From: Hexactinellida sp. DTS-2022
Lineage: Eukaryota > Porifera > Hexactinellida
NCBI GenBank assembly: GCA_028753945.1
Contig: JAPNXP010000003.1
Span: 3,782,001-3,846,000, forward strand
Reading direction: 5' to 3'
DNA: 64,000 nt
The notes under the pieces were generated by a model. That model was not told the origin of the DNA. It searched no databases and was given only the letters and a program-made list of their open reading frames with translations. Shown piece by piece: positions 1-64,000 of the stretch (position 1 is the first letter of the stretch; the number at the start of each line of letters is the position of its first letter). The position numbers were made by a program, and so were the translations under genes.

Positions 1-1089
1 GTAGAGAATGCCAAAATAATAATATAGGCTAAGGGGAACGCCTTAGGTAAATCAATGTGATCTACTGAGTCCCTAAATATGAATTCCCATTTCCCATTCG
101 CCAATAATATATTTAATATGTATAAAACTAACTAATCTCGAGATTTTAACAATATTACCATATATGGAAAGGTGTGAGAATCGCATAACTTACATTCCAC
201 AAATATTTTCGATAAACCAATATTACCGTTGGACTCCCAAAATATGACTTCCTATACGACAATAATACATTTCCTATGTCTAGCATTAGCGGATTACGGG
301 ATATCAATAAGTAACAATACTGTTTTAGGCCTACGCTAATTTTACCGTAAAACGAAGTTTACAGTCCCTATATTAGAGAAGTCCCTGCAAGTACTTAACG
401 AATTTATTGCTTTTGGACCCCTACACCCATTCAGTATTTGCCATAAGTGACACTCTGGAGTTGTCACCTGTGTCAGATTAGCATGGATAGATACAAAGTT
501 AATTACATCTGGTCCCCGAAGTCCTCCTATGAGCATTTTTACCCAAAACACACTTTTTAATTTTTTTACAATTTTAATTAGTCAGCAATTCTCTCACCTT
601 TAGGTGTGATAAGATTTAAAAAAATTACCCTTAGTGTAAATTCTTGATAATTTGCTGCAAAATTTCGCAATAATATTGATTCGTTCGCTCCATGAAGTAC
701 CAGGTACTTCATGGATGTACCTTTCAAAATGGGACCCACCACCTGGCTATGGGTCAAGTATCTTCCGATTGACCCCCCCCCTGGACTAATAGGGTGTATT
801 GTTACACTTAATTGATTTATTGGATAATTCAATCCACCCACAAGTGTTATTTAGCTAGCTCATTACGAATGCCGAGTCAGATCTGAAACTAAAAGAGTTG
901 CAATTATTGCTTTTTTCTGAAGGGAAATATGACTTGCCTAAATTGGAAGTTTATCGATTGACCGATAATGTAAATTCTTGCAGGTAATTTGGCTGTTCTT
1001 TTAAGAGCAATTTTTCGAACGATTCAATAGAATCGGGCAGACAATTTTGGCGCTCAGTAAAGAAATTACGTAATTAACAAACGTATTTA
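1..1089. other. AT-rich sequence, no gene seen
   Basis: No reading frame here has coding character on either strand. There is a short perfect palindrome around the duplicated motif ATGAAGTACC/GGTACTTCAT near 690-715 and a C-run near 773-782. I see no recognisable gene, RNA or complete transposon. Confidence 0.5.
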
Positions 1090-1260
1090 CAGTAGAACCT
1101 AGCTAATACGAACACGGTTTATACGAAATTCCGGTTAGTACCAACACTATTTTAGTCTTCTTTAAAACTTTCAATACAAATGACATTGGGTAATACGAAT
1201 TCGGATAAGGCGAACACGTTTTGACGGTCCCCTGGTGTTCCTACTAACGAGGTTCCACTG
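1090..1260. mobile_element. pogo/Tc1-like MITE with TA duplication
   Basis: The left end is CAGTAGAACCTAGCTAATAC and the right end reads, inverted, as CAGTGGAACCTCGTTAGTA. Both ends are flanked by TA. The ends resemble pogo/Tigger termini. The right end lies 19 bases before the TSR3 start codon, so the element occupies what would be the 5' leader or promoter of that gene. Confidence 0.7.
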
Positions 1261-2026
1261 TATTTGTTCTATAAATAGAATGGCTAGCAGAATTAGCACA
1301 GATTCATCTTCAGAAGAAAAACAAGTCGAACTAACAACAAAATTATTCCTTTGGGATTTCAACCAATGTGACCCAAAGAAATGTACCGGAAAGAAACTGG
1401 TACGCTTGAAATTATGCCGGCAAATCCCGGTGTCAAAGAAGATCCCTGGCTTAGTACTATCCCCATTAGCGACTCACACTCTCTCTCCGGCTGGCTAAGG
1501 GGTCATAGACTCATAGACTGCTCATGGGCTAAAGTAGATTATCTTCCGACACATAAACTGAAATCAGGGGAAACAAGATTACTCCCGTATTTAGGTACAC
1601 ACACGTTTGTATTTCTATCTACTATTTTAAATAAGGTATAACTACAAGCAGTATTTTTTTAAGCTAAATTAGAGGCCCAAATGGCCCTCTAATTTTTCTC
1701 CATGGACCTCTAATTTTTAACTCTTCATCTCAAATTTTATTTCGAAGACGTGGAATTCGAGACATTCCTTTTGTAAACATTTTTTAATAATATAGTTCTG
1801 TGTTTATAGTTCTTCTGCAAGTATAGCATGTGAGATGTGAAATGTAGTAAATTCATTACCACCTCAGCAGTAAAATTAATAGATTTACATTTTGGAGGTG
1901 GGCCTCTAATTGTTGGAAGGGGCCTCTAATTGTTGGAAGGGCCCTCTAAGCAAATCTTAAAAAAAAAAAACACTGAATACAAGATTTTTAGCCCCTACAC
2001 GGCCTATAGCAACTAATTATCCAATA

Positions 2027-2359
2027 CAGTAGAACCTCGTTAGTACGAACACGGTAAGTAAGAATTTCCGGATTCTACTGTACTTCGTTTTTATGACGAA
2101 TCCCGTATTTAGGTATACACATGTTTGTATTCATATCTGTTTAATAAGTTAGCTTGCAATAGACTTCTTCATTATTTTTCTATTTTTGACAATGTTTGGG
2201 TATATACAGTGTAACTTGTTGTTTATTTGTTTGTTGTTGGTTTGTTTGTTTGTTTATTTGTTTGTCAAACAAATGATACCCGTTAATACAATTCCGGATA
2301 AGGAGTATACATTTTGAAGGCCCTTGGTGTTCGTACTAACGAGGTTCTATATTCTACTG
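2027..2359. mobile_element. pogo/Tc1-like MITE
   Basis: The left end is CAGTAGAACCTCGTTAGTAC. The right end carries TACTAACGAGGTTC and ends in CTACTG, with TA on both sides. It holds a GTTT-rich microsatellite near 2218-2268. It also has a partial duplicate of the TSR3 exon 1 end (CCCGTATTTAGGTA at about 2103), so this segment may have captured or duplicated the neighbouring exon/intron junction. Confidence 0.6.
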
Positions 2360-2462
2360 TATTCATAGTACGCAAGTATTTTTTAATGAACAACGGGGGA
2401 TCGAAATTTTTAAACTTTCCATATTAATTAATTGAGCAAAACAGAAAGAAAAATAGCAGCAA

Positions 2463-4312
2463 TTATGCAGAAAATATTTGGAGTCCAAATTTGTTGTTTT
2501 CAGAAACACAAACGAGTTTGTTGTTGTTGATTGTTATGCCAGTAAGGCGGTAAAACATTCCAGCTTCATGTCCTTGTCTCCCTAAGCCTAAGGTGTGTAG
2601 TAGGTCTCCTTCGGAGAGAATACCTTGATATTGTGTGCATAGAGGTCGCTAATGACGATGTTATTGAGTTTGTCCAAACAGAAGAAGTATGCTCCTTCAA
2701 CTTGCATTATTATTCCTCCTCTGGTAACTATGGAGCGGGACTTCTCTCTTGATAGTGTAAACACGTGGATACAGGGATTGTCTAAATGGCTTAACACAAA
2801 TATTTCCTTGCTTGTGAATTTAAGGTTAAATTACGGCAGATTCATGCAAAAAAACACATAAATTTCGTTTTGAAGTTAGGTGTTTGATTTTCACATATAT
2901 GATAGAAGACACTATAGCTATATCGAAACTGAAAACGAAATCTGACTATCTTTTATAAATTTTATTTTATGGGGCATGCAGTTTTATTGTAATACAAAAG
3001 TCCCATAGGGGGATTTCTTCAGACTCAACCAGGTAAGTGTGTGGTTTGCAAGATCATTATTATCCAAAGACATATTTTGTGTGATCTAACAGAGAGATCA
3101 TCGTTATGGGCGGTTGGTGGGCGGTTTAGAATTTTGATAAAATGTACATTAAAAATATTGCGACCTTTTGGAACCAAAAAATGGACAAAAAGGTCATCTT
3201 TTTATGAGAAATTTGAGAAAATGTTTGAAAAAAATAATTCCAAGTCATAATTCAAAAATGTAAACCGTCTACCAACTCCGTACGCTTATAATCTTTAAAT
3301 ATTGATTCTGATAACAAACATTGATGGCCGCATTGCCAAATTACCGCATAATATCGACCAACACTTTTGGAAATCGTTAGCAAAATTTTGAAACCGACAA
3401 AAAATAAAAAGTATAATAGATAGGGACATTTTCTTTTTGGTTTATTGCTTTGTATCGTATAGGTATCTATTTCTCTCAATTACAGATTAATACAAGAATT
3501 TTCATTCACGTGGGGTAATTTAACCTTAACATCAACAGGTTCTGTCACTGTCATTGTTTGATGTCGTAGCGAGCTTTGGAAAGCTAGATCTGTAGATAGT
3601 ATTTGGATTCTGTTATTGCTTGCATCTGGCACGTAGAGGCGTTGATTGGGAGAAGGGCGAGTTGTTTCGGATAATTGAACTCTGCATTTCCAGATCCTTG
3701 CTTCCCTACTCGCTTTACCATTTTGAGATCTGGCAGCTTGTATAGGAAGATTTCGTGTTGGAATGGGTCCGTGACATAAATGCTGTCCTGATGGATTAAT
3801 ATGCCCCATGGCCATTTCAGGTCCGAATTCGTTCAGATAGTCTCCTGTCTCTGAGAATATTTGGATCCTTTTGTTTCCAATTTCCGTCACATAAATGTGT
3901 CCAGATTCAGTATCGATTGAGACACCCCTTGGGCCTTTAAACTCTCCAGGAGCTTTTCCTTCTTTCCAATGGACTGTTGGAATGTGGCATAGTTTGGTAT
4001 CGCTGGCACAGGAGGGATGGGAGGAGTCCCGAGTTGTACAATCTCTCCCAGACGGGAGATACGTTCCTCTAGGTCCCGTGTGTCGCAGAGGTAGCTCACT
4101 TCTTGAGGTGCTGCTGCAACTTGCAATTCTGCCATTTTCGCTTCCAATTCTGTGAGCATTTTCCCCTGAAAGGAATGTAGGAAATTGTGAGTCATTTGAC
4201 CTTCCGAAAAAGCGCGGATTTCTGTTATTTGTTGTTCGATTGGTTGACGCGCCACTCGATTGGTACTGGTTTCCTCTCGTCTACCAGCTTTTCTTACATA
4301 TATAAAAAACAA
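2463..4312 (-). pseudogene. TRIM-NHL-like beta-propeller protein, frameshifted
   Basis: On the minus strand, 4312-3960 encodes a charged coiled-coil-like stretch (KMLTELEAKMAEL, RDLEERISRLGEIVQL). A new frame follows with NHL-type blades: GPRGVSIDTESGHIYVTE then NKRIQIFSETGDYL, then after a shift DSIYVTDPFQHEIFLYKL, then VGKQGSGNAEFNYPKQLAL and RLYVPDASNNRIQI. After about 600 bases without coding, more blades appear (2797-2463: NIVISDLYAHNIKVFSPK, then LLHTLGLGRQGHEAGMF), ending at TAA. This order (coiled coil then NHL) matches TRIM2/3/71-type proteins, but no RING or B-box is visible upstream. At least three shifts are needed to read it, so it is a decayed gene. It lies antisense within the TSR3 intron. 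Confidence 0.7.
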
Positions 4313-4337
4313 ATTTATATATGTAAGAAAAGCTGGT
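4283..4337. repeat. perfect 24-bp palindrome
   Basis: ACCAGCTTTTCTTACATATA and four further bases are repeated exactly inverted after a 7-base spacer. It lies at the 5' edge of the NHL pseudogene and 20 bases from a hAT MITE. It is likely a foldback remnant. Confidence 0.8.
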
Positions 4338-4357
4338 CTAAAATAGACGGTCTACAT

Positions 4358-4661
4358 CAGGGTTCCGCAAACTTTCATTTATATCAGGCCACATAATCTT
4401 AACAAAATTTCCTCAGGCCGCAAACAATATCGATAATTTTTCGAAATTTGTAACAAAACTATTATGTTGTTGTAAACTTGTAATACTAGAACTATACTAA
4501 TTTCTAAGAAAAAAGTGCATAAAGGACTCTAGTCAAAAGGTAATACAGTTAGAAATGTCTCTCAGGCCATACATGATACAAATTTCCATTGGGCTATCAG
4601 GCCATACATAAGGTTATTTCAGGCCGCATGCGGCCTGAAAAACATAGTTTGCAGAACCCTG
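4358..4661. mobile_element. hAT-type MITE with perfect 8-bp TSD
   Basis: The termini are CAGGGTTCCGCAAACT and AGTTTGCAGAACCCTG, flanked by the exact direct repeat GTCTACAT (4350-4357 and 4662-4669). The body contains repeated CAGGCC(A/G)CA motifs. The exact duplication implies a fairly recent insertion. It lies inside the TSR3 intron. Confidence 0.85.
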
Positions 4662-4989
4662 GTCTACATATAAGTTATTTCTTTATTTAATGTATAACAG
4701 TTTAACGGTGTATTTAGTTGCTGCAAACCCGGTTAAGTACGGACGGGCCTGTGAGCTGTCCTGCGTGGAGGCGCTGGCGGCCGGACTGATAATTCTAGGA
4801 TTGAGGGGGAGGGAGAGATCATGCTTAACAAATTCAAATGGGGACATTCTTTCCTGTTTCTCAATAGAGACATATTGAACAGGTACAGTGAATAGGTATA
4901 TTGAACACTGATACAGTCAACTCCCGTTATAACTAAGTTGGATATAACGAAGTACCTGCTTATAACGAAGTCGTTCAATGGTCCGGAAA

Positions 4990-5400
4990 TCCTTCTATCT
5001 TATTATCCATACTATTAAAACACAAACCTGTATGTGTAAATATTTGTTTGTATGTTCCGAGTTGATTGAAGAAAGTGGACGGTTTCCAAATGTGATTTTT
5101 GGCATAAAGGGGTAACCTTTGGCACCCGCCAACAAGTTGAGCTTTCCACTAAAAATTTCTCTCACCTCGACAAGTTATGACGTCATTGTCACATTTCGAG
5201 AACCCTGAAAATTCACTTAATCGCACATAATTCGCGCCCTCTAAGAGATAAAAAAATATGAAAATTTAATAGAACATGGACATTAATGATGCGGACACGT
5301 TGGTCATATCAGATTACCGATATGCTTACTCATTATCGCATGATGACGCAATCACAAAAATTTCACATTGTTAATTTGTCTATTTTAGGCCTATTTACGC
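4990..5400 (+). mobile_element. possible Helitron-like 5' end
   Basis: The sequence CCATACTATTAAAACACAAA and the following GTATGTTCCGAGTTGATTGA have the look of Helitron 5' ends seen in many animals. No matching 3' hairpin/CTRR end or Rep/helicase ORF was found, so the call is by resemblance only. A CAGTGGCGGCTTTA motif at about 5436 starts another MITE whose second end I could not place. Confidence 0.3.
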
Positions 5401-5974
5401 TTTATAATCAATGTTAGAAGTGTATAACCACAAACAGTGGCGGCTTTAGAGGGGGCGCAGGGAGCGGAAATGCGCCCCCTGGTCAAAATCCTGCGCCCCT
5501 GTAGGGGGCGGAGGATATTGCAAGATTTGGGGGCGCAATAGTTATGTGAAAATTTGTGATCTCACTTCTATGTATTTTGGATTAGAAAAAACTTTGTTAA
5601 TGTATCACAAATAATAGTCTAAAGTTTCCTTTCTAATATATACTTTTTTAGTGTGCTTCTTCTGGTAAAAACGTTATAATAGAGTCCTACTATAGTTTTG
5701 TACTATTATAAGTGCACACTATTAATAACAAATAATAACAACAAATACTATTAAATCATATAATCAACTTAAGTTTTATAAATCATGTAATAGAATAAAC
5801 TATCGCATTTTTTATTTGCCTCATTTTTAATGGCAATCCCATAGCTCCCAAGTGACCTGCATTTGAGCATCGAAACGTGACCCCCATTTGAGCATCGACA
5901 CGTGACCCCCTTTGGAAGACTAAGCTCTCTTGTAACACCCAAATAGTTATCTTTTTTCTTTTTCCATTTCAATT

Positions 5975-6314
5975 ACCTTATTATAGGAAATTAACGCGCC
6001 ATGTAATTAACGCTCCATGAAATTAACGCGAATTGGAGCTGAACATTTTCAAATACATGAAATTAACGCGAATAAATTTTATAAAAAAATTTCAGGATCA
6101 TTATCTCCAGATTTAATACTATTATTGTGCCTAAATAGGCTTCCAATCTACTTGATAGACATGGTATATTCTTTTGAATCTAGTTGCATATCTGAAAATG
6201 TGTAGCTCGGAAGTTTGTCCATCCATTGTACAATTTTGCTAAATAGCAGGAAATTAAGGTCATGGAAATTAACGCGATTTGGAGAAATTCGCGTTAATTT
6301 CCTATAATAAGGTA
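5975..6314. mobile_element. TIR element with CCTTATTATAGGAAATTAACGCG ends
   Basis: The left end ACCTTATTATAGGAAATTAA and the right end TTAATTTCCTATAATAAGGT are exact inverses. The motif ATTAACGCG recurs several times just inside both ends. No transposase is present. The duplication type is not clear because the ends themselves finish in TA. Confidence 0.65.
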
Positions 6315-6540
6315 TACTCATTCAGTAAATAATTAGCTATACTTGTCTTTTTCTGTAGATACTAAAATAAATTACATAGATTCGAAGGGGTGTGGACTCG
6401 TTTTGGATACTTATGTTAGTTTCTATATGAAAAAGACAATTTTTACTACCCATTTACTGAATAAGAGTAACTAAAATGGACAAAAGGGAACTACTTAGGT
6501 GTTTTAAGCGTGCTTAGTCTTAATTAAAACTGATCTGATT

Positions 6541-6960
6541 TTAGAGAATTGTGCTCCAGAAAATTAGTTTTCCAATGCGGGTTTTTCGAGGACCTTCGCG
6601 GGTCAGCGGGTTTCGATGCTCAAATGCGGTCACTTGGGAGCTATGCAACCGCAAAGCGGTTGGTGTGTGGTTGTGTTCTGCCGCGAAGCGAACTAGCAAG
6701 CGAAGCGCGCTAGTTAACATAAAACTCGAAACGAAACCAGCCGTAATCTTCATGAAGGGTCTAGCTAAAGAAGCGATGTTGAAGTTCAAAGAGAATATAT
6801 TGCCACACAAAGTCCGAAGGGCATTTCATTTTGGATTTCACATAGTACTTCCAAATCAAAGCAACAGAAGGCGATTTCAATATTATCTAATAATTATTTC
6901 TAACTCAGTTTTGCCAAATAAAACTGGCTGTGGTAAATCGGCAGTTTAGCTAGCTCCTAG
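6541..6960. other. GC-richer hairpin segment, probable transposon end
   Basis: It contains AACCGCAAAGCGGTT (perfect 6-bp stem, 3-base loop) and an imperfect stem CTAGC/GCTAG with GCGAAGCG between. The open frames here have no recognisable domain and are interpreted as non-coding. The hairpins resemble those closing the HINE-like elements elsewhere in the window. Confidence 0.35.
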
Positions 6961-7364
6961 TAATCTAGTTGTGCAATTATCTTTAGTATAGTTAATGTGA
7001 AAAGGAAGTATTTTTTCAAAGAAAAATAATAAATATAAGCAAATACATACCTGGAAGCTGTTAACAAATGGGTTCAACTTGAGAACACATCTTTCACCAT
7101 GCTACAAATATGTACGTATATTGGAATTAGTTTTCCATTTGAGATATAACATATTCTTTAATTAACTGGCTATTGTCCTGCCGAAAATATGTGGTTAATC
7201 ATCCCAAACAGAATTTGAATTAGCACAGCTTGTTGTTAAAAGTTCAGGGAAAAAGTATGTGGCTTTAGTTTCCCCATGCCCATGGAATAGTGGGGCGCCC
7301 ACTTCACATTCTTATTGTCCTCGTAGTGGTTGGTTACGTGAGTATAATATATATTGCTAAAAAA

Positions 7365-7690
7365 CACAGGGCTTTTCACGAGTCACGTGATTGACTCGAA
7401 GACTCGCGAGTCACCACGAGTCATCGAGTCAGGATTCGCGAATTATCGATGTGTACCTATGGTAAGAATAAGCATTGGAAATTGAGTCTATACCTGTATA
7501 TTCTTTTACTAATCTTATCAGAATTCGAAAAACCAATGAATTTCAAAATATATCATCTGATTGACTTAATGGCTCGCGAGTCAACACGAGTCATTGATTC
7601 AGACTCGGTGACTCGATTCGCTGAATTTTGTCAACAGTCAGATGGCTCGGTGACTCGGAAATCTCCCAGTTAGTCTCGGTAATACCGAGA
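7365..7690. repeat. repeat built from GACTCG/CGAGTC motifs
   Basis: GACTCGCGAGTC-type palindromes and GAGTCA(C/T) motifs recur at both ends of the interval around unrelated AT-rich sequence. The left side begins CAGGGCTTTTCACGAGTCAC, suggestive of a hAT MITE. The right terminus is unclear. Confidence 0.45.
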
Positions 7691-7769
7691 GCAGTTAAAA
7701 TATTACAGCACAATATGATCAATGTATCCATTAAAAAATTGAAGATAACACAATGTCAAAGCTAAATTT

Positions 7770-8846
7770 TCAAGAAAAAAAATCTGCAACATCTTCTATT
7801 TCCCTGTTCTTGGCTTCTTTGTAAGTCCATTTCTCTTCAGTGAGTTGAGGGTCATCTTTCCAGGATTCATTATAAACACGTTCTCCACATTTAAGACATT
7901 TCTTTCTGTCATCAAATGGAGGCGACTTGATGTAGTGATCTAGACAGCTGTAGTGGTAGAGATGTGAACAGCATAGGACCCTAACCGGGAATAGAGGGTC
8001 CGCTGGGTCCATAGGCGTGGCAGGGTCAGACGGCAGGGACGGTTGGTTACAAATGGGACACTTGTCAGAAACACAATTCTTGAAGCATTTATTAATCAAA
8101 AATTCAGCTACAGGTCTTAGGGAAGGGGTGGGTTGGAAATTAATAACTTTGTCATTTCTCGTTTTCAAGAGAGGAGCCTCGACACATTTTCTAGCGAGCT
8201 CGGTTGCTTGTCCATTGAATATCTTGCATAAGTTTGCTGGAATGTTTGAATCTCTGACTATCATCGAGACAGGTTCAATGGGATAAGAATCAGGAATAGA
8301 CAGCTTAGCTTCGAGAAAGTAGCTGCCTCTCTTAACTCTAATGAGTATAATTCCAGCTCTGAGGCGCTGTCTCACGCTGTCAGTCTCCGGGTCTATCAGG
8401 TGTGTCTTTATAAAGCTCAGCTCTTCAGCACAAGCCGAGAGAGGATTCTCATTCAGAAACTTTTGTACGAAATAGCATACTTTGTGAATATGGACTTGGC
8501 CGATATAACGGTTGGCTTCTTCCTCGCATTTTGAAAGCAGACCCTTCAGAAGAGAAGGACAGATCGTCTTACTCTTGAGTTCAATCAGAACTGGGGATAT
8601 GGGGTAGTCCAGAGCGGGGAACTGCAACATAAGTGTTATTTGCTTGAATTCAGTACAGTGTACGTAAACCTGCACCATACTTCGGTTACAAGTGATAATA
8701 GAGAAACCTTCTTGCAGAGGGAGACGCTTCGTAAGTTCATTCAACTCCTGTCGTATAATAGACTCAATGTGAGATGCGGAGTCTTTGTATACAGGTACTT
8801 CAGTATCGGAAGATAATGAGGCACCTCCACCTAGCTTATCAGCCAT
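7770..8846 (-). CDS. RWD-RWD-RING protein, putative E3 ubiquitin ligase
   Basis: Intact 358-codon ORF. Residues about 25-135 and 140-240 look like two RWD/UBC-like folds (FPALDYPISPVLIEL and IPDSYPIEPVSMIV are the typical Y-P..P segments). A C-terminal RING-H2-like cluster follows: CPIC, then VLCCSHLYHYSC, then KKCLKC, which gives C..C/C.H/H..C/C..C ligands with a long first loop. The arrangement recalls FANCL and RNF25, which pair RWD-type folds with RING to recruit E2 enzymes, but I cannot assign it to either family. It ends with an acidic amphipathic tail. The ATG follows TTGTTATAGCAG, a good splice acceptor, so a non-coding 5' exon may exist upstream. Codon use is even and no disruption is seen. 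Family-level function is inferred. Confidence 0.8.
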   Translation of the reverse strand: MADKLGGGASLSSDTEVPVYKDSASHIESIIRQELNELTKRLPLQEGFSIITCNRSMVQVYVHCTEFKQITLMLQFPALDYPISPVLIELKSKTICPSLLKGLLSKCEEEANRYIGQVHIHKVCYFVQKFLNENPLSACAEELSFIKTHLIDPETDSVRQRLRAGIILIRVKRGSYFLEAKLSIPDSYPIEPVSMIVRDSNIPANLCKIFNGQATELARKCVEAPLLKTRNDKVINFQPTPSLRPVAEFLINKCFKNCVSDKCPICNQPSLPSDPATPMDPADPLFPVRVLCCSHLYHYSCLDHYIKSPPFDDRKKCLKCGERVYNESWKDDPQLTEEKWTYKEAKNREIEDVADFFS

Positions 8847-8964
8847 CTGCTATAACAAAAGTTTATACGTATAATAAGGAAAATACAGTAATGATAGCAC
8901 AGTGGGCAAAAAATGATACGTAGTTTTAACACGGGTATAGGTAATTTGGTAGAAGAAATTTGTC

Positions 8965-9410
8965 AAAAATTAAGGTCCCTTTAATGAAACTTTAGGTTAA
9001 CTTGTGAATTTGCGAGCTGGCTTCTATTTATTGTAATATATTACTATACAATAGATTAAAGCAAATAAAATAAAATAAGTAATTTGTTGACTTAACTCAC
9101 TAACGTGGATAACATTGTAAAAATAATTAACTATTTATATAATTTATTATCTTTACTTAATTAATTAATGCATTAAGTTCAAGATGGGTAAGATAGAAAC
9201 AAACTTCAAATTTATCAATCGTTCCTTTGTCCCGTAACAACTTGTTAAATAAGTCTAAACACCATGAGACCATCATGACATTGCGAAAAAAATCCAAAAT
9301 TGCAGACTGTGTCGACAGCATGTTCCATTGGAGGCACTATCAATAGACCACCAACAAAATATAGTGCCACCAAAGGAACATGCGTCGGCACAGGCTGCAA
9401 TTTTGGATTT
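8965..9410 (-). repeat. fragment of the 50-56 kb repeat family, inverted, with foldback core
   Basis: Reading inverted, this matches the unit at 53.58-53.87 kb (AAGTTTGTTTCTATC, GTTATCCACG, AGTCAACAAATT). It ends in the 120-base foldback at about 9289-9410, whose arms share CCAAAATTGCAG, TGTCG and GGAACATGC around a short loop. No coding content. Confidence 0.65.
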
Positions 9411-9470
9411 TTTGTTTACTACCTTCACTTCTTAGAATCCATAATTTCAACTTGCACTTCAAGCCGGATG

Positions 9471-9594
9471 CAGTGGCGGCTTTAGCTCTTTCGGAGCCCC
9501 AGGCAAAAAGTATCTTGGCGCCCCCCGTTTTTCGCCCCCTAAATCATGGCACCCCACGCGGTTGCTTGTCTTGCGTTGCCTAAAGCCGGCCCTG
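9471..9594. mobile_element. 124-bp hAT-type MITE with perfect 8-bp TSD
   Basis: The termini CAGTGGCGGCTTTAGC and GCCTAAAGCCGGCCCTG are imperfect inverses, flanked by exact GCCGGATG (9463-9470 and 9595-9602). The body is C-rich. Confidence 0.85.
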
Positions 9595-9814
9595 GCCGGA
9601 TGTTTGGTTATTATTGTTTTTCAAAAGTAGTTGTCTACTATTTACTAAGTTCAGGCTTCATCAATTACTCAGTTATTTTGTTTTCATCAACATTTTCTTT
9701 TTTGAATGGTGTCTACAAACAATGCTATTTATGGCGTTTCTTATGTGGTTTTACAAATTATTATATTGAACAATACGTTATATAAATAGTTGTACTGATG
9801 ACTTATTACTGTGC

Positions 9815-10240
9815 CGGCCCTCACGGAAATTTTGGTCCCCTTGGAAAATTGGTCCGGGGGACCAAAATTTTCATGGAAATTTGGTCCTTCTGTGGAAAAT
9901 TGGTCGCTCTGAGGTTTGTGTTTATTTGGTTACCGAATTTACTTGAATTTTAGCCTAGGCAATTTTTCGCCATATTGGGACCAAAAGATTTATGAATAAG
10001 CCTGTCACTGTAAAATTGGGCCCCGAAAAAATTCATTCGAGACCAAAATTCCATGGAAAACTGGTCCTAAGACCATTTTCCATGGAATTTTGGTCCCCCG
10101 GACCAATTTTTGGGGTAAAATTCGTCCCCCGGACCAAAATCCATGGAATATCGGTCGCATGGTGGGACCAAAAATTTCAAGCTAGGACTACTTTTCCATG
10201 GAATATTGGTCCACCGGACCAATTTTACACGAAAAAATTG
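9815..10240. repeat. self-complementary GGACCAAAATTCCATGG array
   Basis: The block consists of alternating copies of GGACCAAAATT, AATTTTGGTCC and CCATGGAA in both orientations, with 10-40-base spacing. It can fold in many registers. It is probably the inside of a MITE whose termini I could not define. Confidence 0.6.
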
Positions 10241-10252
10241 GTGATTTAATAC

Positions 10253-10407
10253 TGGGCGACTATACTAAAAGTATAGTCGGCACAGTAATAACTAACCAAA
10301 GCACTAAGATTAGAACTCGGCCACTATACTATAGTATAGTCGGCACAGTAATAAAGGCAGGAAGATTAGAACTGGCCCACTATACTATAGTTAGTCGGCA
10401 AAGTAAA
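10253..10407. repeat. three copies of a palindromic TATAC/GTATA module
   Basis: Three degenerate copies of CCACTATACTATAGTATAGT followed by CGGCACAGTA are spaced 50-65 bases apart. The same module recurs at 44.3 and 53.1-53.2 kb, and half of it at 54.86 kb. Confidence 0.75.
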
Positions 10408-10573
10408 ACCATTCTATCAAGTAAAGGTATTATCTAAAAATATTCGAACAAGTGAAGGTGGTATCTAAAATTATTCTAACAAGTGAAGGTGGTATCTAAA
10501 TTATTCCAACAAATGAATTTAGTATCTAAAATTAGACTAACAAATGAATTTAGTATCTAAAATTATACTGTAC

Positions 10574-10994
10574 CAGAGTGGACCATGGGTCAACATTGGT
10601 GACCCATGACCCATCAAGTGACCCATTGACCCATCACACAATTGTAAATATCCATATACTACTATACTGTAACCAGACCTGGGGCTGATTACTTGTGAGT
10701 GATTACGATTACGATTACGATTACGATTACAGGAAATGTTGTAATCGTAATCAGCCCCAAGCCTGACTGTAACATTAACAGAATAAAAGAATAACAGTAT
10801 CAATTATCTCAACAAACCTACTTGATGCAATGTCGATTATGTTTAGTATTTCAATGCACATCAATGTTATTATAATATTTATGATGATGTGTGATTCGTA
10901 TTTTAACGCGAGAATACATTGAAATTCCAAATGGGTCATGGGTCATGGGTCACAGAGCCGTGACCCATGAACCATCGACCCATGGTCCACTCTG
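10574..10994. mobile_element. hAT-type MITE (CAGAGTGGACCATGGG ends)
   Basis: The termini CAGAGTGGACCATGGGTC and GACCCATGGTCCACTCTG are perfect inverses. The flanks TACTGTAC and CACTGTAC match in 7 of 8 positions. TGACCCATGG motifs are repeated inside. A second hAT MITE (10674-10765) is inserted within it. Confidence 0.8.
10674..10765. mobile_element. nested 92-bp hAT-type MITE with GATTAC repeat
   Basis: The ends CAGACCTGGGGCTGATTAC and GTAATCAGCCCCAAGCCTG are flanked by exact ACTGTAAC on both sides (10666-10673 and 10766-10773). It contains five tandem GATTAC units (10701-10730). Confidence 0.85.
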
Positions 10995-11209
10995 CACTGT
11001 ACTACGTACGATGCGGGCTTTGAGAGAGAGAGATCCATCGCTAAGGTCGTATTTAAAATACGGTATACAACTTTTGATAACTTAACGAATAATGTATTAT
11101 TCTACTAATGACAAGAATATATATAAAAATATAGAAAACTAGAATAAATAAAAACATATGATAGTAGCTCAATACAATACTTCAACGATATGTACATTGA
11201 ACACAGCTC

Positions 11210-13486
11210 TTAATTATTGGCAGCAATTTGCTGCAAGTTTATGAAAACGCAAGCTGGACAACCAATCTTGAATTTAGTCTCGCTAGTGTAATGTTGAAGG
11301 ATACGCTGACTCGGCTGTTTGCCAATACTAGGAAGGTTCTGTTCTAGGAGAGTGTTGAATTTAGGCAAAACAGTCTTATCAAACTCATGGCCTGAATAGT
11401 AGTGTCCACAAGAGAAGAGAATCATCTCATCTTCCTCGGAAGAAGCATAGAATGTCTGAACTTTATTGTTCTCTAATTGAAAGGATTCACCACCCTCCAC
11501 ATCCTTAGTTAGATTATGAATCACATGTGCCCATATAGTCTCCTCGTTAATAGAGAGGGTCTTTGCTATGTAATCGCTTGAGTGCAGCACAAGACTGGGA
11601 TCTGGATGCCCGTTCGCTATGTTTTGTAAAGTAAGTTGAGTAACCTGAGCACAGAAAGGTAGGCTGAGAGGTGGAATATTGCCATCTTCAATAATTTCTT
11701 TAATGAACAAATAAATAGGGTAAGTTAGGCCCTCAATTCGAGATGCAAACACATCTTCCAATCGTTCGAAAGGTAAGGAATTATTTAAGAATAAATGATG
11801 AGCAGACTTGATCAGGAGCAGAGCCTGGTTCAAGAAAGTAGGTCGGATAGAATGAGCCCCTTGATTACGATTGAGAAGGTTATCTAGGTGCACATACAAC
11901 ACCTCAATGACTTTATTTAGAAGATTTTTGCTGTCACATGTCTGTACAAGATGTCTAAATCGGAACTCAAGGGCTCTGGGTATATCACTCTTCATCTCCA
12001 TTAGTACTGATGTAGCTCGTTGATTGTCCATACTGTGACATAGTCTGCCTATTCGAGCTGCGGAGTAGAAAGTGTAGAGCTCTCTCAGAGCGGACTCCAG
12101 AGCCTCAATCCCATAAGATAAGGATCCCAGACAGGAAAAATCAGGGAAATCAGAAATATTTAAGCCTCCATCACGATGAGGTTCAGCGAGAATGGAGACG
12201 TCCCATTCAGGGTGTAAGTCGTGAATAAGTGCTGGTAGGTTGGAACATTCAGACGGAGTTTGGTCAGATCCCTCTTGATAAGCTAGAGAACAGTCCGGAC
12301 TGGGTTGGGGAACAGACTTAGCTGAGTAAGGACAGATGTTGCCCCACACAAAGCACCTATCCTTAGAGTCTATAGCAGCACTCATGTTCATATGAGCACT
12401 TATAGATATGAAGCGAACTCCAGTCAGGTTTATGGGGAGTATTTTGGGTTCTGTCTGATATAAATAAGTCCCGATTCCACATTGTCCGAATTTGTTTGAG
12501 CCCCATGATAAGATAAACCCATTTTTAGTCAAGAGCAAACAGTGATTCATTCCAATTACTACATCTCTAAGTTGATCTCCGACTTCTAATTCTAAATCCA
12601 GAGTTGTAAGTAACTGCGTATCTGCTTCATAAGACTCTATCTGTGAATTAGCCTCACTAATAACATCATGCTGGTTTCCAATGCGATTTCCCCATATCCA
12701 AAGCTGTGTAGTGTTCCTACCACAAGCAATACAAGTATGAGCTCCAGATGCTATCGCTTTTACACTATACTCATCCAGTACTTTTACTCTCACTGGCTCA
12801 CTAGATTCGTCTACACCCTGTACTCCAAGTTGTCCATAGGAATTGTTCCCCATCGCATATACTGCGCCACCGGAAGCTAGCAGTACAGAGTGCATAGAAC
12901 CACCACACACCTGTATTATTGGTGTAGATATCGGGAGAATTAAAGGAACTGTTTGGTATGGGTCCTTTGTACCGTTTCCTAACTGCCCATGACAGTTATC
13001 ACCGAATACAAAGACTCTATTGAAAATATCAATTACCAGCGAGTGATTTTCTCCACACGCTACGGCTATTATTTGATTGCTGGACAATGAGTCGATAACA
13101 CTGGGTAACTGTCTTCTGTTCCTGTCTCCGAGGCCTAATTGACCACAACTATTATCTCCCCACGAGTACAAGCCATAAGAAGTGCGGACAATTGAATGGT
13201 CCATGCCACAGGCTATATTCAATACCTTGATATGCAAGAAGGACAAGAGAGGAACAGTAAGAGGATGCATGTCTTCGGCTATAAAGGAACTTGGGCTGAG
13301 AACATGATCTTTCGAAGTTGTCCACATGAACACCTGACTGTGTAGGATAAAACCAGCGTGACTACTGCCGCAAGATACTTCCGTACCAGAATGCTTATCA
13401 GCCTCATTTGCTGGAATAAAGTTGGATAATAGTTTACTGATATTCTGAATATAAAGTTCGTCATGAAGAAATGATGATGAGGAGCT
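11210..13486 (-). CDS. terminal exon: RCC1 propeller plus C-terminal Cys/His tail
   Basis: This exon of 758 codons follows acceptor TTTCTCTAG and ends at a TAA. Several RCC1-type repeats are visible: VSCGSSHAGFI, IACGMDHSIV with YSWGDNSCGQLGLGD, VACGENHSLV with VFGDNCHGQLGNG, VYAMGNNSYGQLGV, IASGAHTCIAC and ILSWGSNKFGQCGIG. After the propeller comes about 350 residues of helix-rich sequence, then a short terminal motif FSCGHYYSGHEF and, 40 residues on, IGCPACVF. This looks like a degenerate RING or other zinc site of the kind found at the C-terminus of some trafficking proteins. It is the last exon of the gene starting at 39373. Confidence 0.9.
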   Translation of the reverse strand, partial: SSSSSFLHDELYIQNISKLLSNFIPANEADKHSGTEVSCGSSHAGFILHSQVFMWTTSKDHVLSPSSFIAEDMHPLTVPLLSFLHIKVLNIACGMDHSIVRTSYGLYSWGDNSCGQLGLGDRNRRQLPSVIDSLSSNQIIAVACGENHSLVIDIFNRVFVFGDNCHGQLGNGTKDPYQTVPLILPISTPIIQVCGGSMHSVLLASGGAVYAMGNNSYGQLGVQGVDESSEPVRVKVLDEYSVKAIASGAHTCIACGRNTTQLWIWGNRIGNQHDVISEANSQIESYEADTQLLTTLDLELEVGDQLRDVVIGMNHCLLLTKNGFILSWGSNKFGQCGIGTYLYQTEPKILPINLTGVRFISISAHMNMSAAIDSKDRCFVWGNICPYSAKSVPQPSPDCSLAYQEGSDQTPSECSNLPALIHDLHPEWDVSILAEPHRDGGLNISDFPDFSCLGSLSYGIEALESALRELYTFYSAARIGRLCHSMDNQRATSVLMEMKSDIPRALEFRFRHLVQTCDSKNLLNKVIEVLYVHLDNLLNRNQGAHSIRPTFLNQALLLIKSAHHLFLNNSLPFERLEDVFASRIEGLTYPIYLFIKEIIEDGNIPPLSLPFCAQVTQLTLQNIANGHPDPSLVLHSSDYIAKTLSINEETIWAHVIHNLTKDVEGGESFQLENNKVQTFYASSEEDEMILFSCGHYYSGHEFDKTVLPKFNTLLEQNLPSIGKQPSQRILQHYTSETKFKIGCPACVFINLQQIAANN

Positions 13487-16400
13487 CTAGAGAAATTAGA
13501 TAAAATAAGTCCTATTAATTTCCACGATTAATAATTGTATATTGGTATTTTTTAATGCTAAAAAAATATGTGAATAAAAATAGCTTCGCCAATTTAGATT
13601 ATATTAATTTTTTTGAATAAGTTGCAATAAGTACACATATCCAGACATCTTGTATACACTATATCTCATATTCACTATATCTCAGAATAAAGTTGAACTA
13701 TAAATAATAGTTCAACCAAATTTTTACTACTGTTCCTAAGCTATTTTTCAGAAACTAGGCACTTTATGAGATCGTGTAAAATAAACAACTTGTTTTTCAT
13801 CGAGTAATGTATATTCGATATTATGTATAATTATTGAATTAATCACACTAGAAATTTCCACTCAATGTAATAATAAATAATGTACGTTCATCCACGATAG
13901 ACACATTGTATAGCAGAAGTGTAAAATTCACATCGAAGTATCAAGGTAAGAGTGTATCTATTTTGCTATAAATTGTAGAAAATGGCATTGCAGAGAGCCT
14001 AATATTTAAAAATTTACTGGGGAGCATGCCCCGGAATTGACTATTAGACCCTAGGCCTAGAGCTTAGTTGTTTAATACGTCTTTTATTGGATAAGTATAA
14101 CGTATAATAAGTATAAATCCAATAAAAGACGTATTAAACAACTAAGCCGAGACTCGAGAGTAATAATATTGGGACTTTAGCATCACAAAGCAATGTCCAA
14201 CATTCAAATTGGTATTAAAATTGTTATAGTATTATATGAGCTTATGGATTTTAATGCATCCAGATGGAGGGTAAAATTGGCACAGACGGGAATAATAAAA
14301 TGTAATTTGTTTTCTTTCCTAAATTGGATTTTTCTGAATGTAATATTCAATAAATTACATCTGAAATACTAGCGATAGACAAATAAATAAATACATAAAT
14401 ACATTTGACATCCACTATTACGAACCCTCAGGGGAATCAAAATCTGTTTTTAATAAATGCTATGATGTTGTAGGCTTAAACTAACATAATTACAGAGAAC
14501 TGGACAAATATACAAACATTACATTGTTAATAAACATTTTCAATGTGTCTTTCTTTGTTCACACAAAATAGTTCGAAAATCTGAAAAGTTCTACCTAAGG
14601 AGCTTTAAATTTTCAGGGGAAACAGAAAATCGTGCGAGATAGGGAATGTTCGAGAAAGCGAACATAGTTCCTATACAAATCCTAATAGTAAAACGAGTAA
14701 AGAACACAATCGTTCGAAACAAACGTGCAAACTTCAATTATGAAATTATTTATGTTACCTGAATAAGTATTCTCTTTTGATTGAGCCATAATAGTGACTC
14801 AATGAATAATTCAAAATAAGACTGAGGATGAACTTCTCTCTGTGACTCAGTATTATTAGCAAGATCAAACTCCAACCGTGTGTGTACAGGAGTGTATATA
14901 CTGTTATCAGAAACAGAACTCCCAGTCCACCCCATCGTAAATTGATTGAGAGAGTCCATTGAAGCAGAGTGCTGCAGTCCTCTACCAGGCATAAGTCTTG
15001 AATTTTGGCTGTGTTGAAATAAATGTTTTATGAAGTCCTGACTGGGATCAAAAATAACACATAATAAAAGCAGATCAGGGATTGAGAAAAGATGCATTCT
15101 ACTTCTAATCGTAGACATGAGAGAAGGTTCGGAATATTTCAGCAGGAGATTAAGAATAGAGAATAATTGTATATGTTCCAGAAATGATCCATGACACAAT
15201 GTGGCAAGCAAGTCTGCAAATCTAGAGGTATAAATGAGTAAAAACTAAATAATCAAAATATATGTAAGTACAGATCTCAGTTAGTACGTATTATCCAAGT
15301 GTACGTACTTAGTCGTACCATGGCCTACTTAATATACGGCCGTGTATGTCACCGAGAAGGCCAAAAAAATAGAAGGCCAGTTTATAAATTTCATTATAGG
15401 ATAAACTATGCCTCCTATTGTTGTTAATTGGGTTGTATATGGGGTAATCAACCATTGCGAGTCTAATGGAACCACTTTTGAGAATCTCAGATTTGTGGTT
15501 AAGCTGTTTAGGCGCCATTTCATGATGACGGTAACAATTTTTGGTAAAATGGGAAAAAATTCAAATATCTTAAATTTCATTTTCTTCCTAGGTTTCTAAT
15601 AATTTTAAAATAGGAATACTAAATAGGGATATATTTCATACCCCAAAGAGTACTAAATCACAAAATGGCGACATTCTAAAAATTTTTAAAAATTATAAAG
15701 GAACCACATGCTAAATTACAAGTAGTATTCGAGTTACAACTTACTATTTTCGTCCATAAAACGTATATAATTGCTGGTTTATACATATTCATACACATTA
15801 TATATTTGGAAATGTATACTAAGTAGTATATTAGCAAATTATCTTCATTTTCTCTTAGTTCTTTAGACTCGAATTGTATATTTTGTATATTTGTTGTGTC
15901 ATCATTAAATGGCGCCTAAACAGCTTAACCACAAATCTGAGATTCTCAAAAGTGGTTCCATTGGACTCGCAATGGTTGATTACCCCATATACAACCCAAA
16001 TAATAACAATATGAGGCATAGTTTATCCTATAATGAAATTTATAAACTGGCCTCCTATTTTTTTGGCCTTCTCGGTGACATACACGGCCGTATATTAAGT
16101 AGGCCATGGTCGTACATGGCCTACTTAATATACGGCTATATATGTCGCCGAGAAGGCCATAAAACAAAGAGGCCAGTTTCTAATTTTCAAAATGGAGAAT
16201 TGATCTTTATTCGAATAATTAGCAATGATAGAGCTGAAAAGTGTATTATAACTATATAGGAATATGGTATCCAGGTATGCATAGCACCCTCCAGAATTGT
16301 GATATGTCATCATCTGATGACGTTATGGTTATTTTGGTTTCGAATTATCTTGTTTTTAATTTTTGAGATAGTGAGTCATTACATAATAATGAATTAAGTG

Positions 16401-19400
16401 TTAATTATCTCATTATCTCAAAAACTATTGAAGTTAGGCATATAAAATGTATTATCGATGAATAGGAAGTTATCTATTTTGGACAGATCAGTACCAGTCT
16501 AGTTTAGATAACATTCATAGTTTTTGAGTTATGGCACATTTTAGGAAATATACATTTTCCATGGCAACCGAGGAATGTGTCAACATTCCATTTATAATTT
16601 CGATATATTTTATTCTACTACTTCTGGGTAGACCCATGTTCCAATTTTAAACATTTATAACGCGTTTAACTATGTTAAAAGTATGCTAGAAAAACAAGAT
16701 AATTCGCAACCAAAATAACCATAACGTCATCAGATGATGACATATCACAATTCTGGAGGGTGCTATGCATACCTGGATACCATATTCCTATATAGTTATA
16801 ATACACTTTTCAGCTCTATCATTGCTAATTATTCGAATAAAGATCAATTCTCCATTTTGAAAATTAGAAACTGGCCTCTTTGTTTTATGGCCTTCTCGGC
16901 GACATATATAGCCGTATATTAAGTAGGCCATGGGTCGTACTATACTACTAACCGAGTTGAAACTACATAGAGATACATATAAATTGACAAACTTTGTTTA
17001 TACAAGTTAGTACGTACTAAGACGAAGTACGTACTATACTAGATAGTACGTACTAACCGAGTTCTACTGTACTATAATTACTATTATATGGATGCGATGC
17101 AGTTTTCGATCCTAAAATACCCAATTATACTAGAGGAAGAAACTTGAGCAAACAGATCACACTCGATTTTTAAATAATTGATTCCTGATTATACTCCAAC
17201 AAAAATTGTTTCATTATTAATGGAGAAGTCCGGAATAGATTAGCCAATTAAAGTTTTAATGGCAATTAATTTCGGTGAAAATGTTCTCAAATTAAACTAT
17301 TAAATAGACAATTAAATATAAACAAGGATATTGTTATTTTTTGGGTTGATTGCATTCAAGTGACAGAGGTATGTAAGAATGCATTTGTATATGAGATAGA
17401 GATTAACTTACCAATCACAAATAATCTAATATATTAAATCGCAATGTTTTTTTTGCCCAGAATATATTGAGGAACTGGTAAGAGCTACAGAATTGAAAAT
17501 TGGAACAAGTTTAAATATCTAAGAAAATTACCCGCTAACATTCAAATACAGTCGACCCCACAGTCTCCACGGCACCGGTTTATAAATTTATCCGCTTAAT
17601 CGGGTCAAAGCAACCTGGTCTCTAGATGACTCTATTAAGCGGAATCGACTGTAGTTTAAATTGATTTTGTGTCTCTATCAGTTGTTAAGTGTGCATTCTA
17701 GAATGCCTAACTCAAACTATAATTAAATTGATCGAGAGTAAACTCATCCATCAAATCAGTTATTTGTATTATGTCTGTCTAGCCATACATTTCTCACAGG
17801 AATTATAGGTCCACGGGTTTCTCAAATTTCCTTATTTATTATAATTTTATATATTTGAAGTTGGTGTATCACACACGGGCAAGCTCTATTATAAAGAAAC
17901 TGACTGTGTTCAAATTAATATTAATAAATACAGTAGAGCCTCTGAACAACGGACACCTTGGGACCGGAACCGTTGTCCGTTATTTAGAGGTTGTCCGCTA
18001 TTTAGAGGTTGCTTTTCTATTAGACATATGCTAAATAAATAAATCCGTGCCACGAGGGTTGTCCGTTATTTAGAGGTTGTCCGCTATTTGGAGTGTCCGT
18101 TATGGGAGGCTCCACTGTAATCAACAACACCGGATGTCACTGCACTCGATTAGTAATTTCGCGATTAATTTATTTTGTCCGTATAATAAACTTAAGCTGG
18201 GGTCGCCAGGATATAGATAGAGTTGTGTTTGCGATATAGCACTTGGGAATTTGCTTGCTAATAGGCGAACTTACTATAAGAGGTAGAAAATATTATACAT
18301 TAAACCCTCGCTTGGGGCTTGAACAGTGTTGCTTCCTAATAGCAATTGTTCTGATTGAAGTTTGGCAGTCTTGGGACTGCCACATTGCATTTAGAACAAT
18401 TGCTATTAGGAATCAACACTGTAGACGGTTTAGGGGGTCCATAGTTAAAAAACGTTTGAATTACCTGCTCTAGAGCAGGTTCTAGCTTCCTATAACAAAG
18501 GGGCGGGTGATTTTCTTATATATTTTAAGTTATCATAATTTAGCGAGCAGTTTGCCATGTTTATTTTTCTAAAATAATCAAATTATTAATATATTGAGCA
18601 ATCTACTCTTTGACGGGCGATCGCCCACCTCGCTGCCCCTTGATCCACAACTGCTCTCCTCTACGACATGAAGTGTACGTCATACCTATATGCTGTATGT
18701 AAATACATCTGGCATATAATTTGAAAAGAAAAAGGCTTTAAATACAAACAAGGGCAGGGTCCGAGTGAAAGTTGTAAGGACGCGCGTAGCGCGGACCAGC
18801 AGCTTATAAGTAAATAAATGTTATGAATAATAATTTACAAGTTTGCAATATTGATAATTATCGTGTTGTTGTTTACAAAATAGTTAAACAAATTAATAAT
18901 ATTCTAAACAATAAGTGTCCTCGATAAGAATTTAATGTTTATTAAGTAATTTACAAAAAGCTATTGAAATCATTTTGTATTAAGTCTCCATTTACTAAAC
19001 GGTGAAATTGAATTAACAAAGCGCTGCAGTACGAAGTGCTATGAATGAGCCTACCACCTGCTGGAAGACATGTTGTATTGTGACCAAGTGTGGCAAGATT
19101 AAAAGTTGCAGAGGTGAACTAAACGTAAGAAAGAAAATATGCACTCTGCATATACGGTGACTGTGGGCAAACAGGTGATGTGACCACCACAGAGTTGCAC
19201 GAGGACTGCCCGCGGATGCGGGCCGAGTTTAATTATCAGCCCGTGGGCCTTGCGGGCCGATAATCTTTGTTGCGGGCCGTTGGCCCGCAACACCCCACAA
19301 TAGGCCCGCACAATACGTTATACTGAACAATGGTAAGGACAGTCAAGTAGTTCAATGACCAATTAACTCAACATCTTGTTAAACTTTAGCAATTTACCCC

Positions 19401-22400
19401 AATTTACTGTAATTACTATTTTCAGCTCATAATCCTTGTTATGTGTTTGTTGTTTGTTCGTCTAAACTTTAGAATGAAATCATTATTATATAAAACCAGG
19501 GCCATGCCTTGATTGCATGCATTGGAGTCAGGGTTGCCGTGGGAAGGGAATTTTCATTCCCATTCCCATCCCATTCCCACAGGATTTCTGTGGGAATTCC
19601 CATAGGATTTCCCACATGTGGGATTTCTATAGGATTTCCCACATGTGGGAATTCCCACAGGATTCCCACATGTGGGAAATCCCATAGCATTTACAATTTT
19701 ACACAGGAGTCCTACGTATGGGAATTCGCCTATATAGTGTTCATGAATCATTATGGTTTGTCTACAACCAAAATGTACACTATGCTTTATTGATAATATG
19801 ATCTATATGAATGTGTGGAAATTCTATTGATAATCCTATGGGAATTCCCATAGGATTCCCATAGGTTTCCCACAGGATTCCCACATGTGGGAATTCCCAT
19901 AGGCTAAAAAAATTTCCCATTCCCATCCCATATGGGAATCCTGTGGGAATTCCCACAGGATTCCCATACCCACGGCAACCCTGAAATTTGGAGTATATTG
20001 CGCTTTCCGAGCATTTATGTACAATGTACTTCGTTATGTAAATTTAAGGGCACAAGGTACTTGATTATTTGCGGGCCGGTTGCGGGTTGCGGGGCGGGCC
20101 GCGGGTCAGTTTAACCTAAATGGCGGGTCGCGGGGCGGGCTGCGGTTACAAAAGTTCGGTCCGCGTGCAACTCTGGACCACCATTACTATATAAAAAAAC
20201 AAATTTGAACAAAGGCAAATCAGTGAATTCTAATTCAGTATTACTGTGTAATCAAACTGTATGGCCGAGCCAAACACAATATTCAACCACAAGATCTCAT
20301 GTAATTACAATTTGAAAGTACATGGTTATATGCGACGCCGGAATTTGACCTATATCGAAGTAGGAATTTAACCTACATTAGGATTATAGGAATTTGTCCT
20401 ACACATTTTTTATGTAGGAATATGACCTATATAAGGAGTAGGAATATGACCTACATATATTCCAATGTAGGAATATGACGTACATAAGTATATTGCCATG
20501 TCGGAATATGATCTACATAGGAGTATGAATATGACTTACATATTCCAATGTAGGAATATTACCTACATAAGTATATTTCGATGTAAGAATATGGGCTACA
20601 TAATGAGTAGGAATATGACCCACGTGGGAATTTGATCTAGGTATTGAGTGACCTTTGCACTTTTGAGGTTAAATTTAATCCCAGACTATTGTTAAGAGAT
20701 TGTGGAGAAAATAATTTATCAGTAGTATTTTCTTCTGAACATGCAACAATCAATGGCACAGAAACGTTCCATAGAATATTGAAATCGGTTGTTAAAATTC
20801 ATCAGTGAATCATCACCCAAACTCATGGAAATTCGTATCAGATATAAATAAGATAATAGTTGATTTTGAAATCGAGTACTAGAGGTTAGAACCAGGGCTC
20901 AATATTACCCGAAATACAAAGAAAAAGCGTATTGTAAATGCTTAATTTAGGAAGGAATGTAAAGATAACTTAATGAATAGAATATAGTAAATCACCAATA
21001 CCTAAATTCTATATCAATCACAATCACTACATTAAGGAAACAGAATTCAGCACAGTGTATCACCAAAAATAATAGAGAAATTGAGAATGAGAAATTTTCA
21101 GTGATGATGAAAATGATGCAAATGAAGCAATTATTATTATTGCTTAATTTGTCGCCAAACTAAACATAAAACGTTCGCACTAGTTCCATGTGGTCACGAG
21201 AATTTATGCAAAAATTGTGGGCAACACTTTATAGGTGAACAGAAACCATGTCCAATATGTCCAGTGTAATTGTGGCTATTATGCAAATCAGGGTTTCATC
21301 TAGGCGTATGCGACGCGCCTCCAGGCGCGTAATTTCAAAAGAAAAGTTTTCTAGGCGCGCGAAAATCGAGAGATGCTCCCATAGACGTAATACAAATTGA
21401 GCATTTTAGGCGCGTGTGAGCGAGCTCAATCTTTATCTAGGCGCGCGGGAAATTTTGCCTGGATGAAAGCCTGATGCAAATCTTTCAATAAATAGCAGTT
21501 CTCTTGTTATAGTAAATTCATTCGTAATTACTTTGTACCTACAATATAATATACATTCTAATCGCTGAAGATGTAGTATATTTTTGTTATAACTTGTAGA
21601 TTAGCAAATGGCTGCTATATGCGTTAAGAATAGTGAATGCAATCACTTTTGGTGTTCTAAGTCTTAAATATGTGTACCATAGGTCAAATTCCAACTTAGG
21701 AATACATGTTCATATTCCTACTTCATACGTAGGTCAAATTCCTACTTTGTAAGTACTAGGTCAAATTCCTAGTAGGCCGTAAGTCAAATTCCGCGTTCCC
21801 GGTTATATTCTGGTTAATCTATCAATTGGAGATATCAATTGGATGAGCGAAGCAAATTAAACTGAGGTGGGGCTTTAGCCCTCACTGCCCCCACGGATCC
21901 TACGCCTATGATCAGCACTATAGTCAACATTTCTTTTTACTATTTTTTATTCGATCGAGTTTATCAATTCCATTCTGTTTAGATTTGTTGCGTGAAATTA
22001 TAGAGGACTGGCATGGCTTTCGTTAATAATCACCAATACAATAGTAATTACCATTGTTAATGGTTTTGATCCTTGCAGTTTTATTTACTTTTTGTTAGTT
22101 AATTAATATTTAGGAATATGTTAGATATATATCACTGTTTTGACTGTTTTGTTGTTTTGACTAACTTAAAATCTACCGAACACATTTTCTCTTCCAGATT
22201 TTATATTTATGAACTCATTGGCCACTTTTTCGAGCTCCAAACTATCCAGCTCATCTTTATGGATGGCACCCCTCCGATTTTGGTTTATCTTTCCACTCGT
22301 GCACCCGTTGATCCGGCGCCCCAGACTCAGAGGTTGTATTTCTGCTTCGCGTTCTAAAACCCCGTAGCGCCCCAGGCTATATGGCCACCCCCCAACAACA

Positions 22401-24301
22401 TTTCAGCGCCCCCGGGGGGTTCTACGGACCACTTTGAGAAACACTGTGATAGACTTTAATTTACCAATGCTTTACCTAAGGCGTTCTACTTCTACCTCAC
22501 TCATTTCTCGTATATAATAATATATATTATTACTAACATGGCTAATGTTAGTATGATTATATACGTCATAATAAATTGATAAAACTAAGCTAAACTAAAA
22601 TATTAAATTCGGGCAGATCACTTAATCCATGCCACATGGGAATTATGATAATTTTAGGGAGTCACTGAGTGTAGTAGTGTTAATTTTGTTCTTTATAAGT
22701 AAAACAGTTGGTCAACATTTCAAAAGGAGAATTAAATAAAACAATATATGCATAAGTAACGCCTAAATTGTTCATGCGTAATATCATCATAAAATGGTGA
22801 TATTTTGAATTGTAAATACGAATCATAGTATCATACTACCAAATATTTCAGAGCGCATTGAATCAAAGAGTGATCAGAGGTGGTCGATCATACATTTCTT
22901 ATTTGAGTGTTTATTGAATTTCCCCTAGAAGAAATTCTGGAATTTGTCATAAATAACTAAGACTAAATACTGGGATCTGAACCCCAAAATTGGAATTTGT
23001 CCTAATTTTCTAATTACTGGAATTTGTCCAAAATAATCTAAGTACTGGAATTTGTCCTAAGATTGTTTTATCAACTTTGCATCATTTTGTTAGCATCAAC
23101 TCTATATTCTAATGACAAACAAAAGTGAAAAGTTATACAAAGCTGTAGTATTAACAGTTCGGCAATTATTGCCTTCTTTTAATCCAACTTTTGTCATTGC
23201 TGATTTCGAAATAGCTCCGAGGAACTCATTTACACAGGTTTTTCCCCCCATTACGATCAGTGGCGGATTAACTGTACTTGGGGCCTGAGGCTAATTGCCT
23301 TTGAGGCCCCTATTATATACTGACACATTTCTTGCTAAACAATAAGTTGCAATATAATACCGATTACCTGACCTCATACACGTAAGAAACATATAATTTA
23401 TCAGCTACTGGTGAATAATATTGAATATATTAAGTTAAGAAATCAAATGAAGTATTCCTTCCTTGCATGTAAATTTAATGATTACGTCATGAAGAAACTA
23501 CACATTCTACTACACATCCTAGAAATAACCTAAATTTCTAGAATATGATTTCACAAAATGAGGAAATTACATTATTATAGATTACAAACAATCTTAACAT
23601 TATGGCCAATTTATGGGTAAATATAATTTAAGAACTCCTCATCACAGTTTATTGTACAACGACGCAGTATAATTATCTATTCGGGGGACAGGCAGAATAG
23701 TATAAATAGTACGGGGGTAGACTCATCATATTATATGAGGCCCCCAAATTATGAGGCCTGAGGCTTCAGCCTCATTAGCCTCAATGATAATCCGCCACTG
23801 ATTACGATAGTTGGTTGTTGGTTCCACTATAGTTACCAAAGCCAATTATGATAACGTTATAAAAATTGGTTTGTCAAAGTTATATAAGAAAAATCAAAAA
23901 TTTCGGATAAGGATTCGAAAAATCATGTGATTACCTTTGCTTCCTGAAAAAGAAATACTCCTTGTTGTTTTTCTGTCTTTGGAGATACCTTCGTTAGGAT
24001 TATTAAATTCAGAAAAGGAAATGGTTAAAGGTATAGAATATATTTTACCAAAAGATGGATAAATGAACATGGTAACTTATCTGTTTTCTATTATGAAAAT
24101 ACTACAAACAATGGGGCAGAGTCCTACCATAAAACATTAAATTCATACATAAAAATATTGCACTCAAGCATTGGAATTTCATAAGATACGAGCCCTTCGG
24201 TCTCGGTCGCTTTGCGACAGATCGGTGCTACGCACCTCAAGTTAACTTACTCCTCACACGTTATGATTTTGAATTTTCATTAATTTGTTTACCTATTTGT
24301 G

Positions 24302-24335
<34 letters not shown>

Positions 24336-24916
24336 ATACTCATATTAGAAATTTATAAACGCCAAATTCGTGTTCAGCATACTTGTTTACCTATAATACC
24401 CGTTGAAAACTAACTTCTAGGTTGATTCTGAATTTTCATTAATTTGTTTACCTATTTTGTGTAAACAACAACAACAAATATTCATATTAGAAAATTTTAA
24501 CCGCGAAAATCGTGTTCAGCATACTTGTTTACCTATAATACCCGTTGAAAGCTAACTTCTAGGTTGATTTTGAATTTTCATTAATTTGTTCACCTATTTT
24601 GCGTAAACAACAACAACAAATATTCATATTAGAAAATTATAACCGCGAAAATCGTGTTCAGCATACTTGTTTACCTATAATACTCGTTGAAAGCTAACTT
24701 CTAGGTTGATTTTGAATTTTCATTAATTTGTTTACCTATTTTGTGTAAACAACAACAACAAATATTCATATTACAAATTTATAAACGCAAAATTCGTGTT
24801 CAGCATACTTGTTTACTTATTATAACATTTGTTTGCCAATTATAACATTTGAAAATTAGTTTATATATATTACTGCGGTTTCTATTCCCCCATCACTTTA
24901 ATACAATCCGGACAAA

Positions 24917-24973
<57 letters not shown>

Positions 24974-27900
24974 CAATCGAGATTTAATAATATAGATTTG
25001 GGCAACATATATTTCGCATTATTTTATTCTTTTCCAGTTATTCCACATTAAACATCAACCTCTCTCCGAGTTTCGGATTAAAATTTTATACTTATCGGTA
25101 TGTATTATGTTTTAAAAATATAAGACAAATTCTGATCTCTTTTGAGAAAAATTCCATTTTCTTTTTTTGACAATATCCAACAATTTATTTTAGGTCAAAT
25201 TCCAAAGTCGGGAATTCCTTTAGGACAAATTCCAGTACTTAGAGATTTAGGACAAATTCCGGTACTTAGTAATTTAGGACAAATTCTGGTACAGTGGAAC
25301 CTCTATAAGTGGGGAGCATGGGACGGGGAAAATTTCAATTGCCCCCCATTCCCCGGTTATAAAATTCAATTGGAAAAACATTATATATGCTATATTATAC
25401 AAAGTATTCATATAACACACACATTAATGCACGTTATAGTTATTATTTGTATATTATGACAATTTAGTTAACTGCTGATCTACACTAGGTGATTTCTTCT
25501 AAAAACATCAGAGTAGATCAATCGAAAATATTTTTTCTGTAGAACTTTAGAGTCGATTTATTGGAAATATTGTATTATTTTATAAGAATCATGTTAGGAT
25601 TTGTTCATTCCCCCCATTTATGGAGGTTGTTTTGTATGCAGATAAAAACTCCTTGAAATTTATGGTCCCCCATTCCCCACTTATAGAGGTTCATTTGTAT
25701 GGATATATACGAATATGGTAAAAAAATTCCCCACTTATGGAGGTTCCCCATTTATAGAGACCCCACTTATAGAGGTTGCACTGTACTTAGTGATTTAGGA
25801 CAAATTAAGGTACTTAGTAATTTAGGACAAATTCTGGTACTTAGTGATTTAGGACAAATTAAGGTACTTAGTGATTTAGGACAAATTAAGGTACTTAGTA
25901 ATTTAGGACAAATTCCGGTACTTAGTGATTTAGGACAAATTAAGGTACTTAGAGATTTAGGACAAATTCCAATGTTGGGTTTTCTTTACGACAAATTCCG
26001 GATTCGTTTTAGGACAAATTCCGAATGTAGAAATTAGGAGAAATTTCAGTAGTCAGTTAGGACAAATTCCGGTTTCCCGTTCACTCTTCTACTGAATATG
26101 GCCCTGGATTTCATTTAAGTAATCACAATATATATGAGTTCCAAAATTATAATTTTGTAGGGTATAATTGTGTTGATCTACCCTCAAACTTCAGACGGGA
26201 GGTATACATGTAACTGATGTTTGGGTTGCCAAGCTTTTCAGGCGAGATTAATCCCTGAATGATTGATTTTCAAATCAATCATTTGCTTGAATTAAATCGA
26301 ATTAAACGCAACCGGTAATAGGCATACAAATATGCAATAATAAATGAATAATTGGTCGTTGTTGTTAATGTGCAAATATTTTGTTAGAAAAAATATATAG
26401 TCGACTCCGCTTACAGGGTTTGTCCCGGTTTGATACAGAAATTTTTCCTGGGGGGGGGGGATCCCAGGGCCCCCTCCCTCTGTATCACACCCTGGCTTAA
26501 TAGAGTCACGTCCCCTCGGGACCAAGTTGCTTTGATCCAATCAACCGGTGGCTCTATTAAGCGGAGTCGACAGTATATAATATATAGTCACTTCGTGGCT
26601 ACTAAGTAAGAACTAAATTAAATTTGTGTAGGAGTTAGTTCTCTGAGATCTATAAATCCGTTTACGAAAGAATACTATTTTGAGAATAAACATGTGCATG
26701 TAACTTACAGCAATTTTACAAGATCCCATCAAATATACATTATTAGTAGTCCTCAAAACACAGGGCTCATTTGAACATACAGTTGATTTGACTTGTTTAA
26801 AGATAGGACTTTTCGCTCCTTTCGTATTTCTGTATTGATCTCCTTCAGAACTTCTTGATCAATAGTTTCCCTATTGTCATAGATAAGCTTCATTTCTGTG
26901 TAAACTTCGTCATCGTCACCCTTTTCCACATATTTTTCCCACTCAATATTTGATAAATTTTGAAACGATGGAATCTGATAATTACTTGACACTACAGTCT
27001 GTAATGGTTCATAGAAAGCTTCATGCGGATTATTAACTCTTTCAAACTTGTACTTTCTTTGCCTCCTCATCATGAGTATGAATGGCACGATCACTACGAA
27101 ATGACAACAGCATAGCACCAGTATAATACCAGATGATACGCCTATCATAATGAATCCAGCAGCATAAACATTAATACTACTGAAGATATCAAATTCATTC
27201 ATCCCTTCCCATCCAGGAATAGTAATTATTACATGCGTTGTATTTTCTTCTTTTCTATTATTGGTAATTACTGTTGTCTTCATTAGAGTTAATTTGCTTT
27301 CTTTCCATTGGGTTGTAACTGGTTCTGTTGAATTAGGTAGCGAGATGTTTTCAGACTCAGTTCTGATATTCTCACAATATTGACCATTATAACCATCTGT
27401 GCATTGACATGTATCATTCGACAAACATATTCCTTTGTTCAAGCATTCATTTGAGCATTTATTTGACTCACATACTTCACCGTAATACCCTTGCTTACAT
27501 TCACATTGTCCTATCGCATTACACTTTCCTCCATTCATGCATGAAGTGTTGCACCTTTCACATTGCACTCCTGAGAATCCTACTGGGCATAGACAAATTC
27601 CCGTCCTACACACTCCCCCATTCAAACAGGGCCCTGCACACTCACACTGCCCTTTCTTGCATTGACCAGGAGATAGACAACCACTGCTATTATTGCATTT
27701 CTTACACTTCAGTCCTCTCACATAGTTGCATGACTGGGTGCTTACATTAAAATTACACTCCGAAAATCCAGTCGCATTCTGGTTTTGACAATATAGATCA
27801 GTTACAATTTCATCCTCACCTGTCTGATACCAATCTTTTCTATTTGTCATTCTCACTCCAACATATCTCAGCTGTCTACAAGCAATTATAGCTTCATTCT

Positions 27901-30900
27901 CTCCCCAACCCGAGTCACAAACGTATCTCCATTTCATAACTCCATCAGAGTTGTTACTGCATAACTGCACATATTCTCTTCTTATTCGCCAGGTCACCGG
28001 AGCTGTCCATATTCTGATATCGCCTGCATTTTCGCAAATATCAGCTGTGGCGACGTCCAGAATCATTAATGCGATTATTAATACTATAATTCCCTTCATT
28101 CTATCAACTAAGTCAATTTACAAGTCTTTTACTATTAAAATATTGATTACAAGATTATCTTTAAATACACCATCTAATTCTACTCTAGCACATATTGCCA
28201 GAAGCATATGAATGAGTTTCAAATTTGCAGGAGTAATTTGTTCGGTTTAATCATTTACCGCTGATTGTCCTCCTAATTAATTAGTATTTTGTCATTGCTT
28301 AATAAAGGAATAGTCATTTATTCATATACTTGGTAACTTATTGATAAATAAGCAGATTAATCTAATTCTTGAAAAAAATAGTATTATACATCTCAACACA
28401 TTAATTACCAGTCTACTTGAGGTATGTAACCATTTATAGAATATTGTTAATTGCATTCCAAATGTATTTCTATGAATCGAAAACATTACACTCTTAAGTC
28501 GAGTATAAAGTTCGAGTAGTGAACTTCAATTTCATTTGGAAAATAATTACCATACAGAATCGGATCAGTTTCTTTTAGTGTCGTTTTGCTATAGAACTGG
28601 GCTATAACCAGTGGTTTCTAGTAGTTGTAGTTTTCTTATTAAAAGATAAGTACAGTACACCCTCGCTAATCCGAACCCAAAATAAGTCTCAGAGAAGTAT
28701 TTTAGGTAATTAATATAGGTTTTGTTTGGATTAAAAGATATGTGGTGACAAGTTCGGTTCGGATCATCGGGGTCTCATTTTATAGAGGCCTTTAGAAAAT
28801 GTATTACTTCATCAATGCGAACGAATTCACTAATCGATACAGCTAGGGTGCACTGTACAGTATAAAATTTTTAGAGAGAATGGGATATGCTTATTCCTCC
28901 TTGAGGAGCATATTAAATTATAAGCATACGATAAGTTAAGATCTTTAATATTTATCGCCATAGTATTGTTAGCACAATATACACTGCCGCCATGATATTA
29001 AAATGTTTGAGAACAGAGCAGAACGAAAATACCAGGGCAGGGTTCATCACGTAAATAAGTAGGTACAACTAGCATATATCATATATCAAGTATATAAGGG
29101 GTTCGCAAACTTTTGCAGCATACCGGCCACATTTAGGTAAGGCAGAGGCGTAGCCAGGCCCGGACCTGGGGGGCACAGGCCCGGGAAACTTCTCTCTGTG
29201 CCCGGGCAATCACTCAGGGCTGGCTACGCCACTGAGGTAAGGACATATCATTACCGGCCGCATCTAAAAATTGTTTTTTCGTATGAAACTATTGGCTTAT
29301 AGCCTTACTATACGTATAAGAATTACTAGCGGATCCAGAAATGTTAAAAATGGGGTGTCCAAGAAACAAGGTGAGCGAATTATGAGGGGTCTCGGGGCTT
29401 GCCCCCAGTATTTTTTATACACGTTAATTAATTGACTTGTGGTTAGAGTAAATAGTCAGTTATATGGCAATCCTATAGTATTAGATTCTAAAACAAAAAA
29501 AATATCAAATTTAAAGTATTATAGCATGTTAAAAATTCCTTAAATGTACCAAAAATTAAAAATTGCCCTCGTAGAATACGCTCCTAATCCTGGTCTGATC
29601 CAATTTTCATACGCCTAAATCACAAATTGATGTTACGGTATAGGAGAAGATTACAATTTTTCGCGCTCCTAATTAATTATATTACTAAATCATACTCCAA
29701 AAGGAGCGCCTTGCGTCCTGGATAATTACCTGCATATATCATAATCATATTTCGTTGAAGACAATTAAATCATTGGTTTTTAGATCAGTCTTACATGTCT
29801 GATAAATGTATTTGTAGTTTAGTTCCTGAACAATTTGTCAAATTTCAAAAGAGGATTACCTGGTCAAGAGGATTTTGTTAATAGTAGACTCATGTAGTAT
29901 AAATCTCCCTTTCTTAGCACATAGACAGATGAATTCCTGTACAATCCCGTTAACCAATGTCATATCTATAGCAAGAGACTCTAGGTCAGATTCCAGCAGG
30001 AGTTTCAGGATCTGACTCTCATCGTAATGCTGATTGGTATGAAGGAATACTCGTACTTCTAATTCTAGTAGTAACTTGGAACCAGGGATAGGTTCCCTAA
30101 GAAGCTTACCTAGTAATATTATATTTATATATTATATAAATCAATATAAAATCATTGAGTAAATAAAAAAGATTGCATTATATGAGCCAATACCTTTTAA
30201 CCTCTTTTCATGCACTGTTAGGCAGAGGCATAGACAGGGTGCGGCACTTGGGGCACAGGCCGCACCCAAGAAATGCCAACTAGTATTATACTACAGTGCG
30301 AAAATGCCGCAACTTCATGCAGGCCTAGCCACGCCTCTGCTGATAAGCCATTTATTAACATAAAAAAATAACCTTTTGGATGCCAAGGTTTACGAAGACC
30401 GAAAGAGTAAAGCGATAAATTTTGCAATGCATAACGGGGCAATCTACTATACTATTAAAAGAGGAAATAACTAACTAGTGTCTATTACACTTTGTAACTA
30501 TGATTAAACAATTGTAACTTAACAAAAAACTATTTTCCACTGTATTTTGAGTCTTGAATTTGATTTAATGCTTAATCATCAAAACGAACGAATATTCGAA
30601 TATTCGTTCGTTTAGAAAAAGGTTCGTTCGTTACATTTCGAATATTTGTTTCAGTCCTAATCTTTTGTAATAAGTGAAGCAACTTCACGTACAATGTTAT
30701 ATGTGTAATACATAATAAGGGTAATATAAGATTTATAGACGTGTTGTTATATGTACTAACCAATAAGTAGCTTAAACAAGATATTCGACTTTATTTCAAT
30801 GTCTGGACAGTCAGGAAGAGAGATCTCTCCACGGAGGTACTCCACAAGGAGGCCAAACTGACTGTACTTGGACAGACTGGCGGCTATTTTGACAGGACTA

Positions 30901-33900
30901 GTCTTAGCCAGCTTGTAGAAGTCTAGAGCCAGAGAATAGTTGCCCTGGCTGAGGTGGAACTCAGAGCTCCTCTCGTAGAGAGTACAGATGTCCAGCTGGA
31001 GAGTGATACCGAGCGTGTCTGCCTTTCTCAGTGTATTCACCTGTGAGGCTAACTGCAGGAACAAATCTTCTGGCGCGAGTAGCTGTCTGCATAGGTACAC
31101 TTTGTAGCTAAAGTCAGTACATAAATAGGTAATAATTTTTTGATGGAAAATGGCAAGAAATGATAGGAAATAGTATATTATAAAGTTTCAAGTATAGTAC
31201 CATACCTGTGAATTAAGACTACATTCTAACATACCGTGTTATAATTAGACACTGAGTGTAACTGGTAGCCTCGAAGCCTTCAGTCGCAGTCTGTTGCCGA
31301 GCTAAGAGAGGGAATAGCTTCCTAACTCGCTGATTAGACGGGAGCTTCGTTTGGTATATGAGAGCAGAACTGACGTCCTGCTGCTCCCTCCTGGCGAGCA
31401 GAGAGCACTTATGAGCACTGAGAACGCTCAGATACATGTTATTTCCTCGCGAGGAGAGCGTGTACAGGATGTTGTTACCCAGCAGAAAGTCGTAGGTGCG
31501 TGCAGGAAGAGCATACTCCAAGAGAGGCTAAGGAGAACCAATTCGTGGATAAGTCATTTTAGGATTTAGTAAATTTTGATTAATAGATATCTACTATGTA
31601 ATATCATTTTCGAAGAAGCGAGGTGCTGCCATACAAACTGCCAAGAAACAACTAATATCAATTAAGTGGACTCAAATGTTATGTACTATGCTCTATAATT
31701 ATTTACAATAGCTAGAATGAAATTAGCGAATATACCGAATATTCATTCGTTTCCAAACGAATATTCGTTAACTTCTTTTGGACAACAACATGATTTTTGT
31801 ATAGATTGGATAGATCGTAAATATAAATTCCTAATCCGTATAGCTAATTAATAGATAACTTGTGTCTAATACACGTTGTAAATATGATTAGATTATCGTA
31901 ACATTAACATAAAAAGCTATTTCCCATTGAGTTTTGAGTCTTGAATTTGATTTAATGCTTTACCATCAGAACGAACGAATATTCGAATATTCTTTCGTTT
32001 AGAAAAAAGGTTTCGTTCATTGCATTTCGAAAATTCGGTTCGGGCCTTTCGGCCTTAGTATTTACTACACATTGAAATCTATTAAGTTTAAACTTAACTC
32101 TCAAATAAATAATTAATAAGGCGCCTGAATACAAATCAGTAATATTAGTTCTAACTAGGAGATAAAAGAATTCCTTCAGAATTCCATTCTACACAATTGA
32201 TTTAATAAACATTTATTATAATCAATTCTGAAAATAGTAACTAAGATTGAAAAAGTGTGAAATGGAATTCAATTAATTAATAGCTAAATGTAGCAGTAGA
32301 GAAGTCAGGTTTGAACACCTGCAGACACATACTTTTCCTTAGAGTCAGTTCAGTATTTGGCATACAAATAATAAAAGTTATAAATAAGATAAGAAAAGTG
32401 AATAAAGAATAAATTCAAACTAAACTTCAAACCAAATCGCGCAAACAACAATGGACTCCGAATCAGAAGTGAATGAGGATAACTTCCTGAGTGATGAAGA
32501 AAAGGCAGCAATATCAAAGCTAAGGGAAGAACTCAATTGCGGCAAAGATGAGAAGGCAGAAGATGTTATCAAAAAGGCTATCAAGCTGATTCAGCAACTT
32601 TCCAAACTGAAAGATGAAATGGAAGCTAATAACTAGAGAGAACTTGAAACGATGAATAATGAACAAAAACAGAAAATCTGAAATTTATTACCCGAAAATT
32701 TGAAATTTATTATCACTATTATTCCTAATTTTTACAATGAAATTTTTTACATTCAATTTTTGTGAGATGAGATTTTTTAAACATTAAACAGAAAATAATT
32801 AGTAATTCCAATGTATTACACTGACGATAAGGGAAACGAGTCCAAACAGATTAAATGGGTCCAAAGTAACAACTAAAAATAAAAGTTAAATGCATTATAA
32901 TTCTTATTAAATACATAGTGTAATTAAATAAATTTTTCATATTTTATCAAGAGGGTCGAAAGATTAAGTAATTTTTCAAGATTCTCAAATTTATCTAATT
33001 TAATTAATACGCAAATGCGTATAATACGTATTATACGTAAAATACGCAATACTCTATCCATCAGTACGTATGATACGCTAAATCTATGATCTACCAGGGA
33101 TGTTTTCGTAGTAAATTCAGTAATATATTTTTAAATCGTATTGTAAATACAAGAATGCTAACAAATAATCGTATTTGTACTATACAGACAGGGACGTTGC
33201 CAGGATATTTCACCTAGGGGAGGCATAGAAATTGCCAGGGGGGGGGGCAAACATTATTTTGGTGTTAGATCTAGCAGTTGACGTTACCAAAAACTAGGCT
33301 ATAAAGATGAAGCTTTCTAGTTTAATGTCCTGCAAAGTATGAAAAGTAGCCTACAAAAATCGACACATTAACAAGAATTTTGCACTCCAGCAAATACTAC
33401 AGCTTAACTACTAGCTATAATGACAGTAAAAGTCAATTTTGACAGGTAACAGGTCTAAAGTAAAAGGTGTATTGGGTTTGTAAAACAGTTGATTAGAAGT
33501 TAGAACCAAAGTTGCCAAAATAGCTAGGAATATCCTACAAATGCATCTAGATTGCCAACAGTCCATTTCTGTCAATCGTACAGGGATTTCAACCATTTTG
33601 AATGTTCTGTCCAGGCGTACAGGGATGTAAGAAATTGGTATAAGGATTACTAGTTTGGATAAATTATAGATTGTTTGTTGAATAATACCTAAAGATTCCT
33701 AACCCTAAATGTAGCATTATGTTTTGTGTAAATTAATACCCTATTCAAGCGTACATGGATTCTCTGTACAAAATGTATATTTCTATATTATCTGCGTTCA
33801 TAAGTGATTAAATTGATTTATGTCAAACTTAATAAGAATAAATAACATTATCGTATGCATATCTTGACATACATAATAAAATGTTTTGGTTAGTGTAATT

Positions 33901-36900
33901 CGTTTCAGTATAAGTGTAGATTTAAATTTTAGACGAGAGAGCGAAGCGAGCGAGAAAAAAAATTGAGGTGTCTAGGGATCTTGACCAATCTACAGGGGAA
34001 AATCGGAGCCTCGTACAGGGATATGACTCAAATGGATTGGAAAATGTGAACTCATTAAATTGAATTCAATAGCATCAATGAATCAGAGGAATAAAAATGG
34101 TTCAATATATTTTACCAGGGGGGCATTGCCCCGGGGCGAGGATTTCTACCAGGGGGTCATTGCCCCCCTATGCCCCCCCCCCCCGTGGCGACGTCCATTA
34201 ACAATAAAAAGATAACGATTAAACAGAAAGTTGTTCAAAGGAAATTCCAGGAGCTCGATACAGGGTTGTTTGATTTAAATCAATGATTTTTATTAATAAA
34301 AATCATGATTTTAATCAAAAATCTTATTTTAATCAAAGAAGTCTGATTTAAATCAAATTTTTCATGTCTATTGTTTTTTGCGAAAAGAAAAGAAATACAT
34401 TGATAATGAGTCAAATTACATTGATAATGAGTCATTAACAATGTAATTAATCTATTAGCCAAATAATATACGCCAGTGTGATATAGATTGCAAAAAAAAA
34501 CAATTAAAATCAAAATTCTGATGTAAATCAAAAAAATCTGATTTTTTTGATTTTTTTTTTAAATCATGATTTTTATCAACCCTGGCTCGATATTATAAGT
34601 ATGGTATACGTATAATACTTATTACATTATACGTATTATACGAAATACGTATCCAATAAAGACGTATTTAAAAACTAAGAAATGTATTATGACGTGAGGG
34701 AGAGAACTTGTGAAGTTAATACATAATTTTGTTAAAAATATATACAGGTAAACCTCCCAAAGCGGCACCCATCGGGAGAATGATTTTGTGCCGCTTCTCG
34801 GAGGTTGCCGCTTTGGGAAGTTGCTCGTAAGGTAAACTCTCAAAGCGGCACCCATCGGGAGAATGATTTTGTGTCGCTTCTCGGAGGTTGCCGCTTTGGG
34901 AGGTTTACTTGTAATATTAATTTAAAACTCGTTTGTTGTGTGTTTGTTTGTCCGGATTGTATTAAAAGTGATAGGGGGAATAGAAACTGCATGTATAATT
35001 GAGCTAAAGATTAACTTCCAACGTATTATAGGTAAACAAGTATACTGCTTTAGGATTTAGAATTTATAAATTTTAATATGAACATTAGTTGTTGTTGTTG
35101 TTTATCAAAAATAAATAAACAAACTATTGAAAATTCAAAATAAACTTAGAGACTAACTTCCAGATGTTAGATAATAAGGTAAACAAGTATGCTGAATACG
35201 AATTCAATTTATTCAAATAAAAATGGAAACACCTCAGAAAGAAGTGGGTTAGGACTAAATTAAGTTCAGACTTATTCATGGCAAACATCAAATAAAATAA
35301 AGTAAACGCCCGTTAGAACGAAGTCTGATATAATTAACTATCCGCCTATAGCGAAGTTTTAAATATTCACAAGACTGACAAAAGTTTTAAATATTTTAAA
35401 ATATTCCCAAGACTGACAAAAATAGGTTATAACTGGAGTTCACTAGAAGTACAATATGACTAACTTGAGATAGCAGGTCTATATCCTGGCACAGTAATAG
35501 CTTGTTGCTGGTTGGATCGAGCAGCGCAATGTAAGATTTGTGGTTGAGCCTATAAGGGTACAGCTTGTGAGAGTCTTTAGGTAGTGGGATTGGCTGGGCA
35601 GAGAATTCTAGATCTGAACTGAACTTGTTGAGAATACTTGAACTTGTCTCTTGTCGATTTATATAATCCAACTGCTCATCGCTACTACACTCACGGGACT
35701 TGTTGCTAGTTCCTATAAAAGTGTACAAATTAAACAAAAATATAATCAATTCGTTTTATAGTTAAGCTATAAATATTATGTGCGACATAATATTTGGTTC
35801 TAGCAAGTAGTAGTTTCAATCATTACATATTATCGTTCAATATGAGAGTCAATATAGAACAGCCTCGCTAATCTGAACGAAATTTCCCACTAAATACTGA
35901 AAAAACAACAACAGATTAATGTAATTGCACAAAGGAATTGAATATAAGTCAGGGCCGTGCGAGCCTATTGATACCTGCCCAGGTCAAACCTAACTAGAGT
36001 AAGCATCATTGCTACCTATGGTCAAAAAATTCTTCTATTTTTAACGCACAGTAATTTTGATAAATGATCTGAAATATATATTTCACACCAAATGTTAAAT
36101 AGCTTAATAACTACTAACAAAGCGATATATTATAATCAATTTAACTACATGTACTTAATAAAAAGACCTAATAACTAGATTCTAGATGGAGTCCACTTTT
36201 TTCAGTGCATTACAAGAATTTTATTTATTCAATTAATATTCATAACCTGGTCAGACCTGGTCTGGAAAAATTCTGCCCAAGGTTTGACCTGGTCAGTTTG
36301 TATTAGTGACACGGCCCTGTATAAGGATAATAGCATATCAAACTATGTTATAGTACATAACAGGCTTGGACCGGGTTATACATCTAAATTATTAAATCTC
36401 GATTGTTGTGTGTTTGTGTGTTTGTTTGTTTGTCCGGATTGTATTAAAGTGATGGGGGAATAGAAACCGCATTTAAATGTGAGATATAAACTAACTTCCA
36501 AATGTTATAATGGGTAAACGGATGCTATAATAGGTAAACAATTATGCTGAACACGAATTTCGCATTTATAAATTTCTAATAAGAATATTTGTTATTGTTT
36601 ACACAAAAAGGTAAACAAATTAATGAAAATTCAAAATCGACCTAGAGTTAGCTCTCAACGGGTATTATAGGTAAACAAGTATTCTGAACACGAATTTCGC
36701 GTTTAAAAATTTCTAATATGAATATTTGTTGTTGTTGTTTACACAAAATAGGTAAACAAATTAATGAAAATTCAAAATCATAACGTTCCTCTCTACCATC
36801 TTCATGGTAGAAAGTGTGAGGAGTAAGGCCGCATAGCGGCCGTTAACTTGAGGTGCGTAGCACCGATCTGTCGCAAAGCGACCGAGACCGAAGGGCTCGT

Positions 36901-39373
36901 ATATATATATATATATATAGGATAAAGATAGCACTAGTACGATATAGATAGTACTAGTTTGGAATAGAGAGGAGAGGGTATCTGCACTAGCGCGATTTGA
37001 GATTATACAAAAGAAAAGGAAATTCCAACTTGAGAAATATACTTATTGCTTAATTATATTTTATTATTTACTGATAATAATTTTAATTTCGGTATTTAGG
37101 AGCTCTGTAATTTAGATCCAGTTTCAAATATAAATATAATTATCCTCAAAACAATATTACTTTCAGTGAGCAGCCATACTAGTGCAAGGAATGTAACATT
37201 ATTATTAATCGAATATAAATAAAGTGCGTAAAATAAATATTCTAAAGATTGTGACTCCTACCATTGCCGAGAGTGCTATTGAGCACTTGGTCCCCAGCTA
37301 TCTCCAGCGAACTCCAGAAGTAGAGATTGCCAGCAGTGACTGTGATGAGACTGGTGGACATGTTGCTGTTCTTGCGTACGAGCTTGAGCTCTCTAGGGAT
37401 GTGCTCTGGACCCAGTTCCATTTCCCGAATAATTTCCTTCTGACGAAGATCAGCAAATACTATAGTGCCTTTCTGAAAACCGACAATTCCAATATTTCGG
37501 TTGTTGTGAGCACTCCACCAGGTAACACAGGTAGGACAGCCATAAGTCCTGAAGAAATACTTATTATTATTATTAAATATTAATTTGACTACTATAGCAC
37601 AATATTCAGGCTTGTCAAAATTACTTAATCATGACGGCAAACACATTTCAATAGATAATATATTCGTTTGTCAATTCCTGCACTTCGATCAAACCGATTG
37701 CGTAAAATAACTTATTCATTTGCTAAATTAAAAATATTTAAACAATTTATTGTAAATAATTTTTAGACATTAATGATTACTCCATTCTATCACCAATGAT
37801 ATATTAGAGCTTCTTTATAAATGTAATTCTACTTCTACTGGATTGAATTGAAATTATAGAATACCTGAGGTTGAGTAGCGTATCTATGTTCTGGGTTTCC
37901 CAATCAGCAACGGACAGACAGTTCTCAATGAGTACAGGGAGCACTGGAAGGATTTTTAGCATTCCGTGACTGCAAGCCACTAGCAGCCAGTGGCTGTCTG
38001 GACTCAGACACATGTCACAAATCCAACAGCATTGGAACCATCTACACAAATACACACAGAGTTGTACACTACAGAATGTAGGTCATTAAGATCCTTCGAT
38101 CACTGATCACTGATCAATTAGAAAATCTAGTATATTGGGATGTGACCCGAATATTTTCGAACTATATCCAAAGCGGATCTATTTAAGTGGTATACCGAAT
38201 AAACCTAAGCAGTATGACCATAGTAATAACGAAATATAAACTAACCAAATTATACATTTTTATTAGTACGCATTACTCGGTATCTATAGTACCAGTAATC
38301 TTACTACTACATCTCAAATAAGTTATGAATACCAAGGACGGATCCAGGCTAGAATTAGTGGGGGGGTGCAAATTTAAACCATAGCGTAATTATTACACTA
38401 ATTTAGCTATCTGTGAAATGTGACAGCCTCTGAGTCCAATCTCTCATGAAGAGTCGGGGGGTGGATCTGATGAATACGTATACTGTATTTACTCGAATAA
38501 TAGACGAGCTTAAAATTAATAATCGTGAATAAATGCTAAAGTAAATCTAAGTAAATCACTAAGTATATCCGGGAATACATAACCCTTAAGTTTAATAACA
38601 GGTTTGGTATTTAAATCGTTCTCTAAGGGGGGCTAAGATTAATAATGGCCTAGACTATTATTCGAGTAGATAAGGTACATATGGTTCTCAGGCTTTTACT
38701 TCCCATAAGCTTGTTTCAACTTAAACAAAAGTGAGGCGGTCAATCACATGGCTATGCCAGTAAAATAGTAAAGCAATAAAACAATGGAAGAGAATATGCG
38801 CCGTGCTGACCTATTGCTAAGAACCTGATGGTTCTATCGCTAGCAGTTCTGTCGAACAGTATTCAGACTTAGCTTGGTTTATATAGTAGGCCATGTTCGG
38901 ACTCTTCTTGGCCTGTACATTATGTCACAAGGCAAGCGTATGTTCTATGAACATTAATGATAATAACCGTCGCAGTGTGAGTGCGAAATCTTTCCGTTGT
39001 ATTTATGTTACCTTAGTTTCGGACATCACTGGTGTATGCGAGTATATATTCTAACAAATGATACTGAAGGTGGATATAAATACTAAGTGTAATACCTTAC
39101 AATTCTAAACTTGGTAGGTCTCTGGTAGTGACTGAGTCTGTAGAAGAGGTGTCCATTCCTGCTGTACAGCACAAGTACGCTCATCTCCCCATAGTCCTTC
39201 ATACAGACCCGCGTAATGTCCTGTCTCACCCCCTCGAGCAGAGACCCACTGCTGCTCCCTGGGAGACCACTCTGCTCCTCAGGAATGTCTGCACTGCGCT
39301 TAACCGTGTGCGGACTCGGAGGGCGAATAATGTCCAGCAACTCGACGAGCTCAAATAGCTCTTGAAAGGACAT
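11210..39373 (-). CDS. large WD-like/RCC1 multidomain protein, at least ten exons
   Basis: Exons read on the minus strand: 39373-39101 (ATG start, MSFQELFELVELLDI), 38912-38825, 38041-37865 (WICDMCLSPDSHWLLVA), 37548-37262 (NIGIVGFQKGTIVFADL), 35712-35465, 31527-31235, 31107-30761, 30109-29860, 15221-14759 and 13486-11210. From 38041 onward every junction has AG/GT borders and matching phase, including across the 14.6-kb intron 29859-15222. Between 38825 and 38041 the phase does not match, so a short exon is missing or one border is wrong. The protein is about 1,550 residues: WD-type blades, helical repeats (LQLDICTLYERSSEFHL, GNYSLALDFYKLAK), RCC1 repeats, then a Cys/His tail. The layout recalls vesicle-tethering or scaffold proteins with propeller, solenoid and C-terminal zinc site. 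I do not recognise the family and assign no function. One intron contains a complete receptor gene. Confidence 0.75.
14062..14147. repeat. perfect 31-bp palindrome in intron
   Basis: GCTTAGTTGTTTAATACGTC and the next 11 bases recur exactly inverted, separated by about 24 bases of ATAC-type sequence. Related ATACGTATTATACG sequence occurs near 33.0 and 34.6 kb, so this is likely a small foldback family. Confidence 0.8.
15319..16108. mobile_element. foldback element A, about 240-bp arms
   Basis: The left end CATGGCCTACTTAATATACG recurs inverted at the right end. Inverted identity continues through GAGAAGGCC and the GGTTAAGCTGTTTAGGCGCC region for about 240 bases, although one arm has small gaps. 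No transposase is present. The element is followed directly by element B, and a GTCGTAC motif marks the left, middle and right boundaries. Confidence 0.85.
16115..16933. mobile_element. foldback element B, about 240-bp near-identical arms
   Basis: It is symmetrical about position 16523/16524. The arms (about 16118-16354 and 16692-16929) give exactly the same 62-codon translation in opposite directions at 16125-16313 and 16734-16922, so they are identical over that stretch. The termini match element A, but the inside differs (GAATAAAGATCAATTCTCC, ATGATGACATATCAC). Confidence 0.9.
17549..17651. mobile_element. short pogo/Tc1-like MITE
   Basis: It starts CAGTCGACCCC and ends ATCGACTG, with TA on both sides. 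Sub-terminal sequences related to CCGCTTAAT appear inverted inside. Confidence 0.6.
17931..18117. mobile_element. pogo/Tc1-like MITE with TA duplication
   Basis: The left end CAGTAGAGCCTCTGAACAAC and the right end GGAGGCTCCACTG are flanked by TA. TTGTCCG(C/T)TATTTAGAGG is repeated several times inside. Confidence 0.7.
18324..18421. mobile_element. 98-bp palindromic MITE
   Basis: CAGTGTTGCTTCCTAATAGC and AATTGTTCT recur inverted at the right end, around a central CAGTCTTGGGACTG stem. The whole element forms one hairpin. Confidence 0.65.
19190..20175. mobile_element. 986-bp hAT-type element, perfect 8-bp TSD
   Basis: The termini CAGAGTTGCACG and CGTGCAACTCTG are flanked by exact GACCACCA (19182-19189 and 20176-20183). 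GCGGGCC-rich blocks lie inside each end. It has no transposase ORF and contains another element. Confidence 0.85.
19529..19983. mobile_element. nested element made of TTCCCATAGG-type palindromes
   Basis: The ends CAGGGTTGCCGTGGG and CCCACGGCAACCCTG are perfect inverses. The body is a run of CCCACATGTGGGA, TTCCCATAGGA and CCCACAGGA units, nearly all self-complementary. The duplication is not exact (TTGGAGT occurs near both ends at different offsets). Confidence 0.7.
20667..21270 (+). pseudogene. MULE transposase C-terminus with RING finger
   Basis: The fragment LSVVFSSEHATINGTETFHR and then LKSVVKIH match the conserved N.(V/A)E(S/T)(F/Y)H segment near the end of MULE transposases. After a frame change comes SWKFVSDINKIIVDFEIE, the usual following helix. 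Stop codons and shifts interrupt the region. At 21140-21269 one frame gives a complete C3HC4 RING: CLIC, then LVPCGHENLCKNCG, then KPCPICPV and TAA. The RING resembles the C-terminal RING of IAP/MEX-type proteins. A RING behind a MULE core is inferred from position and orientation, not from one unbroken frame. Confidence 0.65.
21289..21473. mobile_element. 185-bp hAT-type MITE with perfect 8-bp TSD
   Basis: The termini CAGGGTTTCATCTAGGCG and CTGGATGAAAGCCTG are flanked by exact ATGCAAAT (21281-21288 and 21474-21481). It carries repeated TAGGCGCG motifs. It is inserted just 3' of the RING in the MULE element. Confidence 0.85.
21809..22939. other. intron sequence with MITE debris
   Basis: No coding sequence was recognised. 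Around 22310-22455 is a C-rich block ending in CTTTGAGAAACACTGTG, which looks like one end of a hAT MITE. Its other end was not found. Confidence 0.4.
23112..24183 (+). pseudogene. MULE transposase remnant interrupted by a hAT MITE
   Basis: ATG at 23112 opens MTNKSEKLYKAVV, then FNPTFVIADFEIAPRNSF. This fits the MULE DDE core, in which the second acidic residue lies in a DFE motif. The frame runs into the MITE at 23258 and, on its far side, resumes as IVGCWFHYSYQ, the expected GC.FH..Q motif. Later pieces, in other frames, are LPLLPEKEILLV and NNGAESYHKTLNSYIK, ending at TAA 24181. Several stops and shifts show it is inactive. Mutator-like transposases cut and paste DNA and create 8-11-bp duplications. 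Confidence 0.75.
23258..23800. mobile_element. 543-bp hAT-type MITE inside the MULE core, perfect TSD
   Basis: The termini CAGTGGCGGATTA and TAATCCGCCACTG are perfect inverses, flanked by exact ATTACGAT (23250-23257 and 23801-23808). The sub-terminal sequences GGGGCCTGAGGCTAAT and ATTAGCCTCA are also inverted. The element splits the MULE frame exactly at VFPPITI. Confidence 0.9.
24264..24850. repeat. tandem repeat, four units of about 143 bases
   Basis: Each unit contains TGAATTTTCATTAATTTGTT, then ACAACAACAA, TTCATATTAGAAA, CGTGTTCAGCATACTTGTTT and, in the first three units, CTAACTTCTAGG. Unit starts are near 24264, 24424, 24565 and 24708. The first unit has an expanded CAA run (24304-24335). 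Confidence 0.85.
24921..24972. repeat. (CA)26 microsatellite
   Basis: An uninterrupted CA dinucleotide run of 52 bases near the head of the HINE-like element. The same place in the 36.4 kb copy has only a short TG/TTTG stretch. Confidence 0.95.
25292..25783. mobile_element. pogo/Tc1-like MITE with TA duplication
   Basis: The left end CAGTGGAACCTCTATAAGTG and the right end CACTTATAGAGGTTGCACTG are near-perfect inverses with TA on both sides. CCCCA(C/T)TTATAGAGG is repeated near the right end. It is inserted in the right motif array of the MULE element. Confidence 0.8.
26399..26573. mobile_element. short TIR MITE (AGTCGACTCCGCTTA ends)
   Basis: AGTCGACTCCGCTTA and TAAGCGGAGTCGAC are inverse and TA-rich outside. 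It contains a run of ten G near 26451. Confidence 0.6.
26753..28099 (-). CDS. SRCR-EGF single-pass receptor with YxxM tail
   Basis: Intact single-exon ORF of 448 codons. Residues 1-20 form a signal peptide (MKGIIVLIIALMILDVATA). An SRCR domain follows to about 132 (RYVCDSGWGENEAIIACRQL, YVRGLKC). Next are Cys-rich EGF-like modules to about 245, each with a C.NGG.C or C.NKGIC and C.C..GY.G..CE pattern. A Ser/Thr and N-glycosylation-rich stem precedes one membrane segment near 315-345 (MIGVSSGIILVLCCCHFVVI). The cytoplasmic tail of about 100 residues has Y400-TEM and Y441-VQM, both YxxM sites of the type that binds PI3-kinase p85, plus YDNR. SRCR/EGF receptors usually serve recognition, adhesion or uptake. 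That role, and PI3K signalling, are inferred. It lies inside the 14.6-kb intron of the WD/RCC1 gene on the same strand. The ATG is followed by a typical signal peptide, so the start is secure. Confidence 0.9.
   Translation of the reverse strand: MKGIIVLIIALMILDVATADICENAGDIRIWTAPVTWRIRREYVQLCSNNSDGVMKWRYVCDSGWGENEAIIACRQLRYVGVRMTNRKDWYQTGEDEIVTDLYCQNQNATGFSECNFNVSTQSCNYVRGLKCKKCNNSSGCLSPGQCKKGQCECAGPCLNGGVCRTGICLCPVGFSGVQCERCNTSCMNGGKCNAIGQCECKQGYYGEVCESNKCSNECLNKGICLSNDTCQCTDGYNGQYCENIRTESENISLPNSTEPVTTQWKESKLTLMKTTVITNNRKEENTTHVIITIPGWEGMNEFDIFSSINVYAAGFIMIGVSSGIILVLCCCHFVVIVPFILMMRRQRKYKFERVNNPHEAFYEPLQTVVSSNYQIPSFQNLSNIEWEKYVEKGDDDEVYTEMKLIYDNRETIDQEVLKEINTEIRKERKVLSLNKSNQLYVQMSPVF
28653..28855. 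mobile_element. pogo/Tc1-like MITE with TA duplication
   Basis: It runs from CAGTACACCCTCGCTAATCC to CTAGGGTGCACTG, with TA on both sides. The 61.3-kb element shares the CCTCGCTAATCCGA start. Confidence 0.7.
29143..29234. mobile_element. 92-bp hAT-type MITE with perfect TSD
   Basis: CAGAGGCGTAGCCAGGC and GGCTGGCTACGCCACTG are inverse ends, flanked by exact AGGTAAGG (29135-29142 and 29235-29242). GCCCGGG blocks inside form a stem. A relative lies at 30223-30339. Confidence 0.9.
30223..30339. mobile_element. 117-bp hAT-type MITE, older copy
   Basis: The ends CAGAGGCATAGACAGGG and CCTAGCCACGCCTCTG relate to the 29.1-kb MITE. The flanks CTGTTAGG and CTGATAAG match in 6 of 8 positions. It lies just upstream of the exon at 30109-29860. 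Confidence 0.7.
32451..32636 (+). CDS. 61-residue acidic helical protein, hypothetical
   Basis: An ATG-to-TAG ORF with coding character in otherwise AT-rich, stop-rich intron DNA. It is highly charged (MDSESEVNEDNFLSDEEK at the start). From about residue 16 it is predicted to be helical with leucine/isoleucine at heptad-like spacing (AISKLREELNC, VIKKAIKLIQQLSKLKDEM), so a short coiled coil is likely. I do not recognise a family. It lies in the intron between the exons at 35465 and 31527 of the WD/RCC1 gene, on the opposite strand, and no MITE overlaps it. It could be a real small gene, the last exon of a longer one, or a retrocopy. Confidence 0.45.
   Translation: MDSESEVNEDNFLSDEEKAAISKLREELNCGKDEKAEDVIKKAIKLIQQLSKLKDEMEANN
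33187..34195. mobile_element. probable 1-kb non-autonomous element
   Basis: It starts near CAGGGACGTTGCCAGG and ends near GTGGCGACGTCC, which are partial inverses. GGGGG/CCCCC runs lie inside both ends, and a GAGAGCGAAGCGAGCGAG motif sits in the body. No coding frame. Termini are approximate. Confidence 0.5.
34261..34584. mobile_element. hAT-type MITE made of ATTTAAAT-type repeats, perfect TSD
   Basis: The ends CAGGGTTGTTTGATTTAAAT and TGATTTTTATCAACCCTG are flanked by exact GCTCGATA (34253-34260 and 34585-34592). The interior is dominated by TGATTTAAATCA-like palindromes. A second copy lies in the other orientation at 48894-49270. Confidence 0.9.
34745..34911. mobile_element. TIR MITE (CAGGTAAACCTCCCAAAGCGG)
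   Basis: The left end CAGGTAAACCTCCCAAAGCG and the right end GCTTTGGGAGGTTTACTTG are inverse, flanked by TA. The block GGCACCCATCGGGAGAATGA is repeated in tandem inside. Confidence 0.7.
34916..35215 (+). mobile_element. HINE-like element, truncated and diverged
   Basis: The head CTCGTTTGTTGTGTG with GTCCGGATTGTATTAAAAGT and one tandem-repeat-like unit (GTAAACAAGTAT, TTGTTGTTGTTG) are present. The 3' stem-loops are missing. Confidence 0.55.
35950..36319. mobile_element. hAT-like MITE (CAGGGCCGTG ends)
   Basis: CAGGGCCGTG and CACGGCCCTG are inverse. GACC(A/T)GGTC-type motifs lie inside both ends. The flanks share TATAAG but do not form a perfect 8-base duplication. Confidence 0.6.
36381..36900 (+). 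mobile_element. HINE-like element with four perfect 3' stem-loops
   Basis: The head is CTCGATTGTTGTGTGTTTG, then GTCCGGATTGTATTAAAGTG, then tandem-repeat units. At the 3' end are CTACCATCTTCATGGTAG (36794-36811), GGCCGCATAGCGGCC (36827-36841), GGTGCGTAGCACC (36852-36864) and GTCGCAAAGCGAC (36870-36882). The last three have 3-base loops. A TA run follows at 36902-36920. Confidence 0.7.
38486..38675. mobile_element. Tc1-like MITE (TATTTACTCGAATAATAG ends)
   Basis: GTATTTACTCGAATAATAGA and TATTATTCGAGTAGATA are inverse ends. The ends relate to the element at 43497-43755. It lies in the first intron of the WD/RCC1 gene. Confidence 0.6.
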
Positions 39374-39828
39374 AATGCTAGGATCTGAATTTGTGAGCAC
39401 TCAAATAGATAATCAAGAGTGTATTATTAAATAAAATCCAACAATATTATATAGTTTAATCTAAGAAAATTATATTAATACTCAAAATAACTGAAATGAA
39501 GTGTTAGAAGGAAACTTCCAACACTACAAATGATCATTACCTACCAAAACACCTATCTGAAATGGTTTAGAACCCTTATTACTATAAAATTCTAAAATTA
39601 CAGTTAATTAATCAACCAACAAATTATTGTACAGTAAAATAAACAATGAGCGATATTCAATCAACATGGATTCGATGGAGCATGGAGAATTGAATTCTAC
39701 ACCTGGTAACGTAATAATACATATACAAACCACAATAAAAACTAAACTGGAAGTGAAAAGATTATGCAAAATAAGAAATTTTTTGTTATATCTCGCATTT
39801 TGCTACCTTATATCTATCACATTCCAGT
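39374..39828. other. gap between two minus-strand genes
   Basis: About 450 AT-rich bases separate the start of the WD/RCC1 gene from the stop of the oxygenase/F-box gene. The interval must hold the promoter of the former and the 3' end of the latter. No convincing signals or MITEs were seen. Confidence 0.4.
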
Positions 39829-41865
39829 CTAATAGTAAAAAAGTGGATTAATTTCAAAATCGTCCACAAATGGTAGCCATGATGAGTTAGGTTCTTTGCA
39901 ACAAAAAAAGGAATTAGCATACTCTGCTCCAGCCATTAAAGTAGCATCAAATTTTGAACAGTAAGTAACTTTTGAGATGTACTCCATTGTTTCCTTACGC
40001 TGAAGGTGACAGTGTATTAGATCATTGATCAAGTTATCATTCAGATTTCCACCAACAAAAAACAATGCACTGCATACTCTATTTGGGTCAGATTTCACAA
40101 TAATAAGTTCTATCATAGAAAACAGTTGGTCTGCCTTCAAAGTCAGTTCAAACGCCTCACTCACAACAGAATTCCCGCTTATAACTAAGGACACCCATCC
40201 CGACTCGTATCCGAGGTTAACAACAATACCATTAGGCTCTCCATTACCAACACATACAGCAACACTCTGTGGGATACAACGTATACCATAATGTGCATAC
40301 ATCATTCTCAACACACGAATGATCGGCCCTACATCCTCCTCCGAACAGAATAAGGGGCTAACGAGATATAACACTGAAGTATGATAGGGATAGGTAGATA
40401 CTTTGCAGTCTTGGTACAATCCAAAGAGTATTTCTGGTAAGAAACCTGCTTCAGAGATCTTCCCTCGCTCTACTACGCGTGTGCACATGTCAAAATAATT
40501 GGCTAAGGCATTTTCTCCACAAAACCAACGATCGTGATTATATTTCCTCATATGCAGATCATATATACCTGGCACACGAGCCACAACAGAGCGAATTTCA
40601 CTTGTAACGAGTTGTGAACTGGTGTTTAGAATGTTAGCACACCTGATATGGTAACTTCCCAGGTCGATAACAACACATTTTATATGATCTTCATTTATCG
40701 CATGTCTATCTCTGAAATTGCCGTACCAATCCATGATGAGTGGATTATATGGAGATTCACTCATACAGAGGTCGACTTTGTGCCCATAGGGCCATCTCCT
40801 CTTATAGAGCTCAAACCACAGTCCTCCGTCCATAGCCAGGTCATACCAAAGCTTACAAACCTGCATACACCGGGTAACGTCCTTAGCAGGCAAGTAGCTG
40901 AATATTCGAATGTATAGTTCGAATGGGATTGCTAACCTACTCAACTCACCATGGTAGTCTGCAGACACAGTGCGTTGTGCTTCCATCTGCAAGCGAATAG
41001 CCTGTAAATAGGTGTCTGTAAACCCCTTCTGGTCTCCGTTCTGTTCAAACTGCCAGGACTTACGGTAGAGAGTGAGGGCTCTGTTGTAGGACTCGGACTC
41101 TTCGTATTTCGTCGGATTTGGTATCATCTGTGTATCCACACGGCGGAACATAACTTCTGTCCTCAGAAGATACTTCACACCCGAGAGAACTGGTGTCCCC
41201 TCATGGAAGCAGTCATGATTGAACACCAGCCCCATGCCTACACTTGGTGTCACTTGATGGTACACATGCGTGGTGTCTTCCTCGTCTATGAATTTCGTTT
41301 CGCCACCCTTGTACTCAGTGTTCAGATATATCAGAACAGTGTACACTGAAGACTCGTCCTCTCGAGGTACCCATGGACCATCAAAATGAGGTGTGAAGTG
41401 ACCCCCACTCGTGTATTTCATTATTTTAATGCACTCATTGAGTCTAAACGGTCTCCAAGTGCCTTCGTTGCCGAATCCGATCGGACGAACACGTATCACA
41501 TCATTTCGTGTCAACAGCGGTTCTATTCTATTGAATATGGCATCAGCCATTTCGTGTGACAATGTTAGAACTCTGTCATTGATTCTGTAATAGGATGGAA
41601 ACTGATCTGCTAGACATGAAAACCCTACCTTTTCACATTCTTTTATGTAAAAATGACATTCCTCAGGTGTCAACAGGTTGTTAAGAGTGAAACAGTGACT
41701 GTTTGGAATATTTGTTAATTCCTCTCTTTTGATATTATTTGGTTTATCATTGAGTGATTGATAGAAAGGAAGTAGTATAAAATTGTTTTCAGCTGTCTCC
41801 AGCATGGGTTTGGTTACTATCTTCTCTATGGGAGACCCTTTTATTTGGATTTCTACCATTGCCAT
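39829..41865 (-). CDS. 2OG-Fe(II) prolyl-hydroxylase-like / F-box / actin-related fusion
   Basis: One uninterrupted 678-codon ORF. Residues about 55-242 form a prolyl-4-hydroxylase-type oxygenase domain: H160-F-D162 and distal H221 bind iron, and K231, ten residues on, fits the 2-oxoglutarate-binding lysine. Residues 257-297 (NRALTLYRKSWQFEQNG) resemble the helical segment before the F-box in FBXO9. Residues about 307-358 form an F-box (IPFELYIRIFSYLPAKDV, CKLWYDLA), the site that binds SKP1 in SCF ubiquitin ligases. From 396 to the end lies an actin-related fold: CVVIDLGSYHIRCA, GIVVNLGYESGWVSLV, LFFVGGN and DATLMAGAEYA match phosphate-loop and C-terminal actin motifs, with several insertions missing, so ATP binding is uncertain. 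F-box-actin fusions are known in plants (ARP8). SKP1 is itself a known prolyl-hydroxylase substrate in Dictyostelium. The triple fusion is new to me. The ATG at 41865 starts MAMVEIQIKG; a second ATG is two codons on. Confidence 0.9.
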   Translation of the reverse strand: MAMVEIQIKGSPIEKIVTKPMLETAENNFILLPFYQSLNDKPNNIKREELTNIPNSHCFTLNNLLTPEECHFYIKECEKVGFSCLADQFPSYYRINDRVLTLSHEMADAIFNRIEPLLTRNDVIRVRPIGFGNEGTWRPFRLNECIKIMKYTSGGHFTPHFDGPWVPREDESSVYTVLIYLNTEYKGGETKFIDEEDTTHVYHQVTPSVGMGLVFNHDCFHEGTPVLSGVKYLLRTEVMFRRVDTQMIPNPTKYEESESYNRALTLYRKSWQFEQNGDQKGFTDTYLQAIRLQMEAQRTVSADYHGELSRLAIPFELYIRIFSYLPAKDVTRCMQVCKLWYDLAMDGGLWFELYKRRWPYGHKVDLCMSESPYNPLIMDWYGNFRDRHAINEDHIKCVVIDLGSYHIRCANILNTSSQLVTSEIRSVVARVPGIYDLHMRKYNHDRWFCGENALANYFDMCTRVVERGKISEAGFLPEILFGLYQDCKVSTYPYHTSVLYLVSPLFCSEEDVGPIIRVLRMMYAHYGIRCIPQSVAVCVGNGEPNGIVVNLGYESGWVSLVISGNSVVSEAFELTLKADQLFSMIELIIVKSDPNRVCSALFFVGGNLNDNLINDLIHCHLQRKETMEYISKVTYCSKFDATLMAGAEYANSFFCCKEPNSSWLPFVDDFEINPLFYY

Positions 41866-43232
41866 TTCTAATACGGAGTATAATAATTAATGAGGAATTG
41901 TCAATACTTGTTCGTATTATATAGAAAAGACTATGGAATTTTAAACTTTGTCCTTAATTAACTCTTTTATTGTTCCTTTTAGCTGTCTCCTCTGACTTTC
42001 CAATTTTATTATTTTGGATTACTTCTATTTCCTATTAGACTATTGTTATGACTTATGAGCATGAGACCAGGGCTTAGTATGAAAACTAACCTCTCTGTCA
42101 AGCCCCATCTCATAGAGATGTTATGTGTGTGGTTCCATCCCATCACAGGGACTCATCAAGCGGGTAACCCTCGACCACCATGCGTTCTACCACTACCACA
42201 CGCCGGTTCCAGCCCTGTGGCTCCAACCGCATCGTAATGCCCATGTGTCCTTCTACAAGGCAGCAGGTGTAATCTTTAATTAAAGATTAAACACTATAAT
42301 TAATTATAGTGTCGTCATAAGATAGGCGGGAGGACAAACAAGGAATGATGGAGGTGCTATGCTAGTGTTGTCTAATAATATTTTGCTGATAAGATTACTA
42401 GGCGAATTTTTTTCTGCGTTCATATTGCCATATACTGGAGAGTATTATTTATCATTATAAAATCAAACAATATTTCTATCTTGAACTTTGTAATATTCAC
42501 TCAGTGGAAAATCATTTCCCTGTCATAAAATAACAAACAAACAAACTGACAAACAATTGAGAAACAACAATCCAGTAATTGATTTAAGTTGACTCAATAT
42601 AATTAAACCACAAAATCGATGTGAACGCGATTAAACCGATGCGAACGCGTTTACACTGCAACAGGCAACTATAAAGTCCAGGGCAACCCAAAATTTGGCA
42701 TACCAAATAAAAAATTTGAAATGAAACCCTGGTACCGCACTGTCTTCGAGCACCTTATACCTACGATCAGAAGATCCGGATGGATTTTTACTGGATTATG
42801 ACTAATATTCTGGACAAAATGCATTATGGACTGGATTTGGATTAAATCCATCCAGACCTTCTGCCTACGATGATTTGTGACTCAATCTAAACAACGGACA
42901 TGATAACTTTCATGTCTATTTAAACATTTTGTTTGTTAATTTACTATAAGATTGTTATTTTATTGACTAATTAATTAAAAGTAGTTATTTATATTTGACT
43001 CAGTACTGTTTGCTTAACTGCCATTTAAACGTACTTATTCCGGCACAGGTGGGGCACACCAACATTCATTTTAAACCTGTGACATGAGGTGAACCACGCT
43101 TAAATTGAAGTGGGGGCTGTCTACAACCTCCCGCCGCCCCTGGACTGATCAGTAAAAACAATAAATCTCACTGTCGAGGCTTTCTAAAGTTATGTTACGG
43201 GAAGTAAGAAGAGAAAAATTATGAATACCGTA
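41866..43232. other. intergenic, one short possible exon
   Basis: Mostly AT-rich, with a GC-richer patch at 42095-42260. On the plus strand 42149-42259 lies between ATCACAG and CAG|GTGTAA and can encode LIKRVTLDHHAFYHYHTPV and LWLQPHRNAHVSFYKAA. The reverse strand is also open, so coding is uncertain. No other gene was seen. Confidence 0.3.
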
Positions 43233-43496
43233 TACCGTATTTCCCCGAATAAGCGCCCCAGCGCTTATTGTTTTTGTGGGCCAAAATTATCTTGAAATAT
43301 TTGTGAAAAATCCAGAATATAATATTTAGGTCGGTTATAATGGTTTCCACCAACAGTATGCCTACCGAAGTAGCCAAAATCAATCGAATTACATTACAGT
43401 AATCAACTAATGTGTAAGATTTTTTTCATACCAATGTCATTTTTATTGACCTGCGCTTATTCAAGCCCCCGGCGCTTATTCGGGGAAATACGGTAT
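43233..43496. mobile_element. Tc1-like MITE (TACCGTATTTCCCCGAATAA ends)
   Basis: TACCGTATTTCCCCGAATAA and TTATTCGGGGAAATACGGTA are perfect inverses. GCGCTTATT motifs lie just inside both ends. It directly abuts a second, related MITE. Confidence 0.75.
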
Positions 43497-43755
43497 ACTC
43501 TAATAGTAGCCACTATTCGAATAATCGCCTACCTCCAATAATAGCCCCCCCAAATTAGCAAATACAAATTTACTATCGGTACCCTGAGTAAATTTCTTTA
43601 TCTAATATTAGTCGCAACTCGCAATACGATTATCAACCGACTATACTAAATAAATTGTATCAACATGTGATATTCTCGAAAATTCACAAATATTATTGGT
43701 CAGAAAATGGCGTAAAAAAAATCGCCTAGGCTACTATTCGAATAAATACGGTAAG
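43497..43755. mobile_element. Tc1-like MITE, diverged relative
   Basis: Sub-terminal GTAGCCACTATTCGAATAAT on the left is matched inverted by CTACTATTCGAATAAATACG on the right. The tail CGTATTTATTCGAATAGTAG relates it to the neighbour and to the 38.5-kb element. Confidence 0.6.
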
Positions 43756-44261
43756 CGTTGACAAATCTATGTCACGAAGAAGTCTGTGTTCTAGCCTTCC
43801 GTGTTCTAGCACAGTTAGACCACCCGTTTAAAAAAATTCCCAAAACGGATTTTGGAAATGTTAAATTACGAAGAAATGCGCTTCTAATGATCCTAAATTC
43901 CCGTTTGTACGAATTTTTCTAGGTTGAACCCTCCAACGACCAGATTAATAGGGAAATGCAAAGTAATTCCAACGTTCGGAAATAGTTTAAATATATTACT
44001 CACGATAAATTTCATTTTGGGACATAAAGTTAACCTATCGATCTCGAACATTTTTTCAATAAAGATAACAATCTACCGCGCGGGGCCCCAGGCATAGGCA
44101 TATGCTGCTCTCATTAATAGGTTCAAAATACACAACCCGATCAAAAGTATTCCAAAATGACCTAAAATAAATATAAAATTTAGAGTATTTTAAACAGTCG
44201 TTATATGCTGCCAGAAGAAGAATATTAAAGCATACATAATATCCTTTTGTTTGCACTTAAT

Positions 44262-44372
44262 TACTGTGCCGACTATACTATAGTATAGTGGCCCAGTATT
44301 GGTCTTAGTGCTTTGGATATTAGTACTGTGCCGACTATACTATAGTTATAGTGGCCCAGTTCTAATCTCAGT
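44262..44372. repeat. two copies of the palindromic TATAC/GTATA module
   Basis: TACTGTGCCGACTATACTAT plus AGTATAGTGGCCCAGTATTG occurs twice about 70 bases apart, inverted relative to the 53-kb copies. Confidence 0.8.
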
Positions 44373-45559
44373 GCTTTGGTTAGTTATTGGTCCGTATCGT
44401 CTCCATAGAACAGAGTTATAATTACTAAGAACTGAAATTTTCAGGATATGTGTCTCATGGGTTACAGATGTGCACCTGGGGTCACAATTTTTTGTTACAT
44501 TTGTTTTGACACATTTTTAAACCTGTGGAATGTTAGAAAAGGAACAATAAATCGTGCCCGAATATTTAATTTATTTGCATTCGATAGAGAATTAAATTCT
44601 ACACCTTTTCACAGTGCACGAATTTTCAAAATGGGTTTCGTTTGTGCCACAATTGAGTTGCAAATTTCCTTTGTTTATTAACACTTCAGTTCTATTAAAA
44701 GTAATAAATCTAATTCCACTGTTTCAACTTGTAAGAATTATATTGATTTAACATATTAAATCTTACTCTATTGTTTCAACTTGCGATAAATATATTGATT
44801 TAACCATAGCCTACTATATAAAGGCCATTTCACTGCTTTGGACCAGGGGTAAGATAAAGGCGGGTTTATTTTTCTAACTGTAACCAATTACCTGATTAAT
44901 ACTAGACTCAATATATCAACTACACATATCAAAGTTTAATATATGGGTCATAGTTGTCTCCCAACATAAATTCAAGCTCAAGTATTTTTGTTACATGCAA
45001 ACTAGATAGTATAATTATGAAAACTAAGCAAATGTTTAGAGGAATTTCTTATGATTTTCTTTGAGGCAGGTAGTAGGAACAATAATACAATATGGTTCTT
45101 TGCCTTGTTGATGTTAAGTAACAATTGGCTACTGTTGTTAAAATTTAAAGTAATAAATTGATTTTCCTTCTGTACTAAGCAATCTATACACTCATCAACG
45201 AAGTCTTAGCACTTTTCACTATCGAGTTTTAGGAGAGGGATTTGCTTGAATCCGATTGAAAACATCATTGCAAACATTTTCCAAGGTGTAAATACCACAT
45301 TTAGCACGTAATTGGAAGGGCCATTTTAAGCAGCCACGATCAAAAAGGCCAATCAAAAGGCAAAAGTTAAAATCCGGGTCTTCAATTTCCATTCAATTCC
45401 GTATATTTTCAGTGAGTATGTGAGATCGTTATTATAGTAAACAATGAAATAACTAAGAAGTTCATCGGAAGAAATACTACAATTGGTAACAATAACATAA
45501 GAGTAGCTAAATATACTACCTGGTTAACAAAGGACTAATTAATAACTAGTTGGGTGGTC
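44373..45559. repeat. repeat-family sequence, no gene
   Basis: 44560-44810 matches 55.87-56.10 kb (GAGAATTAAATTCTACACCT, TTGTTTCAACTTG, ATATTGATTTAAC). The rest is AT-rich, without recognised exons. Confidence 0.5.
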
Positions 45560-46347
45560 CATGGCCTACTTAATATACGGCCGTGTATCTCACCGAGAAG
45601 GCCAAAAAATAGAAGGCCAGTTTATCAATCTCATTATCGGATAAACTATACATCCTATTGTTATTATTTGGGTTGTATATGGGGTAATCAACCATTGCGA
45701 GTCCAATGGAACCACTTTTGAGAATCTCAGATTTGTGGTTAAGCTGTTTAGGCGCCAATTCATGGTGACGGTAACAATTTATGGTAAAATGAAAAAAAAT
45801 TCAAATATCATAAATTTCATTTTCTTCCTACTTTCTAATGATTTTATAATGGGAATACTAAATAGGGATATATTTCATACCCCCAAAAGCTACTAAATCA
45901 CAAAATGGCGACATTCTAAAAATTTACAAATTTATAAAGCAACCACATGCTAAATTACAAATAGTATCCCGAGTTACAACTTACTATCTTCGTCCATAAA
46001 ACGTATATTATTGCTGGTTTATCTATATTAATTCTCATTATATATTCTGAAATGTTTACTAAGCATATTAGCAAAATATCTTAATTTTCTCGTAGTTCTT
46101 TTAGGCTCGAATTTTATATTTTGTATATTTGTTGTGTCACCATGAATTGGCGCCTAAACAGCTTAACCACAAATCTGAGATTCTCAAAAGTGGTTCCATT
46201 GGACTCGAAATGGTTGATTACCCCATACACAACCCAAATAATAACAATAATGGGCATAGTTTATCCTAGAATAAAATTTATAAACTGGCCTTCTATTTTT
46301 TTGGCCTTCTCGGTGACATACACGGCCGTATATTAAGTAGGTCATGG
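45560..46347. mobile_element. foldback element C, same family as A
   Basis: CATGGCCTACTTAATATACG on the left recurs inverted at 46327-46347, and both arms share GGTTAAGCTGTTTAGGCGCC. The interior matches element A. No exact target duplication is visible. It truncates the THAP transposase remnant on its right. Confidence 0.85.
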
Positions 46348-46364
46348 CAGCATATTCTCCGATA

Positions 46365-47695
46365 AATGCAAGAGGTTGTCTTGTGTATGAATTCAGGAAA
46401 AACTTCAAAAGAGTGGCCACACACACACATAATGTGTGAAATCAAAATTCTCAGGATGGCTGCGATAAAGACCATCTTGATGTGTTTCGAAGCTGCTGAT
46501 AAATTCCATAAACGAATCTCTATCTTTATGGACATAATCTTTCCTATTATACAACTTGAGAATATTAGACTGTTTAAGTGCCCTCTCATTTTCCAGGACT
46601 TGACAAACCAATACATTGTAGTTTTACATTTGTTTGTATATTCCAAAATGGTGTTCAATAAGATCAATTTGTATAATTGATGACAATTCCACATTCGCCG
46701 GTCAATATTCTACAAGTTTAGGCAGTGCAATACTTGAATGGTGAAAACTCGTGAAGGTTTGAACTGTTAATTTTCCTATGAACTGGTAAGCTTCCCCAGA
46801 CTCTAACCAACGAACTAGAGTATACATTCAATTAAATCTGGCATCATTATGTAATTTCGGTCCTTGAGACGAACTCCCTTCCAAGAGTGTTGATTAATCA
46901 ATCAATGTCCATATCTATTGGTTTTCAAACAAACAGCTGATTGAGAGATTCGCAAGGGTTCCACGATTATAACACTTTAACTTGAAGAAACTGAAATTAC
47001 TACTGTATTTGATGTCATATTGACAATATAAATGTGGTATCAAGGTGCCAGAAATCCATCCTTGGGGATCTTAATGTTAGATTATGTCATCTAATTTAGA
47101 GACAGTGAATTTTCTCTGTTCTTCTTCGTACAAGTCAATACTCTGTTTCATTGCCTATATACAATAAGATATATGTTAAAATACAAAAACATTTATATTT
47201 AGCACAACTTGACATACATGGATCTGTAAATCATGCTCCTTTTTGTCTCTATCAAGCCGCTGATACTTGATAGTGTGATTAAGACGATCAGGGCCAACAG
47301 GAAGGTATTTAAGTAATGCGCCTTTCTTCAATGTAGCTTTTATTGGTCGTATCTTCGTTTGGCCATCAATGTCAAGGTAAGTTTGTGTGTCAATGATATC
47401 ATCAGCATCAAAGTGTTTAGCACAAATGAAAATGTTTTTCAGTGTGTGAAGATCTAGCATATAATTACATAATTACGTAATTATTAATTAAAGTATGTAA
47501 GTAATGTTAAGCTTAAGGAAAACTGGTAAAGAAATTATTTAAGCTAGTAAAGACATACTCACCATCTTTATGTAGAAAACGTTTCCACTTATGTACGATG
47601 TCTTGCGGCCCAGAAGGAATGTGAAATACTGCAACACCACTATGATCACTATAGTATCCAGTAGCACATCTGGGAGCAGAACAAGAGTTGGGCAT
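46365..47695 (-). pseudogene. THAP / P-element-like transposase remnant
   Basis: Exon 1 (47695-47563) starts MPNSCSAPRC, has FHIPSG, and stops at donor GTGAGT. Exon 2 (47455-47218) follows TATGCTAG and encodes ICAKHFDADDI, then KKGALLKYLPVGPDRL, ending at donor GTATGT. Together they give a C2CH THAP zinc finger. From 47154 a third segment begins AMKQSIDLYEEEQRKFTV. A single frame, with several in-frame stops, then carries ARFN, MYTLVRWLESGEAYQFIGKL, LIEHHFGIYKQM and VLENERALKQSNILKL. The E.HFG segment matches the late conserved part of THAP9/P-type transposases. Active copies bind DNA through THAP and transpose by an RNase-H-like core. This copy is dead. Confidence 0.7.
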
Positions 47696-47799
47696 GACCG
47701 CATGAGTCCAGGATATAAATAAACAAGGAGCTAGCATTATAAGGCAAAGTATGATTGAATTAAAGAGAAATTGTAATTAGAATAGCTAATATTACATTG

Positions 47800-48165
47800 A
47801 CGAATCTCGTTAACCGGTTAACCGGTTAACCGTTGCTGACATCGGTAACGGTTAGAGATTTTATTAACCAGTTAGCCGGTCTGTTGAATAACAGCAGAGT
47901 TATTGGGAAATTAATGTATAAAGTATTAAATTCTTTTGAATTTTATCAGAATATGTAGTCCTAAATCCATTTCTCCTCACCACATGTATCAGTTAATATA
48001 CTTATGCAGTTATACTTTATACACCTGAGTCTTATTCTGTAAGTATAATCAAATTTTTATAAAGGATTTATTGTATTGAGTAGGATGGGCGGTTAACCGG
48101 TTAACCGTGGCGAGAAATCGAATTGTAACCGTTGTCTCAGATCGTTTAGCCAACCCCACCCTTGT
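47800..48165. repeat. GGTTAACCGGTTAACC-type repeat
   Basis: Clusters of GGTTAACCGGTTAACCG occur at 47808-47835 and 48090-48110 in AT-rich DNA. Likely the two sub-terminal parts of a MITE with unclear ends. Confidence 0.5.
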
Positions 48166-48216
48166 TCAGATAAAGAATATTAAAACGGATTGCAATACAC
48201 AATTTAAAATGTAATA

Positions 48217-48412
48217 CAGTAGTGTTCGCCTTATAGCAATTGCTCTAATAGCAATATTATATTATATTATATTATATATATATTGCTCTGTTAGCAAGGT
48301 ATTTTGTCTCCAAGCGAGCATTTCGTGCTAATTTTGTTCCTCTAATAGCAAGTTCGTCTGTAAGCAAGCAAATTTTGTGCGAAATGCGATTGCTATTAGG
48401 CGAATACCACTG
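48217..48412. mobile_element. pogo/Tc1-like MITE with TA duplication
   Basis: CAGTAGTGTTCGCCTTATAG and CTATTAGGCGAATACCACTG are inverse, flanked by TA. It has TAATAGCAA(G/T) motifs and a TATAT run inside. Confidence 0.75.
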
Positions 48413-48483
48413 TATTACATTTTACATTTAGGCTGTTATAAACAGGTAATGACTAGAATATTTACAGCATACTTCGCTTAATA

Positions 48484-48669
48484 CAGTGGTTCTCAACCGG
48501 AGGTGCACGCACCCCCTGGGGGTGCGAGGTACGATTCTGGGGGGTGCGGAAAAAGAGTACAAGTTCTGTTTATAGTAAACAATCAACGATCTTACGTTTA
48601 TCAGGGGGTGCGAGAGTTGATTTTGAAAGCTAAGGGGGTGCGGAAGTTTAAAAAGGTTAAGAAACACTG
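48484..48669. mobile_element. 186-bp hAT-type MITE with perfect TSD
   Basis: CAGTGGTTCTCAACC and GGTTAAGAAACACTG are inverse ends, flanked by exact GCTTAATA (48476-48483 and 48670-48677). GGGGGTGCG is repeated inside. The ends are close to those of the 60.4-kb hAT element. Confidence 0.9.
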
Positions 48670-48893
48670 GCTTAATAGAACCACTGTTTATTAGACTTCT
48701 CCACTTAATTGAGTCAAACTACCCTGGAACAAAACTGCCCCTATTAAGCGGAGTAGTTGTGTGATTAGATGATACAATATAATTTATTAAATTCTAGAAA
48801 TATATTTAATGAATATATATACATGACAAATATTCAAGTTGTGTCCAGACAAATATTTTATTTATGTCACTAAGTGATCAATCACTTATAAAC

Positions 48894-49270
48894 CAGGGTT
48901 GATAAAAATCAAAAAAATCCGATTTTTTTAATTTAAATCAGAGTTTTGATTTTAATTGTTTTTTTGCAATCTATATCACACTGGCGTATATTATTTGGCT
49001 AATAGATTAATTACATTGATAATGACTCATTATCATTGTAATTTGACTCATTATCAATGTATTTCTTTTCTTTTCGCAAAAAACAATAGACATAAAAAAT
49101 CTGATTATAATAAAAAAAGTCTGATTTAAATCAAAATAATCCGATTTTTTTGATTTAAATCAGACTTTTTTGATTTAAATCAGATTTTGATATAAATCAT
49201 GATTTTTATTAATAAAAATCATTGATTTAAATCATGATTTAAATCACTTGATTTAAATCAAACAACCCTG
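48894..49270. mobile_element. hAT-type MITE, second copy of the 34.3-kb family, perfect TSD
   Basis: CAGGGTTGATAAAAATCA to TGATTTAAATCAAACAACCCTG in the opposite orientation to the 34.3-kb copy, flanked by exact TTATAAAC (48886-48893 and 49271-49278). Internal GATTTAAATCA palindromes are more numerous here. Confidence 0.9.
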
Positions 49271-49509
49271 TTATAAACCAATAGATCCTTGTCGCTACGC
49301 TAATCTACACTTTTATACCAAATCTCGGATTCTGGGCCATATTATCGTTCTATTAATTCCGGACAAAGACGAAAATACACGATTTTGTTTCTATAATGAC
49401 AAAATTTAGAAAATGAAAGTTTAATGAAACTGTCAGAAAATGACAACAAACAGAGCCTAAAGTAGGGAAAAGAACGTATTACAATCTATACAAATATTAA
49501 TAATCTTAT

Positions 49510-50367
49510 TTACAACCTAGTTTCTACACAATCAATTCCATAAACAGTACAATCCTCGTTGTTGCGATCTTTGGGACGTACAACATTAAAATGCAGGGAG
49601 GGTACCCTAGTAACAACCTGTTTTGCTGTACTAACTTCCGTCATAGAGTTAGCTGGCTGTTGAGCTTTGGGTCTGAAAAATTTGGGTATTCGGGCTTCGG
49701 GGATTTGGAAGGTTATCAGAAGAAAATGAATGAAGCCAATTGGGGCGTTGGATAGAATGTAGGCCCATTCGAATGCCAGATGCAGAGTTCCGTTGTCGGT
49801 CGAGAGGGACAGAGGAATCGAGATTATGAACGGCAGACTGAGAGCTGGTATCAGTAGTATGGCGCCCATTGAGACTCTACGGAGCCTGGATAGCTCATTC
49901 TCAAACCTGTGCTTCTTCTTGAGGGCTATCCTAATCCTACACAGACAGAGACAGAGGATGATGGTGTTGACCAGAAGAATAACGTATATGGGGACCAGGA
50001 ACGGCAAGTTGAGATTCTGTTCATTGTTCAGGAAGCAGGAATACTCACAGGCTTTATCGGAAGAATCATCATGTGTATCGACAGCCAGGTATTGATTGGT
50101 CAGTTTCCCATATCCGAACCATGCCAGAGACCATAATAGCGAGAGACACCAAGAAATAGGAACTAAATACTTATACAACTTTCTGGCTGTGTGTCTGACA
50201 CTGACTACCCAAATAGAATAGAATACGAGTATTCCAATCGATAGAGATGATAGGAACACGTTTGTCCAAAGGAACTGTAGAAAAAATGCCACAGTAGTAC
50301 ATAGCCAGTGGACACTCGACGCAGATTGCACGAAGAATACAAATACACCAACCGCATAAAAATTTGT
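49510..50367 (-). CDS. class B/adhesion-like 7TM receptor, 3' exon
   Basis: One open frame of about 285 codons from a possible acceptor AAAAG at 50368 to a stop at 49510. Five or six membrane helices are visible: FAVG-type helix plus WLCTTVAFFLQFLWTNVF, LVPISWCLSLLWSLAWFGYG, an extracellular loop with two Cys (ACEYSC), LPFLVPIYVILLVNTIILCL, ILLIPALSLPFIISIPL and EWAYILSNAPIGFIHFLLIT followed by IPEAR. The last segment is like TM7 of secretin/adhesion receptors. The tail has about 60 residues. Helix 1 and the extracellular part must lie on exons further 5' (above 50.4 kb), but only repeat DNA is found there, so the gene continues outside the window behind a long intron or has been truncated by a foldback element that begins near 50409. 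Ligand unknown. Confidence 0.65.
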   Translation of the reverse strand, partial: TNFYAVGVFVFFVQSASSVHWLCTTVAFFLQFLWTNVFLSSLSIGILVFYSIWVVSVRHTARKLYKYLVPISWCLSLLWSLAWFGYGKLTNQYLAVDTHDDSSDKACEYSCFLNNEQNLNLPFLVPIYVILLVNTIILCLCLCRIRIALKKKHRFENELSRLRRVSMGAILLIPALSLPFIISIPLSLSTDNGTLHLAFEWAYILSNAPIGFIHFLLITFQIPEARIPKFFRPKAQQPANSMTEVSTAKQVVTRVPSLHFNVVRPKDRNNEDCTVYGIDCVETRL

Positions 50368-50408
50368 CTTTTCCCATCAGACGAATAATTAAATCAGGAA
50401 TCAAATAG

Positions 50409-50542
50409 TAAATAAAAATCCAAAATTGCAGCCTGTGCCGACGCATGATCCTTTGGTGGCACTATATTTTGTTGTTGGTTTATTGATAGTGCCTCCAAAG
50501 GAACATGCTGTCGGCACAGGCTGCAATTTTGGATTTTTTTTT
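50409..50542. mobile_element. foldback MITE of the AAAATCCAAAATTGCAG family
   Basis: AAAATCCAAAATTGCAGCCT and GTGCCGACGCATGATCC on the left recur inverted on the right as GGAACATGCTGTCGGCACAG and GCTGCAATTTTGGATTTT. Other copies are at about 9289, 51676, 53463 and 55538, usually at the same place relative to the larger repeat unit. Confidence 0.8.
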
Positions 50543-51670
50543 TCGCCATGTCATCATCACTATGAAGGTGTTAAATTATTTCAGAAAGGTGTTTCAGAAG
50601 GCAACGACCCTTTAGAGTGGTGGAAGTTTCCATTCAGCTCACTTCATTAAAGAGATATTCAAGTTTCAGTAGAATATAATCTGTAATGACTCAGCATTTT
50701 TTAAGTGGGTGTTGGGTCATCAACCAACATTAACTAACCCATTTTAAATATCGAATTAACAAAATTGTAAAAACACATTTTTTTAACGATGTCATCATCA
50801 CCTCAAGGTGTCAAGACCCACTTGTATAGGTGGCACGTGTCATAAGGACCAATTGATATATTGAAAGTTTGTTTCTATCTTCTATGATCTCTGAGATTTA
50901 TGATATTTAATTAATTAGTATAAATAATTATTAATATTATTTATAATATGACACCAATTTCAATGTCAACATACAATTATTAAGTTCAATTATTTTGTCA
51001 TAAATAATTAATTAATTAATTTATCTATCAAATTTCAATTCCGCACACTCGATAACCTCTAATATACAAATTGGAAGCTTCTATATAAGTTAAATACAAA
51101 CTGAATTATTTATAATTAATTACGTCAGTATATTAACAGTGCAATTATATTCACGCAGAAGTAAATATAATCACATAATATGTCGTTGTTATGAAATATA
51201 TAATCTTAATTTTCAATTGCAAAATAGAAGCCAGCTGGAATTTATAAGTTGAATCAATATAATTATCGCAAGTTGAATCACTAGAGTAGGATTTAACAAG
51301 TTAAATCAATATAATTATTACAAGTTGAAACAATGGAATTAGATTTAACACTTTACTGAAATTGAAGTGTGAGTAAACAAAGAAATTTCAACCCCCATTT
51401 ATGGCAGAAATTGACCCCTTTATTGAAAGGTTTCTTCTCCCATCAGACGCAGAATTTTATGGTGAATCCAAATATAAAATAAAATGTGGGGGTTTAGTAA
51501 AACAATTTTTGAGTTATGGACCAGACAAATTTTGAAAGGTGTTAAAGATGTGTAAAAAATTTGTTAATCAAAAATCGTAACCCCAGGTGCAAATTAGACG
51601 GTCCTATCGCACCTACATGCCAAGTTTAAGCCCATCAACTCTAAAGCTCTTGCCAGGGCACCGTCTACGG
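50543..51670 (+). repeat. 1.2-kb repeat unit U1
   Basis: Starts CGCCATGTCATCATCACTAT and runs through TGACTCAGCATTTTTTA, GATGTCATCATCACCTCAAG and AACCCCAGGTGCAAATTAGA to CACCGTCTACGGAG. Unit U2 repeats this order with high identity. No transposase is present. Short local differences of 5-150 bases distinguish the units. Confidence 0.8.
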
Positions 51671-51675
51671 AGAAA

Positions 51676-53090
51676 AAAAAAAATCCAAAATTGCAGCTGT
51701 GCCGACGCATGTTCCTTTGGTGGCACTATATTTTGGTGGTGGTTTATTGATAGTGCCTCCAATGGGACATGCTGTCAGCACAGCTGCAATTTTGGATTTT
51801 TTTTCGCCATGTCATCATCACTATGAAGGTGTTAAAATATATCAAAAGGTGTTACAGAAGGCATCGACCCTTAGAGTGGCGGAAGTTTCCATTTAGTTCA
51901 CTTCATTTTAGAGATATTCAAGTTTGAGTAGAATATAATAGCTGATGACTCAGCATTTTTTATGTGAGTGTTGGGTCTTCACCCAACTTCAAATAACCCA
52001 TTTTAAATATCGAATTCACAAAATTGTAAAAATACATTTTTTTGACGATGTCATCATCACCTCAAGGTGTCAAGACTCACTTGTATAGGTGGTACGTGGC
52101 ATAAGGACCAATTGATAAATTGAAAGTTTGTTTCTATCTTGTATCATCTCTGAGATTAATGAAATTTAGCTAATTAGTATAAATATTTAATTAATAAATT
52201 AATAATTTAACATCATTATTATGTACAGCAAAATAAATAAAGTTCAATTATTTGCACTTATTATTAATTTAAATCGAATTTCACTATCATATTTGAATTC
52301 AGCGCACTCGATAACCCCAATAATCTAATTGGAACCGTCTATAAGTTAAATACAAAAGGAATTAATTATACTAAATTACGTCAGTACATTAATTGTGCAA
52401 GAATATTCTCGCGAAATAAATATAATCACTTTATCTGTCGTTGTTGTGGAATGTAAAATGTTAACGGTTCTATCATAAACCATCTTTAGTTTAATGCCAT
52501 TCATTACTTATTGATAATAAATTAAATTATTAGTTATTTATTTTAGCAATGTTATCCACGGTGAGTTGAGTAAAGTCAACAAATTCCTTATATAAATTAA
52601 TTTAATTTAATCCATTGTATAGTAATGATAGAATTAAATAGAAGCCAGCTGGAATTTATAAGTTAAATCAATATAATTATCGCAAGTTGAATCACTAGAG
52701 TAGGATTTAACAAGTTAAATCAATATAATTATTACAAGTTGAAACAATAGAATTAGATTTAACACTTTACTGAAATTGAAGTGTGAGTAAACAAAGAAAT
52801 TTCAACCCCCATTTATGGCAGAAATTGACCCCTTTATTGGAAAATTATTCTCCCATCAGACGCAGAATTTTATGGCGAATCCAAATATGAAATAAAATTT
52901 GGGAGTTTAGTAAAACATATTTTGAGTTATGGACCAGACAAATTTTGAAAGGTGTTAAAGATGTGTCAAAAATTTGTTAACGAAAAATCGTAACCCCAGG
53001 TGCAAATTAGACGGTCCCATCGCACCTACATGCCAAGTTTCAGCCCATCAACAATTAAGCTCTGGCCAGGGCACCGTCTACGGAGAAAAA
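51676..53090 (+). repeat. 1.4-kb repeat unit U2 with foldback at its 5' end
   Basis: A foldback core at 51676-51806 is followed by the same blocks as U1, with an extra segment of about 200 bases around 52440-52640 (CATAAACCATCTTTAGTTTA, GTTATCCACGGTGAG) that also occurs at 53.68-53.87 kb and, inverted, near 9.1 and 55.4 kb. Confidence 0.8.
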
Positions 53091-53095
53091 AAAAA

Positions 53096-53230
53096 TAATA
53101 AAAATAAAGGCAGTGATTCCAATACTGGGCCACTATACTATAGTATAGTCGGCACAGTAAAAAAAAAAAATAATAAAGGCAGTGATTCCAATACTGGGCC
53201 ACTATACTATAGTATAGTCGGCACAGTAAA
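53096..53230. repeat. tandem duplication carrying the palindromic module
   Basis: Two copies of about 66 bases, each with AAAGGCAGTGATTCCAATAC, then GGGCCACTATACTATAGTAT and AGTCGGCACAGTA. The palindrome core is perfect in both. Confidence 0.85.
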
Positions 53231-53329
53231 AATTGTAGCTTTAGTATAACATTTTTTTAGTATGTAAATTTATCAAGCTCTCATTAATTATGTAATGTTG
53301 TGAGCCATAATTAGCTTAAATAGATATTA

Positions 53330-53990
53330 AAATTATTTGAACAAAAATCGTAACCCCAGGTGCAAATTAGACGGTCACTCCGCACCTACATGCCAAGTTT
53401 TAGCCCTTAATGTATAAAGGTGAGGGCAGGGTACCGTCTACGGAGAAATAATAATAATAATGATAAAAATCCAAAATTGCAGCCTTTGCCGACGCATGTT
53501 CCTTTGGTGGCACTATATTTTTGTGTTGTTTATTGATAGTGCCTCCAAAGGAACATGCTGTCGGCGCAGGCTGCAATTTTGGATTTTTTTTCGCCAAGTC
53601 ATCAACGTCCAAGGTGTGAAGGAGCATTTGTTATTTGGTCCGAGTCACAAGGAACGGTAGATAAATTTGAAGTTTGTTTCTATCATAAACCATCTAGAGT
53701 TTAATGCCATTCATTCATTATGTATTGATAATACATTATATTATTAGTTAATTATTTTAACAATGTTATCCACGGTGAGTTGAGTTAAGTCAACAAATTC
53801 CTTATATTTTTATATTTTATTTAATCCATTGTATAGTAATACTACAATTAAATAGAATCCAGCTGGAATTTATAAGTTAAATCAATATAATTATTACAAG
53901 TTGAAACAATAGAATTAGATTTAACCTTTCAATTGAACTGAAGTGTTAGTAAACAAAGGAAACTTGCAACTCTATTGTGGCACTAACGAA
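53330..53990 (+). repeat. partial repeat unit U3 with foldback
   Basis: The unit end (AACCCCAGGTGCAAATTAGA to ACCGTCTACGGAG, 53350-53447) is followed by a foldback at 53463-53594 and the GTTATCCACGGTGAG/AAGTCAACAAATTCC block. The order matches U1/U2 but is compressed. Confidence 0.7.
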
Positions 53991-54023
53991 AACCAATTTA
54001 AAAAATCGTGCACTGTGAAAATA

Positions 54024-54855
54024 GTGGGGTCAAAAATTAAGGTTCCGTGACCAACCTCTGGCTAGTTAAGTTTTATGCCTGATTCTGATACTTTAGGATA
54101 TAACTCGCGATTTAAGCTCCCATGCCGCTCTGGAAAGTTTGGGAAAACTTTTTTATAGCGACAAATTCAAAGGGCCTCCGGCAATCATTTTGAAAAATTA
54201 AGGCCCCTCTCTGAACATTTCATAAATTGAGATTAGAGTATTTTTGACCAGTATGCAATAAGTAGTAGCTGCACTGAAAATTTCAACTCAATCGGGACTA
54301 TACTTTTAATGTAATAACCTTTTGAAGATTCTTACGTCATTTGTCACCATGGGAGGTCCCTTCTTTAAACTATTTTTTTAAGGGATTTGAAGCATATCTC
54401 ATCCTATATACATGCAATAACCTTTTAACTCGCTATGTAGTATGTCTCCATGTAAATCTCGGTAATAGACCTAAATTTACCACTTTGACTATACAAAAAT
54501 TAAAAAATCCAGTCAATTGACGTCAAAATTGTGATAATTATATATATAAAGTGGCCGAATAAAACGATTATGGGTCAAATTTTTTTGCTTCGTCACCCCC
54601 ATGTGAGATCTCCAGAAGAGTCAAAAATACTTCAAAAATACTCTAATCTCAATTTATGAAATGTTCAGAGAGGAGCCTTAATTTTTCAAAATGATTGCCG
54701 GAGGCCCTTTGAATTTGTCGCTATAAAAAAGTTTGCCCAAACTTTCCAGAGCGGCATGGGAGCTTAAATCGCGAATTATATCCTTAAGTATCAGAATCAG
54801 GCATAAAACTTAACTAGCCAGAGGTTGGTCATGGAATCTTAATTTTTGACCCCAC
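54024..54855. mobile_element. foldback element D, about 235-bp arms, TA duplication
   Basis: GTGGGGTCAAAAATTAAGGT and the following approximately 215 bases recur inverted, ending at TTTTTGACCCCAC. Landmarks in both arms: CCAGAGGTTGG/CCAACCTCTGG, GCGGCATGGGAGC, CCGGAGGCCCTTTGAATTTG. TA flanks both ends. The arms differ at scattered positions, so it is older than element B. No coding content. Confidence 0.85.
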
Positions 54856-54913
54856 TAAGTATAGTCGGCACAGTATATAATATAAGGAATTTGTTGACTT
54901 CACTCACCGTGGA

Positions 54914-55350
54914 CAGGGCCGGCTTTAGGCACACGCAACACATGCAACCGCGTGGGGCGCCATGATTTAGGGGAAGAAAAATTGAGGTCATTTTGTGGAA
55001 AACTGAATTGAATAGCAATGTTTGGATCCCCATTTCTAGTTCTGTTTTTATTGCCTTTGAGTAACAATAGCTTTGATTAATTTGTTTACTTTCAGATCTT
55101 GTTCTTTAAATTTTATACCCTTGATCAATTTTCTACTAGCATTGTCAAATAAAAGAGTTAGACAGGTCAAATTTTTACGTTTCACTGACTATTATACCTA
55201 GTATAGTACCCATATTATTAGAACTAATGACTAGATTCACCTTCATGTTAGTAAATTAATTATCAATTACATAAATTAGTATTTGATGGAAAACGCGGGG
55301 CGCAAAAATACATTTTGCGTGGGGTGCCGAAAGAGCTAAAGCCGGCACTG
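54914..55350. mobile_element. hAT-type MITE (CAGGGCCGGCTTTAG ends)
   Basis: CAGGGCCGGCTTTA and TAAAGCCGGCACTG are inverse. The flanks ACCGTGGA and AGCGTGGA match in 7 of 8 positions. It interrupts the GTGGATAACATTG block of the repeat family. Confidence 0.8.
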
Positions 55351-55359
55351 AGCGTGGAT

Positions 55360-56200
55360 AACATTGCTAAAATACATAACTAACAATATAATTTATTATC
55401 AATACATAATGAATGAATGGCATTAAACTCAAGATGGTTTATGATAGAAACAAACTTCAAATTTATCTACCGTTCATTGTGACTCGGACCAATTAACAAA
55501 TGGTTCTTGACACCTTGAGGCGTTGATGACTGGGCGTAAAAAAATCCAAAATTGCAGCCTGTGCCGACAGCATGTTCCTTTGGAGGCACTATCAATAAAC
55601 AACCAACAAAATATAGTGCCACCAAAGGAAATGCGTCGACACAGGCTACACTTATTTTATATTATTATTATTCTTTCTCCGTAGACGGTGCCCTGCCCAC
55701 ACCTCTATGAATAAAGAGCTGAAACTTGGCATGTAGGTGCGGAGTGACCGTCTAATTTGCACCTGGGGTTACGATTTTTTATCAAATAATTTTAACACCT
55801 ATTTAAACTAATTATGGCTCATAACATGAAATAATTAATATTGAGCTTGATAAAATTTACATGTACGGATAGAGAATTAAATTTACACTTTTGGCAAATC
55901 GCAAATATTCAATTTGGCCTAGGTTTGTACCATATTTGGGGTACCAATCTCCTGTGTTTCCTACAACTTCAGATTCAGTAAACTTTTAAAACAATTTCCA
56001 TTGTTTCAACTTGTAATAATTATATTGATTTAACTTGTTAAATTCTACTCTTTTGTTTCAACTTGCGATAAATATATTGATTTAATTAATAATTAACTTA
56101 TAAATTCCAGCTGGCTTCTATTTAATTGTTATGATTACTATACAATGGATTATTAAGTAAAATAATTTTATATAAGGAATTTGTTGACTTAGATCAATCT
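55360..56200 (-). repeat. inverted partial copy of the U-family
   Basis: Inverted relative to U1-U3: GTGGATAACATTGC, a foldback at 55538-55650, then CTCCGTAGACGGTGCCCTG and TCTAATTTGCACCTGGGGTT, then the TTGTTTCAACTTG/ATATTGATTTAAC block. The U-family therefore occurs as a large imperfect inverted arrangement around 54-55 kb. Confidence 0.7.
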
Positions 56201-57276
56201 CTCTCTAAGAGTTAACGGTGATTCCAATCGTGATTAATTGAAATTTCCGGGAAATCGGTTTCTGTTGTACGAAAATTTTTTTTTGCAGATTATTATACCT
56301 TTATATTATATTTTCTAAAATTCAATCAAAATTTGGTGGAAAAATTCTAGGAACACCGATATTTACGTAATTTCACACCTCCGTATATGGTATCTTCTGG
56401 ATTACATAGCAAATTTCTGCGAAAATTATTTGTAATATGTGCATAAAAGTAAAGCTAATATAATTTTTAATGTAAATACAGCGGGGATATTACAAAACAC
56501 GTAAGATTATATAATAAAGTCATAAGGTGGAGTATTACGGGAAATATTCACCTAACATTCAAATGGTTGTATCTCAAAATAATAAAACTGGCATTTTGAT
56601 CATACAGAAACCTTAGTTTTGGGATTTTGAAATAATAAAGATGAAAAATTGGAACTACATTCTTTCCAATATACTTAGAGGAACAAAAAATCGGAAGTAG
56701 AATATGCAATTAGGGATTTGAAAAAATTTAATGATTGAAAATTAACGAAAAAATGCACTTTATTGAAGAAAACTAGACATAATTTTGTAAAATGTAAAGC
56801 AAGCGGAAAAGAAAAATTAAATTCAATGTTATCGCTCGTTTAGAATATTCAAAAGTAATTCAATTTGATAAATAACCATTAGATAGAAGTTGGGAAGAAC
56901 TCCTACTAAGTTAACTTAAGCATATTATACTGTGTTATAGTCTATGGGAAGCCATTTATAGAATTCTCTTATTATTTTAGTTTCATAATGAAAATTGATT
57001 TTTTTAAAATCTAGTTATTCTTAGAAATGCATATAAAGATGCTGTTAAAAATCTTAGGCTGTTACGCTGAAGCAATAAAAAGTTGCTATATTAAATTTCA
57101 AATCGCGATTGGAATCACCCTTAAACAATGGATAATTGGAAGGGGTATTAATAGAAAAACTAACAGTCCCAAGTAGTATTTAGATTTCCAGGGGATACTT
57201 AACCCTAAGTGAATTTTATTTTATTAATTATTAGCAAATAATATCTCTCTCTAAATTGTAATTTCACTAAGATCTG
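56201..57276. other. upstream region of LIG4, no gene seen
   Basis: A non-repetitive AT-rich stretch with no coding frame. The LIG4 promoter must lie in its right part; no distinct motif was recognised. The terms GATTCCAATCGTGATTAATT (about 56220) and AATCGCGATTGGAATCACC (about 57101) are near inverses, suggesting an old TIR element of about 900 bases spans most of the interval. Confidence 0.4.
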
Positions 57277-60179
57277 ATGGCCGCAAGTGCTCATTTACCC
57301 GACCAGGCTGATGCAAGTAAGGACCCTGCCTGTCTCCCAATGGACACCAGGGAGTCCGTGGAGCCAGTAGACACACTGGATTGCAAGATTCCTTTCACAG
57401 ATGTGTGTACCATGTTTGAGAGGATCAGCTCCAGTGATGGGAAGGAGCGGAAAAGAAAGATATTCGGTCTGTTATTGGACACATGGCGTAGTCAGCATAG
57501 GAAATTGTATTCTGACAGCGATTCGGGCAAGAAGGATAGCTTCTATCCTCTGATGAGACTCTGCCTGCCCCACCTAGACAGGAAGCGAGCTGCATACGGT
57601 ATGAAGGAGACTGTGCTGGCCAGGTACTACATAGAAGTATTGGGGATAGCAAGGACTGGAGCAGACGCGTTGAAGCTGCTCAACTACAGGGCGCCAACCA
57701 GCGGAAAGACACAGGCGGGAGATTTCGCAGCTGTGGCTTATTTTGTATTGAAGAATAGATGTCCACAAGAGGGCTCTCTCATGGTATCCGATGTGAACTG
57801 TCTCCTGAACAAGATTTCGGTTTCTAACGCGGCTCACGACAGAGCGACAGTCAAACAGACTCTTCAGCAGATCCTGCGTAGTACTACTGCTGTGGAGCAA
57901 AAGTGGCTAATTCGTATCATAATGAAAGAGCTGAAGCTCGGAATCAATGAAAACTCAATTTTGTCTCTTTTCCACCTCGATGCTGTTGATCTCTTCAGCG
58001 TATGTGCCGACTTAGAGAAGGTCTGTGTAGACCTAATCGATCCCTCGTTCAGACTCAACGAAGCCGCCATTCAGCTCTTCGCTCCCTTCAGACCAATGCT
58101 AGGACAGAGAGCTTCTATTCCACAGGCAGTGAAGCTAGCCGATGGACAGGTGTTCTATGTGGAAACTAAGTTTGACGGAGACAGAATGCAGATGCACAAA
58201 GAAGGGAACACGTATCGCTACTTCTCTCGCAGTTCTAAGGACTATACTTCTTCATTCGGCCCCAGTTCTTCTGAGGGATCTTTCACTCCCCAGATACACT
58301 CTGCTTTTAAAACAGACATCTCCTCTTGCATTTTAGATGGCGAGATGGTAGGATATGACCTCACAGAAGATACTTTTATTCCCAAAGGCGATAACATTGA
58401 TGTGAAAGCTATCAGTACACAGTTAGCTGGGAAATACGAAGGAATGCAGCAGTGTTTTGTGGTATTCGATATTCTTATGGTAAATGGAAGGAACTTAGCT
58501 AACCTGACTCTGAAGGATAGAGCTCTTGAGCTGGACCAGGTGTTCACACCTTTGAAGGGACTGCTACACTTGGTTGATAGACTTGAGCTGAGCTCCAGGG
58601 AGGAGCTTGTGACGTCACTCAATGATGCAATAGATAGAAGAGAAGAAGGAATACTTGTAAAGCTTCCTAACTCTACCTACCAGCCTGACAAGAGAAAGGG
58701 AAGCGGCTGGCTCAAACTTAAGCCGGAGTACATGGACTCTCTCAGTGATCAGCTCGATCTCCTGATACTCGGGGGCTACTACGGCAGCGGGAAAAGAGGC
58801 GGCATTGTGTCTCACTTCCTGCTGGGAATAGCTGAAACTCCCTCTATGGGGCACTACCCCTCTAGGTTCTATTCTTTCTGTAAGGTAAGACCTCTAGATT
58901 TTTAAATATTCACTGCGCTTTTCATAATTTAATCTGATCCTAGGTAGGGACTGGATACACTCTCAGCGAGCTACGCAGTCTGTCAGACGAGTTAGGACCC
59001 TACTGGCAGGCCTTCACTCCCTCAACAGTTCCCAACACAATAGTACTAACGTCTGGTAATAAGGAGAAGCCGGACTTGCTTATAGCGCCTGAATTCTCCC
59101 GGATAGTGCAGGTAAGAGCAGCAGAGGTCACGGTCTCTGAGAAGTACAGCTGCGAGTGCACGCTCAGGTTCCCGAGGCTGGAGATGTTCAGGAAGGACAA
59201 GGAGTGGCACCAGTGCATGACAATGGATGAGCTGGAGAATATAAAGGAGAGCTCAGCTGGACGTCTCTCGCACGCCTGTGCAGACGGTTTTGAGGATATA
59301 GCTGTGAAAAAGCGCAAATTGACCAGTGGCAGGAGAATAGCCATCACTCGAGGCGTGGCTTCTCATTTCAGAGGTGCTAACATTGACGATGTAGAGGTGA
59401 CCAGTCAGACTTTCAATGGAAAAGAGTTTTATGTTGTGAACGGATCTACAGAGTTCTCGAAGAACGATATAGAGCTGAAGATAGCCTCTTATGGTGGCTC
59501 TTTCCGACAGAACCCTACCCCAAACACTTTCTGCGTGCTAGTGCACGAACAAAGCTTTAGAGTTAAAAACTTAATAAGGACGGGGAAGTACAATGTTGTG
59601 AAGCTAGATTGGTTCGTTAAGTGCGTTGCAGAGGATAAGTTCACTCCTTTAATGCCGCACTATATGCTCTTCGCAGAGGCTTCAACTAAGCAGCAGTTCC
59701 AACATCTGTACGACGAATATGGAGATAGTTATACTGAGCCGTGCGATCCAAGAGAGTTCATGGATCTGTGCAGAAGAATAGGAACGAACCACAAGTATGA
59801 GGAAATGTCTCACACTGAGATTGCAGAGGTAAAGGATAAATATCTTGATGACGAAAGCGTATCTGGACTGTTCAGACACTACACATTCTATGTAGATAGG
59901 TATAGAAATTTGAATAATTTGGATTCTAACATTGCGATCAGTGCTTTGGAGCTAATCGAATGGAACATTAGATTCAATGGAGGAGCGGTCTGTACTGAAT
60001 TAATTGGAGGAGTTAGCCATGTTGTTGTTAATGAAAAAGACTTGGATAGATTAAGTGAGATTAAAACTATTGTAAAATCATTTGGCCGACTGCCCTACAT
60101 TGTTACAGATCAATGGGTTGAGGATTCTATAAAGATGTCTCATGTCAGACCTGAAAAGATTTATTCCCCTAAGAACTAG
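57277..60179 (+). CDS. LIG4: DNA ligase IV
   Basis: Exon 1 is 57277-58884 (536 codons) and exon 2 is 58944-60179. The 59-base intron has borders AAG|GTAAGA and TCCTAG|GTA and falls between codons. The protein has 947 residues, close to human LIG4 (911). An N-terminal DNA-binding domain covers about 35-265. The adenylation domain has the active-site motif K298-FDG, then SCILDGEMVGYD, EEGILVKL and WLKLKPEY. An OB-fold follows (TLRFPRLEMFRKDKEWHQCM). Two BRCT domains end the protein; the linker between them (YGDSYTEP, MSHTEIAEVKDKYL) is where LIG4 binds XRCC4. It seals double-strand breaks in non-homologous end joining in the nucleus. The start codon fits the family (MAAS). A basic KKRK stretch before BRCT1 may serve nuclear import. 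No disruption is seen. Confidence 0.97.
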
Positions 60180-60405
60180 TTTGTACTAAGTCTCAAGCAT
60201 GAAATATTTTATATAGAATGAATGATTAATCTCTTAAATTTTATTCATTTTAATTCGATTTTATGTTTAACGTACCACGACACCAAGCTTTACATTAAAA
60301 TTTATGATAGCTACACGAAAAATTTATTTCATCCACTCATGACGATACGTATATTTAATGTTTGTAGCTAATGGCGATATTGATCATGGTGTTATTAAAC
60401 TAGTT

Positions 60406-61122
60406 CAGTGGTTCTCAAACTGTGGTACGCATACCACTGGTGGTACGCAAGCTCATTCTAGTGGTACGCGGAGCCATAGGCATCGGAAATGAGCCTGCCG
60501 GCCCGAAGGCTCCGGGGTCGGCCCAATCGATTCCGGGACCGCTACATTCACCGGGCAGCCCCTTCGGAGTGCCCGGGCCATGCCGTTGGGTCCGACGCCT
60601 ATGCGCGGAGCTATAGGCGGAGGGAGGAGGCAGGGGAAGGGGAGGCACTTGCTCCTCCCCTAATTCAGCCATTTTATTTTTTGGCAGTTTGTTGTTGATA
60701 TTATTTAACACCGTCAATACCTTCAATTTCTCTAATGTTGCTAGAGTACACATTCTAAATAATTTGTATTATGTTTTAGCAAATTATGCTTCTTGCAGGT
60801 AGATCAGTAGTTAACATTAACTCTGAAAAAATCCTGGGGTATACTCCCCAAACCCCATTTAGGTCGCTCGCCACGCTCGCTGCTTGTATCTTTGAACGCG
60901 CAGAGACTTTCTCCTAGCTACACCCTTGAGAGTGGAAACATCATTATACTTTAAAAAAACATCAAAATTGAAATGTTATTAAATACAATGGAAATGTACT
61001 TTAGTACGATATGCTGTACGTCGTTTTCAGGGGTGTATTTAAATATCGATCATTATGGTGGTACGCCGAGACCCTAATATTTGATGAAGTGGTACGCGCT
61101 GTGAGAAGTTTGAGAACCACTG
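60406..61122. mobile_element. 717-bp hAT-type element with perfect TSD
   Basis: CAGTGGTTCTCAAACT and AGTTTGAGAACCACTG are perfect inverses, flanked by exact AACTAGTT (60398-60405 and 61123-61130). GTGGTACGC motifs are repeated inside both ends. No transposase is present. A GC-rich MITE is nested within. Confidence 0.92.
60475..60603. mobile_element. nested GC-rich hAT-type MITE with perfect TSD
   Basis: CATAGGCATCGG and CCGACGCCTATG are inverse ends, flanked by exact CGCGGAGC (60467-60474 and 60604-60611). The body has CGGGCAGCCCC and CCCGGGCC blocks and is far richer in G+C than its surroundings. Confidence 0.88.
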
Positions 61123-61328
61123 AACTAGTTTATATCCAACAGCAAAAATCAATTTTATTATAGGAAAATGTTTGTATTTGTTTTAATTGAGCATTGATTG
61201 TGGTAATATCTTGAAAATGTTCGGTTAAGTTAATGATTCTGAATGACTAGACAAAATATTTACAGTAATTCAAAATATTGTCATATTTTCAAAAAATTTA
61301 CTGTCCAAATGAACTATAATATTGTTAC

Positions 61329-61514
61329 ATAGTACGCCCTCGCTAATCCGAGCAGATCCAAAACTATTTTTCGTATATATTTGGGAAAAAATCTTAAATA
61401 TTTGTATATTACAATGTAATTATATGTATTACTTCACTAATCCGAACGAATTCACTAATCGGAACAGAATTTTTTAAATTGGAACACCTCTGTTCGGATT
61501 AACGAGGGTGTACT
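61329..61514. mobile_element. pogo/Tc1-like MITE
   Basis: AGTACGCCCTCGCTAATCCG on the left is matched by CGGATTAACGAGGGTGTACTG on the right. CTAATC(C/G)GAACGAATTCAC is shared with the 28.7-kb element. Confidence 0.65.
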
Positions 61515-61614
61515 GTATTCAAGTAGTCTGGCTATTATTCTTGTTCATAGGTGCGAACTTATGGAATTGAAGTTGTTTTTATTGTAAACACTAATACATT
61601 TCTTCTATCACTAT

Positions 61615-61725
61615 GCATCAATAAGTTGGGATACCAACATTTCGATTCACAACAATTCGATACAGACAGTTCGATACACCGACAATTCGATACCGATATG
61701 TCGATACAAATAACTGGACTCACGT
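61615..61725. repeat. degenerate array of (A/G)(A/T)TTCGATAC units
   Basis: Five units of AATTCGATAC or close variants with 17-19-base spacing lie 260 bases before the FLYWCH ORF. By analogy with the 20- and 23-kb elements this may be the left motif array of a third MULE element. Confidence 0.55.
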
Positions 61726-61986
61726 AAATTTTAAGAGAATAATGCTCATCTTTGACAAATATAATATGTTTATTGTCCAATACTGAATATTGATGTTTCA
61801 CAAGTTCGTCCTTTTGTGAACTTTGCATTCTCTCAATTTGTAAAATGGTATACAATTACTTGTGCTTAGGTGGTAATAATACACTAAGCAATGATGTTGC
61901 TTTCGCGAGTGGTCGGTCAGTATAAATAAATGTGTATATAAACTCGGTTTACTTATTTCCTTCACCGAATCTTACACTATAACAAG

Positions 61987-62220
61987 ATGTCAGATCATCA
62001 ACGGCCTTTTAAATTCGTCCAATCAACTAGGGGAAGATACAAGTTGTCAGAAAAAGGGTTTTCTATGACAAACAAAGAATAGTAGGAGATACTATTCACT
62101 GGAAATGTGAACAAAGAGGTAATTGCCGAGCAAGGATATTTACCAAAGATTTTGAAATTTTAGGTGTAACGAATATTTGCTTGGCCCAGATGAGCAGAAA
62201 ATAAGCTGCTATGAAACAAT
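61987..62220 (+). pseudogene. FLYWCH zinc-finger exon of a MULE-type protein, frameshifted
   Basis: ATG at 61987 opens MSDHQRPFKFVQSTRGRYKL, then GF. After a one-base shift near 62065 the frame continues YDKQRIVGDTIHWKC, GNCRARIF, giving the FLYWCH pattern with F, W-x-C and C-x-A-R. A further frame change gives PDEQKISCYETIIRIKRN, the usual segment after FLYWCH in MULE transposases. The rest of the transposase is absent. A GC-rich MITE lies 117 bases downstream. Confidence 0.75.
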
Positions 62221-62336
62221 AATCAGGATAAAAAGAAATAGTGGGGCAGCATAGCAATAAAATTGTTCAATTTTGATACAAGCATGAAAATGGCACAGAC
62301 ATAGATAAATATATTATAAAAAGATATGGATATGGA

Positions 62337-62494
62337 CATAGGCGTCGGAAATGGGCCCGCCGGCCCTTCGGGCCGCCCGGCCCGAAGGCTCCGGGGCCGC
62401 TACATTCACGGCATCACTAACACAACTATGGGCCGGGTAGACCCTTCGGGCCACCCGGCCCATGCCGGGTGGCCGGGTGGGTCCGACGCCTATG
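62337..62494. mobile_element. GC-rich hAT-type MITE, second copy, perfect TSD
   Basis: CATAGGCGTCGG and CCGACGCCTATG are perfect inverses, flanked by exact GATATGGA (62329-62336 and 62495-62502). GGCCCGCCGGCCC, GGGCCGCCCGGCCC and GGCCGGGTGG blocks give a strongly self-pairing body. Confidence 0.92.
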
Positions 62495-62861
62495 GATATG
62501 GAGGCATCACGAAATTTTAATATTTTCAAGATGGCGGCCAAAAAGAGTCGGACAAAAGCCCGCTCTCGCGATTACTTGTCAAATGACCTCGTAGAGTGTT
62601 TATATGCACATAGTGTTTATATGCACCTTCATCGCACAGTCATCTCAAATGACTGTGCGATGAAGAAAGAGGGGTCACTCGATTGGGTAGAAACTATATT
62701 TGAGAATGGAATGTGTCACATTCCAGCGTTGTCAAGGAATGTCCTCCCTCCAAAACATGGTCATGTGACCCCTATAATGACTGGAAATCTTATGCTGATT
62801 ACGAATATTAGCATGAACATTTACTAAACTTCAATTGACAGAGTTAATTTGCTTTTGTATA

Positions 62862-63148
62862 CAGTATAACTCGGTTAATACGTACTTCGGCTTAGTAGGT
62901 ACTAGTTTTTTTAACCATTTAGTAAATTTATATTACGTATCTCAATATAATGTAAAGTCAGTTAGTACTGTATAAATCAAATAATCACTTTTCGTGTCTT
63001 CTATTTTGGCTATTTTGCCCTAGTCTATTTGCACGTTCATGATAACAAATTGGTATCAACCGGTGTTATTCGAATTGAAGATACTTTGAAGCGTCCAAAA
63101 ATTGTGTTCATAGTATCTGGAAATTCGCATTATCCGTGTTCGTACTAA
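62862..63148. mobile_element. pogo/Tc1-like MITE
   Basis: Left end CAGTATAACTCGGTTAATAC preceded by TA; on the right GCATTATCCGTGTTCGTACT is a weak inverse. Degenerate. Confidence 0.45.
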
Positions 63149-63154
63149 TGTATA

Positions 63155-63487
63155 TACGAGATAGAAACAAACTTCCAAATGTTATAATAGGTAAACAAGT
63201 ACGTATGCTGATTTCAAATTTCTCATTTTTTAATTTTAATATGAATATTATTGTTGTTGTTGTTGTTTACAAAAAAGGTAACAAATTAGTGAAAATTCAA
63301 AATCACCCTAGAAGTTTGCTTTGACGGGTATTGTAGCTAATCAAGTTAAAGGTATGGAAATGGTAGGAAGGGATGTTTTACTAACTCTATCATCAATGGT
63401 TTAGTGGGGAGTAAGGCCGCATAGCGGCAGTTAACTTGAGGTGCGTAGCACCGATCCGTCGCAAAGCGACCGAGACCGTTGGCTCCT
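63155..63487 (+). mobile_element. HINE-like element, 3' half
   Basis: GAAACAAACTTCCAAATGTT, TTGTTGTTGTTGTTTAC and the stem-loop end with GGTGCGTAGCACC and GTCGCAAAGCGACC followed by GAGACCG are shared with the 36.4-kb copy. The head is missing. Confidence 0.6.
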
Positions 63488-63897
63488 ATTAATAAATAAC
63501 GACTTAGAAGAGTTTATAAGTTATAACTGCAACTATTAATAATCGATGTTCACTGGGTAACTCGAATGGCAGGGGCGTATCGAGCCATTCACCTGGAGGA
63601 TGTAGTCCTCAATCAGCGCAGACTTCTACAATATTTTTCTTATAGTATAAGATCCACTATTTTCAGTAAATAGTATATACTATATACAAAAGCAAATTAA
63701 CTCTGTCAATTGAAGTTAATCAATGTTTAAGATTTCCAGTCATTATAGGGGTCACATGGCCATGTTTGGGAGGGAGGACATTCCTTGACAACGATGAAAT
63801 GTAACACATTCCATTCTCAAAAATTGTTTCTACCCTATCGAGTGACCCCTCTTTCTTCATCGCACAGTCATTTGAAAATAACTATGTGCATATAAAC

Positions 63898-64000
63898 CAG
63901 GGTTGGGTTCAAGTACATTTGAAAGTACTTAAGTACAAGTACTACTACTTTTCATATATTCAAGTACAATACAAGTACAGGTAAACTTGAAGTACTTAAG
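63898..64000. mobile_element. start of a hAT-like MITE cut by the window edge
   Basis: CAGGGTTGGGTTCAAGTACA is followed by repeated AAGTAC(A/T) motifs. The right end is outside the window. Confidence 0.55.

Follow-up and report, generated by a model that had tools for sequence, protein, structure and literature searches.

A single-exon gene of Hexactinellida sp. DTS-2022 encodes a 678-residue protein in which an Fe(II)/2-oxoglutarate oxygenase is followed by an F-box and then by an actin-like region. The protein may be an SCF substrate receptor or subunit with a built-in oxygenase that hydroxylates a captured target, or SKP1, a reading that we regard as possible, if somewhat short of probable. 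SKP1 binding, hydroxylation, the target and the dependence on oxygen are inferred. The chain occurs intact at a second place in the same genome, and its parts change at very different rates between the two copies.

The gene and its reading frame

The frame lies on the reverse strand (Table 1); it begins with ATG, ends with TAG and is uninterrupted, and the nearest in-frame stop on its 5' side is 24 nucleotides before the ATG. From stop to stop, it is open for 685 codons, against a maximum of 205 codons when the window, the whole stretch of 64,000 nucleotides that was analysed, was shuffled 30 times by a Markov model. A preliminary description had proposed one unbroken frame and a three-part chain. 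The first claim is borne out by the 678-codon ORF, the shuffles and the second intact copy, and the second by the occurrence of the same order in one frame in that copy. Where the window copy has a TATA-like sequence, the other two copies of the gene have TATATAAA upstream, as judged by eye.

Table 1. Positions of the gene and its parts in the window
Feature	Position	Strand	Basis
Single-exon gene, 678-residue oxygenase/F-box/actin-like protein	39829..41865	-	Frame; second intact genomic copy
2OG-Fe(II) oxygenase, residues 56-245 (H160, D162, H221, K231, R235)	41131..41700	-	Pfam; invariant residues; pN/pS 0.086
Linker, residues 246-310	40936..41130	-	Constrained between copies; F-box is the only Pfam family above cut-off in the scanned stretch
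F-box, residues 311-360	40786..40935	-	Pfam; matches F-box chains of SCF structures
Actin-derived region (residues 393-587); runs collinear with residues ~2-205 of actin	40105..40689	-	Pfam; profile-profile comparison
C-terminal stretch (residues 588-678), resembling actin by eye only (FVGGN at 603)	39832..40104	-	
TATA-like sequence 5' of ATG	41913..41924	-	By eye

The window also carries a DNA ligase IV gene at 57277-60179, which consists of two long open frames with a probable short intron between them, as well as a secretin-type receptor fragment and an EGF protein. TGF-beta domains have four matches in the genome, all above the cut-off, and together these genes fit the genome of an animal. 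A search of the genome for Wnt gave no match, and its controls were likewise silent.

The oxygenase domain

The oxygenase matches the Pfam family 2OG-FeII_Oxy_3 (PF13640) at residues 147-233 (E 1.7e-11; 45.4 bits against a cut-off of 27). It was aligned with 5 plasmid relatives, taken from 16 matching plasmid records, and H160, D162, H221, K231 and R235 are invariant in 6 of the 6 sequences. The HxD...H...K residues named at the outset (H160, D162, H221 and K231) are among them. The basic residue at H+10 is Lys in P4H and Arg in PHD2, and it is Lys in this oxygenase.

The domain had also been called prolyl-hydroxylase-like, a term that holds for the superfamily (PF13640 and the iron triad) only, and not for the PHD/PhyA subfamily, since a query with the catalytic domain of PHD2 finds no part of this gene. 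That query, run exon by exon without a positive control, found nothing in the animal's own genome at E <= 0.001, and no PHD was detected in this way. At E <= 1, its single match in the genome (0.034) lies elsewhere than this gene. Among solved structures, the prolyl 4-hydroxylase 2jig comes nearest in sequence, as a weak match (0.0023).

Across 84,980 bacterial and archaeal species (one genome each), a pattern derived from the alignment was matched at 586 places; relatives are encoded at 558 of them, and the best 80 of these were retained. The nearest relatives found are stand-alone bacterial oxygenases, such as WP_224095777.1 of Nostoc sp. MS1 (E 2e-22), and the relatives examined are, where annotated, single-domain oxygenases or hypothetical proteins. 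The stand-alone enzymes have the same catalytic residues as the domain described here, but are single domains of about 195 residues, unlike the fused protein.

Within the genome, a six-frame search with 2OG-FeII_Oxy_3 found seven places: the three copies of the gene, an enzyme on contig C2, an Ofd1-like and a leprecan-like sequence, and one more. The enzyme on C2 (L094:1599-2294) stands alone, is 231 residues long and has 36% identity to the oxygenase domain; it may be related to the enzyme as it was before the fusion. Of the 80 bacterial loci, 79 (one has no motif-bearing frame) went into a tree of 83 rows together with the three copies and the C2 enzyme, but without a eukaryotic outgroup. 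The three copies group together (100/100), and their stem, 3.2 in length, joins between 75 bacterial rows (87/80) and a group of 4 bacterial rows and the C2 enzyme (89/78), with neither fork starred. A recent transfer of the oxygenase from bacteria finds no support in this tree of bacterial loci and the genome's own copies, which shows no close donor.

The Pox_C4_C10 family (PF03336; cut-off 25) scored 23.5 with the whole protein, 25.5 with the oxygenase half and 25.6 with the intact paralogue. Its match covers only positions 63-158 of 322 and falls within the oxygenase, where PF13640 scores far higher, and we read it as common oxygenase ancestry instead of viral origin. The near-cut-off score may hint at an ancestry common to the poxvirus C4/C10 proteins and this oxygenase group. 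A search of viral_contigs with the protein itself, sensitive to close relatives only, gave no match, and two actin-based scans of the same collection confirmed 0 of 4 and 0 of 99 pattern matches. Of the 50,697 records in 'phages', 5 match, all over the oxygenase alone. A viral or phage origin of the fusion thus finds no support in these scans.

The F-box and SKP1

An F-box following the oxygenase had been proposed, and two Pfam families score above their cut-offs there: F-box-like at residues 313-355 (E 1.9e-14; 53.6 bits against 24.3) and F-box (E 6.5e-9; 35.8 bits against 20.5). The SCF structures whose F-box chains it matches include those with KDM2A and KDM2B chains.

The genome has one SKP1 gene (L127:1492-1998), the sole match to PF01466. 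Its product has Pro153 in NIKNDFTPEEEEQIRKEN and terminates in NIKNDFTPEEEEQIRKENAWCEE, Pro153 included. Going by the aligned motifs, we take Pro153 to be the counterpart of Pro143 in Dictyostelium and of Glu147 in humans. Its presence is weak evidence for hydroxylation of SKP1 by the fused enzyme, because the proline is old and widespread among other eukaryotic SKP1 proteins too. PhyA acts on Pro143 of Dictyostelium SKP1, and human SKP1 has Glu147; the proline is present in Dictyostelium and Toxoplasma, and the position is Glu in many complex animals (PMC7864055).

The actin-derived region

In each of the three copies, the Pfam family that best matches the C-terminal region is PF00022, always in the same register and with a score below the gathering cut-off of 27 (E 6.2e-4, 0.067 and 0.0073; 18.9, 12.2 and 15.4 bits). 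Over residues 393-587, the match has an E-value of 0.0043 on the whole protein and of 5.9e-4 to 6.2e-4 when the domain is scanned alone. The intact paralogue, scanned whole, gave no PF00022 at E <= 0.1. Profile-profile comparison with the actins of the same genome gave a score of 32.0 over 181 columns, at actin positions 6-188, which none of 320 column shuffles matched (highest 26.1). For the last ~90 residues alone, the actin score was reached by 17 of 150, 30 of 150 and 42 of 3000 shuffles. By eye, these residues might be the end of actin (VGGN, then AGAEYANSFF), an assignment that was rejected: MAFFT and HHalign pick another register, and shuffles reach the score. Actin homology is supported, at the level of sequence, for the first two thirds of the region and unsupported for the last ~90 residues.

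Of the actin-like fold of the preliminary description, the sequence supports homology over the first two thirds, with a PF00022 score below cut-off and an unsupported C-terminal end. Among the three profiles that it named (2OG-FeII_Oxy, F-box and Actin), the oxygenase and the F-box score above cut-off and Actin below. The region comprises 293 residues, and "actin-derived region" is a more exact term than "actin fold" because it is about 80 residues shorter than actin.

BLASTP of the region against yeast actin found no match, and BLASTP against ARP8 matched an F-box segment (5e-6) and an actin segment (0.044). In phmmer comparisons with ARP8 and yeast actin, the matches listed comprise 6 shuffles each and lack the real domain, and the similarity of the actin parts to ARP8 does not exceed that of shuffles. 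Structure prediction from the single sequence was uninformative (pLDDT 34.0), and mixed full-length alignments did not place the actin fragments. The last structure model used the actin region and N-terminal actin fragments only, is circular for that N-terminal part, and has pLDDT below 50 at residues 205-293.

The genome contains 75 stretches that match PF00022 at E <= 0.001, with many single-exon actins and divergent actin-like genes. Eleven of the 75 exceed 490 bits across almost the full length of the profile, and one of these 11 has an in-frame TGA. A tandem family of long single-exon ORFs is found at C8:2173500-2183000 (L125), two of them whole (1007 and 701 amino acids) and two more incomplete in the stretch. 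Three of the ORFs retain only about the first 68 actin positions, joined to variable low-complexity middles, one of which matches Synaptobrevin. A C-terminal segment is common to the three whose end is visible.

Copies of the gene and selection between them

The genome assembly (112.4 Mb in 18 contigs) was searched with the whole protein, and five places were found: the gene itself, a copy on C1, two pieces of a third copy and the C2 oxygenase. The C1 copy is intact and 88% identical over residues 9-658, has the same order in one frame, and scores above the Pfam cut-offs for both the oxygenase (45.9 bits) and the F-box. The third copy, on C12 and about 450 kb away, is disrupted by two inserts, whose terminal inverted repeats measure at least 15 and at least 14 bases. 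These inserts, at L093:2435-2656 and L093:3327-3634, resemble small DNA transposons. The domain junctions are conserved between copies, and the last residues of the protein differ between the two intact ones. When the end of the C1 protein alone (374 residues, comprising the remainder of the F-box and the actin-like part) was used as a query, only these gene copies were matched in the genome.

An assembly or gene-model artefact that merged neighbouring genes is scarcely credible. The gene is known from DNA alone, and the window copy resembles its paralogues only from the start codon onward, whereas the C1 and third copies have upstream DNA in common. However, the second copy lies on another contig with the same order, one frame and conserved junctions, and because this intact copy and a broken third copy occur in the same genome, we conclude that the fusion is no artefact.

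Comparison of the two intact copies gives 7 nonsynonymous against 21 synonymous changes for residues 56-360, which span the oxygenase, linker and F-box (pN/pS 0.090); the F-box itself has 0 nonsynonymous and 3 synonymous changes. The actin-derived residues 386-660 have ~82 nonsynonymous and 38 synonymous changes (pN/pS 0.60), and the two parts differ in this proportion (Fisher p 6e-5). For residues 386-660, the ratio is less than 1 (Fisher p 0.008); for residues 386-477, it is 1.07, which is indistinguishable from 1. Because pS also differs between the parts (0.108 in 56-360 and 0.216 in 386-660; p 0.007), gene conversion may have affected the first part, an effect for which pN/pS largely corrects. 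A constrained oxygenase and F-box joined to a fast-changing actin-derived part are what one would expect if enzyme and adaptor were fixed and the receptor varied; the high pN/pS of the actin-derived part may also reflect relaxed constraint.

Relation to known proteins

KDM2A and KDM2B (FBXL11 and FBXL10) are animal JmjC histone demethylases with F-box, CXXC, PHD and LRR domains. Like the protein described here, they are animal proteins that have a 2OG oxygenase and an F-box; they differ in their JmjC type and are not known to have an actin part. The Pfam matches of the present protein, as listed to E 10, include no JmjC or cupin family. The similarity to PhyA and PHD comprises the superfamily and the HxD...H iron triad, with oxygen sensing as a proposed parallel, but the sequences are not close, as judged by the PHD2 query, and PhyA is not known to be fused to an F-box.

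The plant protein ARP8/SUSA2 (At5g56180) has an F-box and then an actin-related domain on one chain, as the preliminary description had pointed out. It associates with ASK1/SKP1, the SCF substrate has been suggested to bind its actin part, and it still works when predicted nucleotide-site residues are mutated (PMC7562919). In contrast to the present protein, in which the oxygenase precedes the F-box and the actin part is shortened, ARP8/SUSA2 has no oxygenase and a fuller actin domain. The pairing of F-box and actin has been called plant-exclusive (PMC7562919; PMC11096116).

In Dictyostelium, JcdI/Fbxo13 is an O2-limited F-box dioxygenase that co-immunoprecipitates with Skp1, and both JcdI and JcdH have a 2OG oxygenase and an F-box on one chain (PMC9485057). 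They differ in being of JmjC type with the F-box near the N terminus, and the available part of that report mentions no actin part. It states that F-box oxygenases of the JcdI type occur in Dictyostelium, other protists, plants and some fungi and are absent from metazoa.

The pairs of F-box with actin and of F-box with a JmjC oxygenase are already known, and what is new is the triple combination, which is a novelty built of known kinds because both pairs are precedented. In the open-licence literature, no oxygenase/F-box/actin fusion was found by titles and starts of abstracts among the matches listed, in agreement with the earlier remark that no description of it had been seen, and the matches listed also held no precedent for a P4H-type oxygenase and an F-box on one chain. 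A paper on F-box gene innovation (PMC12062965) makes no mention of actin, 2OG, hydroxylase, oxygenase or sponge.

Possible functions

In the proposed mechanism, the F-box would dock on SKP1, the fast-changing actin-derived region would recognise a target protein, and the oxygenase would hydroxylate either the bound target or SKP1 at its C-terminal proline. ARP8/SUSA2 and JcdI come nearest to it as working precedents. In this mechanism, tagging for destruction would depend on oxygen, iron and 2-oxoglutarate. An oxygen-dependent SCF subunit had been suggested before, and it stands as a possibility, with the second intact copy, the constraint and Pro153 of SKP1 in its favour. Against it, the oxygenase lies outside the PHD/PhyA subfamily by the PHD2 query, the actin region is degenerate, and the pairing of oxygenase and F-box is precedented.

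By analogy, a fused F-box need not imply a substrate receptor, because the F-box of JcdI is dispensable for its O2 effect. Perhaps the F-box is a control handle through which SKP1/SCF sets the abundance of an enzyme whose substrates are unrelated, as in the JcdI model, although we find this rather unlikely. Constraint on the oxygenase as strong as that on the F-box agrees with such a handle, as does the association of Skp1 binding with lower JcdI levels (PMC9485057), but the added actin-derived part and its fast change are left unexplained. We give still less weight to hydroxylation of SKP1 in cis, in which the F-box would present SKP1 and Pro153 would be hydroxylated as PhyA does from outside in Dictyostelium. 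The distance of the oxygenase from PHD2 and the wide occurrence of the proline count against it, so that we consider it distinctly unlikely. On its side, the sole SKP1 match in the genome bears the proline at a position that is Glu in many complex animals (PMC7864055).

Alternatively, the actin-derived part might be decaying junk on a functional oxygenase/F-box protein. The pN/pS values of the part, overall and in residues 386-477, would fit with decay, as would the sub-threshold PF00022 scores, the broken third copy and the dispensability of nucleotide-site residues even in ARP8 (PMC7562919). However, ~290 codons are open in two copies, and the ratio for residues 386-660 is below 1. Because long blocks of it, such as IPQSVAVCVGNGEPNGIVVNLGYESGWVSLV, are identical in all three copies, the part is not simply decaying, and we hold this explanation to be very improbable.

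Significance

An SCF receptor with a built-in oxygenase could take a stronger form: in an animal in which no PHD was detected, a single chain would serve as an oxygen-gated ubiquitin ligase, its actin-derived part capturing a protein, its oxygenase hydroxylating it and its F-box directing it to destruction, and the receptor parts of the copies would diversify. We consider this version unlikely; if it is true, one polypeptide does the work of PHD and VHL in other animals. Sponges and ctenophores are reported to be without PHD and HIF orthologues (PMC5800844). If this animal is among the lineages without PHD and HIF, the gene is a single testable candidate for an oxygen response there. Should the protein act in an SCF complex as a subunit, oxygen sensing and target selection for ubiquitylation would be united in one molecule, and the protein may mark its targets for destruction only when oxygen is present.
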